A DNA stretch of 64,000 nt, taken from contig NZ_ABIZ01000001.1 of NCBI RefSeq assembly GCF_000172155.1, forward strand, positions 310,001-374,000. The letters are read 5' to 3'. Position numbers and translations under genes: made by a program. Positions within the stretch are counted from its first letter, which is position 1; every line of letters starts with the position of its first letter. The stretch comes from Verrucomicrobium spinosum DSM 4136 = JCM 18804 (GTDB lineage Bacteria; Verrucomicrobiota; Verrucomicrobiia; Verrucomicrobiales; Verrucomicrobiaceae). Below, piece after piece: positions 1 through 64,000 of this stretch. The notes beneath the pieces are model-generated. The model was not told the DNA's origin. It did not search any database and was given only the letters and a program-made list of their open reading frames with translations.

Positions 1-352
1 CGGGTCCAAGTGTCTTCTTCGTCAACTTGGATGCGGCTAGAAAGTTTTCTTTCGCCTTGTCGAACTGTCTTGCTTTGAAACAAGCGTCGGCCAGAACGGT
101 CAAGGCGAGGCTCGTATCGACTGTGGATTCACCGGCCACACGTTTGGTACGTGCAACAGTGGCTTCTGCCAGTTTGATAGCCTCGGAGTGGCGTCCACCG
201 GCAGACAATGCGAGAACTTTATCCTGGTCCGCATTGGCTTCAGCTCTGAGGGCGTCGAGGTCTGCTCCCGCAGCTTGGAGAACACAAGGGCTGACGATGG
301 CGACTTGAAGACACAGGAGGGAAACAACGACCTGCTGCTTGAATGGATGCAT
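1..352 (-). CDS. Partial exported protein with TPR-like helical repeats (N-terminal part only)
   Basis: A reading frame starts at the ATG at 352 and runs off the left edge, giving about 117 residues. The N-terminus (MHPFKQQVVVSLLCLQ, then a hydrophobic stretch ending near VLQAAGA) looks like a signal peptide. It is followed by amphipathic helices with TPR character: residues 'GGRHSEAIKLAEATVARTK' and 'ARQFDKAKENFLAASKLT' show the A/L/A spacing of tetratricopeptide repeats. The function cannot be read from this part. TPR modules normally hold protein partners. The frame was found by direct reverse-strand translation. The gene follows the acyl-carrier-like gene on the same strand after a 239-bp gap. 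Confidence 0.6.
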   Translation of the reverse strand, partial: MHPFKQQVVVSLLCLQVAIVSPCVLQAAGADLDALRAEANADQDKVLALSAGGRHSEAIKLAEATVARTKRVAGESTVDTSLALTVLADACFKARQFDKAKENFLAASKLTKKTLGP

Positions 353-591
353 AGGCGACAGTTGGCATGGACGCCAATGTCAAGCCAGTTATTTTTCCAA
401 TAGGGTGTAAAGCGATGGGTCGGGCTGCCATTCGACACGCACGCTGCATTTTGCTGACCCACGCCGGCTCGATGGTTATCTCCGTCGCGGCAGCATCTTT
501 GGAGTACGGTGGCTCGACACCGTTTTCTGGCCGCGATGAGGTGCGGTCACAATATGACAGTGAAGCGAAGCGGTGGTTGGAGTGGTGGTCG
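353..591. other. Intergenic region without a supported feature
   Basis: This 239-bp stretch lies between two minus-strand genes. I see no convincing open frame, hairpin terminator or repeat in it. It presumably carries the promoter of the TPR-like gene. Confidence 0.4.
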
Positions 592-852
592 TCAATCGAC
601 GCCCAAGTCCCGGATGAAGTCGGTTTCAGGTGTGACTTGGTGTGGGGAGACGCCAAGCTGATCCGCGATGATGTCCTTGAGTTTCAGCCAGACTTGGTCA
701 GCGTTGGTCTGGATGTTTTGGTTCCGCAGGGCCCGGAGGATGAGATCCCGAAGATCTCCCGCTGTCTTCGCTGTGGAGGCGTCCTGATCAGAGATGGCGA
801 TGCCGAACGCTTCCTCCACCGCCATGACGAGCTCAACGGAATCCATGCCCAT
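592..852 (-). CDS. Acyl-carrier-like protein with permuted domain order
   Basis: The 86-residue protein from ATG 852 begins MGMDSVELVMAVEEAFGI, which is the phosphopantetheine-serine region (D-S-V) and helix II of an acyl carrier protein, continuing through helices III-IV (TAGDLRDLIL). The second half (VWLKLKDIIADQLGV, ending at FIRDLGVD) is what normally precedes that serine. The order of halves is therefore swapped relative to canonical ACPs. Small proteins beginning MGLDxVELVM occur in several phyla as ACP-like proteins, so the start at 852 is preferred over the ATG 12 codons upstream. There is no clear Shine-Dalgarno sequence. No fatty-acid or polyketide gene is adjacent, so the partner is unknown. 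Confidence 0.65.
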   Translation of the reverse strand: MGMDSVELVMAVEEAFGIAISDQDASTAKTAGDLRDLILRALRNQNIQTNADQVWLKLKDIIADQLGVSPHQVTPETDFIRDLGVD

Positions 853-899
853 GGGGTATGGAGTGGTGCAACGGCGACAGGCAGTCAAGGCCGATCCGC

Positions 900-1000
900 C
901 GTCCCTCCGGGACGGGATATCTACTATCCTCTACACCGGTGGTTCTCGGCCTGATGACAGGCCTTCACCACCGGCTACAGTCCAGCGTCCCTCCGGGACG
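900..1000. repeat. Pair of REP-like palindromes flanking an inverted repeat
   Basis: The 15-mer CGTCCCTCCGGGACG occurs at 900-914 and again at 986-1000, each largely self-complementary. Between them lie CGGTGGT and ACCACCG as inverted arms around GGCCTG-ATGA-CAGGCC. A third copy of the 15-mer is at 10117-10131. The layout resembles bacterial interspersed mosaic elements. It lies between the DUF1501 gene and the ACP-like gene. Confidence 0.75.
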
Positions 1001-1045
1001 AATTTCAGATGTTTGCGAGATGCAAGAGAAAGAGGGGGTGAGTCA

Positions 1046-2467
1046 CTACGCAAACACCTCTTTTACCACATGGCCGAACACGTCCGTGAGGCGGAAGTCA
1101 CGGCCGGCGTAGCGGTAGGTGAGCTTCTCGTGATCCATGCCCATGAGGGCGAGGATGGTGGCATGGAAGTCGTGGATGTGAACCTTGTTCTCCTGGGCGA
1201 AGTAGCCGTAGTCATCGGTGGCACCGTAAGTGGAGCCAGCTTTGACGCCGCCGCCGGCGAGCCACATGGTGAAGCCTTCGGGGTTGTGGTCGCGGCCATC
1301 GGTGCCTTGGGCGGTGGGGGTGCGGCCGAACTCGCCTCCCCAGATGACGAGGGTGTCTTGTAGCAGGCCGCGGGAGCGGAGGTCCTTCAGGAGGCCGGCG
1401 ATGGGCTTGTCCACCTCGGCGGCGTTTTTGCTGTGACCCTTGTAGAGATTCCCGTGCTGGTCCCACTGCACTTCGCTGTCGCTGTGGGTGACCTGGACAA
1501 AGCGCACGCCGCGTTCGATGAAACGCCGCGCCATGAGGCACTGACGGCCGAAGTTGGAGGTGACGGGGTTGTCCATCCCGTAGAGCTTCTTGGTCACCTC
1601 CGTTTCATTGTCCACGTCCTGGGCATCGGGCATGGCCATCTGCATGCGGAAGGCGAGCTCGAAGGAGTTGATGCGGCCTTCCAGTGCCTGATTGGGGCCA
1701 GTGAGTTCCAGATGCTCGTGGTTCATCTGGGCCAGCAAGTCGAGCTGCTGGCGTTGCAGGCTGGCGCTGAGCTGGGTATTGCGGATGTGCTTGACCATGG
1801 CCTGGTCGGAAGGCACGGCGGCATTGCCGATGGGCGTGCCCTGGCACCAGGCGGGAAGGAAAGCGGCCCCCCAGTTGTTGACGCCGCCATGGGCCAGTGT
1901 GGGGCAGATGGTGATGAAGGCGGGCAGGTTGTCGTTCTCGGTGCCGAGCCCATAGGTGATCCATGAGCCCATGCTGGGGCGCACCTGGACATCACTGCCG
2001 GTGTGCAGCTTGAGCAGGGCACCGCCGTGAGCGGGGTTGGTGCCGTGCAGGGAGCGGATGACGCAGAGTTCATCGGCACACTGGGCGACATGAGGGAACA
2101 GCTCGCTGACGGGCAGGCCGCTCTGGCCGTACTGCTTGAACTTCCAGGGGGACTTCAGGAGCTTGCCTGTTTCCGCGAACTTGACACGCGGTTGGGCAAA
2201 GGGATAGGCTTTGCCGTGGTCGCGGTCGAGCAGCGGTTTGGGATCAAAGGTGTCCACGGCGGAGGGGCCGCCCTTCATGAACAGGAAGATGACCCGCTTG
2301 GCCCGGGCAGTATGATGCGGCAGCTTGGCCGCGAGAGGGCTGACCGGGGCGGAGGCACCCTGAGACTGCTGGGCGAGCAGGGAAGCAAGCGCCAGATGGC
2401 CAAAGCCTGCGGCGCTGCGCTGCAGCATGGCCCGGCGGGTGAGGGGGGAGGCAGGGAAGGGGTTCAT
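1046..2467 (-). CDS. DUF1501 family protein (Tat-exported)
   Basis: The protein of 473 residues starts MNPFPASPLTRRAMLQRSAA, a twin-arginine-type signal (RR) followed by a hydrophobic stretch. The body has features typical of DUF1501: 'KRVIFLFMKGGPSAVDTFDPKP' region (residues about 57-78), RFVQVTHSD, 'WGGEFGRTPTAQG' and DGRDHNPEGF near the C-terminus. The family belongs to the alkaline-phosphatase/sulfatase-like superfamily and is almost always encoded beside a DUF1549/DUF1553 cytochrome-like protein, as here. Its enzymatic role is not established. The chosen ATG at 2467 overlaps the upstream stop by 4 bp (ATGA), indicating translational coupling; the longer frame upstream is rejected for that reason. 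Confidence 0.9.
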   Translation of the reverse strand: MNPFPASPLTRRAMLQRSAAGFGHLALASLLAQQSQGASAPVSPLAAKLPHHTARAKRVIFLFMKGGPSAVDTFDPKPLLDRDHGKAYPFAQPRVKFAETGKLLKSPWKFKQYGQSGLPVSELFPHVAQCADELCVIRSLHGTNPAHGGALLKLHTGSDVQVRPSMGSWITYGLGTENDNLPAFITICPTLAHGGVNNWGAAFLPAWCQGTPIGNAAVPSDQAMVKHIRNTQLSASLQRQQLDLLAQMNHEHLELTGPNQALEGRINSFELAFRMQMAMPDAQDVDNETEVTKKLYGMDNPVTSNFGRQCLMARRFIERGVRFVQVTHSDSEVQWDQHGNLYKGHSKNAAEVDKPIAGLLKDLRSRGLLQDTLVIWGGEFGRTPTAQGTDGRDHNPEGFTMWLAGGGVKAGSTYGATDDYGYFAQENKVHIHDFHATILALMGMDHEKLTYRYAGRDFRLTDVFGHVVKEVFA

Positions 2468-5280
2468 CGCAGGTACATGAATTCGTTGGCCGACATGAGG
2501 GTGTGGCAGAGCAGCGTCCACGCTTCAGGGGTGTCACCCTGCTGGCGGACGAAAGTGAGCGCGCGGGTGACGTCGTGGGGCGAGGCCGGGCGACCGTACA
2601 GGGCGACGTACGCGTCTTGAACCCGGGCCTCGGGAATGCCGTTGTCCGACAGCAGCTTCGCGCAGAGCCTCTGAGCCGACTGGGCGGCGAAGGGCGAGTT
2701 CATCATGATAAGCGCTTGCGGGGCCACCACGGTGGCATTGCGGCTGCCGGTGGGCATGGTGGGATCCGGGTAGTCGAACTGCTCCAGTAGATCGAAGAGG
2801 TGGTTCCGGATGATGGGGATGTAGAGGGCGCGCCGCAGAGCCTTGTACTGGGTGGCGTCTTTGGACGTGTGGTTGAAGACGAACTCCCGGTTGCGCAGCG
2901 GCACGGTCTTGCCACCGACCTGGGCAGAGAGGGAGCCGCTGGCAGCGAGCATGGCGTCGTGTATCTGCTCGGCCTCCAGACGCTGCACATGGGCGCGCCA
3001 TAGGAGCTTGTTTTCCGGGTCGAGCATGGCGGGAACCACACCCGAAGAGGGCTGGCCTGCACTGGGGTGGGTGGAGGCCATCTGATAGGCGCTGGACTTC
3101 ATGAGCACGCGGTGCATGTCTTTGATGCTCCAGCCGCTTTCGATGAAACAACGGGCCAGCCAGTCGAGCAGGGCGGGATGGGAAGGTTTGTCACCCAGGA
3201 TGCCGAAGTTGTCCGTGGAGCCGACGAGCCCACGGCCGAAGTGCCAGCGCCAGAGTCGGTTGACCATGACCCGGGCGGTGAGGGGGTGCTCGCTGCTGGC
3301 CATCCAGCGGGCCAGCTCCAGACGGCCGCTTTGTTTGGCAGAGAGAATGGGCTTGGTGAAGGAGGTGCGCATGACCTCTGGGAAGCCGCGCTCCACCTCG
3401 GCTCCGAGGGTGAGATAACTGCCGCGGATGTGAATCGGAAGGGTCTTGGTGATGGCGCCGTCGCGTACGCCCATGAGGGAAGGGGGATCGGGCGTCTTGT
3501 CCTCGAGAGACATGAGGTCGTCCTTCATGACTTCGGAGGTGGCCAGCATCTCGCCGTCGAACGCATCGGCATCCTTGTCCGGGATGACGAGCAGGCCGGC
3601 CACATCATTGAGGGCGGCATGCGCCTCGGCCAGATCCGGCTCCACCGGAGCGGTCGCCTTGGGATCTTTGGCCTTGGCAGCGGTCAGGGCTGCCGCCGAG
3701 CGCGTGAATACATCTCCGTAATATTTTCTGATTCCCTCCTGGTCACCGGCAGCAGCGAGTTCACGCCAGCGGGCGTAGAAAGGGTGCTCTGGAGTGCGGG
3801 TGAGATACTGGCGGGCGGTGAGCAGGTAGCGGGGGCGCAGCTTGCGCTCTGCCGCAAGTTTCTGCACCTGGGCAAAGTTTGGGTCGTCCGGCAAAAGTGC
3901 GGCCGCGGCGAGGTATTCGGACGCATTCGTCTGCAACTCCTGCTTCAGCTTCGCGCGGGTCTCATTGGAGAACTTGGCAACCTTGGACCGCTGGGCGGCC
4001 ACCTCTGCCTCGTACTTTTTCTTGGCGGCCAGTTCGTCCGGTGTGGCGAGTGAGTGCTCATACCAGAACTTGATGGCTCCCAGCTTCTCGTCCGCGAGGC
4101 TCTTCGTACTGCGGAAGATGGCGGCCAGGGCGTAGTAGTCCTTGTTGGTGATGGGATCGAACTTGTGATCATGGCAGCGGGCACAGCCCAGGGTCATGCC
4201 CAGGAAGGCCTTGCCCAGGGTGTCGAGCTGCTCATCGATGATGTCCATCTCCAGCTTGCGGACATCGGGCTCTGCGAGCACCCGGGCCCCGAGGGCGAGG
4301 AAACCCAGAGCGGTCAGCCCCTCCCGACGTTCCTCTTCCGTGCGGGCAGGCAGGAGGTCACCGGCGATCTGCTCGACCAGGAACTGGTCATAGGGCTTGT
4401 CCTCGTTAAAGGCGCGAACCACATAGTCCCGGTAGCGCCAGGCATGGCCGTAGGCCACGTTCTCATCCATGCCGTTGGAGTCGGCATAGCGGGCCACATC
4501 AAGCCAGTGGCGCGCCCAGCGTTCGCCGTATTGAGGGGAGGCCAGCAGGCGCTCCACCACCTTGCTGAAGGCGTCGGCGGAGGTGTCGGCCAGGAAGGCG
4601 TCAATCTCCTGCGCCGTAGGTGGCAGGCCGGTGAGGTCAAAGGTGGCACGGCGAATGAGCGTCCGCTTGTCGGTGGCGGGGGCTGGCGCGATGCCCTGTT
4701 TCTCGAGTTCAGCCAGGAGGAAGGCGTCGATGGGTGATTTGACCCAGGCGGTGTTTTGCACTGGTGGAGGTGTCGTCTCGGCCAGCGGGGTGAAGGACCA
4801 GAACTTGCGGCCTTCCTCCATGTTGATGCTGCGATTCACCCCACCATGCGCTTGTGCGGCCGCGGCGGTCTTGCCCTCCCGGGGATCGGGTGCGCCCATG
4901 GCCACCCACTTCTCCAGATCCTGGATCTGGGCAGGCGTGAGGGCATTCTTTGGAGGCATCTGGAGGTCGCGGTTCTTGTATCGAACCGCCTCGATGAGCT
5001 TGCTCTTCTCCAGATTGCCCGGGACCACGGAGGGGCCGGCATCGCCACCGATGAGCAGGGCTTCGCGGGAGTCCACCGCCAGCCCGCCCTTGGTCTTCCC
5101 GGCTTCGACAGAGTGGCAGTCATAGCAGGCGCTCACCAGGACGGGGCGGATCTTCTTCTCGAAGAACTCCATGCCTTCCGCAGTGGGAGTGGCGGCCACC
5201 AGCGGGCTGGCGAGCAGGAGACCTGTGAACCCGCTGCTGAGAGCGAGGTGGAAGTGGGAAGGGCGTTTCATCAGGGGCAT
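2464..5280 (-). CDS. PSCyt1 / DUF1549 / DUF1553 (PSD1) domain protein
   Basis: The protein of about 938 residues has a signal peptide (MPLMKRPSHFHLALSS and a hydrophobic core ending VAATP). A planctomycete-type cytochrome C module (PSCyt1) follows with the haem motif CYDCH and a downstream Met (LQMPP). DUF1549 comes next (FLLAELEKQGIAPAP, ERWARHWLDVARYADSNG), with a second CxxCH-like motif in GCARCHDHKFDP, and the C-terminal half is DUF1553 (LARWMASSEHPLTARVMVNR). Partners in this family are encoded with DUF1501 proteins, and the pair is thought to be an extracytoplasmic redox or polysaccharide-related system, but the reaction is unknown. Start 5280 or 5271 are both possible. Third gene of the sigma-factor operon. 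Confidence 0.92.
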   Translation of the reverse strand: MPLMKRPSHFHLALSSGFTGLLLASPLVAATPTAEGMEFFEKKIRPVLVSACYDCHSVEAGKTKGGLAVDSREALLIGGDAGPSVVPGNLEKSKLIEAVRYKNRDLQMPPKNALTPAQIQDLEKWVAMGAPDPREGKTAAAAQAHGGVNRSINMEEGRKFWSFTPLAETTPPPVQNTAWVKSPIDAFLLAELEKQGIAPAPATDKRTLIRRATFDLTGLPPTAQEIDAFLADTSADAFSKVVERLLASPQYGERWARHWLDVARYADSNGMDENVAYGHAWRYRDYVVRAFNEDKPYDQFLVEQIAGDLLPARTEEERREGLTALGFLALGARVLAEPDVRKLEMDIIDEQLDTLGKAFLGMTLGCARCHDHKFDPITNKDYYALAAIFRSTKSLADEKLGAIKFWYEHSLATPDELAAKKKYEAEVAAQRSKVAKFSNETRAKLKQELQTNASEYLAAAALLPDDPNFAQVQKLAAERKLRPRYLLTARQYLTRTPEHPFYARWRELAAAGDQEGIRKYYGDVFTRSAAALTAAKAKDPKATAPVEPDLAEAHAALNDVAGLLVIPDKDADAFDGEMLATSEVMKDDLMSLEDKTPDPPSLMGVRDGAITKTLPIHIRGSYLTLGAEVERGFPEVMRTSFTKPILSAKQSGRLELARWMASSEHPLTARVMVNRLWRWHFGRGLVGSTDNFGILGDKPSHPALLDWLARCFIESGWSIKDMHRVLMKSSAYQMASTHPSAGQPSSGVVPAMLDPENKLLWRAHVQRLEAEQIHDAMLAASGSLSAQVGGKTVPLRNREFVFNHTSKDATQYKALRRALYIPIIRNHLFDLLEQFDYPDPTMPTGSRNATVVAPQALIMMNSPFAAQSAQRLCAKLLSDNGIPEARVQDAYVALYGRPASPHDVTRALTFVRQQGDTPEAWTLLCHTLMSANEFMYLR

Positions 5281-5324
5281 GGGAGGGGCCGGAGATGGGG
5301 TTTCAGGAAACACAATTCAATCAG

Positions 5325-6944
5325 TCACTCCGCGAGGGCGCGGATCTCATCGGGATGCAGGGCCGCGGTGTAGAGGCTGAACTCATCCATGCATCCGGCG
5401 AAGTTCCGCACCGGTTGCTGGCGTTTGTCCGGGGAGGGGGTCCAGTTGCCGAGCTCCATCATCACTGGGGTGAGTTCCGTGGGGGTCTGCACCGGGTGTT
5501 TGGACAAGATCCCGCCGTTCAGGTAGAAGGTGACCTCGCCACCCGGCAGGTCATACACCACGGCCAGATGCACCCACTGGCCGAAGCGCTCCGGGGTGAA
5601 TATTACCGGGGTGATGTAGTCATCCGAGCGGACATCCGGGTGTTTGCCGGAACCCACGCCGAGGCACAGGGAGCCATCGTGCAGGATCTGCCAGTGCATA
5701 TGACCTTCCGCAATGCCCTGGCTCATGCAGAGGGAGCTCTGGCGGACATTCAGCCCGTGAAGCTGCACCCAGGTGGCCATGGTGACCTGACGATGGGAAC
5801 CGGGCAGGCTCAGGCGTACACGATCACTGACACTGCGGAATTGCAGCGCCTTCTTTTCAGGCCAGCGGCCCTGGGTCCAGATGCAGCCCACGATGGTGCC
5901 GGGGGCGATCTCCTGGCCGAGCGCGGCGGAGTTCTTGAGCGAGCGCGATCCCTGGGGATCCTGGAAATCAAGCCTCAGCTTGAGACGCGGATCGAGGTTC
6001 CATTGACGGCCCTGATCTTCCCAACGAGCCAGGGCCAGCCGCTGGGACTCGTTCATGCGGGCGTCCAGATCACGGCTGAAGGCGAAGGCCACATCACTGG
6101 CGGGCAGGTGGCGGGCAGGTGTGCTTTTCTCGAACCCGGCGGCCTCACCAGTGGTGAGCATGCGCACTTGGGCCTTGGGTTGGTGCAGCTCCACCTCGCC
6201 CTTGAACACGTGCACTTCTGGCGTGGCGCTGTTGAGATCCAGACCGAAGTCCGTGCCGAGATCCACGACATCGCCATTGGGCGTGCCGAGCCGGAATCCT
6301 CGCGCCTGGGGCGGCACGTGGGCACTGAACCGACCGCTGACGCAGTAGGCCTCACCGGCAGAGACGAGCTTGATTTCCGCCGGGCCTTCCACCACCAGCC
6401 GGGCACCTTGGTAGAACTCCAGCTCTGCAATGCCAGCCTTGAGCTTGAGCCAGCCGGGGGAAATGGGGGCATTCAGGGCGGGGGCAGACCTCGCGTCCAC
6501 CCACTCCAGATTCACGCCGCGGGTCAGCAGCGCGACGGAGGTGGTGGTGACCTCATCTTCATCCTTAGTTGGGGCGGTAGTTACTGCCGGAGTCGGGGTC
6601 GGGCGGGCTGGCTGACGCAGCACGTTCACCACCATCACCAGGATGGCGAGCAGGGCCGCCAGCGGCAGAAGCCAGGTCAATCGTGCCCGAACGGGGCGAG
6701 TTGGAGCGGCCGCCACGGTGGCGGTGAGGGCGGGCTCCTCCTCCACCCGTTGCAGCTCCTGCTGGGACCAGGAGAAGAGTGCCGACTCCACATCCTGGAA
6801 GGCATACCACTGGCGGCGGGCCTCGGCGGAGTTCTTCAGCATGTGGCTGAGCTGCGCGTGGTCCTCTGCGGAGATGTGGCCGTCTGCCTTCGCCATGAAG
6901 AGGCGGTGCAGTTCGGCAGAGTCGAAATCGAGGTCAGGATTCAT
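5325..6944 (-). CDS. Membrane FecR-domain protein with C-terminal LamG-like domain
   Basis: The protein has 539 residues. The N-terminal 85 residues are soluble and helical (FDSAELHRLFMAKADGHIS), resembling the cytoplasmic part of anti-sigma regulators. A transmembrane helix follows at about 88-110 (WLLPLAALLAILVMVVNVL). The periplasmic part has a FecR-like domain (KLKAGIAELEFYQGARLVVE, TPNGDVVDLGTDFGL, HVFKGEVEL) and then a concanavalin/LamG-like jelly-roll domain (VTMATWVQLHGLN, WVHLAVVYDLPGGEVTFYLNG). It starts 10 bp after the sigma-factor stop, so it is the likely membrane sensor or anti-sigma partner. The LamG domain suggests a glycan cue, which is inference. Confidence 0.88.
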   Translation of the reverse strand: MNPDLDFDSAELHRLFMAKADGHISAEDHAQLSHMLKNSAEARRQWYAFQDVESALFSWSQQELQRVEEEPALTATVAAAPTRPVRARLTWLLPLAALLAILVMVVNVLRQPARPTPTPAVTTAPTKDEDEVTTTSVALLTRGVNLEWVDARSAPALNAPISPGWLKLKAGIAELEFYQGARLVVEGPAEIKLVSAGEAYCVSGRFSAHVPPQARGFRLGTPNGDVVDLGTDFGLDLNSATPEVHVFKGEVELHQPKAQVRMLTTGEAAGFEKSTPARHLPASDVAFAFSRDLDARMNESQRLALARWEDQGRQWNLDPRLKLRLDFQDPQGSRSLKNSAALGQEIAPGTIVGCIWTQGRWPEKKALQFRSVSDRVRLSLPGSHRQVTMATWVQLHGLNVRQSSLCMSQGIAEGHMHWQILHDGSLCLGVGSGKHPDVRSDDYITPVIFTPERFGQWVHLAVVYDLPGGEVTFYLNGGILSKHPVQTPTELTPVMMELGNWTPSPDKRQQPVRNFAGCMDEFSLYTAALHPDEIRALAE

Positions 6945-6954
6945 GGTCTTCGGG

Positions 6955-7497
6955 TCACGCCTCAGGTGCGGTTTTCCGGTTCACGCAATCCGCCAGCAGA
7001 CGGCGGAGGGTGTTGAGCTTGTTGTAGAGGGTCTGGGGAGCCCGGCCGAGGCGCTCCGCCAGCACGGCCAAGCCCACGTTCTTAAGATAGAATTCGCGCA
7101 CGAGATCGCGTCCCTGGGGTTCCACCTCCTCAATGCAACGCTCCAGGGCGGCCAGGCGCTGCTCGCGATGCTGGAGGTCGGTGGGGCGTTCTTCCGCGAA
7201 CCTTTGCAACAGCTCGTCGTCGAAGTGCAGTGGGGAGCGCAGGGCCATGCGCTGGAAGTTCTTGGCCTCGTAGAAGGCAAAACTGCTCGCCCAGGCAAAG
7301 AAATCGGAACCCGGGGTGAAGTCGCCAAACTTCCGCCACAGGGTGAGGCTGGCGCGTTGCAGCACGTCCTCTGCATCCGCCCGGTTCCCCAGCATGACGA
7401 GCAGAAAGCCGAGCAGGCGCCCATGGGCACCGTTGAGCAGGGTGATGAACTGCTCGCTCAGCCCGGGATCGGGCGCTGGTTGGGGGGCGTCACTCAT
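6955..7497 (-). CDS. ECF-type RNA polymerase sigma factor
   Basis: A 180-residue sigma-70 family protein. The region-2 like segment reads 'LLGFLLVMLGNRADAEDVLQ' followed by RASLTLWRKF, and region 4 carries an HTH (GLAVLAERLGRAPQTLYNKL). The family matches the planctomycete/verrucomicrobial ECF subgroup that sits in front of FecR and PSD1 genes. I chose ATG 7497 (MSDAPQPAPD) because it gives the usual ECF length; the open frame continues upstream without a better start. It is divergent from the M20 peptidase gene, with a shared 149-bp promoter region. It probably directs transcription of its own operon down to the DUF1501 gene. Confidence 0.88.
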   Translation of the reverse strand: MSDAPQPAPDPGLSEQFITLLNGAHGRLLGFLLVMLGNRADAEDVLQRASLTLWRKFGDFTPGSDFFAWASSFAFYEAKNFQRMALRSPLHFDDELLQRFAEERPTDLQHREQRLAALERCIEEVEPQGRDLVREFYLKNVGLAVLAERLGRAPQTLYNKLNTLRRLLADCVNRKTAPEA

Positions 7498-7646
7498 GCT
7501 ATCTGCCAAGTAATGTGCAGGCTGAACGGCTTTTACCGAAGATTGATAAAAAAATGATTCTCTGCATGGGTTGATGGAAGTTGCCTGAAAAGAGCGGCGT
7601 AAGGAGTTGGCATTCCGGTCTCCTGCCCGGCTCTGTCCCAACTCCG

Positions 7647-8792
7647 ATGAGCGACTCCCCCCTTCTTCTGACCCTTGCTGAGCTGGTCAGCATCAACAGT
7701 GTGAACTCCTCCTACGAGGGCGGGCCGGGCGAGGCCGAGCTGGGGGAGTATGTGCGGATGTTTTTCGAGCATCGGGGCATTGAAACGTGGGAGCAGGAGG
7801 TGTTCCCGGGGCGGAACAACGTCATTTCCCGGCTGCCCGGACGCGATCCTGGGCGGCGCATCGTACTGGAGGCGCATATGGATACCGTTTCGGTCAAAGG
7901 CATGAGCATTCCGCCCTTTGAACCTCGCGTGGCGGAGGGGCGCATGTATGGCCGGGGGGCGTGCGACACCAAGGCGGGGCTGGCGACGATGATGCATGCG
8001 CTGGCGGATCTGAAGGCGGAAGGGATCACCCCGCCATGTGAGGTGTGGCTCGCCGCGGTGGTGGATGAGGAATACTCCTACCGCGGGGTGGTGAAGCTCT
8101 GTGAGGGAATCACTGCCGCAGCCTCCATTGTGGCGGAACCCACGGAACTGAGGGCGGTCATCGCGACCAAAGGTGTGCTGCGCTGGCGTATCGTGGTGCG
8201 GGGAAAATCCGCGCACAGTTCCAAGCCGCATCTGGGTGTGAATGCCATCCACCACATGTCGCGGGTGGTGCTGGCCCTGGAGGAGATGCATGGGCGCCTC
8301 GCAGAGAACGCAGCGCATCCTTTGCTCGGCACAGCCACGAGCAACGTGGGCGTGATCACCGGGGGCACGCAGGTGAACTTCGTGCCGGATCAATGCGCGA
8401 TCGAGATCGACCGCCGGCTGCTGCCTGGGGAGAGAGTGGAGGAGGTGCTGGCCGTTTATGAGACGCTCCTGGGGGAGCTCCGACAGCAATATCCAGGTCT
8501 GGATGTATTCATGGAAGCCCCGATGCTCACCGATGAAGCCCTGGAGACGCCGGAAAGCGAGGATGTGGTGCAGGTCGCATCCGGCGTGCTGGCGGAACTG
8601 GGGCTGAATGCGAGCCCCTGCGGTGTGTCTTTCAGTTGCGATGCCAGCAAGCTCGCACGGGCCGGAGTGCCCACGATTGTCTTCGGGCCGGGCAGCATCG
8701 ATCGCGCCCATGCCGCGGTGGAATATGTGGAGCTGGACCAGGTGCAGCTCGCCCTGGAGTTCCACAAACGCTTCCTGAAGTCCTTTGTCTGA
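7647..8792 (+). CDS. M20 family metallopeptidase (ArgE/DapE-like)
   Basis: A 381-residue cytoplasmic zinc hydrolase. It shows the M20 metal and catalytic signatures: EAHMDTVSVKG (His and catalytic Asp), GRGACDTKAGLA (bridging Asp), VVDEEYSYRG (Glu-Glu) and GSIDRAHAAVEYVEL (C-terminal His). The middle segment 'KGVLRWRIVVRGKSAHSSKP' is the dimerisation or lid domain with its conserved His. Members deacylate N-acyl amino acids or cleave small peptides (acetylornithine deacetylase, succinyl-diaminopimelate desuccinylase). The exact substrate is not decidable from sequence. ATG 7647 gives the normal family N-terminus (MSDSPLLLTLAELVSI). No biosynthetic neighbours are seen. Confidence 0.9.
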   Translation: MSDSPLLLTLAELVSINSVNSSYEGGPGEAELGEYVRMFFEHRGIETWEQEVFPGRNNVISRLPGRDPGRRIVLEAHMDTVSVKGMSIPPFEPRVAEGRMYGRGACDTKAGLATMMHALADLKAEGITPPCEVWLAAVVDEEYSYRGVVKLCEGITAAASIVAEPTELRAVIATKGVLRWRIVVRGKSAHSSKPHLGVNAIHHMSRVVLALEEMHGRLAENAAHPLLGTATSNVGVITGGTQVNFVPDQCAIEIDRRLLPGERVEEVLAVYETLLGELRQQYPGLDVFMEAPMLTDEALETPESEDVVQVASGVLAELGLNASPCGVSFSCDASKLARAGVPTIVFGPGSIDRAHAAVEYVELDQVQLALEFHKRFLKSFV

Positions 8793-8836
8793 TGCTATCG
8801 TTATTACCTGAAATCTTGTCATCAACCTTCAACACC

Positions 8837-9778
8837 ATGAGCTCATCTCCCGTCCTCCCAACGTCCTCCACCCGGCGTCAGTTTCTTGTCACCTCCCTGG
8901 CTGCAGCCGGAGGCGTGCTCACCGCGGAGGCGGCCAGTCCTCCGGGAGACATCGACGCGCATGTCCACGTCTGGACGCCGGACACGGAGCACTACCCGAT
9001 TGCCAAGGGTTTCACCAAGAAGAAGGACATGGTGCCGGCCAGTTTCACCCCGGAGCAGTTGTTTGCTTACACCGTGCCGAATGGCGTGGCGCGGGTGGTG
9101 CTCATCCAGATGAGCTTTTACAAGTACGACAACCGCTACATGCTGGACACGATGGCCCGTCACCCCGGCGTGTTCAGCGGGGTGGGCATTCTGGATCATG
9201 ATGCTTCGGATGCGAAGGCAACGCTGAAGGCGCTGGTGAAGCAGGGCGTGCGCGGGCTGAGACTGTATGCCAACAAGCCGGATGTGGAGGCGTGGCTGAG
9301 CTCACCCAATATGCACGCCTTGTGGACCCAGGCGGCAGATCAAGGGGTGGCCATGTGCCTGTTGGCCAATCCAGACTCACTGCCCGCCATCAAACAGCTG
9401 GCGCAGAAGTTCCCCAAGACGCGGGTGGTGATCGATCACTTCGCCCGCGTCGGGATGAAGGGGCCGGTGCAGGAGGCGGACCTGGAGAATTTGTGCCGCC
9501 TGGCAGAACTGCCGCAGTGCTACGTGAAGACCTCGGCCTTCTATGCCCTGGGGGCGAAGAAGCCGCCCTACAAGGACCTGGCCCCGATGATCAAGCGTTT
9601 GCACGGGGTGTACGGAGCCAAGCGGTTGATGTGGGCCTCGGATTGTCCTTATCAGGTGGAAGAAGGGCAGAGCTACCAGGCTGCGATCGAGCTGGTGCGG
9701 AAAGGGTTGGATTTCCTGAGTGCGGACGACAAGAAGTGGATGTTGCGTGGCACGGCGCAGAAAGTGTTTTTCAGTTGA
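8837..9778 (+). CDS. Amidohydrolase family 2 protein (TIM-barrel hydrolase) with Tat-type leader
   Basis: A 313-residue protein beginning MSSSPVLPTSSTRRQFLVTS, a twin-arginine leader with a following hydrophobic stretch (LAAAGGVLTAEA). The mature part opens with DIDAHVHVWTP, the HxH metal motif of the amidohydrolase superfamily. It continues with GVRGLRLYANKP, TRVVIDHFARVG and 'KRLMWASDCPYQVEEGQSY' (conserved His and Asp). COG3618-type members hydrolyse lactones such as fuconolactone or act on amides; the substrate here is unknown. It lies 44 bp after the M20 gene, possibly co-transcribed. An alternative start at 8792 overlapping the M20 stop is possible but would bury the Tat motif. Confidence 0.85.
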   Translation: MSSSPVLPTSSTRRQFLVTSLAAAGGVLTAEAASPPGDIDAHVHVWTPDTEHYPIAKGFTKKKDMVPASFTPEQLFAYTVPNGVARVVLIQMSFYKYDNRYMLDTMARHPGVFSGVGILDHDASDAKATLKALVKQGVRGLRLYANKPDVEAWLSSPNMHALWTQAADQGVAMCLLANPDSLPAIKQLAQKFPKTRVVIDHFARVGMKGPVQEADLENLCRLAELPQCYVKTSAFYALGAKKPPYKDLAPMIKRLHGVYGAKRLMWASDCPYQVEEGQSYQAAIELVRKGLDFLSADDKKWMLRGTAQKVFFS

Positions 9779-9814
9779 GTGAGGGAGCAATCCGCAGTCC
9801 AAGATAGTTGCATT

Positions 9815-10070
9815 GAACCCGGAGGGTTCGCCATGAATAGCCATGGGTGAAACGAGCGTAGCGAGTGCAACCCATGGTATCGTGATCGTTGTATTCTACC
9901 GCGGAGCGGTAGGCCAAAGTGTCCAATGCAGTGAGGACGTGTGGCGCGGGAAGGGCGGGGTGTACGATGGGCCTACCGCTCCGCGGTAGCAGGCGGCTCA
10001 CCGTTTCCCACGGGTAGTCCTCGCTCCGCTCGGCCGACCCGTGGCTATTCACGGCGAACCCTCCGGGTTC
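9815..10070. repeat. Long fold-back repeat element, copy 1
   Basis: The 34-bp outer arms at 9815-9848 and 10037-10070 are inverted and match at 32 of 34 positions. Each arm contains the self-complementary 15-mer GAACCCGGAGGGTTC. A perfect 20-bp inner pair lies at 9896-9915 and 9970-9989 (CTACCGCGGAGCGGTAGGCC and its complement). A related copy is at 48053-48330. It occupies the space between two converging genes. No open frame in it looks real. The rest of the 485-bp gap (10132-10263) holds one REP 15-mer and a stretch of imperfect GTCTTC-type tandem repeats near 10227-10262. Confidence 0.9.
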
Positions 10071-10116
10071 ATGAGACAATGAAATGGGGTGGGAATGGGT
10101 GTTGCGCAGGCTCCGC

Positions 10117-10131
10117 CGTCCCTCCGGGACG
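10117..10131. repeat. REP-like palindrome CGTCCCTCCGGGACG
   Basis: Third exact copy of the 15-mer seen at 900-914 and 986-1000. It lies just outside the long fold-back element, in the same convergent gap. Confidence 0.75.
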
Positions 10132-10263
10132 AGCTTCGGAGGGGTCGGTGAAAGGGTGGTCAGGTAGTTTCGTGTGCCACACAGGCCCTCACTTCAGCAA
10201 CCCACACCCCAACCTGTACCCCTCAAGTCTTTGGTCTTCAGTCTTCCAGTCTTCTGTCACTCT

Positions 10264-11397
10264 TCACACCTTCCGCAAGATGGTCTCCAGCACGCGCAAC
10301 AAATTTCCCACATCTTCCTGGGTGTTGTACCCATGCACCGCAATGCGGATGCGTCCGGCCTGGTGCATGATGTGGATGTGCTCGTGCTCCAGGGCGGCGT
10401 GCAGGATGCTACAGTCGGGGTGTTTGAAGGCGACGATGCCGGAGGGATTGTCTGAGCGCCAGGGGCAGAGGGGTTGCAGGCCCCGTTCTTTCAAGCCTGC
10501 CTCCACCTCGGCGGTGAGAGGGTCGGCATGGGCGACGATGTTCTCGATGCCCACGTCTTCCAGATAGCGGAGGGAGGCGTTCAGCGCGTACAGGGAGACA
10601 AAGTTGGGCATGCCCACAGAGAAGCTCGCGGCGCCTGTCTTCGTATCGGCGCGTTCAAAGCGGTCGGCGTCGAATGCGTTGCGCAGGTGGTACCATCCAC
10701 CGGCGTGGGTGGTGAGGCGGCCAGCATTGCGCTGGGGAATGCCAATGATGCCGCCGCCGTGGATGCCCAGGGTCCACTTGTGGGTGCTGGAAATAACGAT
10801 GTCCGCATCCACACAATCCAGCATGACGCGACCAAGGGCCTGGGTGACGTCCACCGAGATCAGGGCCTGCGGGGCGAGGTTCCGCACCGCATCACAGAAG
10901 GGGCGCCAGGCCAGGCGGTGGCCGTTGTAGAAGCTCACCAGCGACACCTGCACGAGCCGGGTGTGTTCGTTGAGCAGGGGCAGGAGATCCTTCACCTGCA
11001 ACTCGCCATCGCGCGCTTTCCACAACTGTGTCTGCGGTGACTCGATGGCGGTCAACCAAGGGGTGGCTCCGGCAGGGAAGTCCAGATCTGTGACCACCAC
11101 TTCATCGGTGGCTCCAAGGTTCAGGGCGGAGGCGAGGAGGTTGTACGCCTCGGAGCTGCACGAGCAGAAGGACACTTCAGAAGGTTCCAGCCCGATCATG
11201 CGCGCGGAAATTTCGCGGCAGGCTTCCACCTGGGCGAAGTGGGCATCCCGCCCCTTCATGCCGCGTTCCTTGTCCCGCCAGTAAGTCTGAATGGCCTCGC
11301 CCACACACAGGGGCGGGATGCTCTCAGCGGCAGTGTTGAGGTAGGTGATGCCCTCCAGGGCGGGGAAATCACGACGACGGGTCGAATCGGTGAGCAT
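10264..11397 (-). CDS. Class V aminotransferase (cysteine-desulfurase fold, PLP enzyme)
   Basis: A 377-residue PLP-dependent enzyme of fold type I. The N-terminus FPALEGITYLNTAAESIPP is the usual class V opening (Y-L-N-x-A/G). The PLP-binding lysine is in SSTHKWTLGIHGGGIIGI, where the S-x-H-K-W pattern marks the family, and the phosphate-binding segment is 'VSFCSCSSEAYNLLASALNL'. ISVDVTQALGRV supplies the Asp that contacts the pyridine ring. Members include isopenicillin-N epimerases, selenocysteine lyases and kynureninase-like enzymes; nothing visible fixes the substrate. The gene follows the MFS transporter gene by 6 bp, so they likely form an operon in which the transporter supplies the substrate. 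Confidence 0.88.
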   Translation of the reverse strand: MLTDSTRRRDFPALEGITYLNTAAESIPPLCVGEAIQTYWRDKERGMKGRDAHFAQVEACREISARMIGLEPSEVSFCSCSSEAYNLLASALNLGATDEVVVTDLDFPAGATPWLTAIESPQTQLWKARDGELQVKDLLPLLNEHTRLVQVSLVSFYNGHRLAWRPFCDAVRNLAPQALISVDVTQALGRVMLDCVDADIVISSTHKWTLGIHGGGIIGIPQRNAGRLTTHAGGWYHLRNAFDADRFERADTKTGAASFSVGMPNFVSLYALNASLRYLEDVGIENIVAHADPLTAEVEAGLKERGLQPLCPWRSDNPSGIVAFKHPDCSILHAALEHEHIHIMHQAGRIRIAVHGYNTQEDVGNLLRVLETILRKV

Positions 11398-11403
11398 GAT
11401 CGT

Positions 11404-12651
11404 TTACTTGGAAGTGACTGGAGACTTGCGCCAGAGAAACATCAAGGCCAGCACACCCAGCCAGGGCGCCAGACCCGCAAGCACGAGGCCCGCATCATAG
11501 CTGCCAGTGCGGTCCACGACCATCCCGAAGAAGCGGTGCATGGGCGAGGTGACGGCCCAGACCCACATGCTGAGGATGCCAGTGAGACGTCCGACGTGAT
11601 CGGCGGACAGTTCCTGGACAAAGCTGTAGTAGCACGGGAACAGCGCCAGGGCCCCGGCACCGATGAGCAGGAGCACACCCAGCAGCAGCCAGCCCTGGCC
11701 CAGCCAGGGGATGAAGACGCTCAATGAGGTGAGCAGACACGCGCCAAAATACACCTTCCGCCGGGCACCATGAGGATCCGTCAGGCCGCGGCGGACCAGC
11801 CAGAGGGACAGGAGGCCCGCGAGGAAACAACCCATGTCGGTGGCGATGAAGTAGGCGGAGTTGAAGTTGAGCGAGGCCGTCTCGCTGTAGCCCCGGCCGG
11901 TCTGCAGGAACTTCATGAGCCACACGCGGTAGATGTGCCACACGGTCTGGGCACCGAGAATGAGGATGGCCACCGACCAGAAGGGGCCACTGCGCAGCAC
12001 CGTCCAGATGCTGGTGGCAGGCTTGGCGGAGGGCTGGGGCGAAGCTGTGGATGGGGACACCTCCAGATCCCGTGGACGCAGCATCAAAAACCAGAGGGCG
12101 ATCCAGGCAAAACCCACAGCCCCCACGACGATGAAGGTGGTGCGCCAGGAGCCGGGTTGATCCGTGAGCAGCAGCTTCATCACCTGCGGCGTGATGACCG
12201 CGCCGATGGAGGCCCCGCTCTGGAGAATGCTGTTCCCCATGGTGCGGTCTTTTTCATTGAGCACGGCGAAGGTGGTCTTCAGCGCACACGGCCAGTGCCC
12301 GGCCTCAAAGAAGCCCAGGAGGGCCCGGCAGATCAGCAGGCTTTCATGGCCATTCACCCAGCCACTGGCCATGCCCATGAGGGACCATCCTCCCAGTACC
12401 ATGGGGTACAGCCAGTAGATGCGAAGCCGATCCGCCAGAAAACCAAAGACCAGGGAGCCGATGGCAAATCCCCAGCCGAAAACCACCTCCAGATCCCCAT
12501 ATTGCCCCTCGCTGAGCCCCATCTCCCGGGTGACCCGCACGGAGGCGACCGCAAGCGTGACGCGGTCCATGTAGTTGATGGTGGTGGCGAGCAGCAGCAG
12601 GCCGGTGATCCACCAGCGCCAGGAGGAGGAACGGAATGACAATGAAGGCAT
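11404..12651 (-). CDS. Major facilitator superfamily transporter (anion:cation symporter-like)
   Basis: A 415-residue polytopic membrane protein with about 12 hydrophobic helices. The first helix (WWITGLLLLATTINYMDRVTLA) has the N-Y-x-D-R signature common to the ACS family (hexuronate, glucarate or phthalate uptake), and the loop 2-3 motif GSLVFGFLADRLRIYW is the MFS G-x-x-x-D-R-x-x motif. ACS members take up organic acid anions by proton symport. Start 12651 (MPSLSFRSSSWRWW) is chosen because it gives a short cytoplasmic N-tail; the frame extends 16 codons upstream. It is probably co-transcribed with the downstream aminotransferase. Confidence 0.88.
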   Translation of the reverse strand: MPSLSFRSSSWRWWITGLLLLATTINYMDRVTLAVASVRVTREMGLSEGQYGDLEVVFGWGFAIGSLVFGFLADRLRIYWLYPMVLGGWSLMGMASGWVNGHESLLICRALLGFFEAGHWPCALKTTFAVLNEKDRTMGNSILQSGASIGAVITPQVMKLLLTDQPGSWRTTFIVVGAVGFAWIALWFLMLRPRDLEVSPSTASPQPSAKPATSIWTVLRSGPFWSVAILILGAQTVWHIYRVWLMKFLQTGRGYSETASLNFNSAYFIATDMGCFLAGLLSLWLVRRGLTDPHGARRKVYFGACLLTSLSVFIPWLGQGWLLLGVLLLIGAGALALFPCYYSFVQELSADHVGRLTGILSMWVWAVTSPMHRFFGMVVDRTGSYDAGLVLAGLAPWLGVLALMFLWRKSPVTSK

Positions 12652-12866
12652 GAGAACGTCTTGAGGGGGAGTCTGGGTGGAGAGAAGAAGGCGCGTCAAG
12701 CATATCGGCGGTCCCGGGGATCATGTTTCCCCGGCCCGGTCAGCCCGTCACAATACTATCAGGATTGCGGACTATCGTGGGGAGGGCGGTCGCCACGTAA
12801 CATTTTCACCAGTATCCATCCCGAAAGGTGAATGAATCGGCGCAGGCGTGGCGCGTTTGGTTGCTA

Positions 12867-12882
12867 CAGGGCAAATGCCCTG
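12867..12882. repeat. Short palindrome CAGGGCA-AA-TGCCCTG
   Basis: A perfect 7-bp inverted repeat around a 2-nt centre in the 250-bp region between divergent MFS and Gfo/Idh genes. It may be a REP-like sequence or an operator. Nothing else in this gap can be assigned. Confidence 0.5.
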
Positions 12883-12901
12883 ATTCATCGCTTCCGACGC
12901 C

Positions 12902-14182
12902 ATGTCCTCCCTACGCTCGCCCTCCCGTCGTCACTTCTTGAAGTCATCGTTCCCCTTGATCTTGTCCTCCGCGGTACTGGGCAGGGCAGGTGCCGTGGGG
13001 CCCAACAGCAAGATCGGCCTGGCGTGTATCGGCACGGGTGGCCAGGGGATGGCCAATCTGCGGTCTTTCCTCACTGATGAACGGGTGCAGGTGGTGGCGG
13101 CCTGTGATGTGGATGTGGCGCACCGGGAAGCCGCCGCCAAACTGGCGAAGCTGACTGCAGGCGATCTCTACAACGACTACCGCGAGGTGCTCAAGCTCCC
13201 CAAGGTGGATGCGGTGATGAACGCCACGCCGGATCACTGGCACGCGGGAGTGGCCATCGCGTCAGCGAAGGCGGGCAAGGATCTTTTCTCCGAGAAGCCG
13301 CTGGGTGCGAGCATCGCGGAGGGGCGCGCCATTTGTGATGCCGTGGAGGAGCACAAGCGGGTGTTGCAATGCGGTACCTGGCGTCGCTCCGGACTGAAGC
13401 CGCGCATGGCCTGTGAGCTGGTGCGGAATGGTTATATCGGCGAACTCAAGGATATCGAGGTGGGGGTGCCGGGCAAGTTCGCCATCCGGGGTGGCTTCAC
13501 CGGCATGGAGGCTCCGCAGGAAGTGCCGGCGGGTTTCGATTACAAGCTCTGGCAGGGGCCCTTGCCAGAGCGGCCTTACACGGCAGCGCGCTGCCATTTC
13601 AACTTCCGCTGGATCAATGACTATGCGCCCGGCTACATCACGGACTGGGGCGCGCACTTCCTGGATGTGGCCCAATGGGGCGCGGGCATGGATGAAACCA
13701 CCCCTGTCGAGGTGGAGGCGCGGAACGTGAAGCGCCGTGCTCAGGGGCTCTATGATGCCCCGGAGGAATACGAGATCGTGTACCGCTATGCCAACGGGCT
13801 GAAGGTGCGGATGGTAAGCACGACAGATGCGGCCATGTACGGGGTGAAGTTTGTCGGCACCCAGGGCTGGATCTTCTCGGAAAATGAGACGCTCAAAGCC
13901 AGCTCCATCGACATCCTGCGCACGAAGCTGAAGGACTCCGACGTGCGGCTCTTTGAGTCGAAGAATCACCACCGTAATTTCATCGACGCCATGCTCTCGC
14001 GCGGCCAGACTGCGGCGCCGGCCCCCATCGCCCAGCGCACGGCCACGGTGTGCTACATGGGCAGCATCGCAGCTGCTCTACAGAGACCGCTCAAGTTTGA
14101 TCCGGCTGCGGAGAAGTTTGAAGGCGATGCGGAAGCCAATGCCCTGCTGGCCAAACCGGTGCGGGAGGGGTGGACGGCGTGA
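12902..14182 (+). CDS. Gfo/Idh/MocA family oxidoreductase, Tat-exported
   Basis: A 426-residue protein. The leader MSSLRSPSRRHFLKSSFPLI contains R-R-x-F-L-K, a good twin-arginine motif. The Rossmann fold follows (KIGLACIGTGGQGMANL, G-x-G-x-x-G) and the family's catalytic EKP motif appears in KDLFSEKPLGASIAEG. The C-terminal sheet domain has 'YKLWQGPLPERPYT' and 'WINDYAPGYITDWGAHFLDV', both typical of the Verrucomicrobia/Planctomycetes secreted subgroup. Tat export fits a protein folded around NAD(P). The substrate is presumably a sugar or glycoside. The downstream GDSL gene overlaps its stop, so the two are coupled. Confidence 0.9.
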   Translation: MSSLRSPSRRHFLKSSFPLILSSAVLGRAGAVGPNSKIGLACIGTGGQGMANLRSFLTDERVQVVAACDVDVAHREAAAKLAKLTAGDLYNDYREVLKLPKVDAVMNATPDHWHAGVAIASAKAGKDLFSEKPLGASIAEGRAICDAVEEHKRVLQCGTWRRSGLKPRMACELVRNGYIGELKDIEVGVPGKFAIRGGFTGMEAPQEVPAGFDYKLWQGPLPERPYTAARCHFNFRWINDYAPGYITDWGAHFLDVAQWGAGMDETTPVEVEARNVKRRAQGLYDAPEEYEIVYRYANGLKVRMVSTTDAAMYGVKFVGTQGWIFSENETLKASSIDILRTKLKDSDVRLFESKNHHRNFIDAMLSRGQTAAPAPIAQRTATVCYMGSIAAALQRPLKFDPAAEKFEGDAEANALLAKPVREGWTA

Positions 14183-15303
14183 GGAAGCGTGGTTTCATCG
14201 GCTCCCTGGTCAGCCTGGTGATGCTGCTGCGGGTGCTGCCTGCGGCAGATTCGCTCCAGCTCACACTGCCACCGGTCTGGTACGGCACCCCGGGCGTGCC
14301 GGTGAGCCTTTACTATGACAACGTGGTGCTTACGGAGCATCCGGAAGCGTTGCGGTTCGAGGTGAAATGTGACCTCGGACAGTCCGAGGCTCGTCGGTGG
14401 ACAGTGACGCCGGAGGACAAGGACGTGGGCGAGCACGCGATGGAGGTGGTGGTGAGGGATGCAGCGGGCAAGGAACTGGAGCGGGGCCAGACGCGGCTTC
14501 GCGTGGCTCCGCGTGATGCAGGGAAGGGGCGGGAGTTGAAGTTGCTGATCGTGGGCGACAGTCTCACCGCCGCCACCGCCTATCCCAATGAGATCGCCAG
14601 GCTGCTCTCGTTGCCGGAGAATCCTGGCTGGAAAATGTACGGTCAGCATCGACCAGCATCGGCCCAGCCGGGAGTCGCTCATGAGGGCTACGGTGGCTGG
14701 ACGTGGGCGGCGTTTCTCACCCGCCACGAACCCAAGGAGGAACGCACGCCTGATGGCAAAGGCTGGAAGAAGCGGAGCAGCCCCTTTGTGTATCTCGATG
14801 GCCAGGGCAATCCTGCTCTGGATGTGGCGCGCTATCTCAAAGAACAGGGCGGGGAAGAGAAGCCGGATGTGGTGACCTTTCTGCTCGGCATCAACGATTG
14901 CTTTGGTGCCAAACCAGAGAATCCGGATGCGACCATCGACACGATGTTCACCAATGCAGAGAAGCTCATCGCAGCCTTTCGGGTGGCTTCACCCCGCACG
15001 GTGATTGCCATCGGGTTGACTACGGCTCCTAATTCCCGCGAGGGGGCATTCCAGGCCAACTACAAAGGCAAGTACCCGCGCTGGGGATGGAAACGCATCC
15101 AGCACCGGCTGGTGCAGCGGCAGTTGGCCCAGTTCGGCGGGCGGGAGAAGGACGGGATCTACGTCGTGCCCACGGAGCTGAATGTGGATCCCGTGGAGGG
15201 GTATCCGGCGGACAATGCCGTGCATCCCAATGCTGCGGGATATGCCCAGATCGGCAGCAGTTTCTACAGCTGGCTCAAGCATTGGATGTCTGGGCCCCAG
15301 TGA
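14179..15303 (+). CDS. SGNH/GDSL hydrolase (esterase), exported
   Basis: About 374 residues. The GTG at 14179 overlaps the upstream stop (GTGA) and has GGGAGG about 10 bp upstream; a GTG at 14170 is the alternative. A hydrophobic leader (FIGSLVSLVMLLRVLPAA) precedes a beta-rich domain of about 100 residues. The GDSL domain starts with KLLIVGDSLTAATAYP (nucleophile Ser in G-D-S), has LLGINDCFG (block with Asn) and ends with AVHPNAAGYAQIG, which carries the catalytic Asp/His equivalents. The family includes acetylesterases that remove acyl groups from polysaccharides. Coupling to a secreted oxidoreductase suggests a shared role in glycan processing. Confidence 0.85.
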   Translation: MRKRGFIGSLVSLVMLLRVLPAADSLQLTLPPVWYGTPGVPVSLYYDNVVLTEHPEALRFEVKCDLGQSEARRWTVTPEDKDVGEHAMEVVVRDAAGKELERGQTRLRVAPRDAGKGRELKLLIVGDSLTAATAYPNEIARLLSLPENPGWKMYGQHRPASAQPGVAHEGYGGWTWAAFLTRHEPKEERTPDGKGWKKRSSPFVYLDGQGNPALDVARYLKEQGGEEKPDVVTFLLGINDCFGAKPENPDATIDTMFTNAEKLIAAFRVASPRTVIAIGLTTAPNSREGAFQANYKGKYPRWGWKRIQHRLVQRQLAQFGGREKDGIYVVPTELNVDPVEGYPADNAVHPNAAGYAQIGSSFYSWLKHWMSGPQ

Positions 15304-15363
15304 TCGGCGAGGCAGCCTGCGGATCTGCCTTTCAGCAACCGGAGGGTTGTGTATCATCGCGGG

Positions 15364-17799
15364 ATGGCGCTCCCTCTGGCTCTTCGGTTGCTCTGTATTC
15401 AGGCCATCCCCATGGTGTTGATGGGGCTCGGGGAGCCTGTGCAGGCGCAGACGCAGTCACTGGAGCAGCGGCCGCGCCTCATCATCGAGACGGATGCCGG
15501 AGGAGATCCGGATGATGAGCAGTCGCTGGTGCGTCTCCTGGTGTACGCGAATGAGTTCGACATCGAAGGCATCATTGCCAACCGCAAGGAGGCCCGGGAA
15601 GGGGAGAACAAGAACCCGGTGCGAGATGGTCTGGGGATTGTACGGGCCACGGTGCGTGCTTATGGCGAGTGTCACCCCCATCTCGTGGTGCACGATCCGC
15701 GCTTTCCTTCGGCTGAAGCATTGCTCAAGACCTGCGTACCCGGCTATCAAGACACGGACGACGGGGTGAACCTGATCATCGCGGCCGTGGACAAGGATGA
15801 CCGGAGGCCGGTGTGGTTCTCCAACTGGGGAACGGACCGGGGCAGTGCGGAAAGCTGCCTGAAGCGGGCCCTGGACAAGGTGCTGAAGGAGCGGCGGCAG
15901 GAGGGGTACGCCAAGTTCAAGAACAAGCTGCGCCTAAGCTCAGCCGACCGGTTCGCGGAACATACCTCCGCGTTGAAGCCGGCCTTCCGCAGGTGGATCG
16001 ATACCAGCCAGCCTGAGCAGGGCGGTAAGAGATGGTATCATCAGTTTTCCCGCATCACGGCCCGGGCCGGCGGCTTCGACATCCAGCGGGATGTCATCCA
16101 GAATCATGGTCCCTTGGGGCGGCAGTACCCGACCAACACCAGTCTGCCGCAGAAGGAGGGGGACACCTCCCTGTTTCTGTACCTGGTGCCCAATGGGCTC
16201 TCCGATCCCAATGAGCCCGGCTGGGGAGGCTGGGGTGGGCGGTTGGGACAGAACCCCAACCACCCGGACAAAGCGTACTTCTGGGCCAATGTGAAGGACA
16301 CATGGCAGGGCTCGACCCATCGTGATCAGACGCTGGTCCGCTGGGCCGCGGACTTGCAGAATGACTTCAAGGCTCGCATGGACTGGTGTGTGGCGGATGC
16401 TTATGACAAAGCCAACCATGCCCCCATCCCGGTCCTGAATGGGAACGAGGGTAAAGGCGTGATGCATCTGGTGGTCCGGGAAGGGGACAAGGTGGAGCTG
16501 AGCGCCACGGGCACCCGGGATCCCGATGGGCAACCCCTTCGCATGGAATGGATGGTCTATCCTGAAGCCGGAACGTATCGCGGCGAGGTGGTGCTTTCAG
16601 CGACGGAAGGCGGGCAGACAAGTTTCATCGCACCCAAGCCCGATCAGAATGAGGCTTGCACGATCCATGTCGTGCTGCGGGTGCAGGATCAGGGGGCACC
16701 GCCATTGTGTGCCTATCGTCGGGCCGCGGTGGTCGTGGAAACACCGCCTGCTCCGACGACTGGTGTGTTTCCAGGCAGTGAATGGGAAAGGGCAACCCCG
16801 GAGTCGCAGGGACTGTATGGGGAGCGACTGACTGAGGCGGTGCGCTATCTGGAGAATTCCCTGGGACAGGACGGGGTGAGGGAGTTGGTCATCATCCGGC
16901 ATGGAAAGATGGTCTGGAAGGGCAATGACATCGGCAAGGTGCACGGCACGTGGTCGCTCACGAAAAGCTTCACCAGCACGGTGATGGGACTGCTGGTGGA
17001 CGATGGCAAATGCACGCCTGACACCCGCGTGGCTGAGGTGTTGCCGGAGATGGCTGCGCTCTATCCAGATCTTACGCTGCGCCACTTCACCACCATGACC
17101 TCGGGCTATCGTGCGCAGGGGGACGAGACGACGGGCAGCTACAAGCATGGCCCGAGCAAGACTCACTTTCTCCCTGGAGAGCCCCTCTTTCGCCCGCCCG
17201 GCAGCCAGTTCGCCTACTGGGACTCCGCGATGAATCAGTTCGGCCACGTGCTCACCCGTATTGCCGGGGAACCCATGGCGGAGGTTTTCATGCGGCGCAT
17301 TGCTGATCCCATCGGCATGCATCAGGGCCGCTGGAAGTGGGGGGATTTGGGACAAGAGGAAGGCATCCTGGTCAACTGTGGTTCAGGAAACCGCGGGCAG
17401 TCGGTGCAGATCAGCGCCGGTGAGTTGGCGCGCTATGGCTGGTTGATGCGGAACGGCGGGCGCTGGGGCGACCAGCAGTTATTGAGCGAACGGTGGGTGA
17501 ACGAGGCCACCAGGGTGCAGGTGCCAGCAGCATTGCCATGGGGGCATCCCGAAGGCAGCGCCGATGGACAGGGTTGCTACGGCTACAACTGGTGGGTCAA
17601 TGGTGTGCAGGCGGACGGTTCTTTGAAATTCCCCCATGCCCCGGTGGGGGTGTATTGTGCGGCCGGACACAACAACAACCGGTGTTTTGTGATCCCTCAG
17701 TGGGACATGGTGATCGTCCGCTTGGGGCTGGACGGCGATTCTTCGGACATGGTATGGAGTGATTTCATCGCCCGGGTGGGCGAGGCGGTGGAGAGGTGA
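15364..17799 (+). CDS. Fusion of DUF1593 (nucleoside-hydrolase-like) and serine beta-lactamase-like domains
   Basis: An 811-residue exported protein. After the signal peptide (MALPLALRLLCIQAIPMVLM) comes DUF1593: PRLIIETDAGGDPDDEQSLV shows the D-x-D-x-x-x-D-D metal pattern of nucleoside hydrolases, running to about residue 290. A beta-sandwich PKD-like stretch (GDKVELSATGTRDPDGQPLR) covers about 385-460. The C-terminal 340 residues are a class C-type serine hydrolase: GTWSLTKSFTST gives S-x-x-K with Ser531 and Lys534. At the usual Y-x-N position the sequence is Y-W-D (PGSQFAYWDSAMNQ). Such domains act as esterases or D-aminopeptidases as often as lactamases. Start ATG 15364 is preferred over GTG 15349, which lies inside a small palindrome. 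Confidence 0.82.
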   Translation: MALPLALRLLCIQAIPMVLMGLGEPVQAQTQSLEQRPRLIIETDAGGDPDDEQSLVRLLVYANEFDIEGIIANRKEAREGENKNPVRDGLGIVRATVRAYGECHPHLVVHDPRFPSAEALLKTCVPGYQDTDDGVNLIIAAVDKDDRRPVWFSNWGTDRGSAESCLKRALDKVLKERRQEGYAKFKNKLRLSSADRFAEHTSALKPAFRRWIDTSQPEQGGKRWYHQFSRITARAGGFDIQRDVIQNHGPLGRQYPTNTSLPQKEGDTSLFLYLVPNGLSDPNEPGWGGWGGRLGQNPNHPDKAYFWANVKDTWQGSTHRDQTLVRWAADLQNDFKARMDWCVADAYDKANHAPIPVLNGNEGKGVMHLVVREGDKVELSATGTRDPDGQPLRMEWMVYPEAGTYRGEVVLSATEGGQTSFIAPKPDQNEACTIHVVLRVQDQGAPPLCAYRRAAVVVETPPAPTTGVFPGSEWERATPESQGLYGERLTEAVRYLENSLGQDGVRELVIIRHGKMVWKGNDIGKVHGTWSLTKSFTSTVMGLLVDDGKCTPDTRVAEVLPEMAALYPDLTLRHFTTMTSGYRAQGDETTGSYKHGPSKTHFLPGEPLFRPPGSQFAYWDSAMNQFGHVLTRIAGEPMAEVFMRRIADPIGMHQGRWKWGDLGQEEGILVNCGSGNRGQSVQISAGELARYGWLMRNGGRWGDQQLLSERWVNEATRVQVPAALPWGHPEGSADGQGCYGYNWWVNGVQADGSLKFPHAPVGVYCAAGHNNNRCFVIPQWDMVIVRLGLDGDSSDMVWSDFIARVGEAVER

Positions 17800-18044
17800 T
17801 TTTGGAGGCGGCAGGTTCCGGTGCATAGCCATGGGGGTGATGATGGCGAATGGGTTGAGAGCAGATGCCCCCGGCTTTCACACCTGATCCTCATCTCCAT
17901 CCTACCCAACGTTGACTCGCTTAGGGCTCGTCCAACGTTGGGCTGTGCTACATATCCCTTTCAGGGATAGAGCTCCAAGCTTCTGGCCACGAAATGATTG
18001 CATCGAACCAGGATCCCCATCTTGTAAATCTAAGCAAAATCTTG
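17800..18044. repeat. Convergent intergenic region with short palindromes
   Basis: The gap lies between converging genes. It contains the palindrome CCAACGTTGG at 17932-17941, a partial copy at 17904-17913, and the hairpin ATCCCT-TTC-AGGGAT at 17954-17968. No open frame is convincing. The hairpins could act as transcript ends. Confidence 0.5.
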
Positions 18045-19718
18045 TTAATCCTGTCTCTGCGCCCGCGCCCATTCCAATCCCGGCTGGTCCACGCGGAACT
18101 GCACCACGCGTCTTTGATCCGCATCGGTCACGTACACGGTGCAGCCGTCCGGGCCGCCGAAGCACAGGTTGGTGGGGCTCTTGCCCAGTACATCAATCTC
18201 CTGCAGCACTTCGCCCTGCGGGCTTAGCTTGACCACAGTGCCTTTGCCGTGCCGGGTGATGTAGAGGTTCCCTGCCACATCGCAGCGCATGCCGTCGAAG
18301 CCGTGATCGGGAAATTCCTTGAGCAGGCGTTTCTCGCCCAGGGTGCCGTCCGATTGAACGGGGAAGGCCCAGACCTTGCGCTGCACACTTTCGTTCACAT
18401 ACAGCGTTCTGCCATCGGGGCTGACGTCCAGGCCGTTGGTGGTGCCCATGTTGCTGGCCACCTTGGAAGCTTTGCCTTCCCGGCTGATCCGCCAGAGCTG
18501 CCCAGTGCCATCTTTCCAGGCGGGATCGCTGGCATAGAAGTCTCCTTCGGTCGTGATGGCGATATCGTTGGGCTGGTTCATGCCCGGTTCATTGGCCAGG
18601 ACGGAGACGGCCTTGCTGGTGAGATCCACTTTGAGGACATTGTGCTTCGTGTAGTCGGCCACAAAGAACGATTTCCCATCCCGGCTGAAGCGGATGCCGT
18701 TGCCAATGCTCCCTTCAGGAAGTTTTACGAAGATCTCGGCCTTGCCGTCCGGGCTTACTTTCCCAATCGAGCCCTGCTCCTGAAAGTTCACGGCATACAG
18801 ATTGCCTTGATGATCGCAGGCCGGACCTTCAATGCCATCGGTGAAGCCATTGGGCGCGGTGAGCGGCGTGGCTTTGAAGAGTCCTCCGGTGGAGGTGGCG
18901 GCCACCGTTTGTTTCCTCTCCCGCATCATCTTGGCCAGGTACTTGGCCGTTTCGTCTGCGATCACCTGATAGCCCGCCTGATTGGGGTGGCGGTCGCCAT
19001 ACCATCCCGGCAGGTCGCCCAGGTGGGCATCAAGCTGGTTGTCCATCACCACCACAGATTTGCCATTGATGAAGGGCTTCACCAGTTCCTTAAACTTCTC
19101 CGGCACCTTTTCGATCGGGTAACGCCGGTAGTTCAACATGTTGGGGCCCTTCTTGAGTTCAGCTGCATAGCGGGGGTAGATGTCGAAGAGCGGCAATCCC
19201 TCAGCCTCAGACACCTTCTTGTTCAATTCATTGATCTGGGCCACGCGTCCTTCTTCCCCATAGGGGATCACGGTCATGACAATGATCACGGCTTCGGGAT
19301 GATCCCGCTTGAGGCGTTGGATGAGTTCATGATAGTCCTTCGCGAAGTTTTCCGCGAACCCCTGACGCCTGGCCTGGTCGTTGATGCCATAGCGGATGAA
19401 GATGTAGTCGGCACCAGGGATCCTCGCGACCTCCTTGTCATAGCGGCCGGAGTCCAGCAGCCGCTGGATGTACTCTCCACTGAGTCCCAGGTTGATGACG
19501 TTCACGGGTTGGAGGTCTTTCTCTGCCGCCAGGAGGATGCGGATCACGTCTTCAAAGTGGGGGCCCTGAGGGCGGAGCATTTTGGGGATCTTCGCCTCGG
19601 TGGTGCTGTCACCCACCAGCAGGACCTGGCGTTTGCCTTCGTGGAGGGCATGGGCCGGCGTGAAGCAGGAGAACAGGAGCAGACCTGCAGAGAGCGGGAG
19701 ATGGAGCAGCGATTTCAT
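18045..19718 (-). CDS. Fusion of SGNH/GDSL hydrolase and SMP-30/gluconolactonase-like beta-propeller
   Basis: A 557-residue exported protein (MKSLLHLPLSAGLLLFSCF, then PAHA as cleavage region). The N-terminal half is a GDSL hydrolase: QVLLVGDSTTEAK (nucleophile), YIFIRYGINDQAR and WYGDRHPNQAGYQ (catalytic Asp-x-x-His). The C-terminal half is an SMP-30/NHL propeller with FTDGIEGPACDHQGNLYAV, 'GNGIRFSRDGKSFFVADY', TNGLDVSPDGRTLYVNE and GFDGMRCDVAGNLYI. SMP-30 proteins hydrolyse aldonolactones. The combination would allow deacylation and lactone hydrolysis in one secreted protein, which is inference. Start at 19718 gives a clean signal peptide; the open frame extends upstream. Confidence 0.88.
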   Translation of the reverse strand: MKSLLHLPLSAGLLLFSCFTPAHALHEGKRQVLLVGDSTTEAKIPKMLRPQGPHFEDVIRILLAAEKDLQPVNVINLGLSGEYIQRLLDSGRYDKEVARIPGADYIFIRYGINDQARRQGFAENFAKDYHELIQRLKRDHPEAVIIVMTVIPYGEEGRVAQINELNKKVSEAEGLPLFDIYPRYAAELKKGPNMLNYRRYPIEKVPEKFKELVKPFINGKSVVVMDNQLDAHLGDLPGWYGDRHPNQAGYQVIADETAKYLAKMMRERKQTVAATSTGGLFKATPLTAPNGFTDGIEGPACDHQGNLYAVNFQEQGSIGKVSPDGKAEIFVKLPEGSIGNGIRFSRDGKSFFVADYTKHNVLKVDLTSKAVSVLANEPGMNQPNDIAITTEGDFYASDPAWKDGTGQLWRISREGKASKVASNMGTTNGLDVSPDGRTLYVNESVQRKVWAFPVQSDGTLGEKRLLKEFPDHGFDGMRCDVAGNLYITRHGKGTVVKLSPQGEVLQEIDVLGKSPTNLCFGGPDGCTVYVTDADQRRVVQFRVDQPGLEWARAQRQD

Positions 19719-20042
19719 GGCGAAAAAACAACGCGACAAGAAACCACGGGTCACTGCCAGCGTCACCGCAGGCAATGTCAGGATGTGGTGAATATGTGAC
19801 AAAAGGAGAGGATCGGTCGGCTAATAGCTCGTAAAAATTATATTAAATATAGTCCTTGCTTTCACGATCCTCGGGGGTAATACATTCCCCTATAGACCAA
19901 TAGTTCATTTCGCTAAAAACGTGAGCCTGCGCCGCAGAGAGATGACTCCTCTCGCCTTCGTCGGTGGCCCACCCTTCATCGTCCTAGGGTGATACCCCTG
20001 GGCTACGGCACCCTATTGCCGTGGTTGCCAACTTCCGACGCC
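19719..20042. other. Divergent intergenic region with AT-rich patch
   Basis: This 324-bp region separates the GDSL-SMP30 gene from the multicopper oxidase gene. An unusually AT-rich patch (about 19828-19855, TTATATTAAATATAG) is a reasonable promoter candidate for either gene. Near 19985-20030 there is a small imperfect repeat (GGGTGATACCCC, GGCTACGGC). No open frame is convincing. Confidence 0.4.
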
Positions 20043-22352
20043 ATGAAAACTTGTCACACGGTCCTCCATCTCTGCGCCTCGGCGCTGTTCCTGCCGCTTG
20101 GGCTTGCGGCTCAAGACAATCCCCAGCCCCCTGTCATGGACGCCACTGCCCACCGACAGGCGGTGGAAGGGGCCCGCAAACGACTCCAGAACGCCTGGCG
20201 GGAGTTCGGAGAGCGAAATGCCCGCGGGGAAATGGCCCCGGACATCTTTTCTCTGCGGGTGCAGCCAAAGATCCTCACCACCGGGGAGGTGGAGGGCCTG
20301 ATGAAGCAGGCCCAGGCAGCGACATTCCCCGAGCCGGATGTGGTTCGATCCGTCAACGGAAAACTCAACGTCACGCTGAATGTCTTCAAGGCCCGCAACC
20401 AGATCGGTTCGGACCCCGTGTACCTGCGGTCCTACAACGGGAAGCTGGTGGGCCCCACCCTGCGCTGCCGGCCGGGGGACACGCTCTACATCACGGTGAG
20501 CAACAACCTCGATCCCGAGCCCGGCATGGCGGATGTGATGAACACGCTGCATGGGTTTAACACCACCAACCTGCACACGCACGGGCTGCACGTGTCGCCC
20601 TCTGGAATCAGTGACAACGTGTTGCTGGAGATTCCCCCACGCTCTGAGCAGAAGTACGAGATTGTCATCCCGAAAGACCACCCTGCAGGGACCTTCTGGT
20701 ACCATGCCCACAAGCACGGCTCCACGGCGGCCAATGTGGGCAGCGGCATGTCCGGAGCCCTGATCATTGAAGGCGGGCTGGACACGGTGCCTGAGATCGC
20801 CCGTGTCCCGGATCGCGTCATGGTGCTGCAGCAGATCCCGTATGTGAACAATGCCAGCAAGCCGGTGTGTCCCGCGATTCCCAAGGACACCAACCTCACG
20901 GTGGGAGTGATTGAGGCGGAATATGCGGACTGCAGCTTTGGTCCCCGGACCTGGGACAAGCTGGGGCGCTACACCACCATCAACGGCGTGAAACTGCCCG
21001 TGATTCGTATGCAGCCCGGCTCCGTGGAACGGTGGCGCTTGATCGACAGCGCCATTCGGGAGGTCATCCAGCCGGAGCTGGTGCGCGTGGATCATAGCGG
21101 GCAGAGTGCCCCCTCGCGTTTGAACTTTCATGAGATCGCCGTGGATGGACTCGCCCTCGGGCGTGTCGCCTCACGTCCCAAGCTGGAGCTCTGGCCCGGC
21201 TACCGCTCGGACGTGCTCATTCAGGCACCGCCGGTGGCGGGGGTGCAGTATGTGTTGCGGGATGGCCGGGTGCCCGGAGGCGGCGTGGTCATTCCCGAGG
21301 AGCGGCGCTACCTTGCCGTGGTGATCGTGGAAGGCCCCCCCAATCCGATGCCGCTACCCACGGATGATGCGGTGAAGCGGTTCCGGCTGCCATCTATCGA
21401 TCCGAAGCGGGTCACAGCGCGCCAGGCTGCGGCCTATGGCATCATCCCCAAGGGCGACGGGGTGGTCTTTACCATCGACCGGCAGCCGTTTGACTTCGAC
21501 GAAGCGCGTCAGAACACCCTGGGCGAAGTGCAGGAGTGGACGGTTATTTCCAGGAACAATGTGGGACCGGTGAGCCATCCTTTTCACATTCATGTGAATC
21601 CATTCGAAATCTTCTCCATCCTGGATGATCAGAGTGTGGAACAGCTGGATCGCGATCCCAAAACCGGGGCGGTGCTGCCGGTATGGAGAGACACCATCAT
21701 CCTGAATGAAGGGTGGAAAGTAAGTTTCCGCACGGAGTACACCGACTTTGACGGCGTCTTCGTCCAGCACTGTCACATCCTCGACCACGAGGATGAAGGC
21801 ATGATGGAGCTGGTGGAAATTTCCAAGCCGTCGGCAGCCGAGCCCATGGCTGATGCGGGAGCGATGGAGCCCAAACGGCTGGGTGCGCCGTATCCTGCGC
21901 CCGCCTGGTCCCTGCCGGATACCAGCGGCAAGATGCAGAAATCAGCGGATCTTCTCACCCGACCCACCGTGCTTTTCTTCTATGAGGGCTTTGCCTGCCT
22001 GCGCTGCAACGAGCAGATGACCGCGCTGGTGGAGAAGGCAGAGGCCTTCCGAAAGCAGGGAGTGCAGGTCATTGGCATCAGCACCGATACGGTGGCGGAT
22101 TTGGGCAAGGCCCTGGAGGGCACGCCCTGCCCGTTTCCGCTGCTGGCAGATCCTGAGATGCGTGTCTTCCGCTCCTATGGCTGCTATGCCGACGGACCCC
22201 TGCACGGACTCTTCGTGCTGGATGCCGCGGGCCGGGTGCACTGGCAGAACGTCTCCATGACCCCCTACATGGATGTGGACACCCTCCTGCGTGAGACGGG
22301 ACAGGTGGCTGCGCCCGCCCGTTCCGGGGCGGTGGCCAGCCGCCAGCCCTGA
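20043..22352 (+). CDS. Multicopper oxidase fused to a peroxiredoxin (AhpC/TSA)-like domain
   Basis: A 769-residue exported protein (signal MKTCHTVLHLCASALFLPLG, LAAQ). Copper ligands are all visible: TNLHTHGLH (about 178-183), WYHAHKHG (219-226), HPFHIHVNPF (about 512-521) and HCHILDHEDEGMM (about 576-588), where H-C-H is the type 1/type 3 site. The residue after the fourth motif's spacing is Met, fitting a T1 axial ligand. From about residue 614 (GAPYPAPAWSLPD) a thioredoxin-fold domain begins, with VLFFYEGFACLRCNEQMTAL and QVIGISTDTVADLGKAL as in AhpC/TSA proteins, and a CLRC pair in place of the usual single peroxidatic Cys context. It is followed by tyrosinase 58 bp downstream. Phenol or metal oxidation outside the cytoplasm is likely. 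Confidence 0.9.
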   Translation: MKTCHTVLHLCASALFLPLGLAAQDNPQPPVMDATAHRQAVEGARKRLQNAWREFGERNARGEMAPDIFSLRVQPKILTTGEVEGLMKQAQAATFPEPDVVRSVNGKLNVTLNVFKARNQIGSDPVYLRSYNGKLVGPTLRCRPGDTLYITVSNNLDPEPGMADVMNTLHGFNTTNLHTHGLHVSPSGISDNVLLEIPPRSEQKYEIVIPKDHPAGTFWYHAHKHGSTAANVGSGMSGALIIEGGLDTVPEIARVPDRVMVLQQIPYVNNASKPVCPAIPKDTNLTVGVIEAEYADCSFGPRTWDKLGRYTTINGVKLPVIRMQPGSVERWRLIDSAIREVIQPELVRVDHSGQSAPSRLNFHEIAVDGLALGRVASRPKLELWPGYRSDVLIQAPPVAGVQYVLRDGRVPGGGVVIPEERRYLAVVIVEGPPNPMPLPTDDAVKRFRLPSIDPKRVTARQAAAYGIIPKGDGVVFTIDRQPFDFDEARQNTLGEVQEWTVISRNNVGPVSHPFHIHVNPFEIFSILDDQSVEQLDRDPKTGAVLPVWRDTIILNEGWKVSFRTEYTDFDGVFVQHCHILDHEDEGMMELVEISKPSAAEPMADAGAMEPKRLGAPYPAPAWSLPDTSGKMQKSADLLTRPTVLFFYEGFACLRCNEQMTALVEKAEAFRKQGVQVIGISTDTVADLGKALEGTPCPFPLLADPEMRVFRSYGCYADGPLHGLFVLDAAGRVHWQNVSMTPYMDVDTLLRETGQVAAPARSGAVASRQP

Positions 22353-22410
22353 TCTCTTCTCCGGAGAAGCCGTTTTTCAATCTGTTATAACCACGAACTC
22401 TATATTCCTC

Positions 22411-23967
22411 ATGTCCCCTCCCACCACCTCCCGCCGTCAGTTCCTGGTCACCGCCGGTGCGGCTGCCGCCTCTGCCGGCTGGTCCTTTGGCCAGGAACCT
22501 GCCCAAGCCGCCACGGCAAAATACCACCGGCTCAATTTACAAAACCCTGCGGCTGCACCTTTCCTGGAGAGCTACAAGAAGGCCATCACCGTCATGCTGC
22601 AGCTCCCGCCCTCGGATGCGCGCAACTGGTACCGGAACGCCTTCATCCACACGCTGGACTGCCCGCATGGGAACTGGTGGTTTGTCGTGTGGCACCGTGG
22701 CTACACCGGCTGGTTTGAGCGCACGGTCCGCGAGCTCAGTGGGGACCCCAACTTCGCCTTTCCTTATTGGGACTGGACGGCGCTGCCGCAGGTTCCGGAC
22801 TCTTTCTTCAATGGTGTGCTGGACCCCAACAATCCTGCCTTCATTGCCAGCTACAATGAGTTCTACTCGCAGCTCTCCAATCCCATGAGCGCGCTCTGGA
22901 ACTCTTTCTCCACGGCTCAGCTCCAGCAGATGCGGAACCGGGGCTTTCAGTCCGTGAACGATGTGTGGCAGGCGGTGCGGGACAGCCCCATGTTCTTTCC
23001 CCGTGGCCGGGCCCGCACGTTGACGAGACAGAACCCCGGCTTTGATGCGACCACCCGCCGGGCGGTCTCCATCGGGACCATCCGCAACGCTCTTGCGCCG
23101 ACGGACTTCATCACCTTTGGCAGTGGCAAGACCGCCAACCACAGTGAGAGCGCCACCCAGGGCATCCTGGAAAGCCAGCCGCACAACAACGTGCACAACA
23201 ACATCGGCGGGTTCATGCAGGACCTGCTCTCTCCCACCGACCCGGTGTTCTTCGCCCACCATTCCAATATTGACCGGCTCTGGGACGTGTGGACACGCAA
23301 ACAACAGCGTCTTGGGCTGCCTACGCTACCCACAGGGGCGAACCTGCCGCTGTGGGCCAATGAGCCTTTCCTCTTCTTCATCGGGCCGGACGGCAAACCG
23401 GTGGCGAAGAACAAGGCGGGTGACTACGCCACGATCGGAGACTTTGACTATAACTACGAGCCTGGCTCCGGTGAGGCGGTGATTCCAGCTGCCAGCCGCC
23501 CTGGCGAAATGAACAACAAGGTGTGGCTGGGCACGCTCGGGGCTGCAGTGCCCAACTTTAGTGCCTCCGCCCGCGCTGATGTGATGGTGCCTGAAGCCGT
23601 GCCGGAGGCCGCCATGAAGGCGGATGGTCCCGCAGTTTTCGCCAAGATCACCATTGCGCCGCCCATGGATGTGGCCGGGGTGGAGTTTCACGTGCTGGTG
23701 AATCCGCCGGAGAATGTGAGCCATGTGGACTTTGATTCCCCAAGTTTCGCGGGAACGTTCAGCGTCTTTGGCAAACAGCTCGGCGGGCATAAAAATCAGC
23801 CCCTGAGCTTCCTCATGCCGCTGACCGAGGCGGTGAAAAAGCTGCAGGAGACCAACGAACTCAAGCCTGGCCAGCCGCTGCGGGTGCAGGTGGTGGCAGA
23901 AAGGAAAGGAGTAAATTTGACGCCTTTGCAGGCCAAGGTGTCAGAGATCTCAGTGGGCACCTTCTAA
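22411..23967 (+). CDS. Tyrosinase precursor (Tat-exported, with C-terminal inhibitory extension)
   Basis: A 518-residue polyphenol oxidase that hydroxylates monophenols and oxidises catechols to quinones. The leader has TSRRQFLV (Tat). CuA ligands are His80, His86 and His95 (IHTLDCPH, VVWHRGYTGW); Cys84 next to His86 could form the thioether seen in some tyrosinases. CuB ligands are His258, His262 (QPHNNVHNNIGG) and one of His284/His285 (FFAHHSNIDRLWDVW). The C-terminal 150 residues form a beta domain. Phe453 (in TFSVFGK) matches by count the placeholder residue recalled for the Verrucomicrobium spinosum pro-enzyme, which fills the active site until cleavage. It is probably co-transcribed with the upstream multicopper oxidase. 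Confidence 0.95.
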   Translation: MSPPTTSRRQFLVTAGAAAASAGWSFGQEPAQAATAKYHRLNLQNPAAAPFLESYKKAITVMLQLPPSDARNWYRNAFIHTLDCPHGNWWFVVWHRGYTGWFERTVRELSGDPNFAFPYWDWTALPQVPDSFFNGVLDPNNPAFIASYNEFYSQLSNPMSALWNSFSTAQLQQMRNRGFQSVNDVWQAVRDSPMFFPRGRARTLTRQNPGFDATTRRAVSIGTIRNALAPTDFITFGSGKTANHSESATQGILESQPHNNVHNNIGGFMQDLLSPTDPVFFAHHSNIDRLWDVWTRKQQRLGLPTLPTGANLPLWANEPFLFFIGPDGKPVAKNKAGDYATIGDFDYNYEPGSGEAVIPAASRPGEMNNKVWLGTLGAAVPNFSASARADVMVPEAVPEAAMKADGPAVFAKITIAPPMDVAGVEFHVLVNPPENVSHVDFDSPSFAGTFSVFGKQLGGHKNQPLSFLMPLTEAVKKLQETNELKPGQPLRVQVVAERKGVNLTPLQAKVSEISVGTF

Positions 23968-24003
23968 TTTGGGGGCTCACCTCTCTTAAACTCGTGTGCC
24001 GGT

Positions 24004-24462
24004 ATGTGGATGCAAACTCCTCTTCTCAAGTCCCTGTTGGGGCTCGGGTTGGTTTGTTTCCTCATTCCGGCATGCGGGAGGGCAGGTTCTGAAAGCCCCG
24101 CCAAAACCGTGAAAGAGTCTGCTCCAGACGGAAAAATGCTGCTCGCCCTGCCCCGGGCGAGGGAGGCGGATGAAGCCGTGGCGGTGCGCATTACGGTCGG
24201 TACTCTGGCCAAAGGCGCCCGCATCATCGTGAAGACGACTGAGGGCGAGGTAGTCGGGGCGGTGGTGCCGTTCGGCATTTTGCCGGGCCGGAAGGCGGGC
24301 TCGTTTATGGTGCCCGTGCCGCTGGCGGCCGTGAAGGACGGCAAGGTGAGCCTGCAGCTGGAGGTGGAGGAGTTGACGGGAGGAAAAACCCGTGCCCCGA
24401 CGAAAACCGAGGTGGAGGCGGCGAACCTGGAGCTCATGCCGGTGAGCGGCACGCCGGAGTAG
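24004..24462 (+). CDS. Small lipoprotein of unknown function downstream of tyrosinase
   Basis: A 152-residue protein with a lipoprotein signal: MQTPLLKSLLGLGLVCFL followed by IPACGRAG, where Cys is the lipidation site and Gly follows it. The mature part is about 125 residues, mostly beta-strand by pattern (AVAVRITVGTLAKGARIIVK, GSFMVPVPLAAVKDGKVSLQ), with alternating hydrophobic residues like an immunoglobulin-like or copper-chaperone-like sandwich. There is no Met/His-rich copper motif. It starts 36 bp after the tyrosinase stop and so may belong to the same operon. I do not recognise the family. A helper or anchoring role for the two oxidases is only a guess. Confidence 0.75.
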   Translation: MWMQTPLLKSLLGLGLVCFLIPACGRAGSESPAKTVKESAPDGKMLLALPRAREADEAVAVRITVGTLAKGARIIVKTTEGEVVGAVVPFGILPGRKAGSFMVPVPLAAVKDGKVSLQLEVEELTGGKTRAPTKTEVEAANLELMPVSGTPE

Positions 24463-24491
24463 GGAAGAGACCAGCGAGGGAGCCTCTGAAT

Positions 24492-24834
24492 GACACCGGG
24501 CTTTCAGCCCTCAATTTCTATTAAATTCCTAGTACCTGGGGCGGTGCACCAGGCTGGAATGAGGCCGGGCCTTTGGCCCTCATGATTCGCGCTGCAATGC
24601 GAGAATGCCCAACCAGGCTTTGCTTGCTCGTGTTGATGCCCTTCCCGGAGACTGCAACTTTGCTAACCAGACGTTTCCTCGTCGTGGAATGTGGCAATGG
24701 CATGCAAATGCGTTCGTTGATCGGATTGGCTGCAAACTGGGCAACTGAGGGCCAAAGGCCCGGAATCATACCAGCCCAGGGCAACGCCCTGGGTTCAGGA
24801 TTCAAAAGAGGATGTTTAAGGGCTGAAGGCCCGG
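24492..24834. repeat. Nested inverted repeat region
   Basis: A perfect 18-bp inverted pair lies at 24565-24582 and 24746-24763 (CCGGGCCTTTGGCCCTCA and complement). An outer, imperfect pair lies at about 24492-24509 (CCGGGCTTTCAGCCCT region) and 24817-24834 (AGGGCTGAAGGCCCGG). A small hairpin, CCCAGGGCAACGCCCTGGG, is at 24775-24793. The whole 471-bp gap between converging genes has no convincing open frame. Confidence 0.8.
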
Positions 24835-24933
24835 ATTCATTCAGGCACATGCGTCTTCCGAAATCCTTGCGTATCCCAACTGCTACTTCATCACCAGGAT
24901 GAGGGCGAGCCCTCGGCCCTCAGTTTTGACACC

Positions 24934-25581
24934 TCACGTCAGCCCGCGATACTTCGCCACCGCCTGGGCGCGGGAGCGCACGTGGAGTTTTTCATAGATC
25001 CGGCGGATGTGGCTGTTCACTGTATGGGTGGAGATGCCGAGCTGGTCGGCGATTTCCTTGTAGAGAAATCCCTTGGAAAGAAGGTCCAGCACTTCCCGCT
25101 CCCGCTCCGCCAGCGCGCTCATCTCTGGATCTGGCGGGGCGGTGGTGGCCGTGTCCGTGACACGGTGGAAAAAGCTCACCACCTGCCGCGCCACCTGGGG
25201 TGACATGGGCGAGCCTCCTGCATGTGCCTGTACGATGCCGGCCACAATCTCCCGCGGAGGGGTGCGCTTCAGGAGATAGCCGCAAGCGCCGGCCTTGAGC
25301 GCGTCAAAAATGAGCGGGCTCTCCTCATACATGGTGAGCATGAGGCAGAGCAGGCCTGGGGTTGTCTCCTTGATCCGGGAGACAAACTCGATGCCGCTCA
25401 TGTGGGGCAGGTTGATGTCCACCAGCACCAGATCCGGGGCCGCTCCCGGGAGCTGTTGCAGCGCCGCCTCTCCGGTGGTGTAGTGGGCCTCGCAGCGGAC
25501 TTCCGGGCCCAGGCTGAAGTAGCGCTGCAGCGTCTGGGCAAACGGCAGGTCATCTTCGATCATGGCAATGCGCACAGGCAT
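24934..25581 (-). CDS. NarL/LuxR-family response regulator
   Basis: A 215-residue two-component regulator. The receiver domain has RIAMIEDDLPFAQ (acidic pocket), LVLVDINLPHMSG (phospho-acceptor Asp) and a conserved Lys in GYLLKRTPP. The C-terminal LuxR-type HTH is LAEREREVLDLLSKGFLYKE with ISTHTVNSHIRRIYEKL as recognition part. It begins 16 bp after the stop of the histidine kinase gene on the same strand, so the pair is one operon and almost certainly one signalling system. Targets are unknown; the GH16 gene and the Verru_Chthon cassette on the other side of the kinase promoter are the nearest candidates. Confidence 0.95.
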   Translation of the reverse strand: MPVRIAMIEDDLPFAQTLQRYFSLGPEVRCEAHYTTGEAALQQLPGAAPDLVLVDINLPHMSGIEFVSRIKETTPGLLCLMLTMYEESPLIFDALKAGACGYLLKRTPPREIVAGIVQAHAGGSPMSPQVARQVVSFFHRVTDTATTAPPDPEMSALAEREREVLDLLSKGFLYKEIADQLGISTHTVNSHIRRIYEKLHVRSRAQAVAKYRGLT

Positions 25582-25597
25582 GGACTGGGTGGGGTGG

Positions 25598-27700
25598 TCA
25601 GGGGTGGTGGAGGGGCACTTGCAGCGTCACCATGGTGCCTCCCTCCGGGCGGGACTGCACGCGGCAATTGCCGCCAATGGCGGCCAGACGGGACGTCATG
25701 TTCTGGAGGCCGTCCTTCCCGGCCCCCGTCTGCATTTCTGGCAAACCACGGCCGTTATCCGCCAGGCGCACCAGGAAGTCGGGCTCATGGTAGCGGAGGA
25801 TGATGGTCACCTGGGATGCCTGGGCATGCTTGGCGACATTCTGCAGCGCCTCTTTGAAGGCGAGCAAGAGTTCATGGCGGTGGTGAGAGGCCACAGGGAT
25901 CTCCGGCCATTCGGCCGGGACATCCTGCCGGAAGGTGATTCCCAAAGGGGCCAGGTATTCACTGGCGATGTGGCAGAGGTAGTTGGCGAGGCTGGGCAGC
26001 GTGTCATTGCGCGGATTCACTGCCCACACGGCTTCATCCAGCTCAGAGATGGCCGCGCGGGCGGTGTCGCCCAGTTGCTGCAGTTTCTGGCCCGCATCTC
26101 CTGGCAGGGGATGCTCCGCGGCGAAGATCTCATGCATGACCATGAGCTGGGTGAGGCGTGATCCTACCACGTCATGCATGTCCCTGGCGATGCGGGCCCT
26201 CTCATTGTCCAACTCCTGACGCTGCTCCAGCTCGGCCACCTTCGTCGCCATGCGCCGGCGGGCAATGCGCCATGCCACGAGACTGGCCAATGCCACGCTC
26301 AATAGCAGCGCCAGGACTCGCACGAGCGGCCGTTGCCATAGTGGTAGTGGCACCATGAGAGGCACGGAAAGTTCAATGTCATTCCACTCCAGATCCGTGT
26401 GTCGCAGACTCGCCTGAAAGAGGTACTTGCCCGGCGGCAGCGCGCGGGACTCCACCACGCCCGAGTTCGGCACGGGCAGCCATTCGTTGCTCACCCCGGC
26501 AATGCGCCAGCGTCGGCCCAGAATCAAGTTTCCTGGCAATGTCGGGTTCTTGATGACGAAGCTGAGCCAGGGGGCTCCCGCGGGAATGTCGAATGAACTT
26601 CCAGGCGGCAGTTTGTCATTGCCAGCGGTGACATCCACGCCGGGTGAGACGAGGGACTCATAGACTTCCACCTCGGCCAGCTGCGGAGAGAAGGCGACCG
26701 GGCTCTGGCTGGAGAGACGAAGATAGCGACCGCGGAACTCCCCTTTTCCCGCGACGGCCCGCACCACATCCGTCTGCCCGGGTTCGGGGTATGAACCATC
26801 TGGGCGATGCAGGGCCGTCCATACCGGCTCCACCCCGGGCTCGGGAAGCTGGTCATAGAGCTGGAGGAGGACTTTGGAAAGCCGTTCTGTGGCGCGTCCA
26901 TCTGCCCGGTTGCGCAGACAGATGTGGTCCAGTCTGGCCACACGGCGCAGGTCGAGCTGGAAGTAGAAGGTATTGCCCAGGTCCGGGGCGGGCGGGTGCG
27001 CCATGGTCCCGGAGAGCCCGTCAACCAGGTGCTCCGGACGTTGTCCCGATCCCAGGGGGTGCGATGAAATCACAGGGCATCCCAGGGCGATGTTGGTGGT
27101 GCTGACCTCCTTGCGCTCGACGCGGATCTCCGTGAGCACAGCTTCTCCAGCCACGCCCTGGCCGGGGTACACATCCAGCCGCATTCCAGTGACTCCCGGC
27201 GGGATAAGCGGTGTTTCCACAAGATACACCGGGGTTTGCAGCACCCCGGTCACCTGAAGCCGGCCATCGTCGCGGATGATCTCCCCTTCTGTGGAGTTGT
27301 ACCATGTGGGGGCCACCCTCTCCCATCTCCCGGAAAGGGAAGGTGTGGCATCACGCGTGATCGAAAGGCTGAAGGCACGAAAAGCCGAGTCCGTATGCCC
27401 GGAGAGAAATGAGAGCCAGATGCGCAAGCGCCCAGCGGGCTGAACGGTCTCGCAGGCAAAGACAGCGGAGTGCACACGGTCCGTCTGCCCTGGCACCGCC
27501 CAGCCTTCCAGGCCTGCCTCGATGCCATCCACTGATTTGGCAAGTTGAGCGGAACGGGTGTTCGTCGATGCTTCCACGGCCCGGAGCGTTACTTTGGCGG
27601 CAGGCAGGCAAATCGGCAGACCGGCAAGACCAAGGGTCAGACAGAGCGCCATACCCCGGCGATGGCGGGAAAAGCGGGCGGCATACGGGAGACGGCGCAT
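25598..27700 (-). CDS. Membrane sensor histidine kinase with discoidin-like and Y_Y_Y-like sensory domains
   Basis: About 700 residues. The signal peptide MRRLPYAARFSRHRRG-MALC leads to a large periplasmic part. A segment starting 'NIALGCPVISSHPLGSGQ' with 'FYFQLDLRRVARLDHICL' and 'RGRYLRLSSQSPVAF' is typical of a galactose-binding F5/8C (discoidin) fold. It is followed by a Y_Y_Y-like strand set (WRIAGVSNEWLPVPN, LPPGKYLFQASLRHTD). One transmembrane helix (RVLALLLSVALASLVAWRIA) leads to a HisKA_3-type dimer domain (IARDMHDVVGSRLTQLM, phospho-His in R-D-M-H-D) and an ATPase domain (NVAKHAQASQ, DNGRGLP, GLQNMTSRLAAIGG). Starts at 27721 or 27718 are also possible. Glycan sensing is inferred from the discoidin fold. 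Confidence 0.88.
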   Translation of the reverse strand: MRRLPYAARFSRHRRGMALCLTLGLAGLPICLPAAKVTLRAVEASTNTRSAQLAKSVDGIEAGLEGWAVPGQTDRVHSAVFACETVQPAGRLRIWLSFLSGHTDSAFRAFSLSITRDATPSLSGRWERVAPTWYNSTEGEIIRDDGRLQVTGVLQTPVYLVETPLIPPGVTGMRLDVYPGQGVAGEAVLTEIRVERKEVSTTNIALGCPVISSHPLGSGQRPEHLVDGLSGTMAHPPAPDLGNTFYFQLDLRRVARLDHICLRNRADGRATERLSKVLLQLYDQLPEPGVEPVWTALHRPDGSYPEPGQTDVVRAVAGKGEFRGRYLRLSSQSPVAFSPQLAEVEVYESLVSPGVDVTAGNDKLPPGSSFDIPAGAPWLSFVIKNPTLPGNLILGRRWRIAGVSNEWLPVPNSGVVESRALPPGKYLFQASLRHTDLEWNDIELSVPLMVPLPLWQRPLVRVLALLLSVALASLVAWRIARRRMATKVAELEQRQELDNERARIARDMHDVVGSRLTQLMVMHEIFAAEHPLPGDAGQKLQQLGDTARAAISELDEAVWAVNPRNDTLPSLANYLCHIASEYLAPLGITFRQDVPAEWPEIPVASHHRHELLLAFKEALQNVAKHAQASQVTIILRYHEPDFLVRLADNGRGLPEMQTGAGKDGLQNMTSRLAAIGGNCRVQSRPEGGTMVTLQVPLHHP

Positions 27701-27759
27701 CACGGTGGTGTGGAACATCATGGCACAGGCGCTGCCGGCCGTCACCCCTCGTTTGGCTG

Positions 27760-27779
27760 TGTAGCGAGTTCTCGTCACA
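27760..27779. repeat. 20-bp palindrome-like repeat (copy 1, imperfect)
   Basis: The sequence TGTAGCGAGTTCTCGTCACA lies in the divergent promoter region of the kinase and GH16 genes. Related copies are at 28724-28743 and 35113-35132. It could be a REP-like sequence or a regulator site. Confidence 0.55.
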
Positions 27780-27815
27780 AGACGTGACCGTCACGGTGCC
27801 CTACGCTTGGTGACG

Positions 27816-28760
27816 ATGTCTTCAGTTGTCTTTGATCCTATTCACGAATCAAAACGGAACATGCTGGTCGCCGGATGGGGCTGGGCTCTCGGCGGGGTGT
27901 TGCTGGTCGCAGTCGCTGGCTTGTCTCTCCGCGAGGAAGTGGCACAGGATGCGCAGCCAGAACATCCCGTTTCACCCTGGGCGCTGGTCTGGCGGGATGA
28001 ATTCGACGGCCAGGTGCTGGATGCTACGAAGTGGGCCGTGCGTGCCCCTGGTCTGAGGGAGAGCGCCATGATCAGTGCGGAGAATGTCTCCCTGGATGGT
28101 GCTGGCCGTCTGCTGCTCACCACGACGGAGAAGGACGGTGTCATTCACACGGGCATGATCGGGTCCCAGGGCAAGTTTTCCCACACGTATGGACGCTGGG
28201 AGGCCCGGATCAAGTTTCACGCCATGGAGGGACATCACGGCTCCTTCTGGTTGCAGCCGGAGCGCCGGGAAAAGGATGTGGGAAATAACCCGCATCTCAC
28301 CGGGGCGGAGATCGACATCATAGAATGGTTCGGCGCGGGTCGCAAAGATGGCGGCGCTGCCTCGAACGTGTACTGGCCCGGGGAGGCCGGTCAGCACCTG
28401 CACGATGGCGGCCCGCTTGATCTGACGCCCGTGCTCAAGGATGGCCGCAACCTCAGTGATGACTTTCACGTGTATGCCGTGGAGTGGACGCCGGACGAGT
28501 ATGTCTTCTTTATTGACGAACATGAGGTCTTCCGCACCCGGGCAGGCGTCTCACGGCAGCCCCAGTACGCCATCCTCAGCCTGCTGTGTGCCGACTGGGA
28601 AGCTCCCAGGTTGGATCGCAGCCGTCTGCCGGAGAGCATGATGGTGGACTATGTCAGGGTTTACCGGATGAGGACAGCGGCGGTGGCCGTAGGGCCGTCC
28701 CCGCGGGCAGGAGCTCCATCCCCTGTGGCGAATTCTCGCTACATCACGTCCCGAGAATAA
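27816..28760 (+). CDS. Glycoside hydrolase family 16 protein (beta-glucanase-like), membrane-anchored
   Basis: A 314-residue protein that cleaves beta-1,3/1,4-glucans, agar, carrageenan or similar polymers by retention. The catalytic signature is GAEIDIIEWFG: nucleophile Glu165, Asp167 and acid/base Glu170 (pattern E-x-D-x-x-E). Other family parts are 'LVWRDEFDGQVLDATKWAV' near the N-terminus and DDFHVYAVEWTPDEYVFFID. A single hydrophobic segment (residues about 17-37) could be an uncleaved anchor or signal. The extreme C-terminus (PVANSRYITSRE) is encoded by a copy of the 20-bp repeat. ATG 27816 was chosen over the upstream GTG/TTG codons. It is divergent from the sensor kinase and lies 37 bp before the Verru_Chthon A gene. 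Confidence 0.92.
   Translation: MSSVVFDPIHESKRNMLVAGWGWALGGVLLVAVAGLSLREEVAQDAQPEHPVSPWALVWRDEFDGQVLDATKWAVRAPGLRESAMISAENVSLDGAGRLLLTTTEKDGVIHTGMIGSQGKFSHTYGRWEARIKFHAMEGHHGSFWLQPERREKDVGNNPHLTGAEIDIIEWFGAGRKDGGAASNVYWPGEAGQHLHDGGPLDLTPVLKDGRNLSDDFHVYAVEWTPDEYVFFIDEHEVFRTRAGVSRQPQYAILSLLCADWEAPRLDRSRLPESMMVDYVRVYRMRTAAVAVGPSPRAGAPSPVANSRYITSRE
28724..28743. repeat. 20-bp palindrome-like repeat (copy 2, inside the GH16 3' end)
   Basis: The sequence TGTGGCGAATTCTCGCTACA differs from the 35113 copy at two positions. It lies inside the coding region of the GH16 gene and supplies its last residues. Confidence 0.6.
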
Positions 28761-28797
28761 CCCCTACCATGGCACGGTAATTTCACCCTCCCAGCCT

Positions 28798-31700
28798 ATG
28801 CAGCCATCACGTCCTGCCTCCTTTAAAAGAACATCTCGTCGCGGGATTGCGCTGATCATGGTGTTGATGGTGCTGGTGCTCATCACGGTGTTGGTGGTGG
28901 GGTTCCTCTCGCTGGTGACCACGGAGCGCCAGGCGTCATCAGGGTATGCAGAAGGCAATCGCTCCCGCATGCTCTCGGACTCGGCGATCAATCTGGTCAT
29001 TGGTCAGATCCGGCAGGCCACGGAGACGCTGAATGCCGATCCGGCCAACCCTAAAACCTGGGCCTCCCAGCCTGGAATGATCCGGGTGTATGGCAGCACT
29101 GGCGGGGCGGGCAATGGCCGCACCCCATTGAGCGCCGCCTACAAGCTCTACTCATCAGACCAGATGCGGGTCACCACCTTCGGCCAATCGGAGGCAAATG
29201 CAGAGGCGCCGCCTGCCAGTTGGTCCGCGCAGCGGGCCTTGTACACCGACCTGAATGAGCCGGTGGAAGCCCAGGGGCGCAAGCACTACCCGATCCTTGA
29301 GCCTCCCGCGGTGGGAGAGGTGGAGGGGTACGAGGTGGTCAACGCTCCAGGCACTGGGGGCAGTGAGCCCGTCATGCCCGTGAAGTGGCTCTACCTGCTC
29401 CGTGATGGAACGGTGGCTGCTGCCAAACCTGTAGCGGGCTCCGACTCCAAAGTAACAGTCGCGGGGGCCAGCGCTGACAATCCCGTGGTGGGACGCCTGG
29501 CGTTCTGGACAGATGATGAATCCTCCAAGGTCAACATCAACACCGCGAGTGAAGGTGTCTTTTGGGACATCCCACGGGCCAATACCGTGGCGGAGCGCCG
29601 GCTGGGCAACTATCTGCCGGCGCGGAATGAATTCCAGCGCTACCCCGGGCACCCGGCGACCACGAGCCTGAGTGTGGTTCTTGGAAAGTACTTCACCTCA
29701 GGTGGTGGGTCCACCACCGGCAACACCACGGACGGAACCTCCCAGTATGGCCTCTACTACGATCTCGCCCCTCGCGTGGCCACCGGCGGCTCGCTGGATG
29801 GCACACGCACGCCCTCCGGTGCGATGGTGATCACCAAGGATCAGGACCGCCTCTATGCCACGGTGGATGAGTACTTCTTCAAGAATGCTGCGCTTGCCAA
29901 TGGGCGGCGGGAGGTCAGCAGTGCGCGCCTGAACCCCGAGGTGCTGGCCAAGACCCAGTTCTTCCTCACCGCCCAGAGCCGGGCCCCGGAGGTGACCCTC
30001 TTCAATACACCCCGCATCAGCCTCTGGCCGCTACAGGCGGTCCAGCCCGCCGGGAGCACGACCGCCCGCAATGCGTATGACAAGCTCATCGCCTTCTGCA
30101 CGAGCCTGGGCAAGGACAAGGCGCTGCCTGCCACCTACCCGGCTGACCAGGCCACCGGTTATTCCTATGCCTTCCAGCGGAAGCAGGTGTGCAAGCTCCT
30201 GGACAGCGGCAGCGGCAACATGGCCGGATGGACCAGCGGAAACCCCACGGCAGACTATGCCCAGATAACCCGCAACCAGACGCTCTACGCCTATCTTCAG
30301 CGGCTCACAGGCAGGGAGATTCCTGGCTTTGGGCAGAGCTTTCTCGCGAAGTATCCCAATGATCGCGACCAGATCCTGACCGAGTGCTTCGACTACACGC
30401 GCAGCCTGGTGAATGCCATCTCCACGCCACGGAAGAATCTCACGCCGCACTATTCCTATTCACCCCACTACATGGCGTTTGGGACGGTGTCCCCCACCAA
30501 GATAGGTTCCACCATGGGGCAGGGCCGCTTCTTCACCATTGCCCAAGCAGCCCTGCTTTTTTATCCCACAGAGGTGGATGTGAATCCGACAGACACTACG
30601 GATGTGCAGACCCGGAAAATGAGAGCCCGGCTCATCATCCAGCCGTATTGCGTCTCGCCAGGTGCCAGTGCGTTCAACCAGGCCTTCCGCGTGCGCGTCA
30701 CCGGAATGGGGGGCTTTCAGGCAGACTCGGCCAATCTCGGGCTGAATGCTGCGTCATCAGGCAACTCACTCAATATGACGTTCAACGAAGGTTACTATGC
30801 GAGTGGATCGGACTTTGGCCCCGCAAACAAGACCGCGTTGCCCACCTTCAACGCGCAGTTTTTCGCATCATCTGCAGCGGGCGTGAGTCGTCCGCATGCT
30901 GCCGGCTCGGGGGCGAACCAGTTCGACGTGTGGGCCTCGGTGGCGGACATTGATGTGGCGGGCAAGCAGACGTTTACATTCACGGGCGGCACCATCACCG
31001 TCGAAGTCTTCCCGCCAGATTATTCGGCAGTGGTTCAGACGTTGAAGATCGAGCTTCCCGGTCAGACGCTGCCCGTCCCCAAGCGTACTGGTGGACTGCA
31101 GGACGCAGGCAAACAAGCGGTGTCCGGAACGCCCAACCGGTACACGCTCGACTACCGCAACCGCTTTGTCGCAAGCTTTGCCAACCAGAACACGGCGGAC
31201 TCCCTGTATGGCCGGGGGGAGAAGTTCGCCACCATCCTGATGGACAACATGATTTATCCCGGCGACACCGTGCATGCTGCGGCGGTGAACCCGGCAGGAA
31301 AAGCGAGGGGCGACCTGCGGATGATTGCCTACCGGTCCGATGTGACGGCGGACTACTTCGCTTCACAACCCAACCGCAACGGCGCGAGCCTGCGCGTGGG
31401 AGTCTGGACAAACAAGGGTCAGTTTCGCAAAAGCTGGACGGAGTATTTCAAAAACTCAGAGGCTGGCGGCAAGCTGGTCGCCAATCTGAGCTACCCCGAG
31501 ACCGCCGTGCCGATGGTCCCTCCCGGACTCAATGGTGCGTTGAACCAGTACGACGCACCGGGTGACTGGGACACGGGCTACGACCTCCAGGAAGACGGCC
31601 CCTATGTGAACAAGGCCGATGAAGCCTCGACAACCCTTGGCTACTTCAATCGGGGCACAGGTCTTGGTTACGTCTCCGCAGGTGGGGAGTCCGGCGGGTA

Positions 31701-32652
31701 TGGCAGCCAGGGTTCTGAGGTGGACAACATCACGTACTCGCCCAACCGGCAGATCGCCTCCGCAGTGATGTTCGGCTCACTGCCCACCGGGGTGAATGGC
31801 AAGACTGCGGGCAGGCCAGAACCCTGGCAGACGTTGCTCTTCACCCCACAGCCTGCGGCAGGCACCCAGCACTATGGTCTCCGCTTCCCGCAGGATCATC
31901 TGTGGCTGGACCTCTTCTGGATGCCCATTGTGGAGCCCTATGCCATCAGCGAGCCCTTCTCCACGGCCGGCAAGATCAACATGAACTATGAGATCATGCC
32001 CTTCCGGCATGTGAAACGTCGCACGGCCCTGCATGCCCTGCTCAAGGGCACGAGCATGACAGCCATCCCGGATGCAGAGGTGGGCAACTACAAAGCCCAA
32101 ACCGGCACGACCTACGCAGCAAACTACCGTCTGGAGATTGATCCCGATCACCTCAACGGCACGCTCAAGGGGTTTGAGAACCGGTTCGCGTCTGGAGACA
32201 TCTTCCGTTCCGCCTCAGAGATTTGCACCATCTCCCTCGTGCCCAGGACGAATGTGGGACCGCCGTCGTATCCAGCCGCCAGCTACAGCACCATGGAGAC
32301 CTGGTGGGAGAGCCATCGTCTCACAGGTGACAATCTGCGTGAATCTCCTTATAACCAGCTTTATCCCCGCCTCACCACCCGGTCGAACACCTACAACATT
32401 CATCTGCGGGTGCAGTCCCTCAGGAAGAGCCGGGCGGGTGATCCGTCGGAATGGGATGAAGACCTCGACCTGGTGGGCAGCGAGTACCGGGGCTCCTGCC
32501 TGATCGAGCGCTATGTGGATCCGAATGATCCTGAGCTGCCTGACTTCGCCTCGCCCAATGACCTCAACGCCAATGGCACCGCGGACAACGAGGAGACTCT
32601 GGATCAATACTACCAGTACCGCATTGTGCAACGCCGCCAGTTCTCTCCATGA
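28798..32652 (+). CDS. Verru_Chthon cassette protein A
   Basis: A 1284-residue protein. After a basic N-terminus (MQPSRPASFKRTSRRG) comes a long hydrophobic helix (IALIMVLMVLVLITVLVVGF) of the PilX/pseudopilin kind, followed by TTERQASSGYAEG. The rest is large, soluble and rich in Gly, Thr and Asn, with early 'WTDDESSKVNINTASEG', a sequence typical of family A (TIGR02600). The cassette A-B-C-D has been described from Verrucomicrobium spinosum and Chthoniobacter flavus genomes and is thought to make pilin-like surface structures, but its function is not known. Its stop overlaps the start of protein B (ATGA). Confidence 0.92.
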   Translation: MQPSRPASFKRTSRRGIALIMVLMVLVLITVLVVGFLSLVTTERQASSGYAEGNRSRMLSDSAINLVIGQIRQATETLNADPANPKTWASQPGMIRVYGSTGGAGNGRTPLSAAYKLYSSDQMRVTTFGQSEANAEAPPASWSAQRALYTDLNEPVEAQGRKHYPILEPPAVGEVEGYEVVNAPGTGGSEPVMPVKWLYLLRDGTVAAAKPVAGSDSKVTVAGASADNPVVGRLAFWTDDESSKVNINTASEGVFWDIPRANTVAERRLGNYLPARNEFQRYPGHPATTSLSVVLGKYFTSGGGSTTGNTTDGTSQYGLYYDLAPRVATGGSLDGTRTPSGAMVITKDQDRLYATVDEYFFKNAALANGRREVSSARLNPEVLAKTQFFLTAQSRAPEVTLFNTPRISLWPLQAVQPAGSTTARNAYDKLIAFCTSLGKDKALPATYPADQATGYSYAFQRKQVCKLLDSGSGNMAGWTSGNPTADYAQITRNQTLYAYLQRLTGREIPGFGQSFLAKYPNDRDQILTECFDYTRSLVNAISTPRKNLTPHYSYSPHYMAFGTVSPTKIGSTMGQGRFFTIAQAALLFYPTEVDVNPTDTTDVQTRKMRARLIIQPYCVSPGASAFNQAFRVRVTGMGGFQADSANLGLNAASSGNSLNMTFNEGYYASGSDFGPANKTALPTFNAQFFASSAAGVSRPHAAGSGANQFDVWASVADIDVAGKQTFTFTGGTITVEVFPPDYSAVVQTLKIELPGQTLPVPKRTGGLQDAGKQAVSGTPNRYTLDYRNRFVASFANQNTADSLYGRGEKFATILMDNMIYPGDTVHAAAVNPAGKARGDLRMIAYRSDVTADYFASQPNRNGASLRVGVWTNKGQFRKSWTEYFKNSEAGGKLVANLSYPETAVPMVPPGLNGALNQYDAPGDWDTGYDLQEDGPYVNKADEASTTLGYFNRGTGLGYVSAGGESGGYGSQGSEVDNITYSPNRQIASAVMFGSLPTGVNGKTAGRPEPWQTLLFTPQPAAGTQHYGLRFPQDHLWLDLFWMPIVEPYAISEPFSTAGKINMNYEIMPFRHVKRRTALHALLKGTSMTAIPDAEVGNYKAQTGTTYAANYRLEIDPDHLNGTLKGFENRFASGDIFRSASEICTISLVPRTNVGPPSYPAASYSTMETWWESHRLTGDNLRESPYNQLYPRLTTRSNTYNIHLRVQSLRKSRAGDPSEWDEDLDLVGSEYRGSCLIERYVDPNDPELPDFASPNDLNANGTADNEETLDQYYQYRIVQRRQFSP

Positions 32653-33263
32653 ACCCTTTTGCCCCCCATCATCATACCGTTGCTGATCTGGATGCCGATC
32701 GCCCTTCGCGCGCGTGGCTGCTCCGTCTGATCGCCAAACGCCCCCGACCTCAGGTCTTGAGCCTTGAGGCTTCAAGCCCTGCGTCTCCGCGAAGCGGCCG
32801 CGGCTTCAGCCTCGTGGAGGTGACCCTCGCCATGGCCATCGTGTCCTTTGGCGTCTTGTCTGTCGTCTCCACCATGCCGGGCGGCATGGAGATGCTGCGC
32901 AACTCCGTCAACGACACGGTGGAGTCCCGCATCGCCCAGGAAGTGCTGGCCAAGCTCCAGGGCAGCGACTGGTCGGACACGGCCAATCTCGCCAGCTATG
33001 ATGGGAGTCTGTGCTACTTCGACGGACAGGGCAATGAACTGACGACCCTGGGCGGATCGGAGCCCGGCTGGACGGTGTACACGGCGAGGATTGTTGTTTC
33101 CAGCACCCCGCCGGCGCTGCCGTCCCCGACGGCGGCTCCCAGTGACTACCTCCGGCAGGTGCGCATCTTCATCACCGACCAGCCGGCCTCCAGTGCAGAC
33201 CGCTTCACCAACGCCCGGAAGCACCGCCAGGTCTGCACCCTGGCGGCCAAAACCAGCCGGTAA
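32649..33263 (+). CDS. Verru_Chthon cassette protein B (pseudopilin-like)
   Basis: A 204-residue protein with an unusually long leader of about 55 residues before a type IV prepilin motif GFSLVEVTLAMAIVSFG (cleavage after Gly, mature Phe, Glu at +5). The following part (MPGGMEMLRNSVNDTVESRI, AQEVLAKLQGSDW) is like minor pseudopilins. It is translationally coupled to protein A through a 4-bp overlap. A prepilin peptidase must process it, and none is encoded in the window. The role in a filament or secretion-like assembly is inferred from the motif and from the cassette order. Confidence 0.9.
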   Translation: MNPFAPHHHTVADLDADRPSRAWLLRLIAKRPRPQVLSLEASSPASPRSGRGFSLVEVTLAMAIVSFGVLSVVSTMPGGMEMLRNSVNDTVESRIAQEVLAKLQGSDWSDTANLASYDGSLCYFDGQGNELTTLGGSEPGWTVYTARIVVSSTPPALPSPTAAPSDYLRQVRIFITDQPASSADRFTNARKHRQVCTLAAKTSR

Positions 33264-33272
33264 GCAGCTGCC

Positions 33273-34370
33273 ATGAACCCTGTGTCGCCATCTCCCTCCT
33301 GCTACCGCGGGGCCGCCTTCACCCTGGTGGAGGTGCTGCTCAGCATCACCGTGTTGAGTCTTATCATGACCTTGCTGGTCAACACCCTGACCGTGACCCA
33401 GCGGGTGTACACCGGGGCGCAGTCCCGGGTGGAGCAGTTCCGTGAAGCCCGGGTGGCGTTTGAGTCCATCACCCGCCGTCTCAGCCAGGCCACTCTCAAC
33501 ACTTACTGGGATTACAATGATCCCAACGCCCCCACCCGGTATGTGCGCCAGTCCGAGTTGCACTTCATCTGCGGTCCGTCAGCCACGTTGCTCAACCAGT
33601 CCGGCCTGGGGCCCAAGCTGGGGCATGCTGTCTTTTTTCAAGCTCCGATGGGAGTTGCTGACGACCAGACCTACCGTGAGCTCAACAGCAGCCTTAATTC
33701 CTGGGGATTCTATCTGAGCTTTGAGGAGGACACCCAGTTGGGCACGAAGCCGTCTTTCCTGGGCACCCGGCTCAATCCACGACGTCGCTGTCGGCTGATG
33801 GAGTTCCGCCAGCCCACCGAGCGGCTTCAGGTGTATGCGCCGCCTGGCGGAGCGCCCTCCGGATTCAAGGGCATGAACACGGCTCCCTTTGCTGCGACCA
33901 CCGCCTGGTACAACAATCCGGAACTCGTGCGGGACACCAGCGTCACACCGGCGCTGCTGCAAAGCCGTCCCCTGGCCGAGAACGTCATCGCGCTGGTGTT
34001 CAGCCCGCGCAGTCCGGTGCCATCCGGCATCAGCAGCGCGAAGGATCACGACATCGCTCCAGACTATTCCTACGACTCCCGTCGTTTTCTTTCGGATCCA
34101 GCGTCACCGGTTGCTTCCGTTTCGCGGCACCAGCTCCCTCCCACCGTGCAGGTGACCATGGTGGCTCTGGACGAGGCTTCCGCATCCCGCTACGAGAGGG
34201 AGGGCGGATCCACCGCGGAACTCGTGAATGCTGTATGGTTTAAGGAAGCAACCCAATACGAAGCCGACCTGCAGGCACTCACCGCACGTCTGTCCTCGCT
34301 GAAGCTGGATCACCAGGTCTTCACGACCACGGTGTCCATCCGCTCGGCCAAATGGAGCACCAACCGCTGA
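33273..34370 (+). CDS. Verru_Chthon cassette protein C (pseudopilin-like)
   Basis: A 365-residue protein. It has a short leader (MNPVSPSPSCYRGA) and a prepilin N-methylation motif AFTLVEVLLSITVLSL. The helix continues with IMTLLVNTLTVTQRVYTGAQ, then a long C-terminal domain in which 'REARVAFESITRRLSQATLN' is typical of PulJ/GspJ-like minor pseudopilins. It begins 9 bp after protein B. The size (more than twice a normal minor pilin) is usual for this cassette member. Confidence 0.9.
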   Translation: MNPVSPSPSCYRGAAFTLVEVLLSITVLSLIMTLLVNTLTVTQRVYTGAQSRVEQFREARVAFESITRRLSQATLNTYWDYNDPNAPTRYVRQSELHFICGPSATLLNQSGLGPKLGHAVFFQAPMGVADDQTYRELNSSLNSWGFYLSFEEDTQLGTKPSFLGTRLNPRRRCRLMEFRQPTERLQVYAPPGGAPSGFKGMNTAPFAATTAWYNNPELVRDTSVTPALLQSRPLAENVIALVFSPRSPVPSGISSAKDHDIAPDYSYDSRRFLSDPASPVASVSRHQLPPTVQVTMVALDEASASRYEREGGSTAELVNAVWFKEATQYEADLQALTARLSSLKLDHQVFTTTVSIRSAKWSTNR

Positions 34371-34372
34371 TC

Positions 34373-35020
34373 ATGCCCCCCGCTCGCACCTCCCGCCCGT
34401 CTGCCCGCCACCGTTGCGGTTTCACATTGATGGAACTGCTCATGGTGATGGTGATCATCTCCCTCTTGCTGGGCCTGGTGGCCCCGGTGGCCAATCAGGT
34501 CATCCAGAGCAACCGCCTCGGCTCTGCGGCCTCCAACCTCGCCAACCAGATCAACCTTGCGCGGATGACCGCCATCCGGCTCAACAAACCGGTGGAGGTG
34601 CGCTTCTTCTCCTATGCGGATGCGCAGGCGCCTGGCTCTGCGGCGGGATACCGGGCTGCCCAGCTATGGGTGGGAAGTTCCCCGTTCCAGCCGATGACCA
34701 TCTTTGAAGACGGCGTCATTATTGCCACCGGCACTGCGGAGGCCTCGTGGTCCTCGTTGCTGAACCCCACCTACAACGCCGGGGCCGGGGCGGATCCCCC
34801 GCCTGATTTAAAACTTGCCCGCGCCGTGCCCGGCTCAGCGCTCAAGGTTTCAACCTTCCAGTTTCAGCCAGACGGCTCCACCAACCTGGGGGGCAGCGGT
34901 CACTGGAGCCTGACGCTGGCGCAGGAGTCTGACCTCGCGGGGGATGCCCTGCCGCCCAACTTCATCACCCTGATGGTGGATCCCGTGAACGGCAGCGTGC
35001 GCATGCTGCGGCCGGACTGA
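34373..35020 (+). CDS. Verru_Chthon cassette protein D (pseudopilin-like)
   Basis: A 215-residue protein with the prepilin motif CGFTLMELLMVMVIISLLLG after a leader of about 17 residues, followed by LVAPVANQVIQSNRLGSAAS as in GspH/FimT-type pseudopilins. The ATG at 34373 lies 2 bp after the stop of protein C and is preferred over the ATG at 34352, which would overlap C by 19 bp. It ends the A-D cassette; the next gene starts 205 bp downstream with its own probable promoter. Confidence 0.9.
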   Translation: MPPARTSRPSARHRCGFTLMELLMVMVIISLLLGLVAPVANQVIQSNRLGSAASNLANQINLARMTAIRLNKPVEVRFFSYADAQAPGSAAGYRAAQLWVGSSPFQPMTIFEDGVIIATGTAEASWSSLLNPTYNAGAGADPPPDLKLARAVPGSALKVSTFQFQPDGSTNLGGSGHWSLTLAQESDLAGDALPPNFITLMVDPVNGSVRMLRPD

Positions 35021-35112
35021 ACATCAGACCCCATTCCCTCTTTCCAGCATCTCCCGGCAGCGGGCGGTGGCCGGTGAAGTTATGTCGGTGAACTGCCGTC
35101 ATCGTGTCCGGG

Positions 35113-35132
35113 TGTAGCGAATACTCGCTACA
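35113..35132. repeat. 20-bp palindrome (copy 3, perfect arms)
   Basis: TGTAGCGA-ATAC-TCGCTACA has perfect 8-bp arms and a 4-nt centre. It lies between Verru_Chthon D and the PEP-CTERM gene. A cis-acting role (hairpin at a transcript end, or operator) is possible. Confidence 0.65.
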
Positions 35133-35225
35133 GGGCGCTGCTGGCAATCCCGGCTGCCGTGGAGCAGAGGTGTCAGGCTGAATGGGGTTCAAGGAAAGTC
35201 AGCTAAAGTAAAACCATCAACTGCA

Positions 35226-37868
35226 ATGATCCATCCCCTTCGATTCCGACCCGATCCCGTATTTCGTGCCGGCCTGCTGGCCCTCTCCGCTTTCGCCTTG
35301 TTCGGCTCATTGAAGACTGCCCATGCCCAATGGAGCGGCGCGGCAGGAAATGGCATCTACAATGACGTCAACAACTGGACGGGCGGCTCCATCAACGGGG
35401 CCTTCACGACAGTGGCACCTCCCGCCTCGCTGCTCTTCGATGCGGACATCACCACCAGCATCAACATCCAGATCGACACCGCCGGCGCTGGCACGACCCT
35501 CGCTGGCAGCGGCGGCACGCGTACCATCACGCTCAATGGCAATCTACAGGCCAGCGGCACCGGGGTGGATACCACCATCACGATCGCGAACTCGCTCATT
35601 CTGGATCTGAACGGGGCCACACGCACCTTCGGGAACACCTCGACGACGGGTGTCTGGAACATTGACGCCAAGATCACGGGCAATGCAGGGGTCATCCTGG
35701 GTGGTGGCACCGGGACGGTGAACCTCAACAACACGGCCAATGACTTCACGGGCAACGTGACTTTCAACCGTCGCGGAGGCAATTTCACGTCCATCGCGGA
35801 TGCGGGTGTGGCCAGCGCCCTGGGAGCGGGTTCCTCCATCACGGTCAATGACGGGGTCAGTTTCGGGTCGCTCAACTATACAGGTGGAGCCGCCTCATCG
35901 AATCGCAGTTGGACCTGGAACAATGGCGGCAGCAGCTATGCGTTCAACCAGAATGGCTCAGGTACCCTGACGCTGACCGGAAACTGGAATTTCACGAGCG
36001 GCACTGCCATCACTTTTGGGATCAATGCCAGCACGGCGGATCTGGTGCTGGAAGGAGTGATCAATGGCAATGACAACTTCACCTTCGGAGGCGCAGCCGT
36101 AAAGTCACTCAAAGGGGTGAATACCTTCTCGGGCACCGTCACCCTGAATGCCGGGACGCTTGAGTTCAATTCGGTGGCGGACTCCGGCACGGCAAGCGCC
36201 CTGGGTCAGGGGACCATCATCAACGCTGGCAATGCGGCGGCGGCGGTGACGCTGCGCTATTCTGGCACAGAGGCTGGGGGACACTCCACCAACCGGACCC
36301 TCAATCTCAGTGGCACGGCGGGTTCAGGGGTGACGTTGGAGGCCAACGGCACTGGCGCGCTGAAGTTCACGGCCGACTCCACCGCAACCGGCGCTGGTGC
36401 GAAGACGCTGACACTGGGCGGCACCAGTGCCACTGGCGTGCAGAACGAGTTCCAAGGAGCGATTGTGAATGGTAGCGGCACGACGAGCGTGACCAAGACC
36501 GGGAGCAATGAATGGACGATCTCAGGCACCAACACGTACACGGGGCTGACCACCGTGAGCGGCGGTACCCTGACGGTGAAAGGAGATCAGAGTGCTGCGA
36601 CGGGCGGCTATCTGCTCAATGCAAGCACTGCTTCCGCCTTGGATTTCGCCAGCGGGGCGACCATCAACGCCATTGCGGGCAAGAGCATCTCGGTGGCGAC
36701 GGGTGCCAGCGTCAACCTTACTCTGAGCTCGGCGGCCACTGTGACCAATGCGGGCACATTGAGCCTTGGGCGCGGCGCATTGTTGAATATGACCGCAGGC
36801 ACCTGGGCCCAGAGTGGTGCGCTCAGTGTGACGGGCAACGGCGGCTTCAATGGACGGCTGTCAATCACCGGAGGTGTCTTCACCTACACAGGCTCGAGTG
36901 CTTCGATCGGGTTCGATGGTTCCACGGGATCCCTGGTCGCTGTCTCTGGTACGGGTGAGCTGCGCTTTCAAGGTACGGGTGATGTGGCGGTGGGGCGTGG
37001 GGTGGTGAGTGCCAGCAGCAACGTCGCGGGTGAGATCACCGTGGGGGCGGGCGGCACGGTGGTGACCCAGCAGAAGTTTGTGCAGAACGTAGAGGAAGGG
37101 CGGATCAATCTCTCCGGCGGGACAGTGAAACTCTCCGCGAACCTGGCCGACTTTTCCGACAATCTGGCTCTGGTGCTCAGCACCGCCACGGCCACCAGGT
37201 TCGACACCAATGGATTCACCACTGCCATTGATGATGTCATCTCTGGCACGGGGGTAGGCGGCCTGGACAAGCAGGGAACTGGCAACTTGAAACTCAGCGG
37301 AGGCAACACCTACACAGGTGGCACCAGGGTCTCTGGCGGCATGCTGACGGCCAATCACGTGAATGCCCTGGGATCGGGCGCGGTTACGATCACCTCAGGG
37401 GTCAGTTTGAAGGTGGGAGATGGGGCAGCAGGGCAGCAACTGGTCTTTGGTTCCACCCTGGTGAATGACGGCTCCATCCTCATGGACCTCTTCAGCACCA
37501 GCGGCAGCAGCGGTCTTGATACGGCCTCCTCGGACTATCTCACCTTCAACGGGGCCTTCTCAGGTGATCTGGGGAACATCACACTCACCAACCTTTCTGG
37601 ATCCGAGGCGTTCGCGGTGGGCGCGAAGTTCCACCTGGTGGATTGGTCTGCTGTCACGGCTGGCATCGCAGAGCGCAGTTTTTCATTCAGCTACGACAGC
37701 AGTTTCGCGGGTCTGGGCAGCGCGTACACCTTTGACGAGTCCAGTTTCCTCTCCGGCGGCTACATCACGGTGGCTGCCGTGCCAGAGCCCGGCAAGGCCG
37801 TCCTGCTTCTTCTGGGCGGGCTGGGTATTCTCCGCCGCCGCAGGCTTCAGAAGCAGGGGGCTTGCTGA
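35226..37868 (+). CDS. PEP-CTERM-sorted surface protein with autotransporter-associated beta-strand repeats
   Basis: An 880-residue exported protein. The signal peptide is MIHPLRFRPDPVFRAGLLAL followed by a hydrophobic stretch ending KTAHAQ. The body is a repetitive beta-helix built of 'beta-strand repeat' units such as KSLKGVNTFSGTVTLNAGTL, WTISGTNTYTGLTTVSGGTL and LKLSGGNTYTGGTRVSGGML (G-x-N-T-Y/F-S/T-G-x-T). The C-terminus (VPEPGKAVLLLLGGLGILRR followed by more Arg) is a PEP-CTERM signal: V-P-E-P, a hydrophobic helix, then basic residues. Exosortase would cleave it; no exosortase gene is in the window. It is likely a surface or matrix protein. Base usage is like the neighbours. Confidence 0.92.
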   Translation: MIHPLRFRPDPVFRAGLLALSAFALFGSLKTAHAQWSGAAGNGIYNDVNNWTGGSINGAFTTVAPPASLLFDADITTSINIQIDTAGAGTTLAGSGGTRTITLNGNLQASGTGVDTTITIANSLILDLNGATRTFGNTSTTGVWNIDAKITGNAGVILGGGTGTVNLNNTANDFTGNVTFNRRGGNFTSIADAGVASALGAGSSITVNDGVSFGSLNYTGGAASSNRSWTWNNGGSSYAFNQNGSGTLTLTGNWNFTSGTAITFGINASTADLVLEGVINGNDNFTFGGAAVKSLKGVNTFSGTVTLNAGTLEFNSVADSGTASALGQGTIINAGNAAAAVTLRYSGTEAGGHSTNRTLNLSGTAGSGVTLEANGTGALKFTADSTATGAGAKTLTLGGTSATGVQNEFQGAIVNGSGTTSVTKTGSNEWTISGTNTYTGLTTVSGGTLTVKGDQSAATGGYLLNASTASALDFASGATINAIAGKSISVATGASVNLTLSSAATVTNAGTLSLGRGALLNMTAGTWAQSGALSVTGNGGFNGRLSITGGVFTYTGSSASIGFDGSTGSLVAVSGTGELRFQGTGDVAVGRGVVSASSNVAGEITVGAGGTVVTQQKFVQNVEEGRINLSGGTVKLSANLADFSDNLALVLSTATATRFDTNGFTTAIDDVISGTGVGGLDKQGTGNLKLSGGNTYTGGTRVSGGMLTANHVNALGSGAVTITSGVSLKVGDGAAGQQLVFGSTLVNDGSILMDLFSTSGSSGLDTASSDYLTFNGAFSGDLGNITLTNLSGSEAFAVGAKFHLVDWSAVTAGIAERSFSFSYDSSFAGLGSAYTFDESSFLSGGYITVAAVPEPGKAVLLLLGGLGILRRRRLQKQGAC

Positions 37869-37883
37869 GGCCCCCGGCTGGAG

Positions 37884-40247
37884 TCACTCTCCGGTGGCGG
37901 GCTGTCCAGCCTGGGTGCGGGGTGGCGGTGAGGACGTTGTTTCCTCTGTCTGGCTGGCAGCTGGAGCAGGATCCATCAGGTGTCCGTATCCCAGGCTTTC
38001 CAGTGCCTGTTGCACCTCCGCGGGATCATACGGTGGCTCCTCTGGCGACGGATCCGGCTGGTCCAGCAGGAGGCCTTCCGGTGGTCCGCCCGACGAGGTT
38101 GCGGCGGCGGCACTTTCCGGAGCGGGAGACTCACGCTCCCGGAGGAGGGGACCAGCACTTTCGGGCTCCTGAGGGGCTGACGAATGCGGAGCATCCGTCT
38201 CTAGAAGGCCGAACTCATTCTTCCTGGCATCCGGGGCCCCAGTACCAGAGGCGGAGTCATCGTAGTCCGGCAGCCCTTGATGGGTGGAGATGATGACGGC
38301 CCCCACCGAGGGATTGCCGGTGGTGCCGTGCACGGTGATGGCCACCATGGAACCTTCGAGGTGGCCCTGACCATTCTCACCCTGCACCTGGGCCACCACC
38401 ACCTCGGTATGGCCTGCATCAAGGTAGCCGTAGTGTTCAGGGCCGGCATGGAAACTCCACGTGCCGTCCACGCTGAGCTGGAAGCCGGCGGGGAGCTCGC
38501 CAATGTACGAATACTGGAACAGGCCGGCCGCTGCCTCAGCATGCACTCCCAGTGATCCCTGCACCGTAGAGCCGCCTTCCATGCCGCTCATGACCATGGC
38601 GCTGAGCAGGGGCATGGCACTGGTGCCGTGCAGGGTAATGCTGATCGCCTTGGTGTCGAACGTAGTGCCGTGGTCATCAATGGCAGTCACGGGCACCGTG
38701 ATGATGCGCACCGTGCCTTCACGAACGTCCGCGTAGGATGGGTGCGCGGAATCAAATGACCACGTACCATCCGGGCGCAACGAGAAGCCGGGCACGAGAC
38801 TGGAGGTGCGAAAGGAGAGATGGGCGGGGCTGCCCGGCCCCTGCTGAAGGCGATCATGCAGGACGCAGCCGCCATGAGGAATGCCATGTGCGGAGATGCC
38901 TGAGGCCACAGCCCCGTCTTCCCGGCCATTGATGCCCACCACCAGCTCACGCAGGTCCGACTGGCCATCGGGAGCAAATGCCGTCACCGGGATGGCGTAC
39001 ACCTGGCGTTCACCGGGCAGCAACTGCAGGTAAGCGGCATCATTGGGATCAAGGAGATAACTTCCATCGTCGTTGAGGATGAGTCCGGGCACATCCACCG
39101 TGGTGGAGTACTGAAGTGCGCCCCCGGCCGCTGCACGATCTGCCGGGACGATCTGTCCGGTCACGCGCCGGTCGCCCTCATAGGTGAACACCTGGGTCAC
39201 GGCTCCGATCATGGGGCCTGAAAGGGTGCCCTGCACGGAGATGACCAGATGCTGGGTGGGGCCATGGGCGGCCATGGCGTGCGTGGCCAGCACCGGGATG
39301 CTCAGGATGACTGGAGGATCGCCCGCATTCAGATGTTGATAAGCCACGTGCGTGGCGTCGAGAGACCAAGTGCCGTCGCCGTGAAGGATGAACCCCGCGA
39401 CATGTCCCGTGGTGCGGAAGGTAGGGGCTGTTGACGCGTATTCTGCGGTGACGGGTTCTGGTTCTGGCTCCACCACGGCAGGCGTCTCCTCAGCGGGAGC
39501 TTCCGCCTTATGCGGTGCCGCTGCGGCCGTTTCTTCCATCGCGGGAAAGGCGGGGAGAGGTGCGGTGACGATGGCCGGCACCTCTGGCGTCGCGGCAGAG
39601 GGGGCTTCTACAGTGACGGGGGCAGGTGTCGGGGGGGACTTCTCTACAGCTGGCCCTGCCGGGGCGGGAGGGGGAGAGTCTGCGAATACCGGTGCCGCAC
39701 TCCTCCCAGACAGGGTGGATGGAGGGGCCACCTTTTCCAGAATGAACGGCTTCGGAGGATCCGGAGCCAGGGCAGGGGAGAATTTGGACGGCTCTGTTGA
39801 AACCGGAGGCAGGGGCGGACGCGTGTAGTTGGGGGGTTCCGGAGCCAGGATGGGCGGCTTGAAGCCACGGCGGGAGGTTGTCGGGGCCGGAGCGGATTCC
39901 GCGCTGATGTCGGTAGCAGGTGGTTCTGGGGCACTGGCGGGTGCGGGCGCGTCGTTGGCCTTCGCGGGCACTTCCGGTGCGACGGCTTCGACCACTTCAG
40001 GTTTGGTCTCAGCCGGGGGGGCTTCATTCGTGGCTTTTTCAGGCCCAGGCACAGCCGGAGCGGCAGCTGGCGACAGGGGGATGCTGGGGGGAGTGGGGAC
40101 TGGGTCTGTGGTGCTGTCCGATCCAACGGCTTCAGAAAGAGTAGTGACGGGGGCGGAGCCATGGGCTACGCCTTCATCCAATTTCGCGGGGCTGACCGAG
40201 GGGGCCGGGGCAGGCTTTTGCTTTTTTTTGAATGGCCAGAAGTTCAT
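37884..40247 (-). CDS. Pro/Ala-rich protein with four VCBS/cadherin-like repeats, no visible export signal
   Basis: A 787-residue protein. The N-terminus MNFWPFKKKQKPAPAPSVSP has no signal peptide. Residues about 10-275 are low-complexity, rich in Pro, Ala, Glu. Four repeats of about 100 residues follow at about 277-376, 379-475, 479-575 and 579-650. Each contains V-P/A-G-F-x-L-x-x-D-G-T/S-W/Y-S-F/L and ends with V-I/V-S-V/I-x-G-T, as in VCBS domains (DGTWSFDSAHPSYADVREG in the third). The C-terminal 130 residues are again low-complexity. VCBS domains are normally extracellular adhesion modules. Transport may use a route that leaves no N-terminal signal. It converges on the PEP-CTERM gene 15 bp away. 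Confidence 0.75.
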   Translation of the reverse strand: MNFWPFKKKQKPAPAPSVSPAKLDEGVAHGSAPVTTLSEAVGSDSTTDPVPTPPSIPLSPAAAPAVPGPEKATNEAPPAETKPEVVEAVAPEVPAKANDAPAPASAPEPPATDISAESAPAPTTSRRGFKPPILAPEPPNYTRPPLPPVSTEPSKFSPALAPDPPKPFILEKVAPPSTLSGRSAAPVFADSPPPAPAGPAVEKSPPTPAPVTVEAPSAATPEVPAIVTAPLPAFPAMEETAAAAPHKAEAPAEETPAVVEPEPEPVTAEYASTAPTFRTTGHVAGFILHGDGTWSLDATHVAYQHLNAGDPPVILSIPVLATHAMAAHGPTQHLVISVQGTLSGPMIGAVTQVFTYEGDRRVTGQIVPADRAAAGGALQYSTTVDVPGLILNDDGSYLLDPNDAAYLQLLPGERQVYAIPVTAFAPDGQSDLRELVVGINGREDGAVASGISAHGIPHGGCVLHDRLQQGPGSPAHLSFRTSSLVPGFSLRPDGTWSFDSAHPSYADVREGTVRIITVPVTAIDDHGTTFDTKAISITLHGTSAMPLLSAMVMSGMEGGSTVQGSLGVHAEAAAGLFQYSYIGELPAGFQLSVDGTWSFHAGPEHYGYLDAGHTEVVVAQVQGENGQGHLEGSMVAITVHGTTGNPSVGAVIISTHQGLPDYDDSASGTGAPDARKNEFGLLETDAPHSSAPQEPESAGPLLRERESPAPESAAAATSSGGPPEGLLLDQPDPSPEEPPYDPAEVQQALESLGYGHLMDPAPAASQTEETTSSPPPRTQAGQPATGE

Positions 40248-40347
40248 GTTCGAACTCCCACTCTAAGAGGTACTTACCGGAGGGTGGTATCAATTTCGCA
40301 ACTCGCACTCAATTTTAGATACCTTGTTCAAGAATCTGGAACGTGTT

Positions 40348-41826
40348 TCAAGGTTTGAACTGGAAGGCAAAAACGTCGGCATCCTTCAGCACGAAGCGCA
40401 GACGCACGGGCTTGCCTGCGAGAGAGGAGACGTCGGATGTGGACCTCCAGCGTACTTCTCTCTCGATAGCGTTACCGATGAGTTCATTGTTTTCGGTGAG
40501 CAAAAATTGCGGGACAGGCTGTCCGCTGGCATCTTGCAGCTCAACCTGCACAAACCCTGCAGCGGATGTGCCAAAATTAAGGACGAGCCTGGAGCCTGAG
40601 AAGATGAACGGGCGGGTGATCAACTCACCACCCTCATAGTCCGCGTGCACGGAAGCAAATCCGTCCAACCGCATATTATAGCGGCGCAGATGGGCGGTAG
40701 GCTGGGCATAGTCCTGATTGGCATACACCGACATCTCCTCCGGTCCGGTCTGGACAACGTTCAGGGCTGGATAGCCGGTGCGGGAGACCCACTCAGAAAG
40801 GCGGGTGCCCGGCCGGATGAATCCCTCGCGGAAAGTCTGGTCGTAGGTCTCACCGTCGCGGGAGGTAAGCAGCACGCTGTCGGAGACGTCTTTGGCCGAC
40901 TTGTAGTAGGAGGGCTCCACCTTCAGTCCGGCGGCCTCCTCATCCGTGAGGGCGGCCTTTTTGGGCAGGAAGCGGGCCGCGGTGGCCACATAGAGATGGG
41001 GTGCGCGGAAATAAGGGTGGGTCTGGCTGGTGTAGAGGTGGTGCTCCTGAGCGGGCAGGAACTTCATGGGCACCGGGTCGGACCAGTTTACGAAGTCCTG
41101 GGAGGTGCTCCGGGACATGGAGCGCAGGCCGGTGGGTCTCCACTCCTTATCACTGACCGTGCCCTTCGTGAAAATACGCATGACGCATACGTAGCAGTTC
41201 TCCAGGGGTGACCAGAACGCGACATTCTGGGAGTCGAAAGCCCCCTTCGTCACCACAGGGCGGTTGTAGAGGTTCTTCCAGTGGATGCCGTCCTCCGATG
41301 CGTAGGCGTGAAGACCGCCTGTGGAGGCGTTGTTTCCAATAATCCCACCCAGCGCCTTGAACCTCTCCGCCGCGGGCACTCCCGGCCGCGTGTCCAGAAA
41401 AGGGCTGAAGTTGTGGGTGATGCCGCGGTCCGTGAGAATCACGTTGTTGTCGCGGGAGCCGCCCACTTCATGCAGCCCCAGCTTGGGCTTCACCCACTTC
41501 TGTCCGTCATCGCTCGTGGCATAGCAGGTGACTTCCCGGCTGCCATCGGCTCCGCCCTCCTTGCCCCGGTAGTAGAGGTGGTACTTGCCACCTTCGTGAA
41601 TGACGGTGCAGTAGCCTGCGAACTGCCCCTCCCACGGCTGGTCAAAGCGGAGCACCTCGCCCTCATCATGGGGATGATGAAGTTGAAGGTTCACGCCCTT
41701 CATGGTCTCAACCAGGAAGCGATCCACGAACAACTCGCGACGCGAACCGATGTCCGGCACCGTAGGGGTGGAGGCCAACAGGGAGGATGCCAGACCCAGT
41801 GCGCAGAGGAGGGAGGTGATCTTCAT
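40348..41826 (-). CDS. Exported glycoside-hydrolase-like protein (GH32/GH43-type five-bladed propeller)
   Basis: A 492-residue protein with a signal peptide (MKITSLLCALGLASSLLAST). The mature part begins PDIGSRRELFVDRFLVET and has propeller strands such as AGYCTVIHEGGKYHLYYRG, ATSDDGQKWVKPKLGLHEVG and LHAYASEDGIHWKNLY. The end (SLAGKPVRLRFVLKDADVFA) is shared by many Planctomycetes/Verrucomicrobia proteins annotated as GH32-superfamily. It lies last in a three-gene minus-strand unit with two sialidase-like genes. Exact linkage specificity is unknown. Given the neighbours it probably acts on the same extracellular glycan as they do. Confidence 0.75.
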   Translation of the reverse strand: MKITSLLCALGLASSLLASTPTVPDIGSRRELFVDRFLVETMKGVNLQLHHPHDEGEVLRFDQPWEGQFAGYCTVIHEGGKYHLYYRGKEGGADGSREVTCYATSDDGQKWVKPKLGLHEVGGSRDNNVILTDRGITHNFSPFLDTRPGVPAAERFKALGGIIGNNASTGGLHAYASEDGIHWKNLYNRPVVTKGAFDSQNVAFWSPLENCYVCVMRIFTKGTVSDKEWRPTGLRSMSRSTSQDFVNWSDPVPMKFLPAQEHHLYTSQTHPYFRAPHLYVATAARFLPKKAALTDEEAAGLKVEPSYYKSAKDVSDSVLLTSRDGETYDQTFREGFIRPGTRLSEWVSRTGYPALNVVQTGPEEMSVYANQDYAQPTAHLRRYNMRLDGFASVHADYEGGELITRPFIFSGSRLVLNFGTSAAGFVQVELQDASGQPVPQFLLTENNELIGNAIEREVRWRSTSDVSSLAGKPVRLRFVLKDADVFAFQFKP

Positions 41827-41850
41827 ATGGGAGGGAGGTGTGGGCGCGGG

Positions 41851-43041
41851 CTAGCCTTGCAGAGTCCACTTGGCCTGACGCAGGACCGCCTTCTTGGGTT
41901 CTTTCATCGACTCGTACCAGACCGAGAGGAAAGAGCCGTCGCCAAGCTCCACGGTGCTCGGGTAGCCGAGGTCACCGCCGATGCCGTCTTCGGAGAGGAT
42001 GCTGGCTTCACCCCAGGTCTTGCCATTGTCCTTGCTCACGCGCACCTGGTTTCCGAAGGGTTTGCGGCGGTGGCCGTAGGTCATGAGGAGTCGGCCATCG
42101 CGCAGTTTCAACAGATGGGATGGCAGCCCCCAGACGCCGATGGAGTGAGGCGTGCTCCAGGTCTTGCCTCCATCACTGGACTCCGTCTGCAACGTTTCGC
42201 CTGCGTGTTGTTTGTTGTGGTTGCGGATCTGCACGATGATTGTGCCATCCGCTGCCTCGATCGCATGCAGTTCGTGGTAGCCATTGGGCACAGCATCACC
42301 TTCGCGGGCGGGAATCTCGGAGAGCCACTGCCAGGTCAGTCCATCGTCTTTCGACTCGCAGATGCCGATCTTCTTGTCCTCAGACCAGAGCTGCTTGCCG
42401 GCGTAGAGCAGACGCCCGTCTTTGAGCTGGGTGGGGCCGTGGGGGCTGTTCACGATGGTCTTGATGGGCGTGGACCAGGTGATGCCACCATCGATGGAGC
42501 GCAGACACCACTCGCCCAGGCCCGCCTTGCGTTGCTCCGGCGTGAGTTGATCGCGGGTGGCCTTCCAGAGGGTCAGCTTTTCCGCAGGCCAGTTCCCGGC
42601 CTTCTCCGCCTTGGCCAGGCTTGGTTCGTACGCCAGCGAGGTGAAGGTGGTGACAACGAGCGTGCCCTTGGCGGTCTCCAGCACACCGGCATCGCGGTCA
42701 TCGATGGCTCCGTCCAGCAGCACCCGGGCCCGGGTCCAGGTTGCGCCCTCGTCCTTGGAGGACATGGCGACCACCTGGCCGAAGGGGCAGACGTGCTCCT
42801 CGCGTCCGCCAGACCATACCACCCAGAGCTCCCCGTTGGCGCGGCGTCCCACGGTCGGCCAGCCGTGATAGAACTCGGGCTGTTGGGAAATAACCTTGGT
42901 TTCGGTGATGGTGATGCCGCCGGCGGTGGCGGGGGCTGGTTTCGCCGGATCCTCCGCTTTCAGGAAAGTACTGGCGGAAAGACCAGCCGTGGTGGCCAGG
43001 AAGTGGCGGCGGGAGAAGGAGGGCATCGGGGTCGGGTTCAT
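41851..43041 (-). CDS. Sialidase-like (BNR/Asp-box) protein, Tat-exported
   Basis: A 396-residue protein. The leader MPSFSRRHFLATTAGLSAST contains R-R-x-F-L (Tat). The six-bladed propeller shows at least five Asp boxes (S-x-D-x-G-x-T/S-W): SSKDEGATW, SIDGGITWS, SKDDGLTW, SSDGGKTWS and SKDNGKTWG. The family contains true sialidases, but also other exo-glycosidases and non-catalytic forms. A sialidase-like arginine is present in the N-terminal blade (TVGRRANGEL), though I cannot confirm the full Arg triad. Start 43041 or 43026. It lies 24 bp before the GH32-like gene and 26 bp after the next sialidase-like gene. Confidence 0.82.
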   Translation of the reverse strand: MNPTPMPSFSRRHFLATTAGLSASTFLKAEDPAKPAPATAGGITITETKVISQQPEFYHGWPTVGRRANGELWVVWSGGREEHVCPFGQVVAMSSKDEGATWTRARVLLDGAIDDRDAGVLETAKGTLVVTTFTSLAYEPSLAKAEKAGNWPAEKLTLWKATRDQLTPEQRKAGLGEWCLRSIDGGITWSTPIKTIVNSPHGPTQLKDGRLLYAGKQLWSEDKKIGICESKDDGLTWQWLSEIPAREGDAVPNGYHELHAIEAADGTIIVQIRNHNKQHAGETLQTESSDGGKTWSTPHSIGVWGLPSHLLKLRDGRLLMTYGHRRKPFGNQVRVSKDNGKTWGEASILSEDGIGGDLGYPSTVELGDGSFLSVWYESMKEPKKAVLRQAKWTLQG

Positions 43042-43067
43042 CAGGTGAAAGGGGGATGAAGGAGGAA

Positions 43068-44225
43068 TCAGGGTTGATGGAGCCAGTCCATCGTGATGCG
43101 ACGGATGCGCAGGCGGTTCAGGCCGCCCACCGTCTTGTCACCCGCGCAGTAGCCGAGCAGGACGGCATCCTTGGTGAAATGGATCGCATTGTAGCAGTAC
43201 CAGCCATCGGGGTTGTCCTCCAACAGCTTCACTTTGGGCCAGGTCTTGCCCCCGTCGGAGGACACCGCAGCCACCAGCGGGGTGCGTTTTCCCTGCGGAA
43301 AAGGGAAGCCTCCGGAGTGGTCGTTGAAGATGGCGAGGAGGTGCGTGGTGCCCGGCAGGGTCTTGATGCTGGCCGGGGAGGTGGGGGACTTCAGGGCGGT
43401 AGGTTCGGGTGCGGTCCAGTTCGTTCCTCCATCCTTGGAGGTGAAGCCGTATTGCGCGCCCTGGTCCGTGCGGCTCCAGGAGAACAGGCTGCCATCCGCC
43501 AGCTCCACCACGCCGGGCTCCTGCAACCCGCTGCCGCTGCGCACCGGGATCGCCCACCAGGTGGCGGCTTCGTGCCAGGAGGCACCTTCGTCATCGGAAT
43601 ACAGCCACATCGTGATGGCCCGGGCGTCGAATGACTTGGATGAATGGGGATCGGAGTTGCGGGACCGGTGAAACGCGAGCGGCGCGATGAGGCGGCCTGC
43701 CTTGGTCTGGATGACACGGTCATTGTTGAGCACGAAGTACCCCGGAGCCTCCAGGATGTTCCTCGGGGAGGACCAGGTCGCTCCGTCATCCGAGGACAAG
43801 CACATTTGCGGGCGGCAGTCCTGCCAGCTGTTTTTCAGGCAGTAGAAGAAGGCGAGCTTGCCGCTGGCCAGGCGCAGCAGGCTCACGCTCATGATGTTCT
43901 TGCCGGCGTTGTTCTCCACAATGGTCACGGGCTGGCTCCAGGTGCGCCCGTCGTCGTCGGAGTGAATGCCCACGATGCGGGCAGGGCTTTCATCGGCAGC
44001 GCCCCCGTAGAACTGGGTGTAGTAGAAGATGATGCGGCCGGAGGCCAGCGTGGCAAAGGAACCCTCGGAATGCCGCGGCAGTTCTTTGGTGGGTTCGATA
44101 TCGCGCACCACCACGTTTTCCGCCGCGCTCATGGCGGGACTTGCCAGGGTGGCGGCAGTGAGGATCACTGCCAGGAGCGAGGACAGACCGGTGCGAAGAG
44201 GATGAGCAAGGGGACGTTCAAGCAT
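43068..44225 (-). CDS. Sialidase-like (BNR/Asp-box) protein, Sec-exported
   Basis: A 385-residue protein with a Sec signal (LSSLLAVILTAATLASPAMS followed by A). Asp boxes are HSDDDGRTWS, SSDDGATWSS, SDDEGASW, SKDGGTNWT and SSDGGKTWP. It is the first gene of the minus-strand unit that continues into the second sialidase-like and the GH32-like genes. The promoter region, shared with the divergent Gfo/Idh gene, holds the 21-bp palindrome at 44358-44378. This ties these extracellular enzymes to the regulator encoded at 55441. The two sialidase-like proteins are not close copies of each other. Confidence 0.82.
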   Translation of the reverse strand: MLERPLAHPLRTGLSSLLAVILTAATLASPAMSAAENVVVRDIEPTKELPRHSEGSFATLASGRIIFYYTQFYGGAADESPARIVGIHSDDDGRTWSQPVTIVENNAGKNIMSVSLLRLASGKLAFFYCLKNSWQDCRPQMCLSSDDGATWSSPRNILEAPGYFVLNNDRVIQTKAGRLIAPLAFHRSRNSDPHSSKSFDARAITMWLYSDDEGASWHEAATWWAIPVRSGSGLQEPGVVELADGSLFSWSRTDQGAQYGFTSKDGGTNWTAPEPTALKSPTSPASIKTLPGTTHLLAIFNDHSGGFPFPQGKRTPLVAAVSSDGGKTWPKVKLLEDNPDGWYCYNAIHFTKDAVLLGYCAGDKTVGGLNRLRIRRITMDWLHQP

Positions 44226-44357
44226 GAGACTTGAGGGCGAATGGAGTGGAGTGGAAGCGCGGGAGGTTCTGGCTCAGGGCACTCCGGCCGCAGAAGGAGC
44301 GCGGCGAGGACTACGGGCAGTAGGCAACGGGTTTGTCGGCCTCACCATCACATCATC

Positions 44358-44378
44358 CTGGTCACTTCGCCTGACCAG
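44358..44378. promoter_or_regulatory. 21-bp palindromic operator, copy 1
   Basis: The arms CTGGTCA and TGACCAG flank the 7-nt spacer CTTCGCC. The palindrome is perfect over 7+7 bp and lies 50 bp upstream of the Gfo/Idh start and 132 bp upstream of the divergent sialidase-like start. The same sequence with a single spacer difference occurs at 55420-55440 beside the GntR-LacI regulator gene. Confidence 0.85.
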
Positions 44379-44428
44379 GGGAATCCTCTTTACCCCTATC
44401 TGCCCCGGGCATTGAGTGGTCGCCTCAC

Positions 44429-45427
44429 ATGCCATCCATACTCATCATCGGCTGCGGCAGCATTGGGGAACGGCACCTGCGCTGTTTCCTAAGCACGGGG
44501 CGCTGCACGGTTGCGGCGGTGGAGACCCGCGAAGAGCTTCGCCTTGCGATGCAGGAGCGCTACGGGGTGCCATGTCACTCCTCGATCGAGGAGGCTCTCA
44601 CGACTGGCGGATGGGATGCAGCCGTGATCTGCACGCCGGCTCCCTTGCATCTGCCCATGCTCCAGGTCTTGCTGGCGCATGGTCTGCACGTACTGGTGGA
44701 GAAGCCGCTGGCGGTGGATCTGGATGAAGTGCCTGCAGCACGTGCCGCTCTGGCGCAGCATCCTCGCTACGTGGCGGTGGCTTATGTGTATCACCTCATG
44801 CCCTGGGTGTTGGCAGCGCGGGACTATGTCGCGACAGGCAGCTTGGGCACCGTCCTGCATGCCACCGTGATGGCGGGGCAGCACTTCCCCACCTTCCGGC
44901 CCGCTTATCGCGAGATCTACTACGCCCGGCATGAGCAGGGTGGCGGTGCAGTGCAGGATGCGCTGACTCATCTGGTGAATGCCGTGGAGTGGCTCATCGG
45001 CCCCTGCACTCAGGTGTATTGCGATGGCAGCCACCAGATGCTGGAAGGCGTGACAGTGGAGGACACGGTGAATGTGGCCGCCCGCCACGGCATGGCCATG
45101 GTGAGTTATGCCATGAACCAGTTTCAAGCGCCCAATGAAACGTTCATCCTCCTGCATGGCACAGAGGGCAGCCTCGCGATTGAGGGCCACCGTCAGCGTT
45201 GGGGAGTCCTGCAACGGGGCAGCGCAGACTGGACCTGGCACACGGTGCCCCCTCTGGAGCGGGACGAACTTTTCATCCGGCAGGCGCACGCCTTTCTGGA
45301 TGGCATGGAAGGCCGGCCCTCGCCGCTCTGCAGCTTTGAAGAGGCCGTGCAAACCCTGCGCTTCAACCGGGCGGCGTTGCAATCCATTGCGGAAGGCGTG
45401 CCGGTGACCATCTCGCAAGTTTCATGA
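44429..45427 (+). CDS. Gfo/Idh/MocA family oxidoreductase (cytoplasmic)
   Basis: A 332-residue NAD(P)-dependent oxidoreductase with no leader. The nucleotide-binding loop is ILIIGCGSIGERHLRCF (G-x-G-x-x-G) and the catalytic-lysine motif is VLVEKPLAVDLDEVP (EKP). The substrate domain has HEQGGGAVQDALTHLVNAVE, in which D and H are in the usual G-G-G-x-x-x-D-x-x-x-H arrangement. Members oxidise C2, C3 or C1 hydroxyls of sugars and inositols. It starts the plus-strand catabolic operon and is controlled by the palindrome at 44358-44378 by position. Its stop overlaps the next gene by 4 bp (ATGA). Confidence 0.9.
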   Translation: MPSILIIGCGSIGERHLRCFLSTGRCTVAAVETREELRLAMQERYGVPCHSSIEEALTTGGWDAAVICTPAPLHLPMLQVLLAHGLHVLVEKPLAVDLDEVPAARAALAQHPRYVAVAYVYHLMPWVLAARDYVATGSLGTVLHATVMAGQHFPTFRPAYREIYYARHEQGGGAVQDALTHLVNAVEWLIGPCTQVYCDGSHQMLEGVTVEDTVNVAARHGMAMVSYAMNQFQAPNETFILLHGTEGSLAIEGHRQRWGVLQRGSADWTWHTVPPLERDELFIRQAHAFLDGMEGRPSPLCSFEEAVQTLRFNRAALQSIAEGVPVTISQVS

Positions 45428-46386
45428 CGATCCCGAAACCACCACTGCGTCTGGCCATGCTGGGCATGATCGAGGGCAATGGTCACCCCTACTCCTGGAG
45501 TGCCATCATCAATGGCTATGATCCCGGCGCCATGGCGCAGTGTCCCTATCCCACCATCCTGGACTATTTGGGCAGGCAGGACTTCGCCAGCATCGGCATC
45601 CCAGATGCCCGTGTGACGCATGTCTGGACGGATGACCCTGCGGATGCCTGCAAGGTCGCAGCGGCGAGCCTCATCGAGCACGTGGTTTCCCGGCCGGAAG
45701 ATGTCATTGGCCTGGTGGATGCGGTGGTCATCGCCACGGATGACGGGGACGATCATGTGGGCCGGGTGGCTCCATTTGTCGAAGCGGGGCTCCCTGTATT
45801 TGTGGACAAGCCGATGGCGACGAATCTGGCAGACTTGCGGCAGTTTGTGCAATGGCAGCGCGCCGGGGCCGTCCTGCTCAGCAGCAGCGGCATGCGTTAT
45901 GCCCCCGAACTCCAGCTGAGCGCGGAGCAGCGCCAGCAACTGGGGGAGCTGCGCTGGATCACCAGCTTCACCTGCAAGAGCTGGGAGCGGTATGGCATTC
46001 ATGCGTTGGAAGCCGTCTATCCTCTGCTGGGACCGGGCTTCGAGACGGTGCAGACCCAGCATCGCCAGGGCTCGGACATCGTGCATCTCACGCATCGCAG
46101 CGGGGTGCCGGTGACGCTCGGGGTCGTGCAGGATGCGGTGGGGAGTTTTGGCTCCGTTCATCTCTATGGCACCGGGGCACAGATGCCCTTCCTCTGCCGG
46201 GACTACTACAACGCCTTCCGGGCGCAACTCGTGGCCTTCATCCAGATGCTGCAGACCGGCCAGCCGCCGTTCCATTTCAGCCAGACGGTGGAGTTGATGG
46301 GCATCCTCATTGCCGGCCGCCGCAGCCGGGAGCGGGGTGGGCAGACTATTTCGCTCGCCAGCATTCTGCAGGAAACCCTTGCTTGA
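45424..46386 (+). CDS. Gfo/Idh/MocA-like oxidoreductase with divergent N-terminus
   Basis: A 320-residue protein. It starts LRLAMLGMIEGNGHPYSWSA, where the normal G-x-G-x-x-G loop is replaced by G-M-I-E-G-N-G, followed by AMAQCPYPTILDYLG, which is an unusual insertion. The strand 'VDAVVIATDDGDDHVGRVA' and the motif LPVFVDKPMATNLADL (DKP for EKP) place it in the family. The N-terminus is similar to a Planctomycetes/Verrucomicrobia subgroup found with aldolases. It is coupled to the previous oxidoreductase by a 4-bp overlap, so the two may act as a pair or in consecutive steps. Confidence 0.85.
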   Translation: MTIPKPPLRLAMLGMIEGNGHPYSWSAIINGYDPGAMAQCPYPTILDYLGRQDFASIGIPDARVTHVWTDDPADACKVAAASLIEHVVSRPEDVIGLVDAVVIATDDGDDHVGRVAPFVEAGLPVFVDKPMATNLADLRQFVQWQRAGAVLLSSSGMRYAPELQLSAEQRQQLGELRWITSFTCKSWERYGIHALEAVYPLLGPGFETVQTQHRQGSDIVHLTHRSGVPVTLGVVQDAVGSFGSVHLYGTGAQMPFLCRDYYNAFRAQLVAFIQMLQTGQPPFHFSQTVELMGILIAGRRSRERGGQTISLASILQETLA

Positions 46387-46412
46387 TTTTTGACTCCTCA
46401 TACCGCCACCCC

Positions 46413-47225
46413 ATGATCCTCCGTCCCAGCCGCATCCTCAGGGAGCTCCGCAACGGTGCCAATCCGTGCACGCTGAAGCTCAATCTCAACGACCCCCGCG
46501 TGATCGAGATGGCGGGCCTTTCTGGAGCATCAGGCGTCTGGATCTGCAATGAACACGTTCCGAATGACTGGTCGAATCTGGAGCACCAGGTGCGGGCTGC
46601 CCGGCTGCATGACCTGGACAGCATCGTACGGGTCAGCAAGGGGGCGTACAGTGACTATGTGAAGGCCTTTGAACTGGATGCCACGGCCATCATGGTGCCG
46701 CATGTCTCCACAGAAGAGGAGGCCCGCAAGCTGGTGGAGATGACTCGCTTCCAGCCGCTGGGCAGGCGTCCCATTGATGGGGGCAACATCGACGGCGGTT
46801 TTTGCCAGGTGCCTATAAAGCAGTACCTGCACCACAGCAATACGGAGAAGCTCCTGATCTTCCAGATCGAGTCTCCTGAGGCGTTGGATCGGGTCGAGGC
46901 AATTGCCGCAGTGCCAGGTTATGATGTCCTGCTCTTTGGCCCGGGCGACTTCAGCCATCTGATCGGAAAGGCGGGGCAGATCCATGATCCGGAGGTGGTC
47001 GCGGCTCGGAAGAGGGTGGCGGCGGCAGGCCGTCAGCATGGGAAACACCTCATGATGCCGGGTATGATCGGCCCGCGACGTGAACTTGAAGAGGAGGGCT
47101 GGCGCATCTTCAATCTGGGGGCGGATGTCCTTTGTCTGGGCAGCGCCTTCAATCAACTGGTGGCAGAGTATCAGGGCACTCCTGCGGTGGCCCCTGCGGC
47201 CGTGTACAACTCCAGTGACAAATGA
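46413..47225 (+). CDS. HpcH/HpaI family aldolase (first of two)
   Basis: A 270-residue class II pyruvate-type aldolase or lyase. The metal ligands are Glu153 (FQIESPEALDRVEAI) and Asp179 (LLFGPGDFSHLIG). The catalytic His sits in WICNEHVPNDW, the analogue of the family's D-x-E-H. HpaI-type enzymes cleave 2-keto-3-deoxy acids or 4-hydroxy-2-oxo acids to pyruvate and an aldehyde. ATG 46413 matches the family N-terminus; the frame is open far upstream but there encodes only a shadow of the oxidoreductase. It overlaps the next SDR gene by 4 bp. Confidence 0.9.
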   Translation: MILRPSRILRELRNGANPCTLKLNLNDPRVIEMAGLSGASGVWICNEHVPNDWSNLEHQVRAARLHDLDSIVRVSKGAYSDYVKAFELDATAIMVPHVSTEEEARKLVEMTRFQPLGRRPIDGGNIDGGFCQVPIKQYLHHSNTEKLLIFQIESPEALDRVEAIAAVPGYDVLLFGPGDFSHLIGKAGQIHDPEVVAARKRVAAAGRQHGKHLMMPGMIGPRRELEEEGWRIFNLGADVLCLGSAFNQLVAEYQGTPAVAPAAVYNSSDK

Positions 47226-48013
47226 CCGGCAATATGAGCACCCTCAGCAATTTCAGTCTTACTGGCAAGGTGGTCCTTCTCACCGGTGGTGCTGGCCTGT
47301 TCGGCCGTGGTCTGGTGCGCGCCCTTGCTGGAGCGGGGGCCACCTTGATCCTCGCTTCCCGGGATGTGGCCAAGCTACAGGTGGTGGCAGAGGAGGAGCG
47401 CGCGTCAGGGGCCACGGTGCAGGCGGAGTTTCTTGATCAAGGGGATGAGGCTTCTATCAACGCGTTGTTTGAGCGCATTCAGGTGGAGCACGGGCCTTTG
47501 CATGGATTGGTGAACAACGCGGTGCTCCGTCCCATGAAGGGCGCTCAGGGGACCGTGGCCCAATGGGAGGACTCCATGCGGGTAAATGCCACCGGGTTGA
47601 TGCTCATGCACCGGGTCTTCGGTGCAGCCATGGCCGAGGCCGGGCGGGGAAGCGTGGTCAACATCGGCTCCATCCAGGGCATGATCGGCCCCAGCTATGA
47701 GTTGTATGAGGGCACGGCCATCGGCGACATGCCGCCAGACTATTTCTTTCACAAAGGAGGGATGCTCAATCTCACCCGGTTCTACGCGGCGTTGTACGGG
47801 CCTCGGGACGTGCGCGTGAATTGCGTGTCACCGGGTGGTTTCTTCAATCACCAGCCGGAGGCGTTTGTGAAGCGGTACAGCGAGCACACCATGTTGAACC
47901 GTATGGCGGATGACAATGACCTGGGCGGGGCGGTGGTGTTTTTGTTGAGTGACGCGTCCAGGTATGTGACCGGTGTGAATTTGCCGGTGGATGGCGGGTA
48001 CACGGCGAAGTGA
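47222..48013 (+). CDS. Short-chain dehydrogenase/reductase (SDR)
   Basis: A 263-residue classical SDR. The cofactor loop is KVVLLTGGAGLFGRGLVRAL (T-G-x-x-x-x-G-x-G). The catalytic Tyr-x-x-x-Lys is in DYFFHKGGMLNL, with a Ser in SVVNIGSIQGMIG before it. The C-terminal part 'DVRVNCVSPGGFFNHQ' and NLPVDGGYTAK are family typical. It is the last gene of the operon with two Gfo/Idh oxidoreductases and the aldolase. Oxidation of a hydroxyl of the deoxy-acid intermediate or of the sugar itself is likely. Confidence 0.9.
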   Translation: MTGNMSTLSNFSLTGKVVLLTGGAGLFGRGLVRALAGAGATLILASRDVAKLQVVAEEERASGATVQAEFLDQGDEASINALFERIQVEHGPLHGLVNNAVLRPMKGAQGTVAQWEDSMRVNATGLMLMHRVFGAAMAEAGRGSVVNIGSIQGMIGPSYELYEGTAIGDMPPDYFFHKGGMLNLTRFYAALYGPRDVRVNCVSPGGFFNHQPEAFVKRYSEHTMLNRMADDNDLGGAVVFLLSDASRYVTGVNLPVDGGYTAK

Positions 48014-48052
48014 CGGGAAGAATCGTGGGTGGATGAGAGATTCGGGACGGAA

Positions 48053-48330
48053 ATTCATCGAACCCGGAGGGTTCACCATGAATAGCCATGGGTGAAATGA
48101 GCGTAGCGAGTGCAACCCATGGTAGGCGAATGGGCAAATCCTACCGCGGAGCGGTAGGCCTAGTGGTCCGCATTGGGATGGACGTGAAATTGCGGAAAGG
48201 CGTCAGGGGTGGTCGACGCGATGGGCGAACCGCTCCGCGGTTCAGGATGTTGTGCGCCTACCATGGGTAGGGCTCGCAAAGCTCGCCCGACCCATGGCTA
48301 TTCATGGTGAACCCTCCGGGTTCGATGAAT
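48053..48330. repeat. Long fold-back repeat element, copy 2
   Basis: The 41-bp outer arms at 48053-48093 and 48290-48330 are perfect inverted repeats. They share the GAACCCGGAGGGTTC core and GAATAGCCATGGGT with copy 1. The inner arm CTACCGCGGAGCGGTAGGCC is at 48141-48160, with a degenerate partner around 48225-48243. The element lies between a converging SDR gene and kelch gene. The rest of the 362-bp gap shows no gene. Confidence 0.92.
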
Positions 48331-48375
48331 GCGCGCTTGCGACCCTGACGCGGTGACGGCATCTGCTGGACTTCC

Positions 48376-49368
48376 TCACTCCTCCTTCAACAACGCCGCC
48401 ACCGGAATCCGGAAACACGCTGCGCTGCGGTGCTTCTTCTGATCCTCACCACCGAGCACGTAGATGAAGCCATCTCCTCCCTTCACCAGACACACCAGCG
48501 CCTTGATCGGCAACGGCAATGCCTTGCGATACTGCTGGGTCCGCACGTCGTGGATCCACGCTGCATCCAGAAACCCTTGTTCATCGGTGCCGTAGCCACC
48601 CGCAAGATAGATATGTTGATCATCCAAAGCCACGGCGGCGACACCGCGGGCACTGACGGGATACGGATCCAGCTTCGTCCACGTCTTGGAGGCGATATCA
48701 TATGCTGCCGCTTCCGCGGAGTTCTGCACCTGGCCATTCTCCGTTGACATCCATGCCCCGGTGAAGGCATAGACCTTCCTGCCGCTTCCCACCACTGCAG
48801 GCAGGCCAATCCCCGGACCTTCCCGGCGCAGGGGATTTTCATTGGAAGCCTTGCCACTCGTGGAAACCGAGCTCAACGCCGTTGTGACCTGCTTCCAATC
48901 ATCGGGATCAGGTGTGCCGCCATAGATCCACAAACTGCCCTCCATAAAAGCTCCACCCGAAAAAGCAACATGGTGGTTCATGGTGCCTACATGTTGCCAC
49001 GAGCCTTCCTTCGTCAGCGCCAGCACTTCGTTTCGTGCCATCTTTCCATCGGCACCGCCCGCAATCCAGAGTTGCTGACCATCGCTTGCCCCGGCGCCGT
49101 AGGCCAGAGGGTGGGGCAGGTCGGGTCCGGGTGTCCATTGATTGGTCCCGGGATTATAGACCCAGGTCTTGTTCAGCCAGCGTTTCACGCCTTCCGGCCA
49201 GTTGGTCCCGCCTGCGATGACCAGTTTTCCATTCACCCATCCTGCGGCAAATCCGGCATTGGGTTCGGGCAGCGGGGCGATGGATACCCAAGTCTCCGCA
49301 GCAACGGGCTGCGTGCTGGTGAGGGCAATCACAGTGAGGGTGATGAGAAGGTGGCAGGGAGGTTTCAT
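48376..49368 (-). CDS. Exported kelch-repeat beta-propeller protein
   Basis: A 330-residue protein with a signal peptide (MKPPCHLLITLTVIALTSTQ, P-V-A-A-E). It contains about six kelch blades with G-G and W patterns: AAGWVNGKLVIAGGTNW, AGASDGQQLWIAGGADG, GAFMEGSLWIYGGTPD and ALDDQHIYLAGGYGTDEQG. Exported kelch proteins include NanM, the sialic-acid mutarotase, and cyclically permuted mutarotase-like proteins beside symporters. Given the sialidase-like neighbours, a mutarotase role is a fair hypothesis only. The start at 49368 overlaps the previous stop by 4 bp, which decides it over the ATG 8 codons upstream. Confidence 0.85.
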   Translation of the reverse strand: MKPPCHLLITLTVIALTSTQPVAAETWVSIAPLPEPNAGFAAGWVNGKLVIAGGTNWPEGVKRWLNKTWVYNPGTNQWTPGPDLPHPLAYGAGASDGQQLWIAGGADGKMARNEVLALTKEGSWQHVGTMNHHVAFSGGAFMEGSLWIYGGTPDPDDWKQVTTALSSVSTSGKASNENPLRREGPGIGLPAVVGSGRKVYAFTGAWMSTENGQVQNSAEAAAYDIASKTWTKLDPYPVSARGVAAVALDDQHIYLAGGYGTDEQGFLDAAWIHDVRTQQYRKALPLPIKALVCLVKGGDGFIYVLGGEDQKKHRSAACFRIPVAALLKEE

Positions 49369-49937
49369 GACGAAGGAGGAGGGAGAGGGCATTTGTCGTC
49401 AGGGTCTGTGGCCCGACGATAGAGATCATGAGGACTGGATGGCGTCTGCCATCCGGGGTGGAGGCGCACATCGGCCGCTCCGGCGAGTTGGCCCTCTTCA
49501 GAGGGTCCTGCGGTGCTCTCTTCACGGCGGATCTCCCACCAGCACTGGCCGCAGTGGTTGTGTTCGTGATCAATAACGAATCCGGCGTCTTTCATCATGG
49601 GACCGATCCAGCCCATGCAGTGGTCGCAATAGTCCCGGTACTGCACCAGTCCGTTCTGGATGAGGAATCCCTTGGACGGGCATTCATGCATGTCGATGCG
49701 GAACACTTCTTCAGTGGCGTGAATGGCGTATCCTGCCGCCTCGTGATCCAGCGTGTGGCCCCAGTAGGCGCGCATGCCGGCAAAGCCCTGCGGAAGGATC
49801 AGCTCCCGCGCATGCTGTTGAGAGTCCCTGGAAATGCCTTCTTCCCAATACTGGCAGACCAGGTCGTGGCCGCCCTCCGCCTCCAGCCAGGCAAAGGTCC
49901 ACTCATAGTGTCCGCAGAAGTCGTAGCAACCGATCAT
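49365..49937 (-). CDS. Cys/His-rich protein of unknown function (first unfamiliar locus protein)
   Basis: A 190-residue soluble protein. It has a striking set of metal-ligand-like residues: CYDFCGHYEW at the N-terminus, IDMHECPSKGF, 'YRDYCDHCMGWIGP' and VIDHEHNHCGQCWWEI. The last two resemble the Cys-rich core of L-2-amino-thiazoline-4-carboxylate hydrolase-like proteins and DUF6125 (two Cys pairs separated by about 25 residues), but I cannot assign a family with confidence. The tail after residue 145 is low-complexity. The gene overlaps its neighbours by 4 bp on both sides, so it is tightly coupled between the next Cys-rich gene and the kelch gene. Confidence 0.75.
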   Translation of the reverse strand: MIGCYDFCGHYEWTFAWLEAEGGHDLVCQYWEEGISRDSQQHARELILPQGFAGMRAYWGHTLDHEAAGYAIHATEEVFRIDMHECPSKGFLIQNGLVQYRDYCDHCMGWIGPMMKDAGFVIDHEHNHCGQCWWEIRREESTAGPSEEGQLAGAADVRLHPGWQTPSSPHDLYRRATDPDDKCPLPPPSS

Positions 49938-50449
49938 GACAGGGATGCGAGGGTGATTTCCTCCAGATCCTGCGGCGGCCGACCGGTGCTGAGAGGAATG
50001 AACCTCTGTACACAGCGGCCGTTGCCCCCTTGAACCCGTACGGTGAAACCAGCGGGTGCCGCCATGGCTTCACTCACAAAATAGCAATGCTCGCAGAAGC
50101 AGGGCACAATCTCCCTCTTCTGCTGGCGCAGGTGCGCGATGGCCGGGCACACTTTCACGTCCAGCCGGACTTCGCAGTCGTCCTGGGTCACGCTCACCTC
50201 ACTGCCAGGTTCGGCCTCGTAGAAGGCCTGCCAGTATTGGGCGATGCCCGCGGCTCCGTGCGTCTGCCATCGTCTGGAAACCGGGGCAAAGTAACGGTGG
50301 CCCATGTCCGACCAGTAACGGCGCAGCCCTTCCTGTCCCAGCCGGTTCAAAATGAAACGGAAGGTGGCATTGATGGCCATGTAAAAGTCGGCAGCGCCTT
50401 GAGGTTTGGTGTCGCGATACGGCAGTGCGACCGAAGGCTCTACGTTCAT
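49934..50449 (-). CDS. Cys/His-containing protein of unknown function (second unfamiliar locus protein)
   Basis: A 171-residue soluble protein without leader. The N-terminal half is helical (MAINATFRFILNRLGQEGLR, RYWSDMGHRYFAPV), then a beta segment (GSEVSVTQDDCEVRLDVKVC) leads to a Cys/His set, VCPAIAHLRQ and VPCFCEHCYFVSEA. The pattern (CPAxxH, then C-F-C-E-H-C) parallels the Cys arrangement of the next gene's product, and both may belong to one distant ATC-hydrolase-like group. It lies between the HpaI aldolase and the other Cys-rich gene with 4-bp overlaps on both sides, so expression is coupled. I do not recognise a described function. Confidence 0.75.
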   Translation of the reverse strand: MNVEPSVALPYRDTKPQGAADFYMAINATFRFILNRLGQEGLRRYWSDMGHRYFAPVSRRWQTHGAAGIAQYWQAFYEAEPGSEVSVTQDDCEVRLDVKVCPAIAHLRQQKREIVPCFCEHCYFVSEAMAAPAGFTVRVQGGNGRCVQRFIPLSTGRPPQDLEEITLASLS

Positions 50450-51237
50450 GACGGATCTCCTTTCCCCAGCAGTTCATCCAGCTTGAAAGAGCAGGCTTCC
50501 AGTTCCCGATAGATGCCAAAGAATTCACTGCCCATTGCCACCAGTTGGGCACCCATTTCCACGATGGTGCGGGCATCTTCCACGCTGCCGACTGGCATGC
50601 CCCAGGGCTTGCCCTGCTTGCGACAGGCAGCGGCCAGAGTGGCCACCGCGTCTCGCAGTACAGGATCCTGCACTGACGGCTTGCAACCGAGTCGGAGCGA
50701 GAGATCGCCCGGACCAAGGAAGAGCAGATCCACACCTTCCACAGCGGCAATGGCCTCCACGTTTTGAATGGCGAGCGGGGTCTCGATCTGGACGACCAAT
50801 GCAGTCTCCCGGTTGGCCCGTGCGGGATAGTCATCCGGCTTGTGGATCCAGTAGCCCGCGTCCAACCCGGAGCCATCGAGCCCGCGATCTCCCAGAGGTG
50901 GGAACTTCGTATGCATCACCAGTTCCCGGGCTTGTTCCGGCGTGTTCACATGCGGAATCATGAGCCCAGCGGCTCCGTCTTCGAGATAGCGTGACAGCGC
51001 TGCCTTTCCAGACAGTGAAGGCCGGAAGATGCAGTCGATGCCCGCATGATGATGCCGCAGGATCATCTCGCGAATGTCGCCCGCCTCCCAGGCACGATGT
51101 TCCGCATCCATCCACACGGCGTCGTAGCCGAAGCGGGCGGCGAGTGCTGGGAAATAAATGACAGGGGAGCCGGTGGAGCAGGCGCGGGCCACTCCTCCGT
51201 TGCGGATCTTTGCAAGCAGTTTGGATGTCGTGATCAT
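50446..51237 (-). CDS. HpcH/HpaI family aldolase (second of two)
   Basis: A 263-residue aldolase. The catalytic motif is VWMDAEHRAWEAG (D-x-E-H), stronger than in the first paralogue. Metal ligands are in VVQIETPLAIQNVEAI (Glu) and LLFLGPGDLSLRLG (Asp), and the substrate Arg is in DCIFRPSLSGK. It is the first gene of a four-gene minus-strand operon (aldolase, two Cys-rich proteins, kelch), each overlapping by 4 bp. The ATG at 51237 is chosen as the standard family start (MITTSKLLAKIRNG). It is divergent from the symporter gene with a 110-bp promoter region. It differs clearly in sequence from the paralogue at 46413, so the two probably act on different intermediates. Confidence 0.92.
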   Translation of the reverse strand: MITTSKLLAKIRNGGVARACSTGSPVIYFPALAARFGYDAVWMDAEHRAWEAGDIREMILRHHHAGIDCIFRPSLSGKAALSRYLEDGAAGLMIPHVNTPEQARELVMHTKFPPLGDRGLDGSGLDAGYWIHKPDDYPARANRETALVVQIETPLAIQNVEAIAAVEGVDLLFLGPGDLSLRLGCKPSVQDPVLRDAVATLAAACRKQGKPWGMPVGSVEDARTIVEMGAQLVAMGSEFFGIYRELEACSFKLDELLGKGDPS

Positions 51238-51306
51238 GACTATGGAGGATGAATAACGTGAAATTTGAGATGAGGCTTGTTGCAGAAAATTATACATTTA
51301 TGATCA

Positions 51307-51321
51307 TGCAGAAAGTCTGCA
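51307..51321. promoter_or_regulatory. Small palindrome TGCAGA-AAG-TCTGCA in a divergent promoter region
   Basis: A perfect 6-bp inverted repeat with 3-nt centre lies between the divergent aldolase and symporter genes. The half sequence TGCAGAAA also occurs at about 51280. It differs from the 21-bp palindrome at the ends of the locus, so another regulator could bind here. Confidence 0.5.
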
Positions 51322-51347
51322 CAAACCATCCCCGTAGTATCCCGAGC

Positions 51348-52826
51348 ATGGCACGATTTACTTTGCTCGACTATGGTATCTTCGCTGTCTATCTCGCGGC
51401 GTCTGTGTTCATCGGCATGTGGTTTTCCCGGGGCGAGAAATCGCTGAAGGAGTACTTCCTGGCCGGAGCTCATATGAACCGCTTCGTGGTCGCCATGACG
51501 ATTCTTGCCGCACTGTTCTCGGGCATCAGCTATCTGGCAGGGCCCAGTGAAGTGTACACCAACGGCATCGCCTTCTCCCTGGTGCTGCTGTCCTTCTTCA
51601 TCGCCACGCCATTCACCTGCATCTGGATCCTGCCGCACTTCTACAACAGCCGTTACTTCACGGCTTATCATTTTCTTCAAGAGCGGTTCTCCCTTTCGCT
51701 TCGTCTGCTGGCATCGGGCCTGTTTATCCTGCGAGTATCCCTCTGGCTGGCGGCGGCCACTTATGCACCGGCTCTGGCGTTGAAGGAGGTCACCGGAATG
51801 CCGCTCTGGTTCACCATCATCTGCACGGGCGTCGTTTCCACCATCTACACCATGATGGGCGGCATGCGGGCCGTGATCTGGACGGACATCATGCAGCTGG
51901 GCGTGCTCTTTGGCGGGCAATTGATCATTGTGCTGGTGGCGCTGGGGAAGATTCCCGGCGGTCTGGCCGGTGTGTGGGACATTGCCCAAGCCGGTGGGAA
52001 ACTGGATGTGAGCCTCTCCTTTGATCCCAGGGAGCGCGTCACCCTCTGGGGCGTCATCATCGGTGGTGCTTTCCTGAACCTGGTGCAGATGGCCACGGAT
52101 CAGGTCTCTGTGCAGCGTTATCTCACGGCCACCAGCCTGCGCGAGGCGCAGCGCTCCTTGTGGATCAAGCTCTGGATGATCCTGCCGGTGCTGGTGCTCT
52201 TTTACGGCACGGGGCTCGTGCTTTACGCCTTCTATCACAGCACTGGCGACCCGCTGACCACTGGGCAGATCAACCGCGCCGACCAGATCCTGCCTTACTT
52301 CGTGATCACCCAGCTTCCGGTCGGCCTGCCGGGTCTCCTGATTGCCGCCATCTTTGCGGCCAGCATGTCCACGGTGTCTTCCGGGGTGAATTCTCTTACC
52401 TCCGCCACGATGTGTGACTTCTACCAGACGCTCACCAAGCCCGGGATGTGGAGCGAAAAAGCCCTGCTGTTCCGCGCCAAGCTGTTCACGTTGTTCTACG
52501 GAGCGCTGGTCACCGGGCTTGCCTTCGGTATTGCCTCCATGAAGAGCAATCTGGTGGAGTCGGTGAACAGCGTCATAGGTCTCGTGGGCGGTCCCATGCT
52601 GGGGCTGTTCCTGCTGGGCATCTTCAGCCGCAGGGTGGACAGCCGTGGGGCCATCCTGGGTTGCGTGGCCGGGTTTCTCGCGCCGATCGGTCTGATGTTC
52701 TACAAGACGGTTCCTCCGGGTGGCGGTGATCCGGTGCCGATCTCCTTCCTCTGGTTCAGCATGATCGGCTGTCTGGTCACCGTGTTGGTGGGCCTGCTTA
52801 CACCTTCCCGATCTGTGCCACGGTGA
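51348..52826 (+). CDS. Sodium:solute symporter (SSS family)
   Basis: A 492-residue membrane protein with about 13 helices. The start ATG 51348 gives [20 protein letters not shown] as first helix; codons further upstream are not plausible. SSS landmarks include the loop [20 protein letters not shown] after helix 1, [19 protein letters not shown] (sodium-site helix), and '[20 protein letters not shown]' with the S-x-x-S-S sodium motif (SSGVNSLTS). Such carriers take up sugars, sialic acids, myo-inositol or amino acids. In this locus it is the obvious import route for the breakdown product made by the exported enzymes. The stop overlaps the convergent SDR gene by 29 bp. Confidence 0.92.
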
Positions 52827-53559
52827 GCCCCCCGTCCACCACGATGACTTCGCCGGTGATGTAGCGGGCGGCTTCGGAACAGAGGAAGACCACCGCACCA
52901 GCGCAGTCCTCGGGCGCGCCCACATGTCCGAGCAGGATCTTGTTTTCATAGTGTGTGAGCAGTTCTTTGGCTTGGGGCACCATCCACTCCTCGGTGAGCG
53001 GGGTGCGGATCAGTCCTGGTGCGATGCCGTTCACCCGGATGCCGTGGGGGGCCAGGGAGACGGCCAGGGAGCGGATGAGCATGAGCAGCGCCCCTTTGCT
53101 GGCATCATAGGCACAGGAGTTGACCTCTCCTTGAAAGCCGTTGGTGCTGGAGGTAATGACGATGTTTCCCGGCCTGCCTGCCGCCACGAGATGGCGGGCG
53201 AACGCCTGTGCCAGGAAGAAGGTGGAGGTCAGGTTGAGCGCGAAGGTGCGCTCCCAGCGCTCCCGTGTCATTTCCAAAACCGGCAGGTCAAAGAAGCTGC
53301 CGGCATTGCACACCAGTAGATCCAGTGCGGCATCCGCCGCCAGGGCATTGGCCATCAACTGCTCTGCCGCCGTCTCCTGGGTGAGGTCGGCCAGCAGATA
53401 GACCGCCGGTTCCGGCACGCCGGACGGACGTGGCTGATGGCCGTGATAGATCACCCGTGCCCCGGCTTCGGCCAGGCCCTGTGCGACCGCGAACCCGATG
53501 CCCTGCGAAGACCCAGTGACCAGGCCGGACCGGCCCTCAAGAGAGAATGCTTTCATCAT
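52798..53559 (-). CDS. Short-chain dehydrogenase/reductase (SDR)
   Basis: A 253-residue classical SDR. The cofactor loop is [19 protein letters not shown] (T-G-x-x-x-G-I-G). The catalytic Ser and Tyr-x-x-x-Lys are in [12 protein letters not shown] and [25 protein letters not shown] and [14 protein letters not shown] are typical C-terminal segments. The start overlaps the amidohydrolase stop by 23 bp; a second Met (53556) is nearly equivalent. The gene ends inside the end of the symporter gene on the other strand. It belongs to the unit SDR, amidohydrolase, SDR. Confidence 0.9.
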
Positions 53560-54511
53560 GCAGCTTCAGGTACGCGAGGGTGTTGGTGGAGGCAATGCGC
53601 GTCACCACCTCGGGCGGGCTCGCTTGCAATGCCCTCACCTCCTTCTCGTAGGTGCTGATCAGCTTCACCACCCGGTGGTTGATCTCGGCGGCATAGCTGT
53701 AGAAGGGGGAGTCACTGCCCCACAGGAATTTGGCAGGATACGCCGCCGCCAGATCCGCGATCACGCGATCAGGCCGGGTGTAGTCGCTGTCGAACCGGCG
53801 CGACCGTGGTGCGATGTACGGCAGATCGTCCACCGCCCCCACGCAGTGGATGCAGTGCGCCGAGCAGTCGAACCACGTGTTGGACAGTTCATTCACACGG
53901 TCCAGGCACTCGCGGTCATACCGGCAGGAGTGCGCCAGGCAGAAACGAACTTCCGGGTTGGCCTCGGCGAGATCGAGAATATCAGACGCCTGAGCCCAGA
54001 GATCACTCTCCGCGACACTGCTGTGGATGAGAAAGGGGACATCCCACTCCCGCGCCAGTTCCAGGAAGACCTTCCCTTCATGCGCGAGCCGTTTGATGTC
54101 GGCCTGAATGATGGTGCTCTGGATCTTGATCCCGTGAAAGCGATACTGCCCCCTGAGCTGGCGTAGCTCGGACGCCTGGGCGGCGGTCTCACGCAGGGGG
54201 TCCACCATCACAAATGGGAGTGTCTTGCGCCCTTCTTCAGGAAACAACTTCTGACACTCTTCCAGCAGACGGCGGTTCTCAAACGCGTAGGGCACCTTCT
54301 CCAGTCCACCGGAGCCAAAGCCCACCTCCCCGGCGCGAAATCGGGTGGTATCCATGGCGGCATAGGAAACAAACGGAAACACCACCCAGTGCGTGACCCC
54401 CAGTGCGCCGCCCTCGTGGATCATGGCCACGAGCTGCTGGGCGTAAGGGAAGTCCCCGTGCAGATAAAAGAGCAGGTCCGCTCCTACGTGGTTGTGGCAG
54501 TCGATGAGCAT
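53537..54511 (-). CDS. Amidohydrolase family 2 protein (TIM-barrel hydrolase)
   Basis: A 324-residue cytoplasmic hydrolase. Motifs: [14 protein letters not shown] (H-x-H), [29 protein letters not shown] (His), [14 protein letters not shown] (His) and [16 protein letters not shown] (Asp). These are the metal and catalytic positions of amidohydrolase-2 enzymes, which are lactonases, decarboxylases or amidases. Between two SDR genes a lactonase step after sugar oxidation is the simplest reading, though the local sequence does not look particularly like L-fuconolactonase. It starts 24 bp after the upstream SDR gene. Confidence 0.88.
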
Positions 54512-54535
54512 GAGGGGGAATGTAGGGTTCGTGCG

Positions 54536-55318
54536 TCACCAGGCCGTCCAGCCGCCGTCCACGGCGAGGTTCTGGCCGGTGATGAAACTTGCGGCATCGC
54601 TGAGGAGAAAGACCACCGCACCGGCGATTTCCGAGGCGTGGCCCACCCGGCCCATGGGGACCTTGGATGAGAGCCGGCTGACAAAGTCCGGATGATCCAC
54701 CTGCACCTGGGGATTTGGGAAAGGCCCTGGCGAGATGGAGTTGCAGCGCACGCCATGAGGGCCGTGATGCACGCCGAAGTAGCGGGCCATCTGCTGCACC
54801 CCGGCCTTGCCTACGCCGTACTCGATCGGATTGGGCGTCATCGGCTCCTTGTACATTCTTGGATCGGGCGACACCGTGCCATACATGCTGGAGAAGAGAA
54901 CCATGCTGCCGCGGCCCTGGCGGGCCATGGCGGCTCCGACTGGCCGGGCCAGGCAGAAGGTGGCGGTGAGATTGCCGTGGTTGGCTGCATCGAACTCCGC
55001 CGCGCTGAGCTCGTCCAGCCGACGAGCGCTGGACTGGAACGTCATCACCACCAGGCCATGGGGCGTGCCCCGTGTGGCCAGTTGTGACTCCACGAACCGG
55101 GCGGACTCCTCCACATCGTTCACATTCAACGAGGCCGGGGTGACCTGCCCGGTCCAGCCCGTCTCGGTCACTGCCTGTGCGGCCCGGTCTTCCAGATCCA
55201 CGCACAACACGCGTGCGCCCATCTCCACGAGCTGCGTCACCACGGGTCTGCCCAGGTAGCCTGCGCCGCCAAACACCCAGATGTCCCGCTGATGAAGATG
55301 AAACAACGGGGCGTGCAT
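54536..55318 (-). CDS. Short-chain dehydrogenase/reductase (SDR), divergent from the regulator gene
   Basis: A 260-residue SDR. It has the cofactor loop IWVFGGAGYLGRPVVTQL with an atypical first residue (F-G-G-A-G-x-L-G instead of T-G-x-x-x-G-x-G). The catalytic set is MVLFSSMYGTVSP (Ser) and EYGVGKAGVQQM (Y-x-x-x-K). NLAVDGGWTAW is a normal C-terminus. It is the first gene of the minus-strand unit SDR, amidohydrolase, SDR. Its promoter region, 122 bp wide, is shared with the GntR-LacI regulator gene and contains the second 21-bp palindrome. Confidence 0.88.
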   Translation of the reverse strand: MHAPLFHLHQRDIWVFGGAGYLGRPVVTQLVEMGARVLCVDLEDRAAQAVTETGWTGQVTPASLNVNDVEESARFVESQLATRGTPHGLVVMTFQSSARRLDELSAAEFDAANHGNLTATFCLARPVGAAMARQGRGSMVLFSSMYGTVSPDPRMYKEPMTPNPIEYGVGKAGVQQMARYFGVHHGPHGVRCNSISPGPFPNPQVQVDHPDFVSRLSSKVPMGRVGHASEIAGAVVFLLSDAASFITGQNLAVDGGWTAW

Positions 55319-55419
55319 GTTTCTCTGGAGGTAGTGAGGGAAGAGGATGAGGGCCGACGTGTCAGTCAGGCCGGTTGGGGATTTTGGCTTGCGGCCTGCG
55401 GGCGAACAAGCGTAGGCTC

Positions 55420-55440
55420 CTGGTCACTTCCCCTGACCAG
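55420..55440. promoter_or_regulatory. 21-bp palindromic operator, copy 2
   Basis: The arms CTGGTCA and TGACCAG flank the spacer CTTCCCC, identical to the copy at 44358-44378 except for one spacer base. The palindrome ends at the base before the regulator's ATG. Binding here would repress the regulator itself and possibly the divergent SDR unit. Confidence 0.85.
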
Positions 55441-56532
55441 ATGTCGTCCCCTGATCCGTCATCGCAACTGGCGCTGCCCCAGCGGTACTCGCTTACAACC
55501 CAGACTGTGCACAGCCTGAAGGAGGGGGTGCGCTCAGGTCACTGGCAGGCGTATCTGCCGGGGGAGAGGGATCTCTGCGCCCAGCTTCAGGTGAGCCGCC
55601 CCACCCTGAGGGCGGCGCTGGAGGTGCTGGAGGCGGACGGCTGGGTCACGGCATCGGCCCGCCAGCGTCGCCTCATCTGTGCCGGAGTGTCGGCTGTGAC
55701 GGAGGTGGGGCCGTCCCGTCTGATTGCCGCCATCTCCTCCCGTCCCTTGCTGGAGATGGCCCCCACCTCCATGTGCCTGGTGGACGACCTGCGCGCCAGC
55801 CTCAATAGCGCCGGGTTTGGTTTTGAGCTGCACATCAGTCCGGCCAGTTACACGGAGCATCCGGACCGGTCGCTGGATGCTCTCGTGAACCGCGTGCCCG
55901 CAGCGGCCTGGGTGATCTTTGGGTCCAAGGATCCCATCCAGCAGTGGTTTGTGCGCCGTAAGCTGCCTTGTCTGGTGGTGGGGTCCAGTTCGCCGGAGAT
56001 CGCGCTGCCCTCGATTGACTCTGACTTCCGCGCCACCTGCCGCCATGCGGGCGGCTTGTTGAGGCGCAAGGGGCATCGGAGCATCGCGCTGGTCCTGCCT
56101 AAAGGAGCCTTCGGTGGCGATGCGGACAGCGAGACGGGTTTCCTGGAGGCCATGGCTGCGGAAGCTGCCGCCGCACCTGCCGTCATCCGGCACGACGGCA
56201 CCGCGCCACATTTGTGCAAGCTCATCGACCGCGCCATGAGCGGCCCCCATCCTCCCACCGCCTTCATTGTGGCGAGGGGGCTGCATGTGGTCACCGTCAT
56301 GATGCACCTCATGCGGAAGGGCAAACGGATCCCCGAGGACGTTGCCGTGATTTCCCGTGATGACGACGCTTTCCTCGAGCATGCCGTGCCTCCTGTCGCC
56401 CGCTATGCCACCAGCCTCAGCCAGTTCACCCGGCGGGTCTCCAGTGCGGTGCGCCGCCTGGCAGAACACGGTCGGGAGCCGGTGCGTGCCATCCGGCTCA
56501 CCCCCAAATTTCTCCCCGGTGGCACCGTCTAG
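55441..56532 (+). CDS. GntR-LacI hybrid transcriptional regulator
   Basis: A 363-residue regulator. The N-terminal winged helix (about residues 15-75) is GntR-type: QTVHSLKEGVRSGHWQAYLP, GERDLCAQLQVSRPTLRAAL and EVLEADGWVTASARQ. The C-terminal part (about 90-355) is a LacI/periplasmic-binding-like effector domain: HAGGLLRRKGHRSIALVLP is the diagnostic G-x-R-x-I-A/G pattern and GKRIPEDVAVISRDDDAFLE the hinge strand. Such hybrids (AraR type) respond to sugars and repress catabolic operons. The start codon directly abuts the palindrome, so no Shine-Dalgarno sequence exists; a leaderless transcript or a TTG/GTG further upstream would be alternatives. It is probably the master regulator of the 40.3-57 kb locus. 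Confidence 0.9.
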   Translation: MSSPDPSSQLALPQRYSLTTQTVHSLKEGVRSGHWQAYLPGERDLCAQLQVSRPTLRAALEVLEADGWVTASARQRRLICAGVSAVTEVGPSRLIAAISSRPLLEMAPTSMCLVDDLRASLNSAGFGFELHISPASYTEHPDRSLDALVNRVPAAAWVIFGSKDPIQQWFVRRKLPCLVVGSSSPEIALPSIDSDFRATCRHAGGLLRRKGHRSIALVLPKGAFGGDADSETGFLEAMAAEAAAAPAVIRHDGTAPHLCKLIDRAMSGPHPPTAFIVARGLHVVTVMMHLMRKGKRIPEDVAVISRDDDAFLEHAVPPVARYATSLSQFTRRVSSAVRRLAEHGREPVRAIRLTPKFLPGGTV

Positions 56533-56559
56533 TCCTCGAACTCGTATCCCTTCCAGTTC

Positions 56560-57195
56560 ATGAACACTCATCACGCATTTGATCCCAAGGCTCCCGATCT
56601 GGGCTTTGATCCCTACGACCTGCTCATTCACGCCGTCGCACCGCGTCCCATCGCCTTTGTCTCCACGTTGTCTGCCGACGGAGTCCCCAATCTCGCCCCG
56701 TTCTCCTTTTTCATGGGGGCGGGCTCCAATCCGGTGAGCGTGTGTTTTTCCCCCTGCACCAAGGAGGACGGCTCCTTCAAGGACACCCTGCGCAACATCC
56801 ACGCGACCGGCGAGTACGTCATCCATACCGTCTCTGGAGCGATGACGCAGGGAATGGTAGCCACCTCCCGCCCGGTGCCCTATGGGGTGAGCGAGTGGCC
56901 CGACAGCGGCTTCACGGCGGTGCCTTCGCTCAAGGTCAAGCCGCCCCGCGTGCAGGAGGCTCCCTTCGCCATGGAGTGCAAGCTGCACACCGTGGTCCAC
57001 CACGGCAGCGGGCCGGATGCGGCGAACTACATCATCGGCGAGGTGGTGATGTTTCACGTCGCCCAGGGGCTGATGACGTCTGATCCTTCCGAGATCCAGC
57101 CGGGGGCAGTGGACTATGTCTCGCGTCTGGGTGGTGCGTCCTATGGGCGCGTTTTACCCGAATCGTTGTTTGTCATGCGTCGCCCCGCCCCTTAA
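56560..57195 (+). CDS. Flavin reductase-like domain protein (FMN-binding)
   Basis: A 211-residue protein of the flavin reductase/FMN-binding split-barrel family. Signatures: IHAVAPRPIAFVSTLSADGV (P-R-P-I-A-x-V-S-T), PNLAPFSFFMGAGSNPVSVC and FKDTLRNIHATGEYVIH (D-T-x-x-N-I). Members transfer electrons from NAD(P)H to flavin for partner monooxygenases, or are diflavin-like. It begins 27 bp after the regulator stop and may be co-transcribed, placing it at the edge of the catabolic locus, but no monooxygenase partner is nearby. Confidence 0.9.
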   Translation: MNTHHAFDPKAPDLGFDPYDLLIHAVAPRPIAFVSTLSADGVPNLAPFSFFMGAGSNPVSVCFSPCTKEDGSFKDTLRNIHATGEYVIHTVSGAMTQGMVATSRPVPYGVSEWPDSGFTAVPSLKVKPPRVQEAPFAMECKLHTVVHHGSGPDAANYIIGEVVMFHVAQGLMTSDPSEIQPGAVDYVSRLGGASYGRVLPESLFVMRRPAP

Positions 57196-57273
57196 AGTAC
57201 AATCTCTGGAGAAACAGCCCCTTCGTATCAGCAGGGCTGGCCATCGTATCACCCCCAACCCATCCTCGAGCCC

Positions 57274-58014
57274 ATGAGAACCTCGAATCCCGCACTTTCA
57301 GATTCCACCTTTGCCGAGCTTCGGGTCGGTGCATCGCAACCCGCCATGACTCTGCAGGGCACGGTGAACAAGACCGCCCTGTTCATGGTGCTGGTCTTCA
57401 CCTCCGCCTGCTACACCTACAAGCTCGGCATGGCAAACCCCTCGGCGGCCATGCCGTGGATGATCGGTGGTGCCATCGCTGGGCTTGTCCTTTGCCTCAT
57501 CACCGTCTTCAAAAAGGAATGGGCCGCCTTCACGGGTTCCCTCTATGCCGTGGCTGAGGGGCTCTTCGTCGGTGCTCTGTCCGCCATGTATGCAGCGCAG
57601 TTCCAGGGCATTGTGCTACAGGCTGTGCTGCTCACCTTGGGCGTTCTGTTCGCGCTGCTTGCTGCATATTCCCTGCGTCTCATCAAGGCCACGGAGAACT
57701 TCAAGCTCGGCATCTTCGCCGCCACCGGCGGCATTGCCCTGGTGTATGTCATCACCATGGTGCTGGGCTTCTTCGGCATCGAGATCCCCTACATCCACGG
57801 CAGCGGCCTGGTTGGCATCGGCTTCAGCGTGTTTGTCGTGGTGATCGCCGCTTTGAACCTCGTGCTGGACTTTGATTTCATCGAACAAGGCGTCGAGCAC
57901 GGTGCCCCCAAGTACATGGAGTGGTATGCCGCCTTTGGTTTGCTGGTCACGCTGATCTGGCTGTACGTGGAGATCCTGCGGTTGCTGGCGAAGTTGGCGA
58001 GCAGGAAGGATTGA
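57274..58014 (+). CDS. Bax inhibitor-1/YccA family membrane protein
   Basis: A 246-residue protein with about seven transmembrane helices. The opening 'MTLQGTVNKTALFMVLVFTS' followed by ACYTY is the conserved N-terminal signature of the YetJ-like subgroup (M-T-x-x-G-x-x-x-K-T). Later helices include FTGSLYAVAEGLFVGALSAM and ALNLVLDFDFIEQGVEHGAP (with the conserved D-F-x-x-I). Family members are proposed calcium leak channels or protease regulators; physiological function in this organism is unknown. It stands alone, 78 bp after the flavin reductase gene, with a small imperfect hairpin (about 57217-57232) in between. Confidence 0.93.
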   Translation: MRTSNPALSDSTFAELRVGASQPAMTLQGTVNKTALFMVLVFTSACYTYKLGMANPSAAMPWMIGGAIAGLVLCLITVFKKEWAAFTGSLYAVAEGLFVGALSAMYAAQFQGIVLQAVLLTLGVLFALLAAYSLRLIKATENFKLGIFAATGGIALVYVITMVLGFFGIEIPYIHGSGLVGIGFSVFVVVIAALNLVLDFDFIEQGVEHGAPKYMEWYAAFGLLVTLIWLYVEILRLLAKLASRKD

Positions 58015-58082
58015 GCGAGAGTCAACCTGATCGCCTAGGGATAATTGGTGGACTTTCGGTGGATTTTGGGTAGACTGTGAAA

Positions 58083-58634
58083 ATGCCCCCCGCCGTCAGT
58101 CCATTGATTTCGCGTCGAAAGCTTGTTGCTGGGAAAAGTTCCCTGCGCGATGCGGCAAAAGGAAAGGCCAGCGCTCGGACGAAAAACTCTGATCAGCCTG
58201 GGTCCGCAAAGGTGACGAAGATTCGCGCTCAAATTGCAGAACTCGAGGCCCAACTGCGTCAGCTGAATGCTGTCGACGCTCCCAAGGTGATCCTGTCAGA
58301 GCTTCATGATTCCCCAACGGGGCGCATTGACGCACAGAAGCTGGCGGACTTCATGGGCACTCCGCTAAAGCCGCTCGCCGAGGGGCTGGGTTTCAACTAC
58401 AAGGCCGTGCATCGCAATCCTTCGGCCGCGACGTATCAAGTCGCGCTCCGTCGGGTGAAGCGGTCCCTGGAATTGCTGCATGAGTTCTTTGGTAAGGATG
58501 AGGCCATTCGCATCTGGTTGAACACACCTCATCCGGATCTGGAGGGGGCGACGGCGCTTGAAACGATTCTTGCCGGTGATGCGAACGCCGTACTGCTGAT
58601 TCTTGAGAACGCGTGGAATGGGGTTCCGGTCTGA
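58083..58634 (+). CDS. Xre/MbcA/ParS-type antitoxin (DUF2384)
   Basis: A 183-residue protein. The N-terminal 55 residues are basic, followed by a coiled coil (KIRAQIAELEAQLRQLNAVD). The HTH-like core is ALALLADFM-like in sequence DAQKLADFMGTPLKPLAEGL, and the C-terminal toxin-binding domain has 'LELLHEFFGKDEAIRIWLNT' and PHPDLEGATALETILAG, the hallmarks of DUF2384/MbcA antitoxins. The stop codon overlaps the start of the RES-domain toxin gene (TGATG). Antitoxins of this family bind the RES toxin and repress their own promoter. The ATG at 58083 lies two codons after a GTG. Confidence 0.85.
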   Translation: MPPAVSPLISRRKLVAGKSSLRDAAKGKASARTKNSDQPGSAKVTKIRAQIAELEAQLRQLNAVDAPKVILSELHDSPTGRIDAQKLADFMGTPLKPLAEGLGFNYKAVHRNPSAATYQVALRRVKRSLELLHEFFGKDEAIRIWLNTPHPDLEGATALETILAGDANAVLLILENAWNGVPV

Positions 58635-59236
58635 TGTTGCACGGTGCGAGGCTCAAGACCGCCCTCTCCAAGGTCAAATTGATCGCTGTTCATGGACCGT
58701 GGTCCCGACTGGTCGGGATACACCATATGATGAAACCGGCCGGTGGCCGAAAGTCCGTTCCTCAACCCTTGTGGGGCGGGGCGGCGAAGATCAAAGGAGC
58801 GCGTTTTACGCCGGTGGGAGGATTCGATAGCGTCTATCTTGCGTGGGAACCGATCACGGCCTTGCTGGAGGTACAAGCGCTGGTGCTGATGCCTGGAGGG
58901 AGTGTCCCCTTGCGGACAGCGCCATGGGCCTTGGTGACTGTGGACGGAGTTGTGAGTCAGGTGCTGGATCTCACGGACGCATTGACGCTCCAAACCCTTG
59001 GCACCAACGAGCAGGAGATGACAGGGGTCTGGGTGAAGATGAAAAATCCCCCCACTCAAGAGCTTGCCTTGGCGGCCTATGCATCGGGCAGGATTGCCGC
59101 GATCAAATATGGTTCTGCGAAACATCCCGGAGGTGTGAATCTCGTCGTTTTTCCCGACCGACTGGTTGCACCTTCCACGGATTATCTGGAGGTCTATGAT
59201 CCGCACGGAAGTCTTCCCCAGCGGATTGGTGGCTGA
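58634..59236 (+). CDS. RES-domain toxin (NAD-targeting)
   Basis: A 200-residue protein of the RES family, whose characterised members degrade or phosphorylyse NAD+. Core features: AVHGPWSRLVGIHHMM, KGARFTPVGGFDSVYLAWEP (the Arg and the F-x-S-x-Y strand) and ITALLEVQALVLMPGG (Glu region), with the later IAAIKYGSAKHPGGVNLVVF giving the Ser. The start ATG overlaps the antitoxin stop by 1 bp, as in most such modules, and this decides it over the start seven codons upstream. Together the genes form a type II toxin-antitoxin system. Confidence 0.87.
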   Translation: MLHGARLKTALSKVKLIAVHGPWSRLVGIHHMMKPAGGRKSVPQPLWGGAAKIKGARFTPVGGFDSVYLAWEPITALLEVQALVLMPGGSVPLRTAPWALVTVDGVVSQVLDLTDALTLQTLGTNEQEMTGVWVKMKNPPTQELALAAYASGRIAAIKYGSAKHPGGVNLVVFPDRLVAPSTDYLEVYDPHGSLPQRIGG

Positions 59237-59265
59237 GCGGTCTCCAGTCTTGTCGCCTCCTGCCT

Positions 59266-59279
59266 CCCGCGAAAGCGGG
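59266..59279 (+). terminator. Possible hairpin CCCGC-GAAA-GCGGG
   Basis: A 5-bp stem with a GAAA tetraloop lies 30 bp after the toxin stop, followed by a weak T-rich tail. It may end the toxin-antitoxin transcript. Confidence 0.4.
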
Positions 59280-59337
59280 ACAAACTTTTCCATCCTCCAT
59301 GCTGGAAAGCGGTCGAAGTCTCCGTTTAGCTGCACTC

Positions 59338-60075
59338 ATGAAACGCGCATTTCTCTATTCCCTCGTTGCCGCCGCACTCACGCTTCACTCTGCCTCGGCG
59401 GAGGAAGGCAAGGCCATCTTCAATGGCAAAGACCTGACCGGCTGGGAGGGGAACAAGGATCTCTGGTCCGTCAAGGACGGGGCCATCACGGGTCAGACCC
59501 CGGCTTCTGAGGCGGATCCCAAGAAGAGCCCGCTGAGCCACAACACCTTCCTGGTCTATAAGGATGGCAAGGTGGGTGATTTCGAGCTCACTTTCAAATA
59601 TCGCATTGTCGCCGGGAACAGCGGTGTGCAGTATCGCAGCAAGGAGCTGGCCCCCGGCGCTTTCGGTCCCGTGGTGAGTGGCTACCAGGCCGACTTCGAG
59701 GCTGGCACGACCTACAGCGGCATCCTTTATGAAGAAAAAGGCCGTGGCATCCTTGCCCAGCGTGGCCAGAAGACGGTGATCAAGCCCCAGGCCAAGAACC
59801 CCGCTGATCCCAAGAGCAAGGACTTCGCGGTGGAAGCCACCGGCACGGTAGGTGACAGCAAAGAGATCCAGGCCTCCATCAAGAGCGAAGACTGGAACGA
59901 GTACAAGATCGTGGCCAAGGGCAACCACCTCCAACACTTCATCAACGGCAAGCAGACCGTGGACGTGACGGACGAAGACGCCGCCAATGCTCCCAAGGAA
60001 GGCATCCTGGCCCTCCAGATCCATGCCGGTCCTCCCATGATCGTCCAGTTCAAGGACCTGATCCTCAAGCAGTAG
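59338..60075 (+). CDS. DUF1080 (3-keto-glucoside/disaccharide hydrolase-like) exported protein
   Basis: A 245-residue protein with a signal peptide (MKRAFLYSLVAAALTLHSAS, A). The mature domain is a jelly roll of the DUF1080 family: GKAIFNGKDLTGWEGNKDLW, VKDGAITGQTPAS, FELTFKYRIVAGNSGVQYRS and NEYKIVAKGNHLQHFINGKQ are the conserved blocks. Some DUF1080 members hydrolyse 3-keto-disaccharides produced by Gfo/Idh or GMC oxidases. It is transcribed alone and followed by a good terminator at 60111-60156. The Met at 59338 gives a clean signal peptide. Confidence 0.93.
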   Translation: MKRAFLYSLVAAALTLHSASAEEGKAIFNGKDLTGWEGNKDLWSVKDGAITGQTPASEADPKKSPLSHNTFLVYKDGKVGDFELTFKYRIVAGNSGVQYRSKELAPGAFGPVVSGYQADFEAGTTYSGILYEEKGRGILAQRGQKTVIKPQAKNPADPKSKDFAVEATGTVGDSKEIQASIKSEDWNEYKIVAKGNHLQHFINGKQTVDVTDEDAANAPKEGILALQIHAGPPMIVQFKDLILKQ

Positions 60076-60110
60076 TCTGACCCGGATCTGAGATTCTCTA
60101 TCTCTCCCTT

Positions 60111-60156
60111 AGAGCCCGCCTTGCGCATCCCCTTGGGAAGTGCGAGAGCGGGCTCT
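60111..60156 (+). terminator. Rho-independent terminator after the DUF1080 gene
   Basis: AGAGCCCGC at 60111-60119 pairs perfectly over 9 bp with GCGGGCTCT at 60148-60156. The loop is 28 nt and can form further pairs. The stem is followed by TTCTTTGTC. Confidence 0.75.
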
Positions 60157-60179
60157 TTCTTTGTCTCCCGACCTGTCGC

Positions 60180-62930
60180 ATGTCTGCCGATCTTCTGCCC
60201 CTGTTTCATCTCACGCCCGAAGGCGTTCTGGTTTTGACGCCAGAGGGGCTCGCGGCCACCGAGGAGGTGTCTGCCAAGCTTGAGAAGGCACTGCGGGCGA
60301 CCCACGCGGACGAAGGCAGTGCTACGGCCGCCCTCTTGCACCTCGCTGGCGAGATGGCGGATGGCGATCTGCCTGCCGATCTCGCCTGGTGGCGGCATCT
60401 GGTACGGGAGTTCATCATGCAGTTTTGTCAGGTGCCCGGGCTGCGTGAGGGGGCGTGGCAGAACCCGGTGCAGCTGCCCGCTCAACCCCTTTTGGACCAG
60501 TGGATCCAGGAGGCTCCGCCCGTGCAAGGCATGGAGTACCTCACCCCGGCCAGTTTGGCCGTCTTGTGGCAAGATCTGCATCGCACGCTGGCGGCGCGCA
60601 TCGTCGCAGCTGGAAATGATGTGGAGGCCGTCTTGCGCGAGCTGCATCCCGTGTGGCGGATGGTGGGCCGGGTCACCCTGCATCTGGCGGAGAACAAGCG
60701 TGATCCCCAGCGCCCCTTCGCCTTCATCGCCACCTACACCCATCGGGTGAATGCCCGGAGCGAGCCGCAGCACCAGCCGCTGGCCCGCGCCTTGCAGGAC
60801 AGTGCAGGGCGAAATGATCGCAGTGCGCTGCAGACGCTGTTAGAGCCGCTTAATGCGGCGTCAAAACGCAGCGCCCTGGTGCAGCAGCTCATTGCTTCCA
60901 AGCGCGTCTTTCAGGCCCTGGCCTGGGAGCCGGCGGAAGCCTTCGCCTTTCTCCAGGAGATCCCGGTGTTTGAAGAGAGCGGCCTGCTTGTGAAGGTGCC
61001 AGACTGGTGGCAGGGGCGTCGCCCTCCGTCGCCGCAGGTCCAGGTCACCCTGGATGCGGGCGACAAACAAAGCACAGTGGGCGCGCAGGTGTTGCTGAGT
61101 TTCAATGTGAATGTGGCCCTCGGCGGCGAGCCCTTGACGCGGGAGGAGATCGACAAGATTCTCGCCAGTGATGCCCCGCTTATTTCCTTGCGGGGGAAGT
61201 GGATCGAGCCGGATCGTGAGCGGCTTCAGCAGGCATTAAATCACTGGCATCGTGCGGAGGCAGCCAATCGCGATGGTGTGCCCTTCCACGAAGGATTGCG
61301 TTGGCTGGCGGGCTGGCAGGGCGGTGCGGCTGCCGCAGACGGTGTCACCCTGGATGACACCGGCGGACTGGTCAGTTTCATGGCGGGCGATGCCCTCCGC
61401 AGTCTGCTCGCGGGCATGCGGGCTGAAGCGGAGGGGGCTGGCAGCCGCCCGCCGTCAGGACTGAAGGCCACGCTCCGTCACTACCAGCAGCGGGGGCTGG
61501 ACTGGCTGGACTTTATGGGCCGTCTTGGCTGTGGAGCCTGTCTGGCGGATGACATGGGCCTGGGAAAGACGCTGCAACTCATCGCGCTGGTGTTGCGGCG
61601 GCGGGAGGCTCGCAGCAAGGCCGGGCAGCCCCTCACGCCCAGCCTCGTGGTGGCACCCGCCTCCCTGCTGGCCAACTGGGAACGTGAGTTCAAGAAGTTC
61701 GCACCTGCCGTGCCGGTGGTCATTGCACATCGCTCCTCATTGAGCGCCGGGGAACTGGCGAAGGTGGAGTCTGGAGAACATCCTGCCATGAGGGACGGCG
61801 GCGTGTTCCTCACCACCTACACCACGCTGGGCAAGCTGACGGGGTTTAATGAAATCACCTGGGACCTCGCCGTGCTGGACGAGGCCCAGGCGATCAAGAA
61901 CGCCGGCTCCTCCCAGGCCCGCACGGTGAAAAAGCTTCAAGGTACCCTGCGCATCGCCCTCACCGGCACCCCGGTGGAAAACCGCCTGGGGGACCTCTGG
62001 AGCCTCTTTGATTTCCTGAACCCGGGGTTGCTGGGTTCTGCGGGCTCCTTTGCCGCCCGGGCACGGCAGATGTCCAAGGCCGGCAGCGGCTACGCTCCGT
62101 TGCGCAAGCTGGTGCGTCCCTTCATCCTGCGCCGGGTGAAGACGGATCCTGCCATCGCGCCGGACCTCCCGCGCAAGACGGAGATGACCGCCTTCTGCTC
62201 GCTTACCAAGCGGCAGGCCCAGCTTTATCAGCGGGTGGTCACCGCGCTGGCCCGGGAGCTGGGGGATACAGAGGATCAGATCCAGCGGCAGGGCGTGATC
62301 CTGGCCGCGCTCATGAAGCTCAAGCAGATTTGCAACCATCCTTCCCAGTGGAGCGGTGACAGCCGCTATCTGCCGGCGGACAGCGGCAAGTTCCAGCGTC
62401 TGGAGGAGCTCTGCTCCGGCATTGCCGACCGCCAGGAGAAGGTGATCGTCTTCACCCAGTTTAAGGAAATGACCCTGCCGGTGGCGGACTACCTGGCCAC
62501 CGTCTTCGGCAGGCCTGGCCTGGTGCTGCATGGCGGCACGGCGGTGGGGAAGCGCGGCCAGCTGGTGGAGGAGTTTCAGAGCCCCGGTGGGCCGCCGTTC
62601 TTTGTCATCTCGGTCAAGGCTGGCGGCACCGGATTGACCCTTACGGCCGCCAGTCATGTGATTCATTTCGACCGCTGGTGGAATCCCGCGGTGGAAGACC
62701 AGGCGACTGATCGCGCCTACCGCATCGGCCAGACCAAGGCCGTCATGGTCCACAAGTTTGTCTGCCAGGGCACGCTGGAAGAGAAGATCGACGGCATCAT
62801 CCGGGAGAAACGCGCTCTGGCGAACGAGATCCTCGGGGGCGAGGGTGATGGGGCCGTGAAGCTCCTGACCGAGATGAGTGATAAAGATCTTGTCGAGTTC
62901 CTGCAGTTCCGTGCTATTGGCGCTGAATAA
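60180..62930 (+). CDS. SNF2/SWI2-family DNA-dependent ATPase (helicase-like)
   Basis: A 916-residue protein. The N-terminal 420 residues include the bacterial SNF2-associated region (VDAGDKQSTV-like core in VQVTLDAGDKQSTVGAQVLL, ending with FHEGLRWLAGWQGG). The ATPase starts at about 427 (LKATLRHYQQRGLDWLDFM). Motif I is ADDMGLGKTLQLIAL, motif II LAVLDEAQAIKNAGS, motif III ALTGTPVENRLGDLWSLFDF. The second lobe has KVIVFTQFKEMTLPVADYLA and the motif V/VI segments VKAGGTGLTLTAASHVIHFD and DQATDRAYRIGQ. Such proteins translocate on double-stranded DNA. The gene lies 18 bp before a SWIM zinc-finger gene, a common pairing. Confidence 0.95.
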   Translation: MSADLLPLFHLTPEGVLVLTPEGLAATEEVSAKLEKALRATHADEGSATAALLHLAGEMADGDLPADLAWWRHLVREFIMQFCQVPGLREGAWQNPVQLPAQPLLDQWIQEAPPVQGMEYLTPASLAVLWQDLHRTLAARIVAAGNDVEAVLRELHPVWRMVGRVTLHLAENKRDPQRPFAFIATYTHRVNARSEPQHQPLARALQDSAGRNDRSALQTLLEPLNAASKRSALVQQLIASKRVFQALAWEPAEAFAFLQEIPVFEESGLLVKVPDWWQGRRPPSPQVQVTLDAGDKQSTVGAQVLLSFNVNVALGGEPLTREEIDKILASDAPLISLRGKWIEPDRERLQQALNHWHRAEAANRDGVPFHEGLRWLAGWQGGAAAADGVTLDDTGGLVSFMAGDALRSLLAGMRAEAEGAGSRPPSGLKATLRHYQQRGLDWLDFMGRLGCGACLADDMGLGKTLQLIALVLRRREARSKAGQPLTPSLVVAPASLLANWEREFKKFAPAVPVVIAHRSSLSAGELAKVESGEHPAMRDGGVFLTTYTTLGKLTGFNEITWDLAVLDEAQAIKNAGSSQARTVKKLQGTLRIALTGTPVENRLGDLWSLFDFLNPGLLGSAGSFAARARQMSKAGSGYAPLRKLVRPFILRRVKTDPAIAPDLPRKTEMTAFCSLTKRQAQLYQRVVTALARELGDTEDQIQRQGVILAALMKLKQICNHPSQWSGDSRYLPADSGKFQRLEELCSGIADRQEKVIVFTQFKEMTLPVADYLATVFGRPGLVLHGGTAVGKRGQLVEEFQSPGGPPFFVISVKAGGTGLTLTAASHVIHFDRWWNPAVEDQATDRAYRIGQTKAVMVHKFVCQGTLEEKIDGIIREKRALANEILGGEGDGAVKLLTEMSDKDLVEFLQFRAIGAE

Positions 62931-62948
62931 TCTGCCGCCCGCCTGCTC

Positions 62949-63866
62949 ATGTCCTGGTACTCCTACAGCTACGACAACTACGAAGATCGCGCCGCCGCCA
63001 AGGCGAGGACGAAACGCAAGGTGGATCAGCGCCGCAAAAAAGGCGAACTCCTGGCACCTGTGGTGCCGAAGGCCAAGCTAGGGCTGAGTATCACCTTCTG
63101 GGGGAAGGCTTGGAATCGCAATCTGGAGGCTTACAGTGACTACTCCAACCGCCTCCCACGGGGGCGTACCTACCTGCGTCAGGGAGCGGTGATGGATCTC
63201 GCCATCGAGCAGGGAGAGATCACCAGCACCGTGATGGGGTCAGATCTCTATGAGGTGCGCATCACCGTCAAACCGCTCTTGAAGAACCGGTGGCAGAGTT
63301 TGAAGGAGGCCTGCACAGGCGGCATTGGCTCGCTGGTGGAACTGCTGGGAGGCAAGCTGAGTGACCAGATCCTGCAGCAGGTGACGGATCCCCAACAGGG
63401 TTTGTTTCCGGCGCCCAAGGAAATTCTCATCACCTGCTCGTGCCCGGACTACGCAGGCCTCTGCAAGCATGCTGCCGCCACTCTTTATGGGGTGAGTTGC
63501 CGGCTTGATGATGACCCTGCACTCTTCTTCAAGTTGCGCGGGGTGGATGCAGCAGAGCTCATTGGCACGAGTGCTGTGGACGCGGTCCATGCGCTGACGG
63601 CAGTGGATGCGGATGCGCAGGAAGGGGTGATTGGTGCTGCGGATTTGTCCGACGTGTTTGGCATCGACTTGGGCAATCTGGAAATCCCCGATGGGCTGCT
63701 GGATGCGGCACCTGCGGCGGGGCCGAGGGCCGGAGCGAAGGTGCCGCCCAAGAAGAAGGTGGAGACCAGGAAAATTGTCAGAAAAAAGGCTGCCAGCAAG
63801 AAAGTGGCGAAAAAAGCAAAAAAAGCCGTCACAAAGAAGAGCGCGGTCAAAAAGAAGAAGGCATAG
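62949..63866 (+). CDS. SWIM zinc-finger protein with histone-H1-like C-terminal tail
   Basis: A 305-residue protein. Residues 1-45 are basic. A middle region contains 'KLGLSITFWGKAWNRNLEAY' and LPRGRTYLRQGAVMDLAI, typical of bacterial proteins partnering SNF2 enzymes. The SWIM finger at 163-174 reads CSCPDYAGLCKH (C-x-C-x6-C-x-H). From about residue 258 the tail is Lys/Ala-rich (KKKVETRKIVRKKAASKKVA and further Lys runs), like histone H1 or bacterial Hc1/Hc2 tails, expected to bind DNA non-specifically. It is coupled with the SNF2 gene 18 bp upstream. Confidence 0.92.
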   Translation: MSWYSYSYDNYEDRAAAKARTKRKVDQRRKKGELLAPVVPKAKLGLSITFWGKAWNRNLEAYSDYSNRLPRGRTYLRQGAVMDLAIEQGEITSTVMGSDLYEVRITVKPLLKNRWQSLKEACTGGIGSLVELLGGKLSDQILQQVTDPQQGLFPAPKEILITCSCPDYAGLCKHAAATLYGVSCRLDDDPALFFKLRGVDAAELIGTSAVDAVHALTAVDADAQEGVIGAADLSDVFGIDLGNLEIPDGLLDAAPAAGPRAGAKVPPKKKVETRKIVRKKAASKKVAKKAKKAVTKKSAVKKKKA

Positions 63867-63917
63867 GGACGTGGGCAACTCAGCCCACTCTGCTCCGTAC
63901 TTCTTTTTGATCGTCTT

Positions 63918-64000
63918 ATGAAAGCTCTTCTGTCCGCATGGCTCGGTCTGGTCTTGGCCCCGACATTGTTTGCGGTGGATCCTCCGCCGAAGCTGAGCGT
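63918..64000 (+). CDS. Partial exported protein (N-terminus only)
   Basis: An ATG at 63918 opens a frame that runs off the right edge. The first residues MKALLSAWLGLVLAPTLFAV followed by DPPPK form a clear signal peptide. Too little is present to name it. A GTGGGC/GCCCAC hairpin at 63871-63888 lies between it and the SWIM gene. Confidence 0.55.
   Translation, partial: MKALLSAWLGLVLAPTLFAVDPPPKLS

Follow-up and report, generated by a model that had tools for sequence, protein, structure and literature searches.

What is the function of two small cysteine- and histidine-rich proteins that are encoded between a pyruvate-forming aldolase of the HpaI family and an exported kelch protein? The question is raised by a locus of Verrucomicrobium spinosum, whose genome (8.22 Mb) is a single contig, and we have addressed it in a window, by which we mean the whole stretch of 64,000 nucleotides that was analysed. 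An initial annotation suggested that the two proteins, here called P1 and P2, look distantly like ATC hydrolase or DUF6125 proteins and may be metal enzymes, or one two-subunit enzyme, acting on an unusual intermediate, for instance by removing a nitrogen or sulfur group. Our analysis leads us to propose that the pair probably forms a metal-binding enzyme or sensor of two parts, at work in a sugar-breakdown pathway that has not been charted. The fold appears to be known already and the arrangement and setting of the two proteins appear to be new; a search of open-licence papers found nothing relevant on such a pair or on a link between V4R or ATC-type proteins and aldolases.

On the minus strand the reading frames follow the order HpaI aldolase, P2, P1 and kelch protein (Table 1). 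The start of the aldolase, HpaI_A, was taken as the GTG at 51240, an upstream ATG giving 51297 instead. The frames of P2 and P1 have the ends given in the initial annotation, which also described the two genes as locked in place by 4-bp overlaps, and all three junctions are indeed 4-bp ATGA overlaps, namely HpaI/P2 at 50446-50449, P2/P1 at 49934-49937 and P1/kelch at 49365-49368, the last given a kelch start at the ATG that yields MKPPCHLL. Comparison of the P1 and P2 genes with those of two loci of the same genus gave dN of 0.04-0.13 and dS of 0.27-0.95, and thus dN/dS of roughly 0.07-0.26, low values which indicate that both frames are genes under constraint. The nearest solved relative of HpaI_A is the 2-keto-3-deoxy sugar aldolase YfaU (PDB 2vws, E 2.9e-31). 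The kelch protein shows kinship with cyclically permuted mutarotases and NanM, yet falls under the cut-offs of those families.

Table 1. Features of the gene cluster around P1 and P2, in window coordinates.
Feature	Position	Strand	Description
Two Gfo/Idh/MocA oxidoreductases	44429..46386	+	precede HpaI_B and SDR
HpaI_B	46413..47225	+	second HpaI-family protein of the cluster; Pfam PF03328, 88.4 bits
SDR	47222..48013	+	assigned by clustering
Kelch protein	48376..49368	-	apparent signal peptide, read from sequence
P1	49365..49937	-	190 aa, P2 paralogue; AlphaFold pLDDT 92.0, pTM 0.88
P2	49934..50449	-	171 aa, member of the paired family; AlphaFold pLDDT 92.3, pTM 0.88
HpaI_A	50446..51240	-	HpcH/HpaI pyruvate-forming aldolase; Pfam PF03328, 96.2 bits
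Sodium:solute symporter	51249..52826	+	nearest solved: SMCT1 (7sl9), multivitamin transporter; 5nv9 third
SDR	52798..53559	-	assigned by clustering
Amidohydrolase 2	53537..54511	-	assigned by Pfam
SDR	54536..55318	-	assigned by Pfam
GntR regulator with LacI-type sensing domain	55375..56532	+	

P1 and P2 are sister members of a single, previously undescribed family of proteins and are nearly always paired. We built two alignments, A1 with 46 P1 and A2 with 46 P2 sequences, from 54 regions, two named loci (L003, L004) and the window; each holds 46 of the 55 sequences collected. Most of the omitted sequences were close relatives of retained rows, and on the P2 side the divergent and truncated L101 was dropped too. 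Comparison of A1 with A2 in hhalign (probability 99%, E 6.8e-18, 20% identity over 148 columns) identifies P1 and P2 as tandem paralogues. Within its own genome P2 matches only itself at E<=0.001, and P1 has two matches, itself and, weakly, P2. Among 387 genomes of the phylum P1 is found in 58, P2 in 55 and both in 54, counts obtained with unequal sensitivity, as P1 was sought with profile A1 and P2 with a single sequence; the sole genome with P2 only (G265) has a weak match that contains an internal stop. The two-member arrangement proposed at the outset thus holds as a paralogous pair, and to the question of whether the two always occur together the answer is that they nearly always do.

The same picture is seen at the level of loci, where all counts are based on a simple home-made gene caller. 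Across 89 same-strand runs P1 is present in 84, P2 in 81 and both in 76; two of 91 loci (L066, L104) had no pair call, P1 dropped out in L110 and L116, and several genomes contribute more than one locus. With start codons picked by alignment, the 4-bp P2/P1 overlap is found in 38 of 50 loci, the window's own counted. P1 and P2 lie apart in three genomes, all of the window's family (L066/L067, L107/L108 and L104/L105 in G199, G403 and G413, respectively). We also observed P1-P2-P1 triples in L155-L157 and a doubled P1 in L096, L173 and L174. P1 is present in 21 of 57 closer relatives, and the closest named relatives of P2 are from Verrucomicrobium sp. BvORR034 (88% identity) and BvORR106 (80%). 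A contig search with P2 returned three loci, all from Verrucomicrobium or Verrucomicrobiota, and no relative was found in viral contigs searched with A1 or in plasmids searched with one short P1. The distances within P1 and within P2 correlate with r 0.91 over 44 loci; this value is confounded by species history, with r of 0.57, 0.47 and 0.17 within the three lineages described below.

Neither protein is a member of any named family. At E<=10 nothing in Pfam or NCBIfam matches P1, P2 passes no family of either collection (only SnoaL_2 and Herpes_ORF28 appear, below the Pfam cut-off), and no PDB sequence was credibly matched by P1, P2 or either profile. Pfam V4R (PF02830) and XylR_N are matched neither by P1 and P2 at E<=10 nor by the 46 P1 and 46 P2 sequences at E<=5, and Pfam DUF6125 (PF19620) and TRAPP have no match in P1, P2 or the 46 + 46 relatives. 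When compared with the P1 and P2 profiles, V4R, XylR_N and DUF6125 (one sequence each) score at noise level, in a comparison that is weak at such a distance, ATC hydrolase itself reaching a probability of 12% against V4R and of 20% against DUF6125. The suggested likeness to DUF6125, with no Pfam match and a noise-level profile score against that single sequence, was not upheld.

The likeness to ATC hydrolase survives in a remote form. ATC_hydrolase is the commonest Pfam match at E<=5, found weakly in 23/46 P2 (best E 2e-4) and 7/46 P1 (best E 0.026), and against A4, a profile of 15 ATC-type proteins, P2 scores 31.5 at a probability of 36.5%, with controls (11 families for P2) at no more than 17.5. 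On these grounds the pair could be a true ATC hydrolase that cleaves the ring of a nitrogen or sulfur compound, an idea to which we give very little credence. The window proteins have no ATC match and lie below the curated score of PF14196, the best wider member being that at E 2e-4, and other weak families compete, including SnoaL_2 in 15/46 P2 (best E 0.0011) and, in P1, several with a better E than ATC, such as AVR-Pik_HID in 5/46 (best 0.0075). P1 is at noise against A4 (score 16.8; controls up to 20.1). Moreover, R153 and T156 of an R-T-x-T motif are invariant in 15/15 of the ATC hydrolase set, and direct reading finds no R-T-x-T between the last two conserved cysteines of P1 or P2; the low-confidence P2/ATC profile alignment agrees on this absence, and the P1 alignment stops short of the region. 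In 12 plasmid regions with ATC-type genes, M20 or Zn-dependent hydrolases lie beside eight and no aldolase is annotated in these short stretches. A likeness of P1 and P2 to ATC hydrolase at the level of a fold superfamily is plausible. The proposed removal of a nitrogen or sulfur group finds no support, given that R-T-x-T is missing and that no neighbour among the families listed points to nitrogen or sulfur.

The Cys/His motifs that drew attention to the proteins are present in the window, these being C104-D-H-C107 and DHEHNHCGQC ending at C132 in P1, and C101-P-A-I-A-H and C117-F-C-E-H-C122 in P2. Seventeen columns of P1 are invariant in 46/46 sequences (M1, F7, Y11, F15, G51, G54, Y58, E66, C86, P87, S88, Y103, C104, H106, C107, G119 and C132), and the Cys/His set among them is C86, C104, H106, C107 and C132, within C86-P-S and Y103-C104-x-H106-C107. 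DHEHNHCGQC is not a conserved set as such, because H126, H128 and C129 fall outside the invariant columns. The 46 P1 sequences form three lineages by N-terminus, YDFC (21, including the window), PSDHF (16) and CTEF (9); H126 and H128 are kept in 21/21 of the window's lineage and not outside it (one H128 elsewhere), and C129 is a cysteine in 11/21, 0/16 and 5/9, respectively, so that it varies even in the window's own lineage. In P2, C101, C119, C122 and C146 are all cysteines in 22/22 of the YDFC lineage, where C101-P102 is also kept. The PSDHF lineage has Thr in place of C122 in 15/15 and retains C101, C119 and C146, and in the CTEF lineage C119, C122 and C146 are absent in 9/9 and C101 in 3/9. 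As the Cys/His set is strictly kept in P1 only, a putative active or metal site is placed in P1, the residues of which would bind the metal. Judged from conservation, then, the metal-enzyme idea retains a plausible metal site.

AlphaFold2 models were made from A1 (P1) and A2 (P2), searched against the PDB with Foldseek and aligned structurally with VIA-align 2. Foldseek gave no match to the PDB with E below 0.001 for either model. For P2 its first eleven rows are PoxR, MopR and Bet3 at a probability of 1.00, a designed protein at rank 13 also having 1.00, and for P1 the best E is 0.13, with TRAPP rows on top and designed proteins from rank 5. In VIA-align 2 the best match of P2 is Bet3 (6aq3_B, Z 8.8, rmsd 3.9, 141 aligned) and that of P1 is TPC6 (2bjn_A, Z 7.4, rmsd 3.8, 129 aligned), followed in the lists by BcsD, MopR, PoxR, DmpR, YslB and H-NOX; the first designed proteins appear at Z 5.9 and 4.9. 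A Z below 8 may reflect a common arrangement, and with its best Z of 7.4 in that range the fold of P1 is by itself only suggestive, although it is strengthened by the paralogy with P2. The models are thus suggestive of, and at moderate scores most like, V4R-type sensors, TRAPP-Bet3 and H-NOX proteins, and an alpha/beta fold of the V4R / ATC-hydrolase / TRAPP-Bet3 type is supported for P1 and P2, if less firmly than their paralogy and conservation. Most of the TRAPP, BcsD, MopR-type, YslB and H-NOX matches belong to one superfamily. A common origin of V4R and Bet3 has been argued (PMC2253512), and HNOB, V4R and ATC hydrolase domains are reported to resemble one another, with shared conserved cysteines and a three-Cys cluster in V4R and ATC hydrolase (PMC5847659).

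These relatives raise the possibility that the pair is non-catalytic, a V4R-like ligand-binding heteromer which senses a pathway intermediate or delivers it and modulates the aldolase or some other enzyme, with a structural zinc held by the Cys/His residues. We consider this doubtful and still a serious contender because most characterised relatives by fold are binders, namely phenol sensors, H-NOX proteins and TRAPP subunits. TRAPP proteins of this fold form heterodimers, as in the bet3-trs31 entries. Structural zinc, bound by three Cys and one Glu, is reported for MopR-type sensor domains (PMC10715001), and V4R signalling to effectors in cis or in trans is proposed (PMC2253512). However, MopR uses three Cys and one Glu, fewer Cys/His residues than are invariant in P1; no effector partner was identified, with fusions judged by frame length (frames of up to 413 aa in L152); and the partner aldolases belong to two unrelated families.

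That last point comes from the genomic context. Among 57 non-duplicate loci (L002, on the same contig as L063, was omitted, and the aldolase of L091 is a 103-aa piece only), 26 have an aldolase upstream on the same strand, immediately so in 25 and with one gene between in L086, compared with 11 of 440 other same-strand neighbour pairs of the same loci. Nineteen of these aldolases are of the DHDPS/NAL type (12 family labels) and seven are HpaI proteins (six from the window's family, one unplaced). No aldolase lies within two genes upstream in 31/57 loci, including 13/14 of one genus (g3) of the window's family. The link to HpaI specifically that the initial annotation implied does not hold, DHDPS/NAL being the commoner partner and many loci having no upstream aldolase. 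The spacing, often short or overlapping, would suit a pair that forms an integral accessory subunit in a physical complex with the aldolase. We regard this as quite improbable, given that HpaI and DHDPS/NAL are unrelated and occur together in one run in L151 and L171, and that more than half of the loci are without an adjacent aldolase. Two unrelated aldolase families as partners would instead point to a shared metabolite and not to one fixed protein partner.

Other neighbours recur as well, with names such as SDR, AKR and DHDPS based on one representative per cluster. The 89 same-strand runs contain DHDPS in 40, kelch in 16, HpaI in 9, SDR in 9 and aldo-keto reductase in 8, and a set of DHDPS, SDR, AKR, P2 and P1 recurs in varying order in L151, L168, L171, L176 and L181. 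A kelch gene lies directly downstream of the pair in 15/57 loci, all of the window's family. When the window's proteins were compared with 68 loci outside that family, the SDR at 47222 gave the best match in 10 (37-64% identity), its relatives thus lying near the pair in distant lineages, and the HpaI proteins of L151 and L171 match HpaI_B at 46 and 44%. Relatives of HpaI_B at E<1e-58, a limit set after viewing the results, occur in 35 of the 58 genomes that have P1 and in 27 of the 329 that lack it (Fisher p 5e-18, uncorrected for relatedness; 44/58 and 28/329 by hand count at 1e-40). The recurrence of SDR and HpaI_B, the SMCT1-like transporter and the YfaU-like HpaI_A together point to one pathway of the sugar-acid type. 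The symporter possibly serves substrate uptake, and the SDR/amidohydrolase 2/SDR block (52798..55318), which is kept in L063, L064 and L069, probably supplies more enzymes of the same cluster.

A sialic-acid theme around the pair is suggestive. Among the matches listed are GDSL lipase/esterase (7/87) and NanR-type regulator (2/87), with BNR neighbours, and the third solved relative of the symporter, 5nv9, is what we take to be the sialic acid transporter SiaT. The kelch protein of the NanM group and the DHDPS/NAL aldolases are further items on this theme. No kinase of the sialic-acid route was found among the 14 window proteins scanned. We also considered that the pair might stand in for a sugar-acid dehydratase: IlvD/Edd, UxaA and MR_MLE are absent from the 25 families listed of the 86 matched (by 87 of 110 operon neighbours), but a cluster represented by MR_MLE lies within 8 kb in four loci. 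One match of the L-sulfolactate-dehydrogenase type was seen among the 87 neighbours. The pathway published for L-glucose and L-galactose in Luteolibacter employs other enzymes (PMC12632266).

We tentatively prefer, short of calling it probable, a heteromer of P1 and P2 whose metal site lies in P1 and which is catalytic on an intermediate of the 2-keto-sugar-acid type in a pyruvate-aldolase pathway. We infer that the tandem paralogues, with their V4R / ATC-hydrolase / TRAPP-Bet3 type fold, are in physical contact and act jointly, that the metal, of whatever kind, would be bound by C86, C104, H106, C107 and C132 of P1 near a pocket of conserved aromatics and E66, and that P2 would be a partner subunit whose own site has partly decayed. 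The enzyme activity would be a metal-dependent step of the hydrolase or lyase type, its substrate being an intermediate of the 2-keto-sugar-acid type which is produced or consumed by the pyruvate aldolase whose gene often lies directly upstream, as part of a cluster for sugar-acid catabolism. This catalytic reading is preferred since the Cys/His set is stricter than structural zinc needs, since P2 decays but P1 does not, and since two aldolase families are involved; the prevalence of binders and sensors among the characterised proteins of the fold counts against it, as do the loci with no upstream aldolase, the three genomes in which P1 and P2 lie apart, the modest structural scores and the noise-level profile scores of P1.

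P1 is carried by roughly one in seven of the genomes sampled from the phylum (58/387), though the window proteins pass no family of Pfam or NCBIfam. Were the pair an enzyme, a sensor and trafficking fold would gain a role in sugar-acid catabolism and a widespread pathway would gain one of its steps; were it a sensor, it would be an example of a V4R-like heteromer with a link to metabolism. In either case the genes that recur nearby (aldolase, SDR, aldo-keto reductase or Gfo/Idh, kelch and SSS transporter) make the choice between enzyme and sensor directly testable. In its most far-reaching form, which we think unlikely, our proposal would amount to a new two-subunit metalloenzyme family on the sensor/TRAPP fold, supplying a missing step such as sugar-acid dehydration or ring-opening in a non-phosphorylative pathway across the phylum, in which one subunit is the catalyst and the paralogous partner is decaying, and thus to a bacterial heterodimer like the TRAPP core at work in metabolism.

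How, then, does the pair compare with known systems? DUF6125 proteins are of comparable size and have a Cys-rich end, the likeness going no further in Pfam or profile comparison. ATC hydrolase resembles P1 and P2 in size and in having a CP-type cysteine followed by more cysteines, with the marginal profile score of P2; however, the plasmid ATC-type genes are single and lie beside transporter, oxidoreductase, M20 or Zn-dependent hydrolase genes. TRAPP Bet3 and TPC6 are the top structural matches by Z and belong to a fold whose members form paralogous heterodimers, but they are eukaryotic (and Asgard) membrane-traffic proteins with 6-13% identity in the listed rows and no common context. The V4R / XylR_N sensors MopR, PoxR and DmpR are similar in predicted fold (P2 with 5kbg_B, Z 7.2, rmsd 4.8, 154 aligned; P1 with 5kbg_A, Z 5.9, rmsd 4.0, 143 aligned) and likewise have a Cys-rich C-terminal half. 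Unlike these sensors, P1 and P2 are without a Pfam V4R match and form a stand-alone paralogous pair in which no effector domain is seen, carry CP...YCxHC...C where the sensors have three Cys and one Glu, and adjoin genes of the sugar-acid type.

Because the same-strand gene run that holds the pair of tandem paralogues, P1 and P2, contains a DHDPS/NAL-type (DHDPS-family) and an HpaI-family aldolase together in two of the collected loci (L151 and L171), the two aldolases may act at different steps. In L155, L156 and L157 a DHDPS-family aldolase is followed by a P1-P2-P1 triple, with two copies of P1 and one of P2. The two HpaI-family proteins of the window are encoded in one gene cluster, and their motifs at the corresponding place, as read from the sequence, differ (Table).

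Two further proteins accompany the pair. One, of about 508 aa, overlaps P1 in two genomes; its cluster representative had no Pfam match, and its relatives occur in further P1/P2 runs. The other, of 492 aa, gave no match in a Pfam scan (E<=1e-5), and its relatives were found repeatedly close to the pair, in L079, L163 and L171.

Table. HpaI-family and accompanying proteins.
Protein	Locus	Position	Strand	Remark
First HpaI	window	50446-51240	-	D-A-E-H
Second HpaI	window	46413-47225	+	N-E-H
~508 aa	L074	6899-8425	-	shares 4 bp with P1
~508 aa	L076	7190-8713	-	shares 4 bp with P1
492 aa	window	40348-41826	-	adjoins two BNR (sialidase-like) proteins
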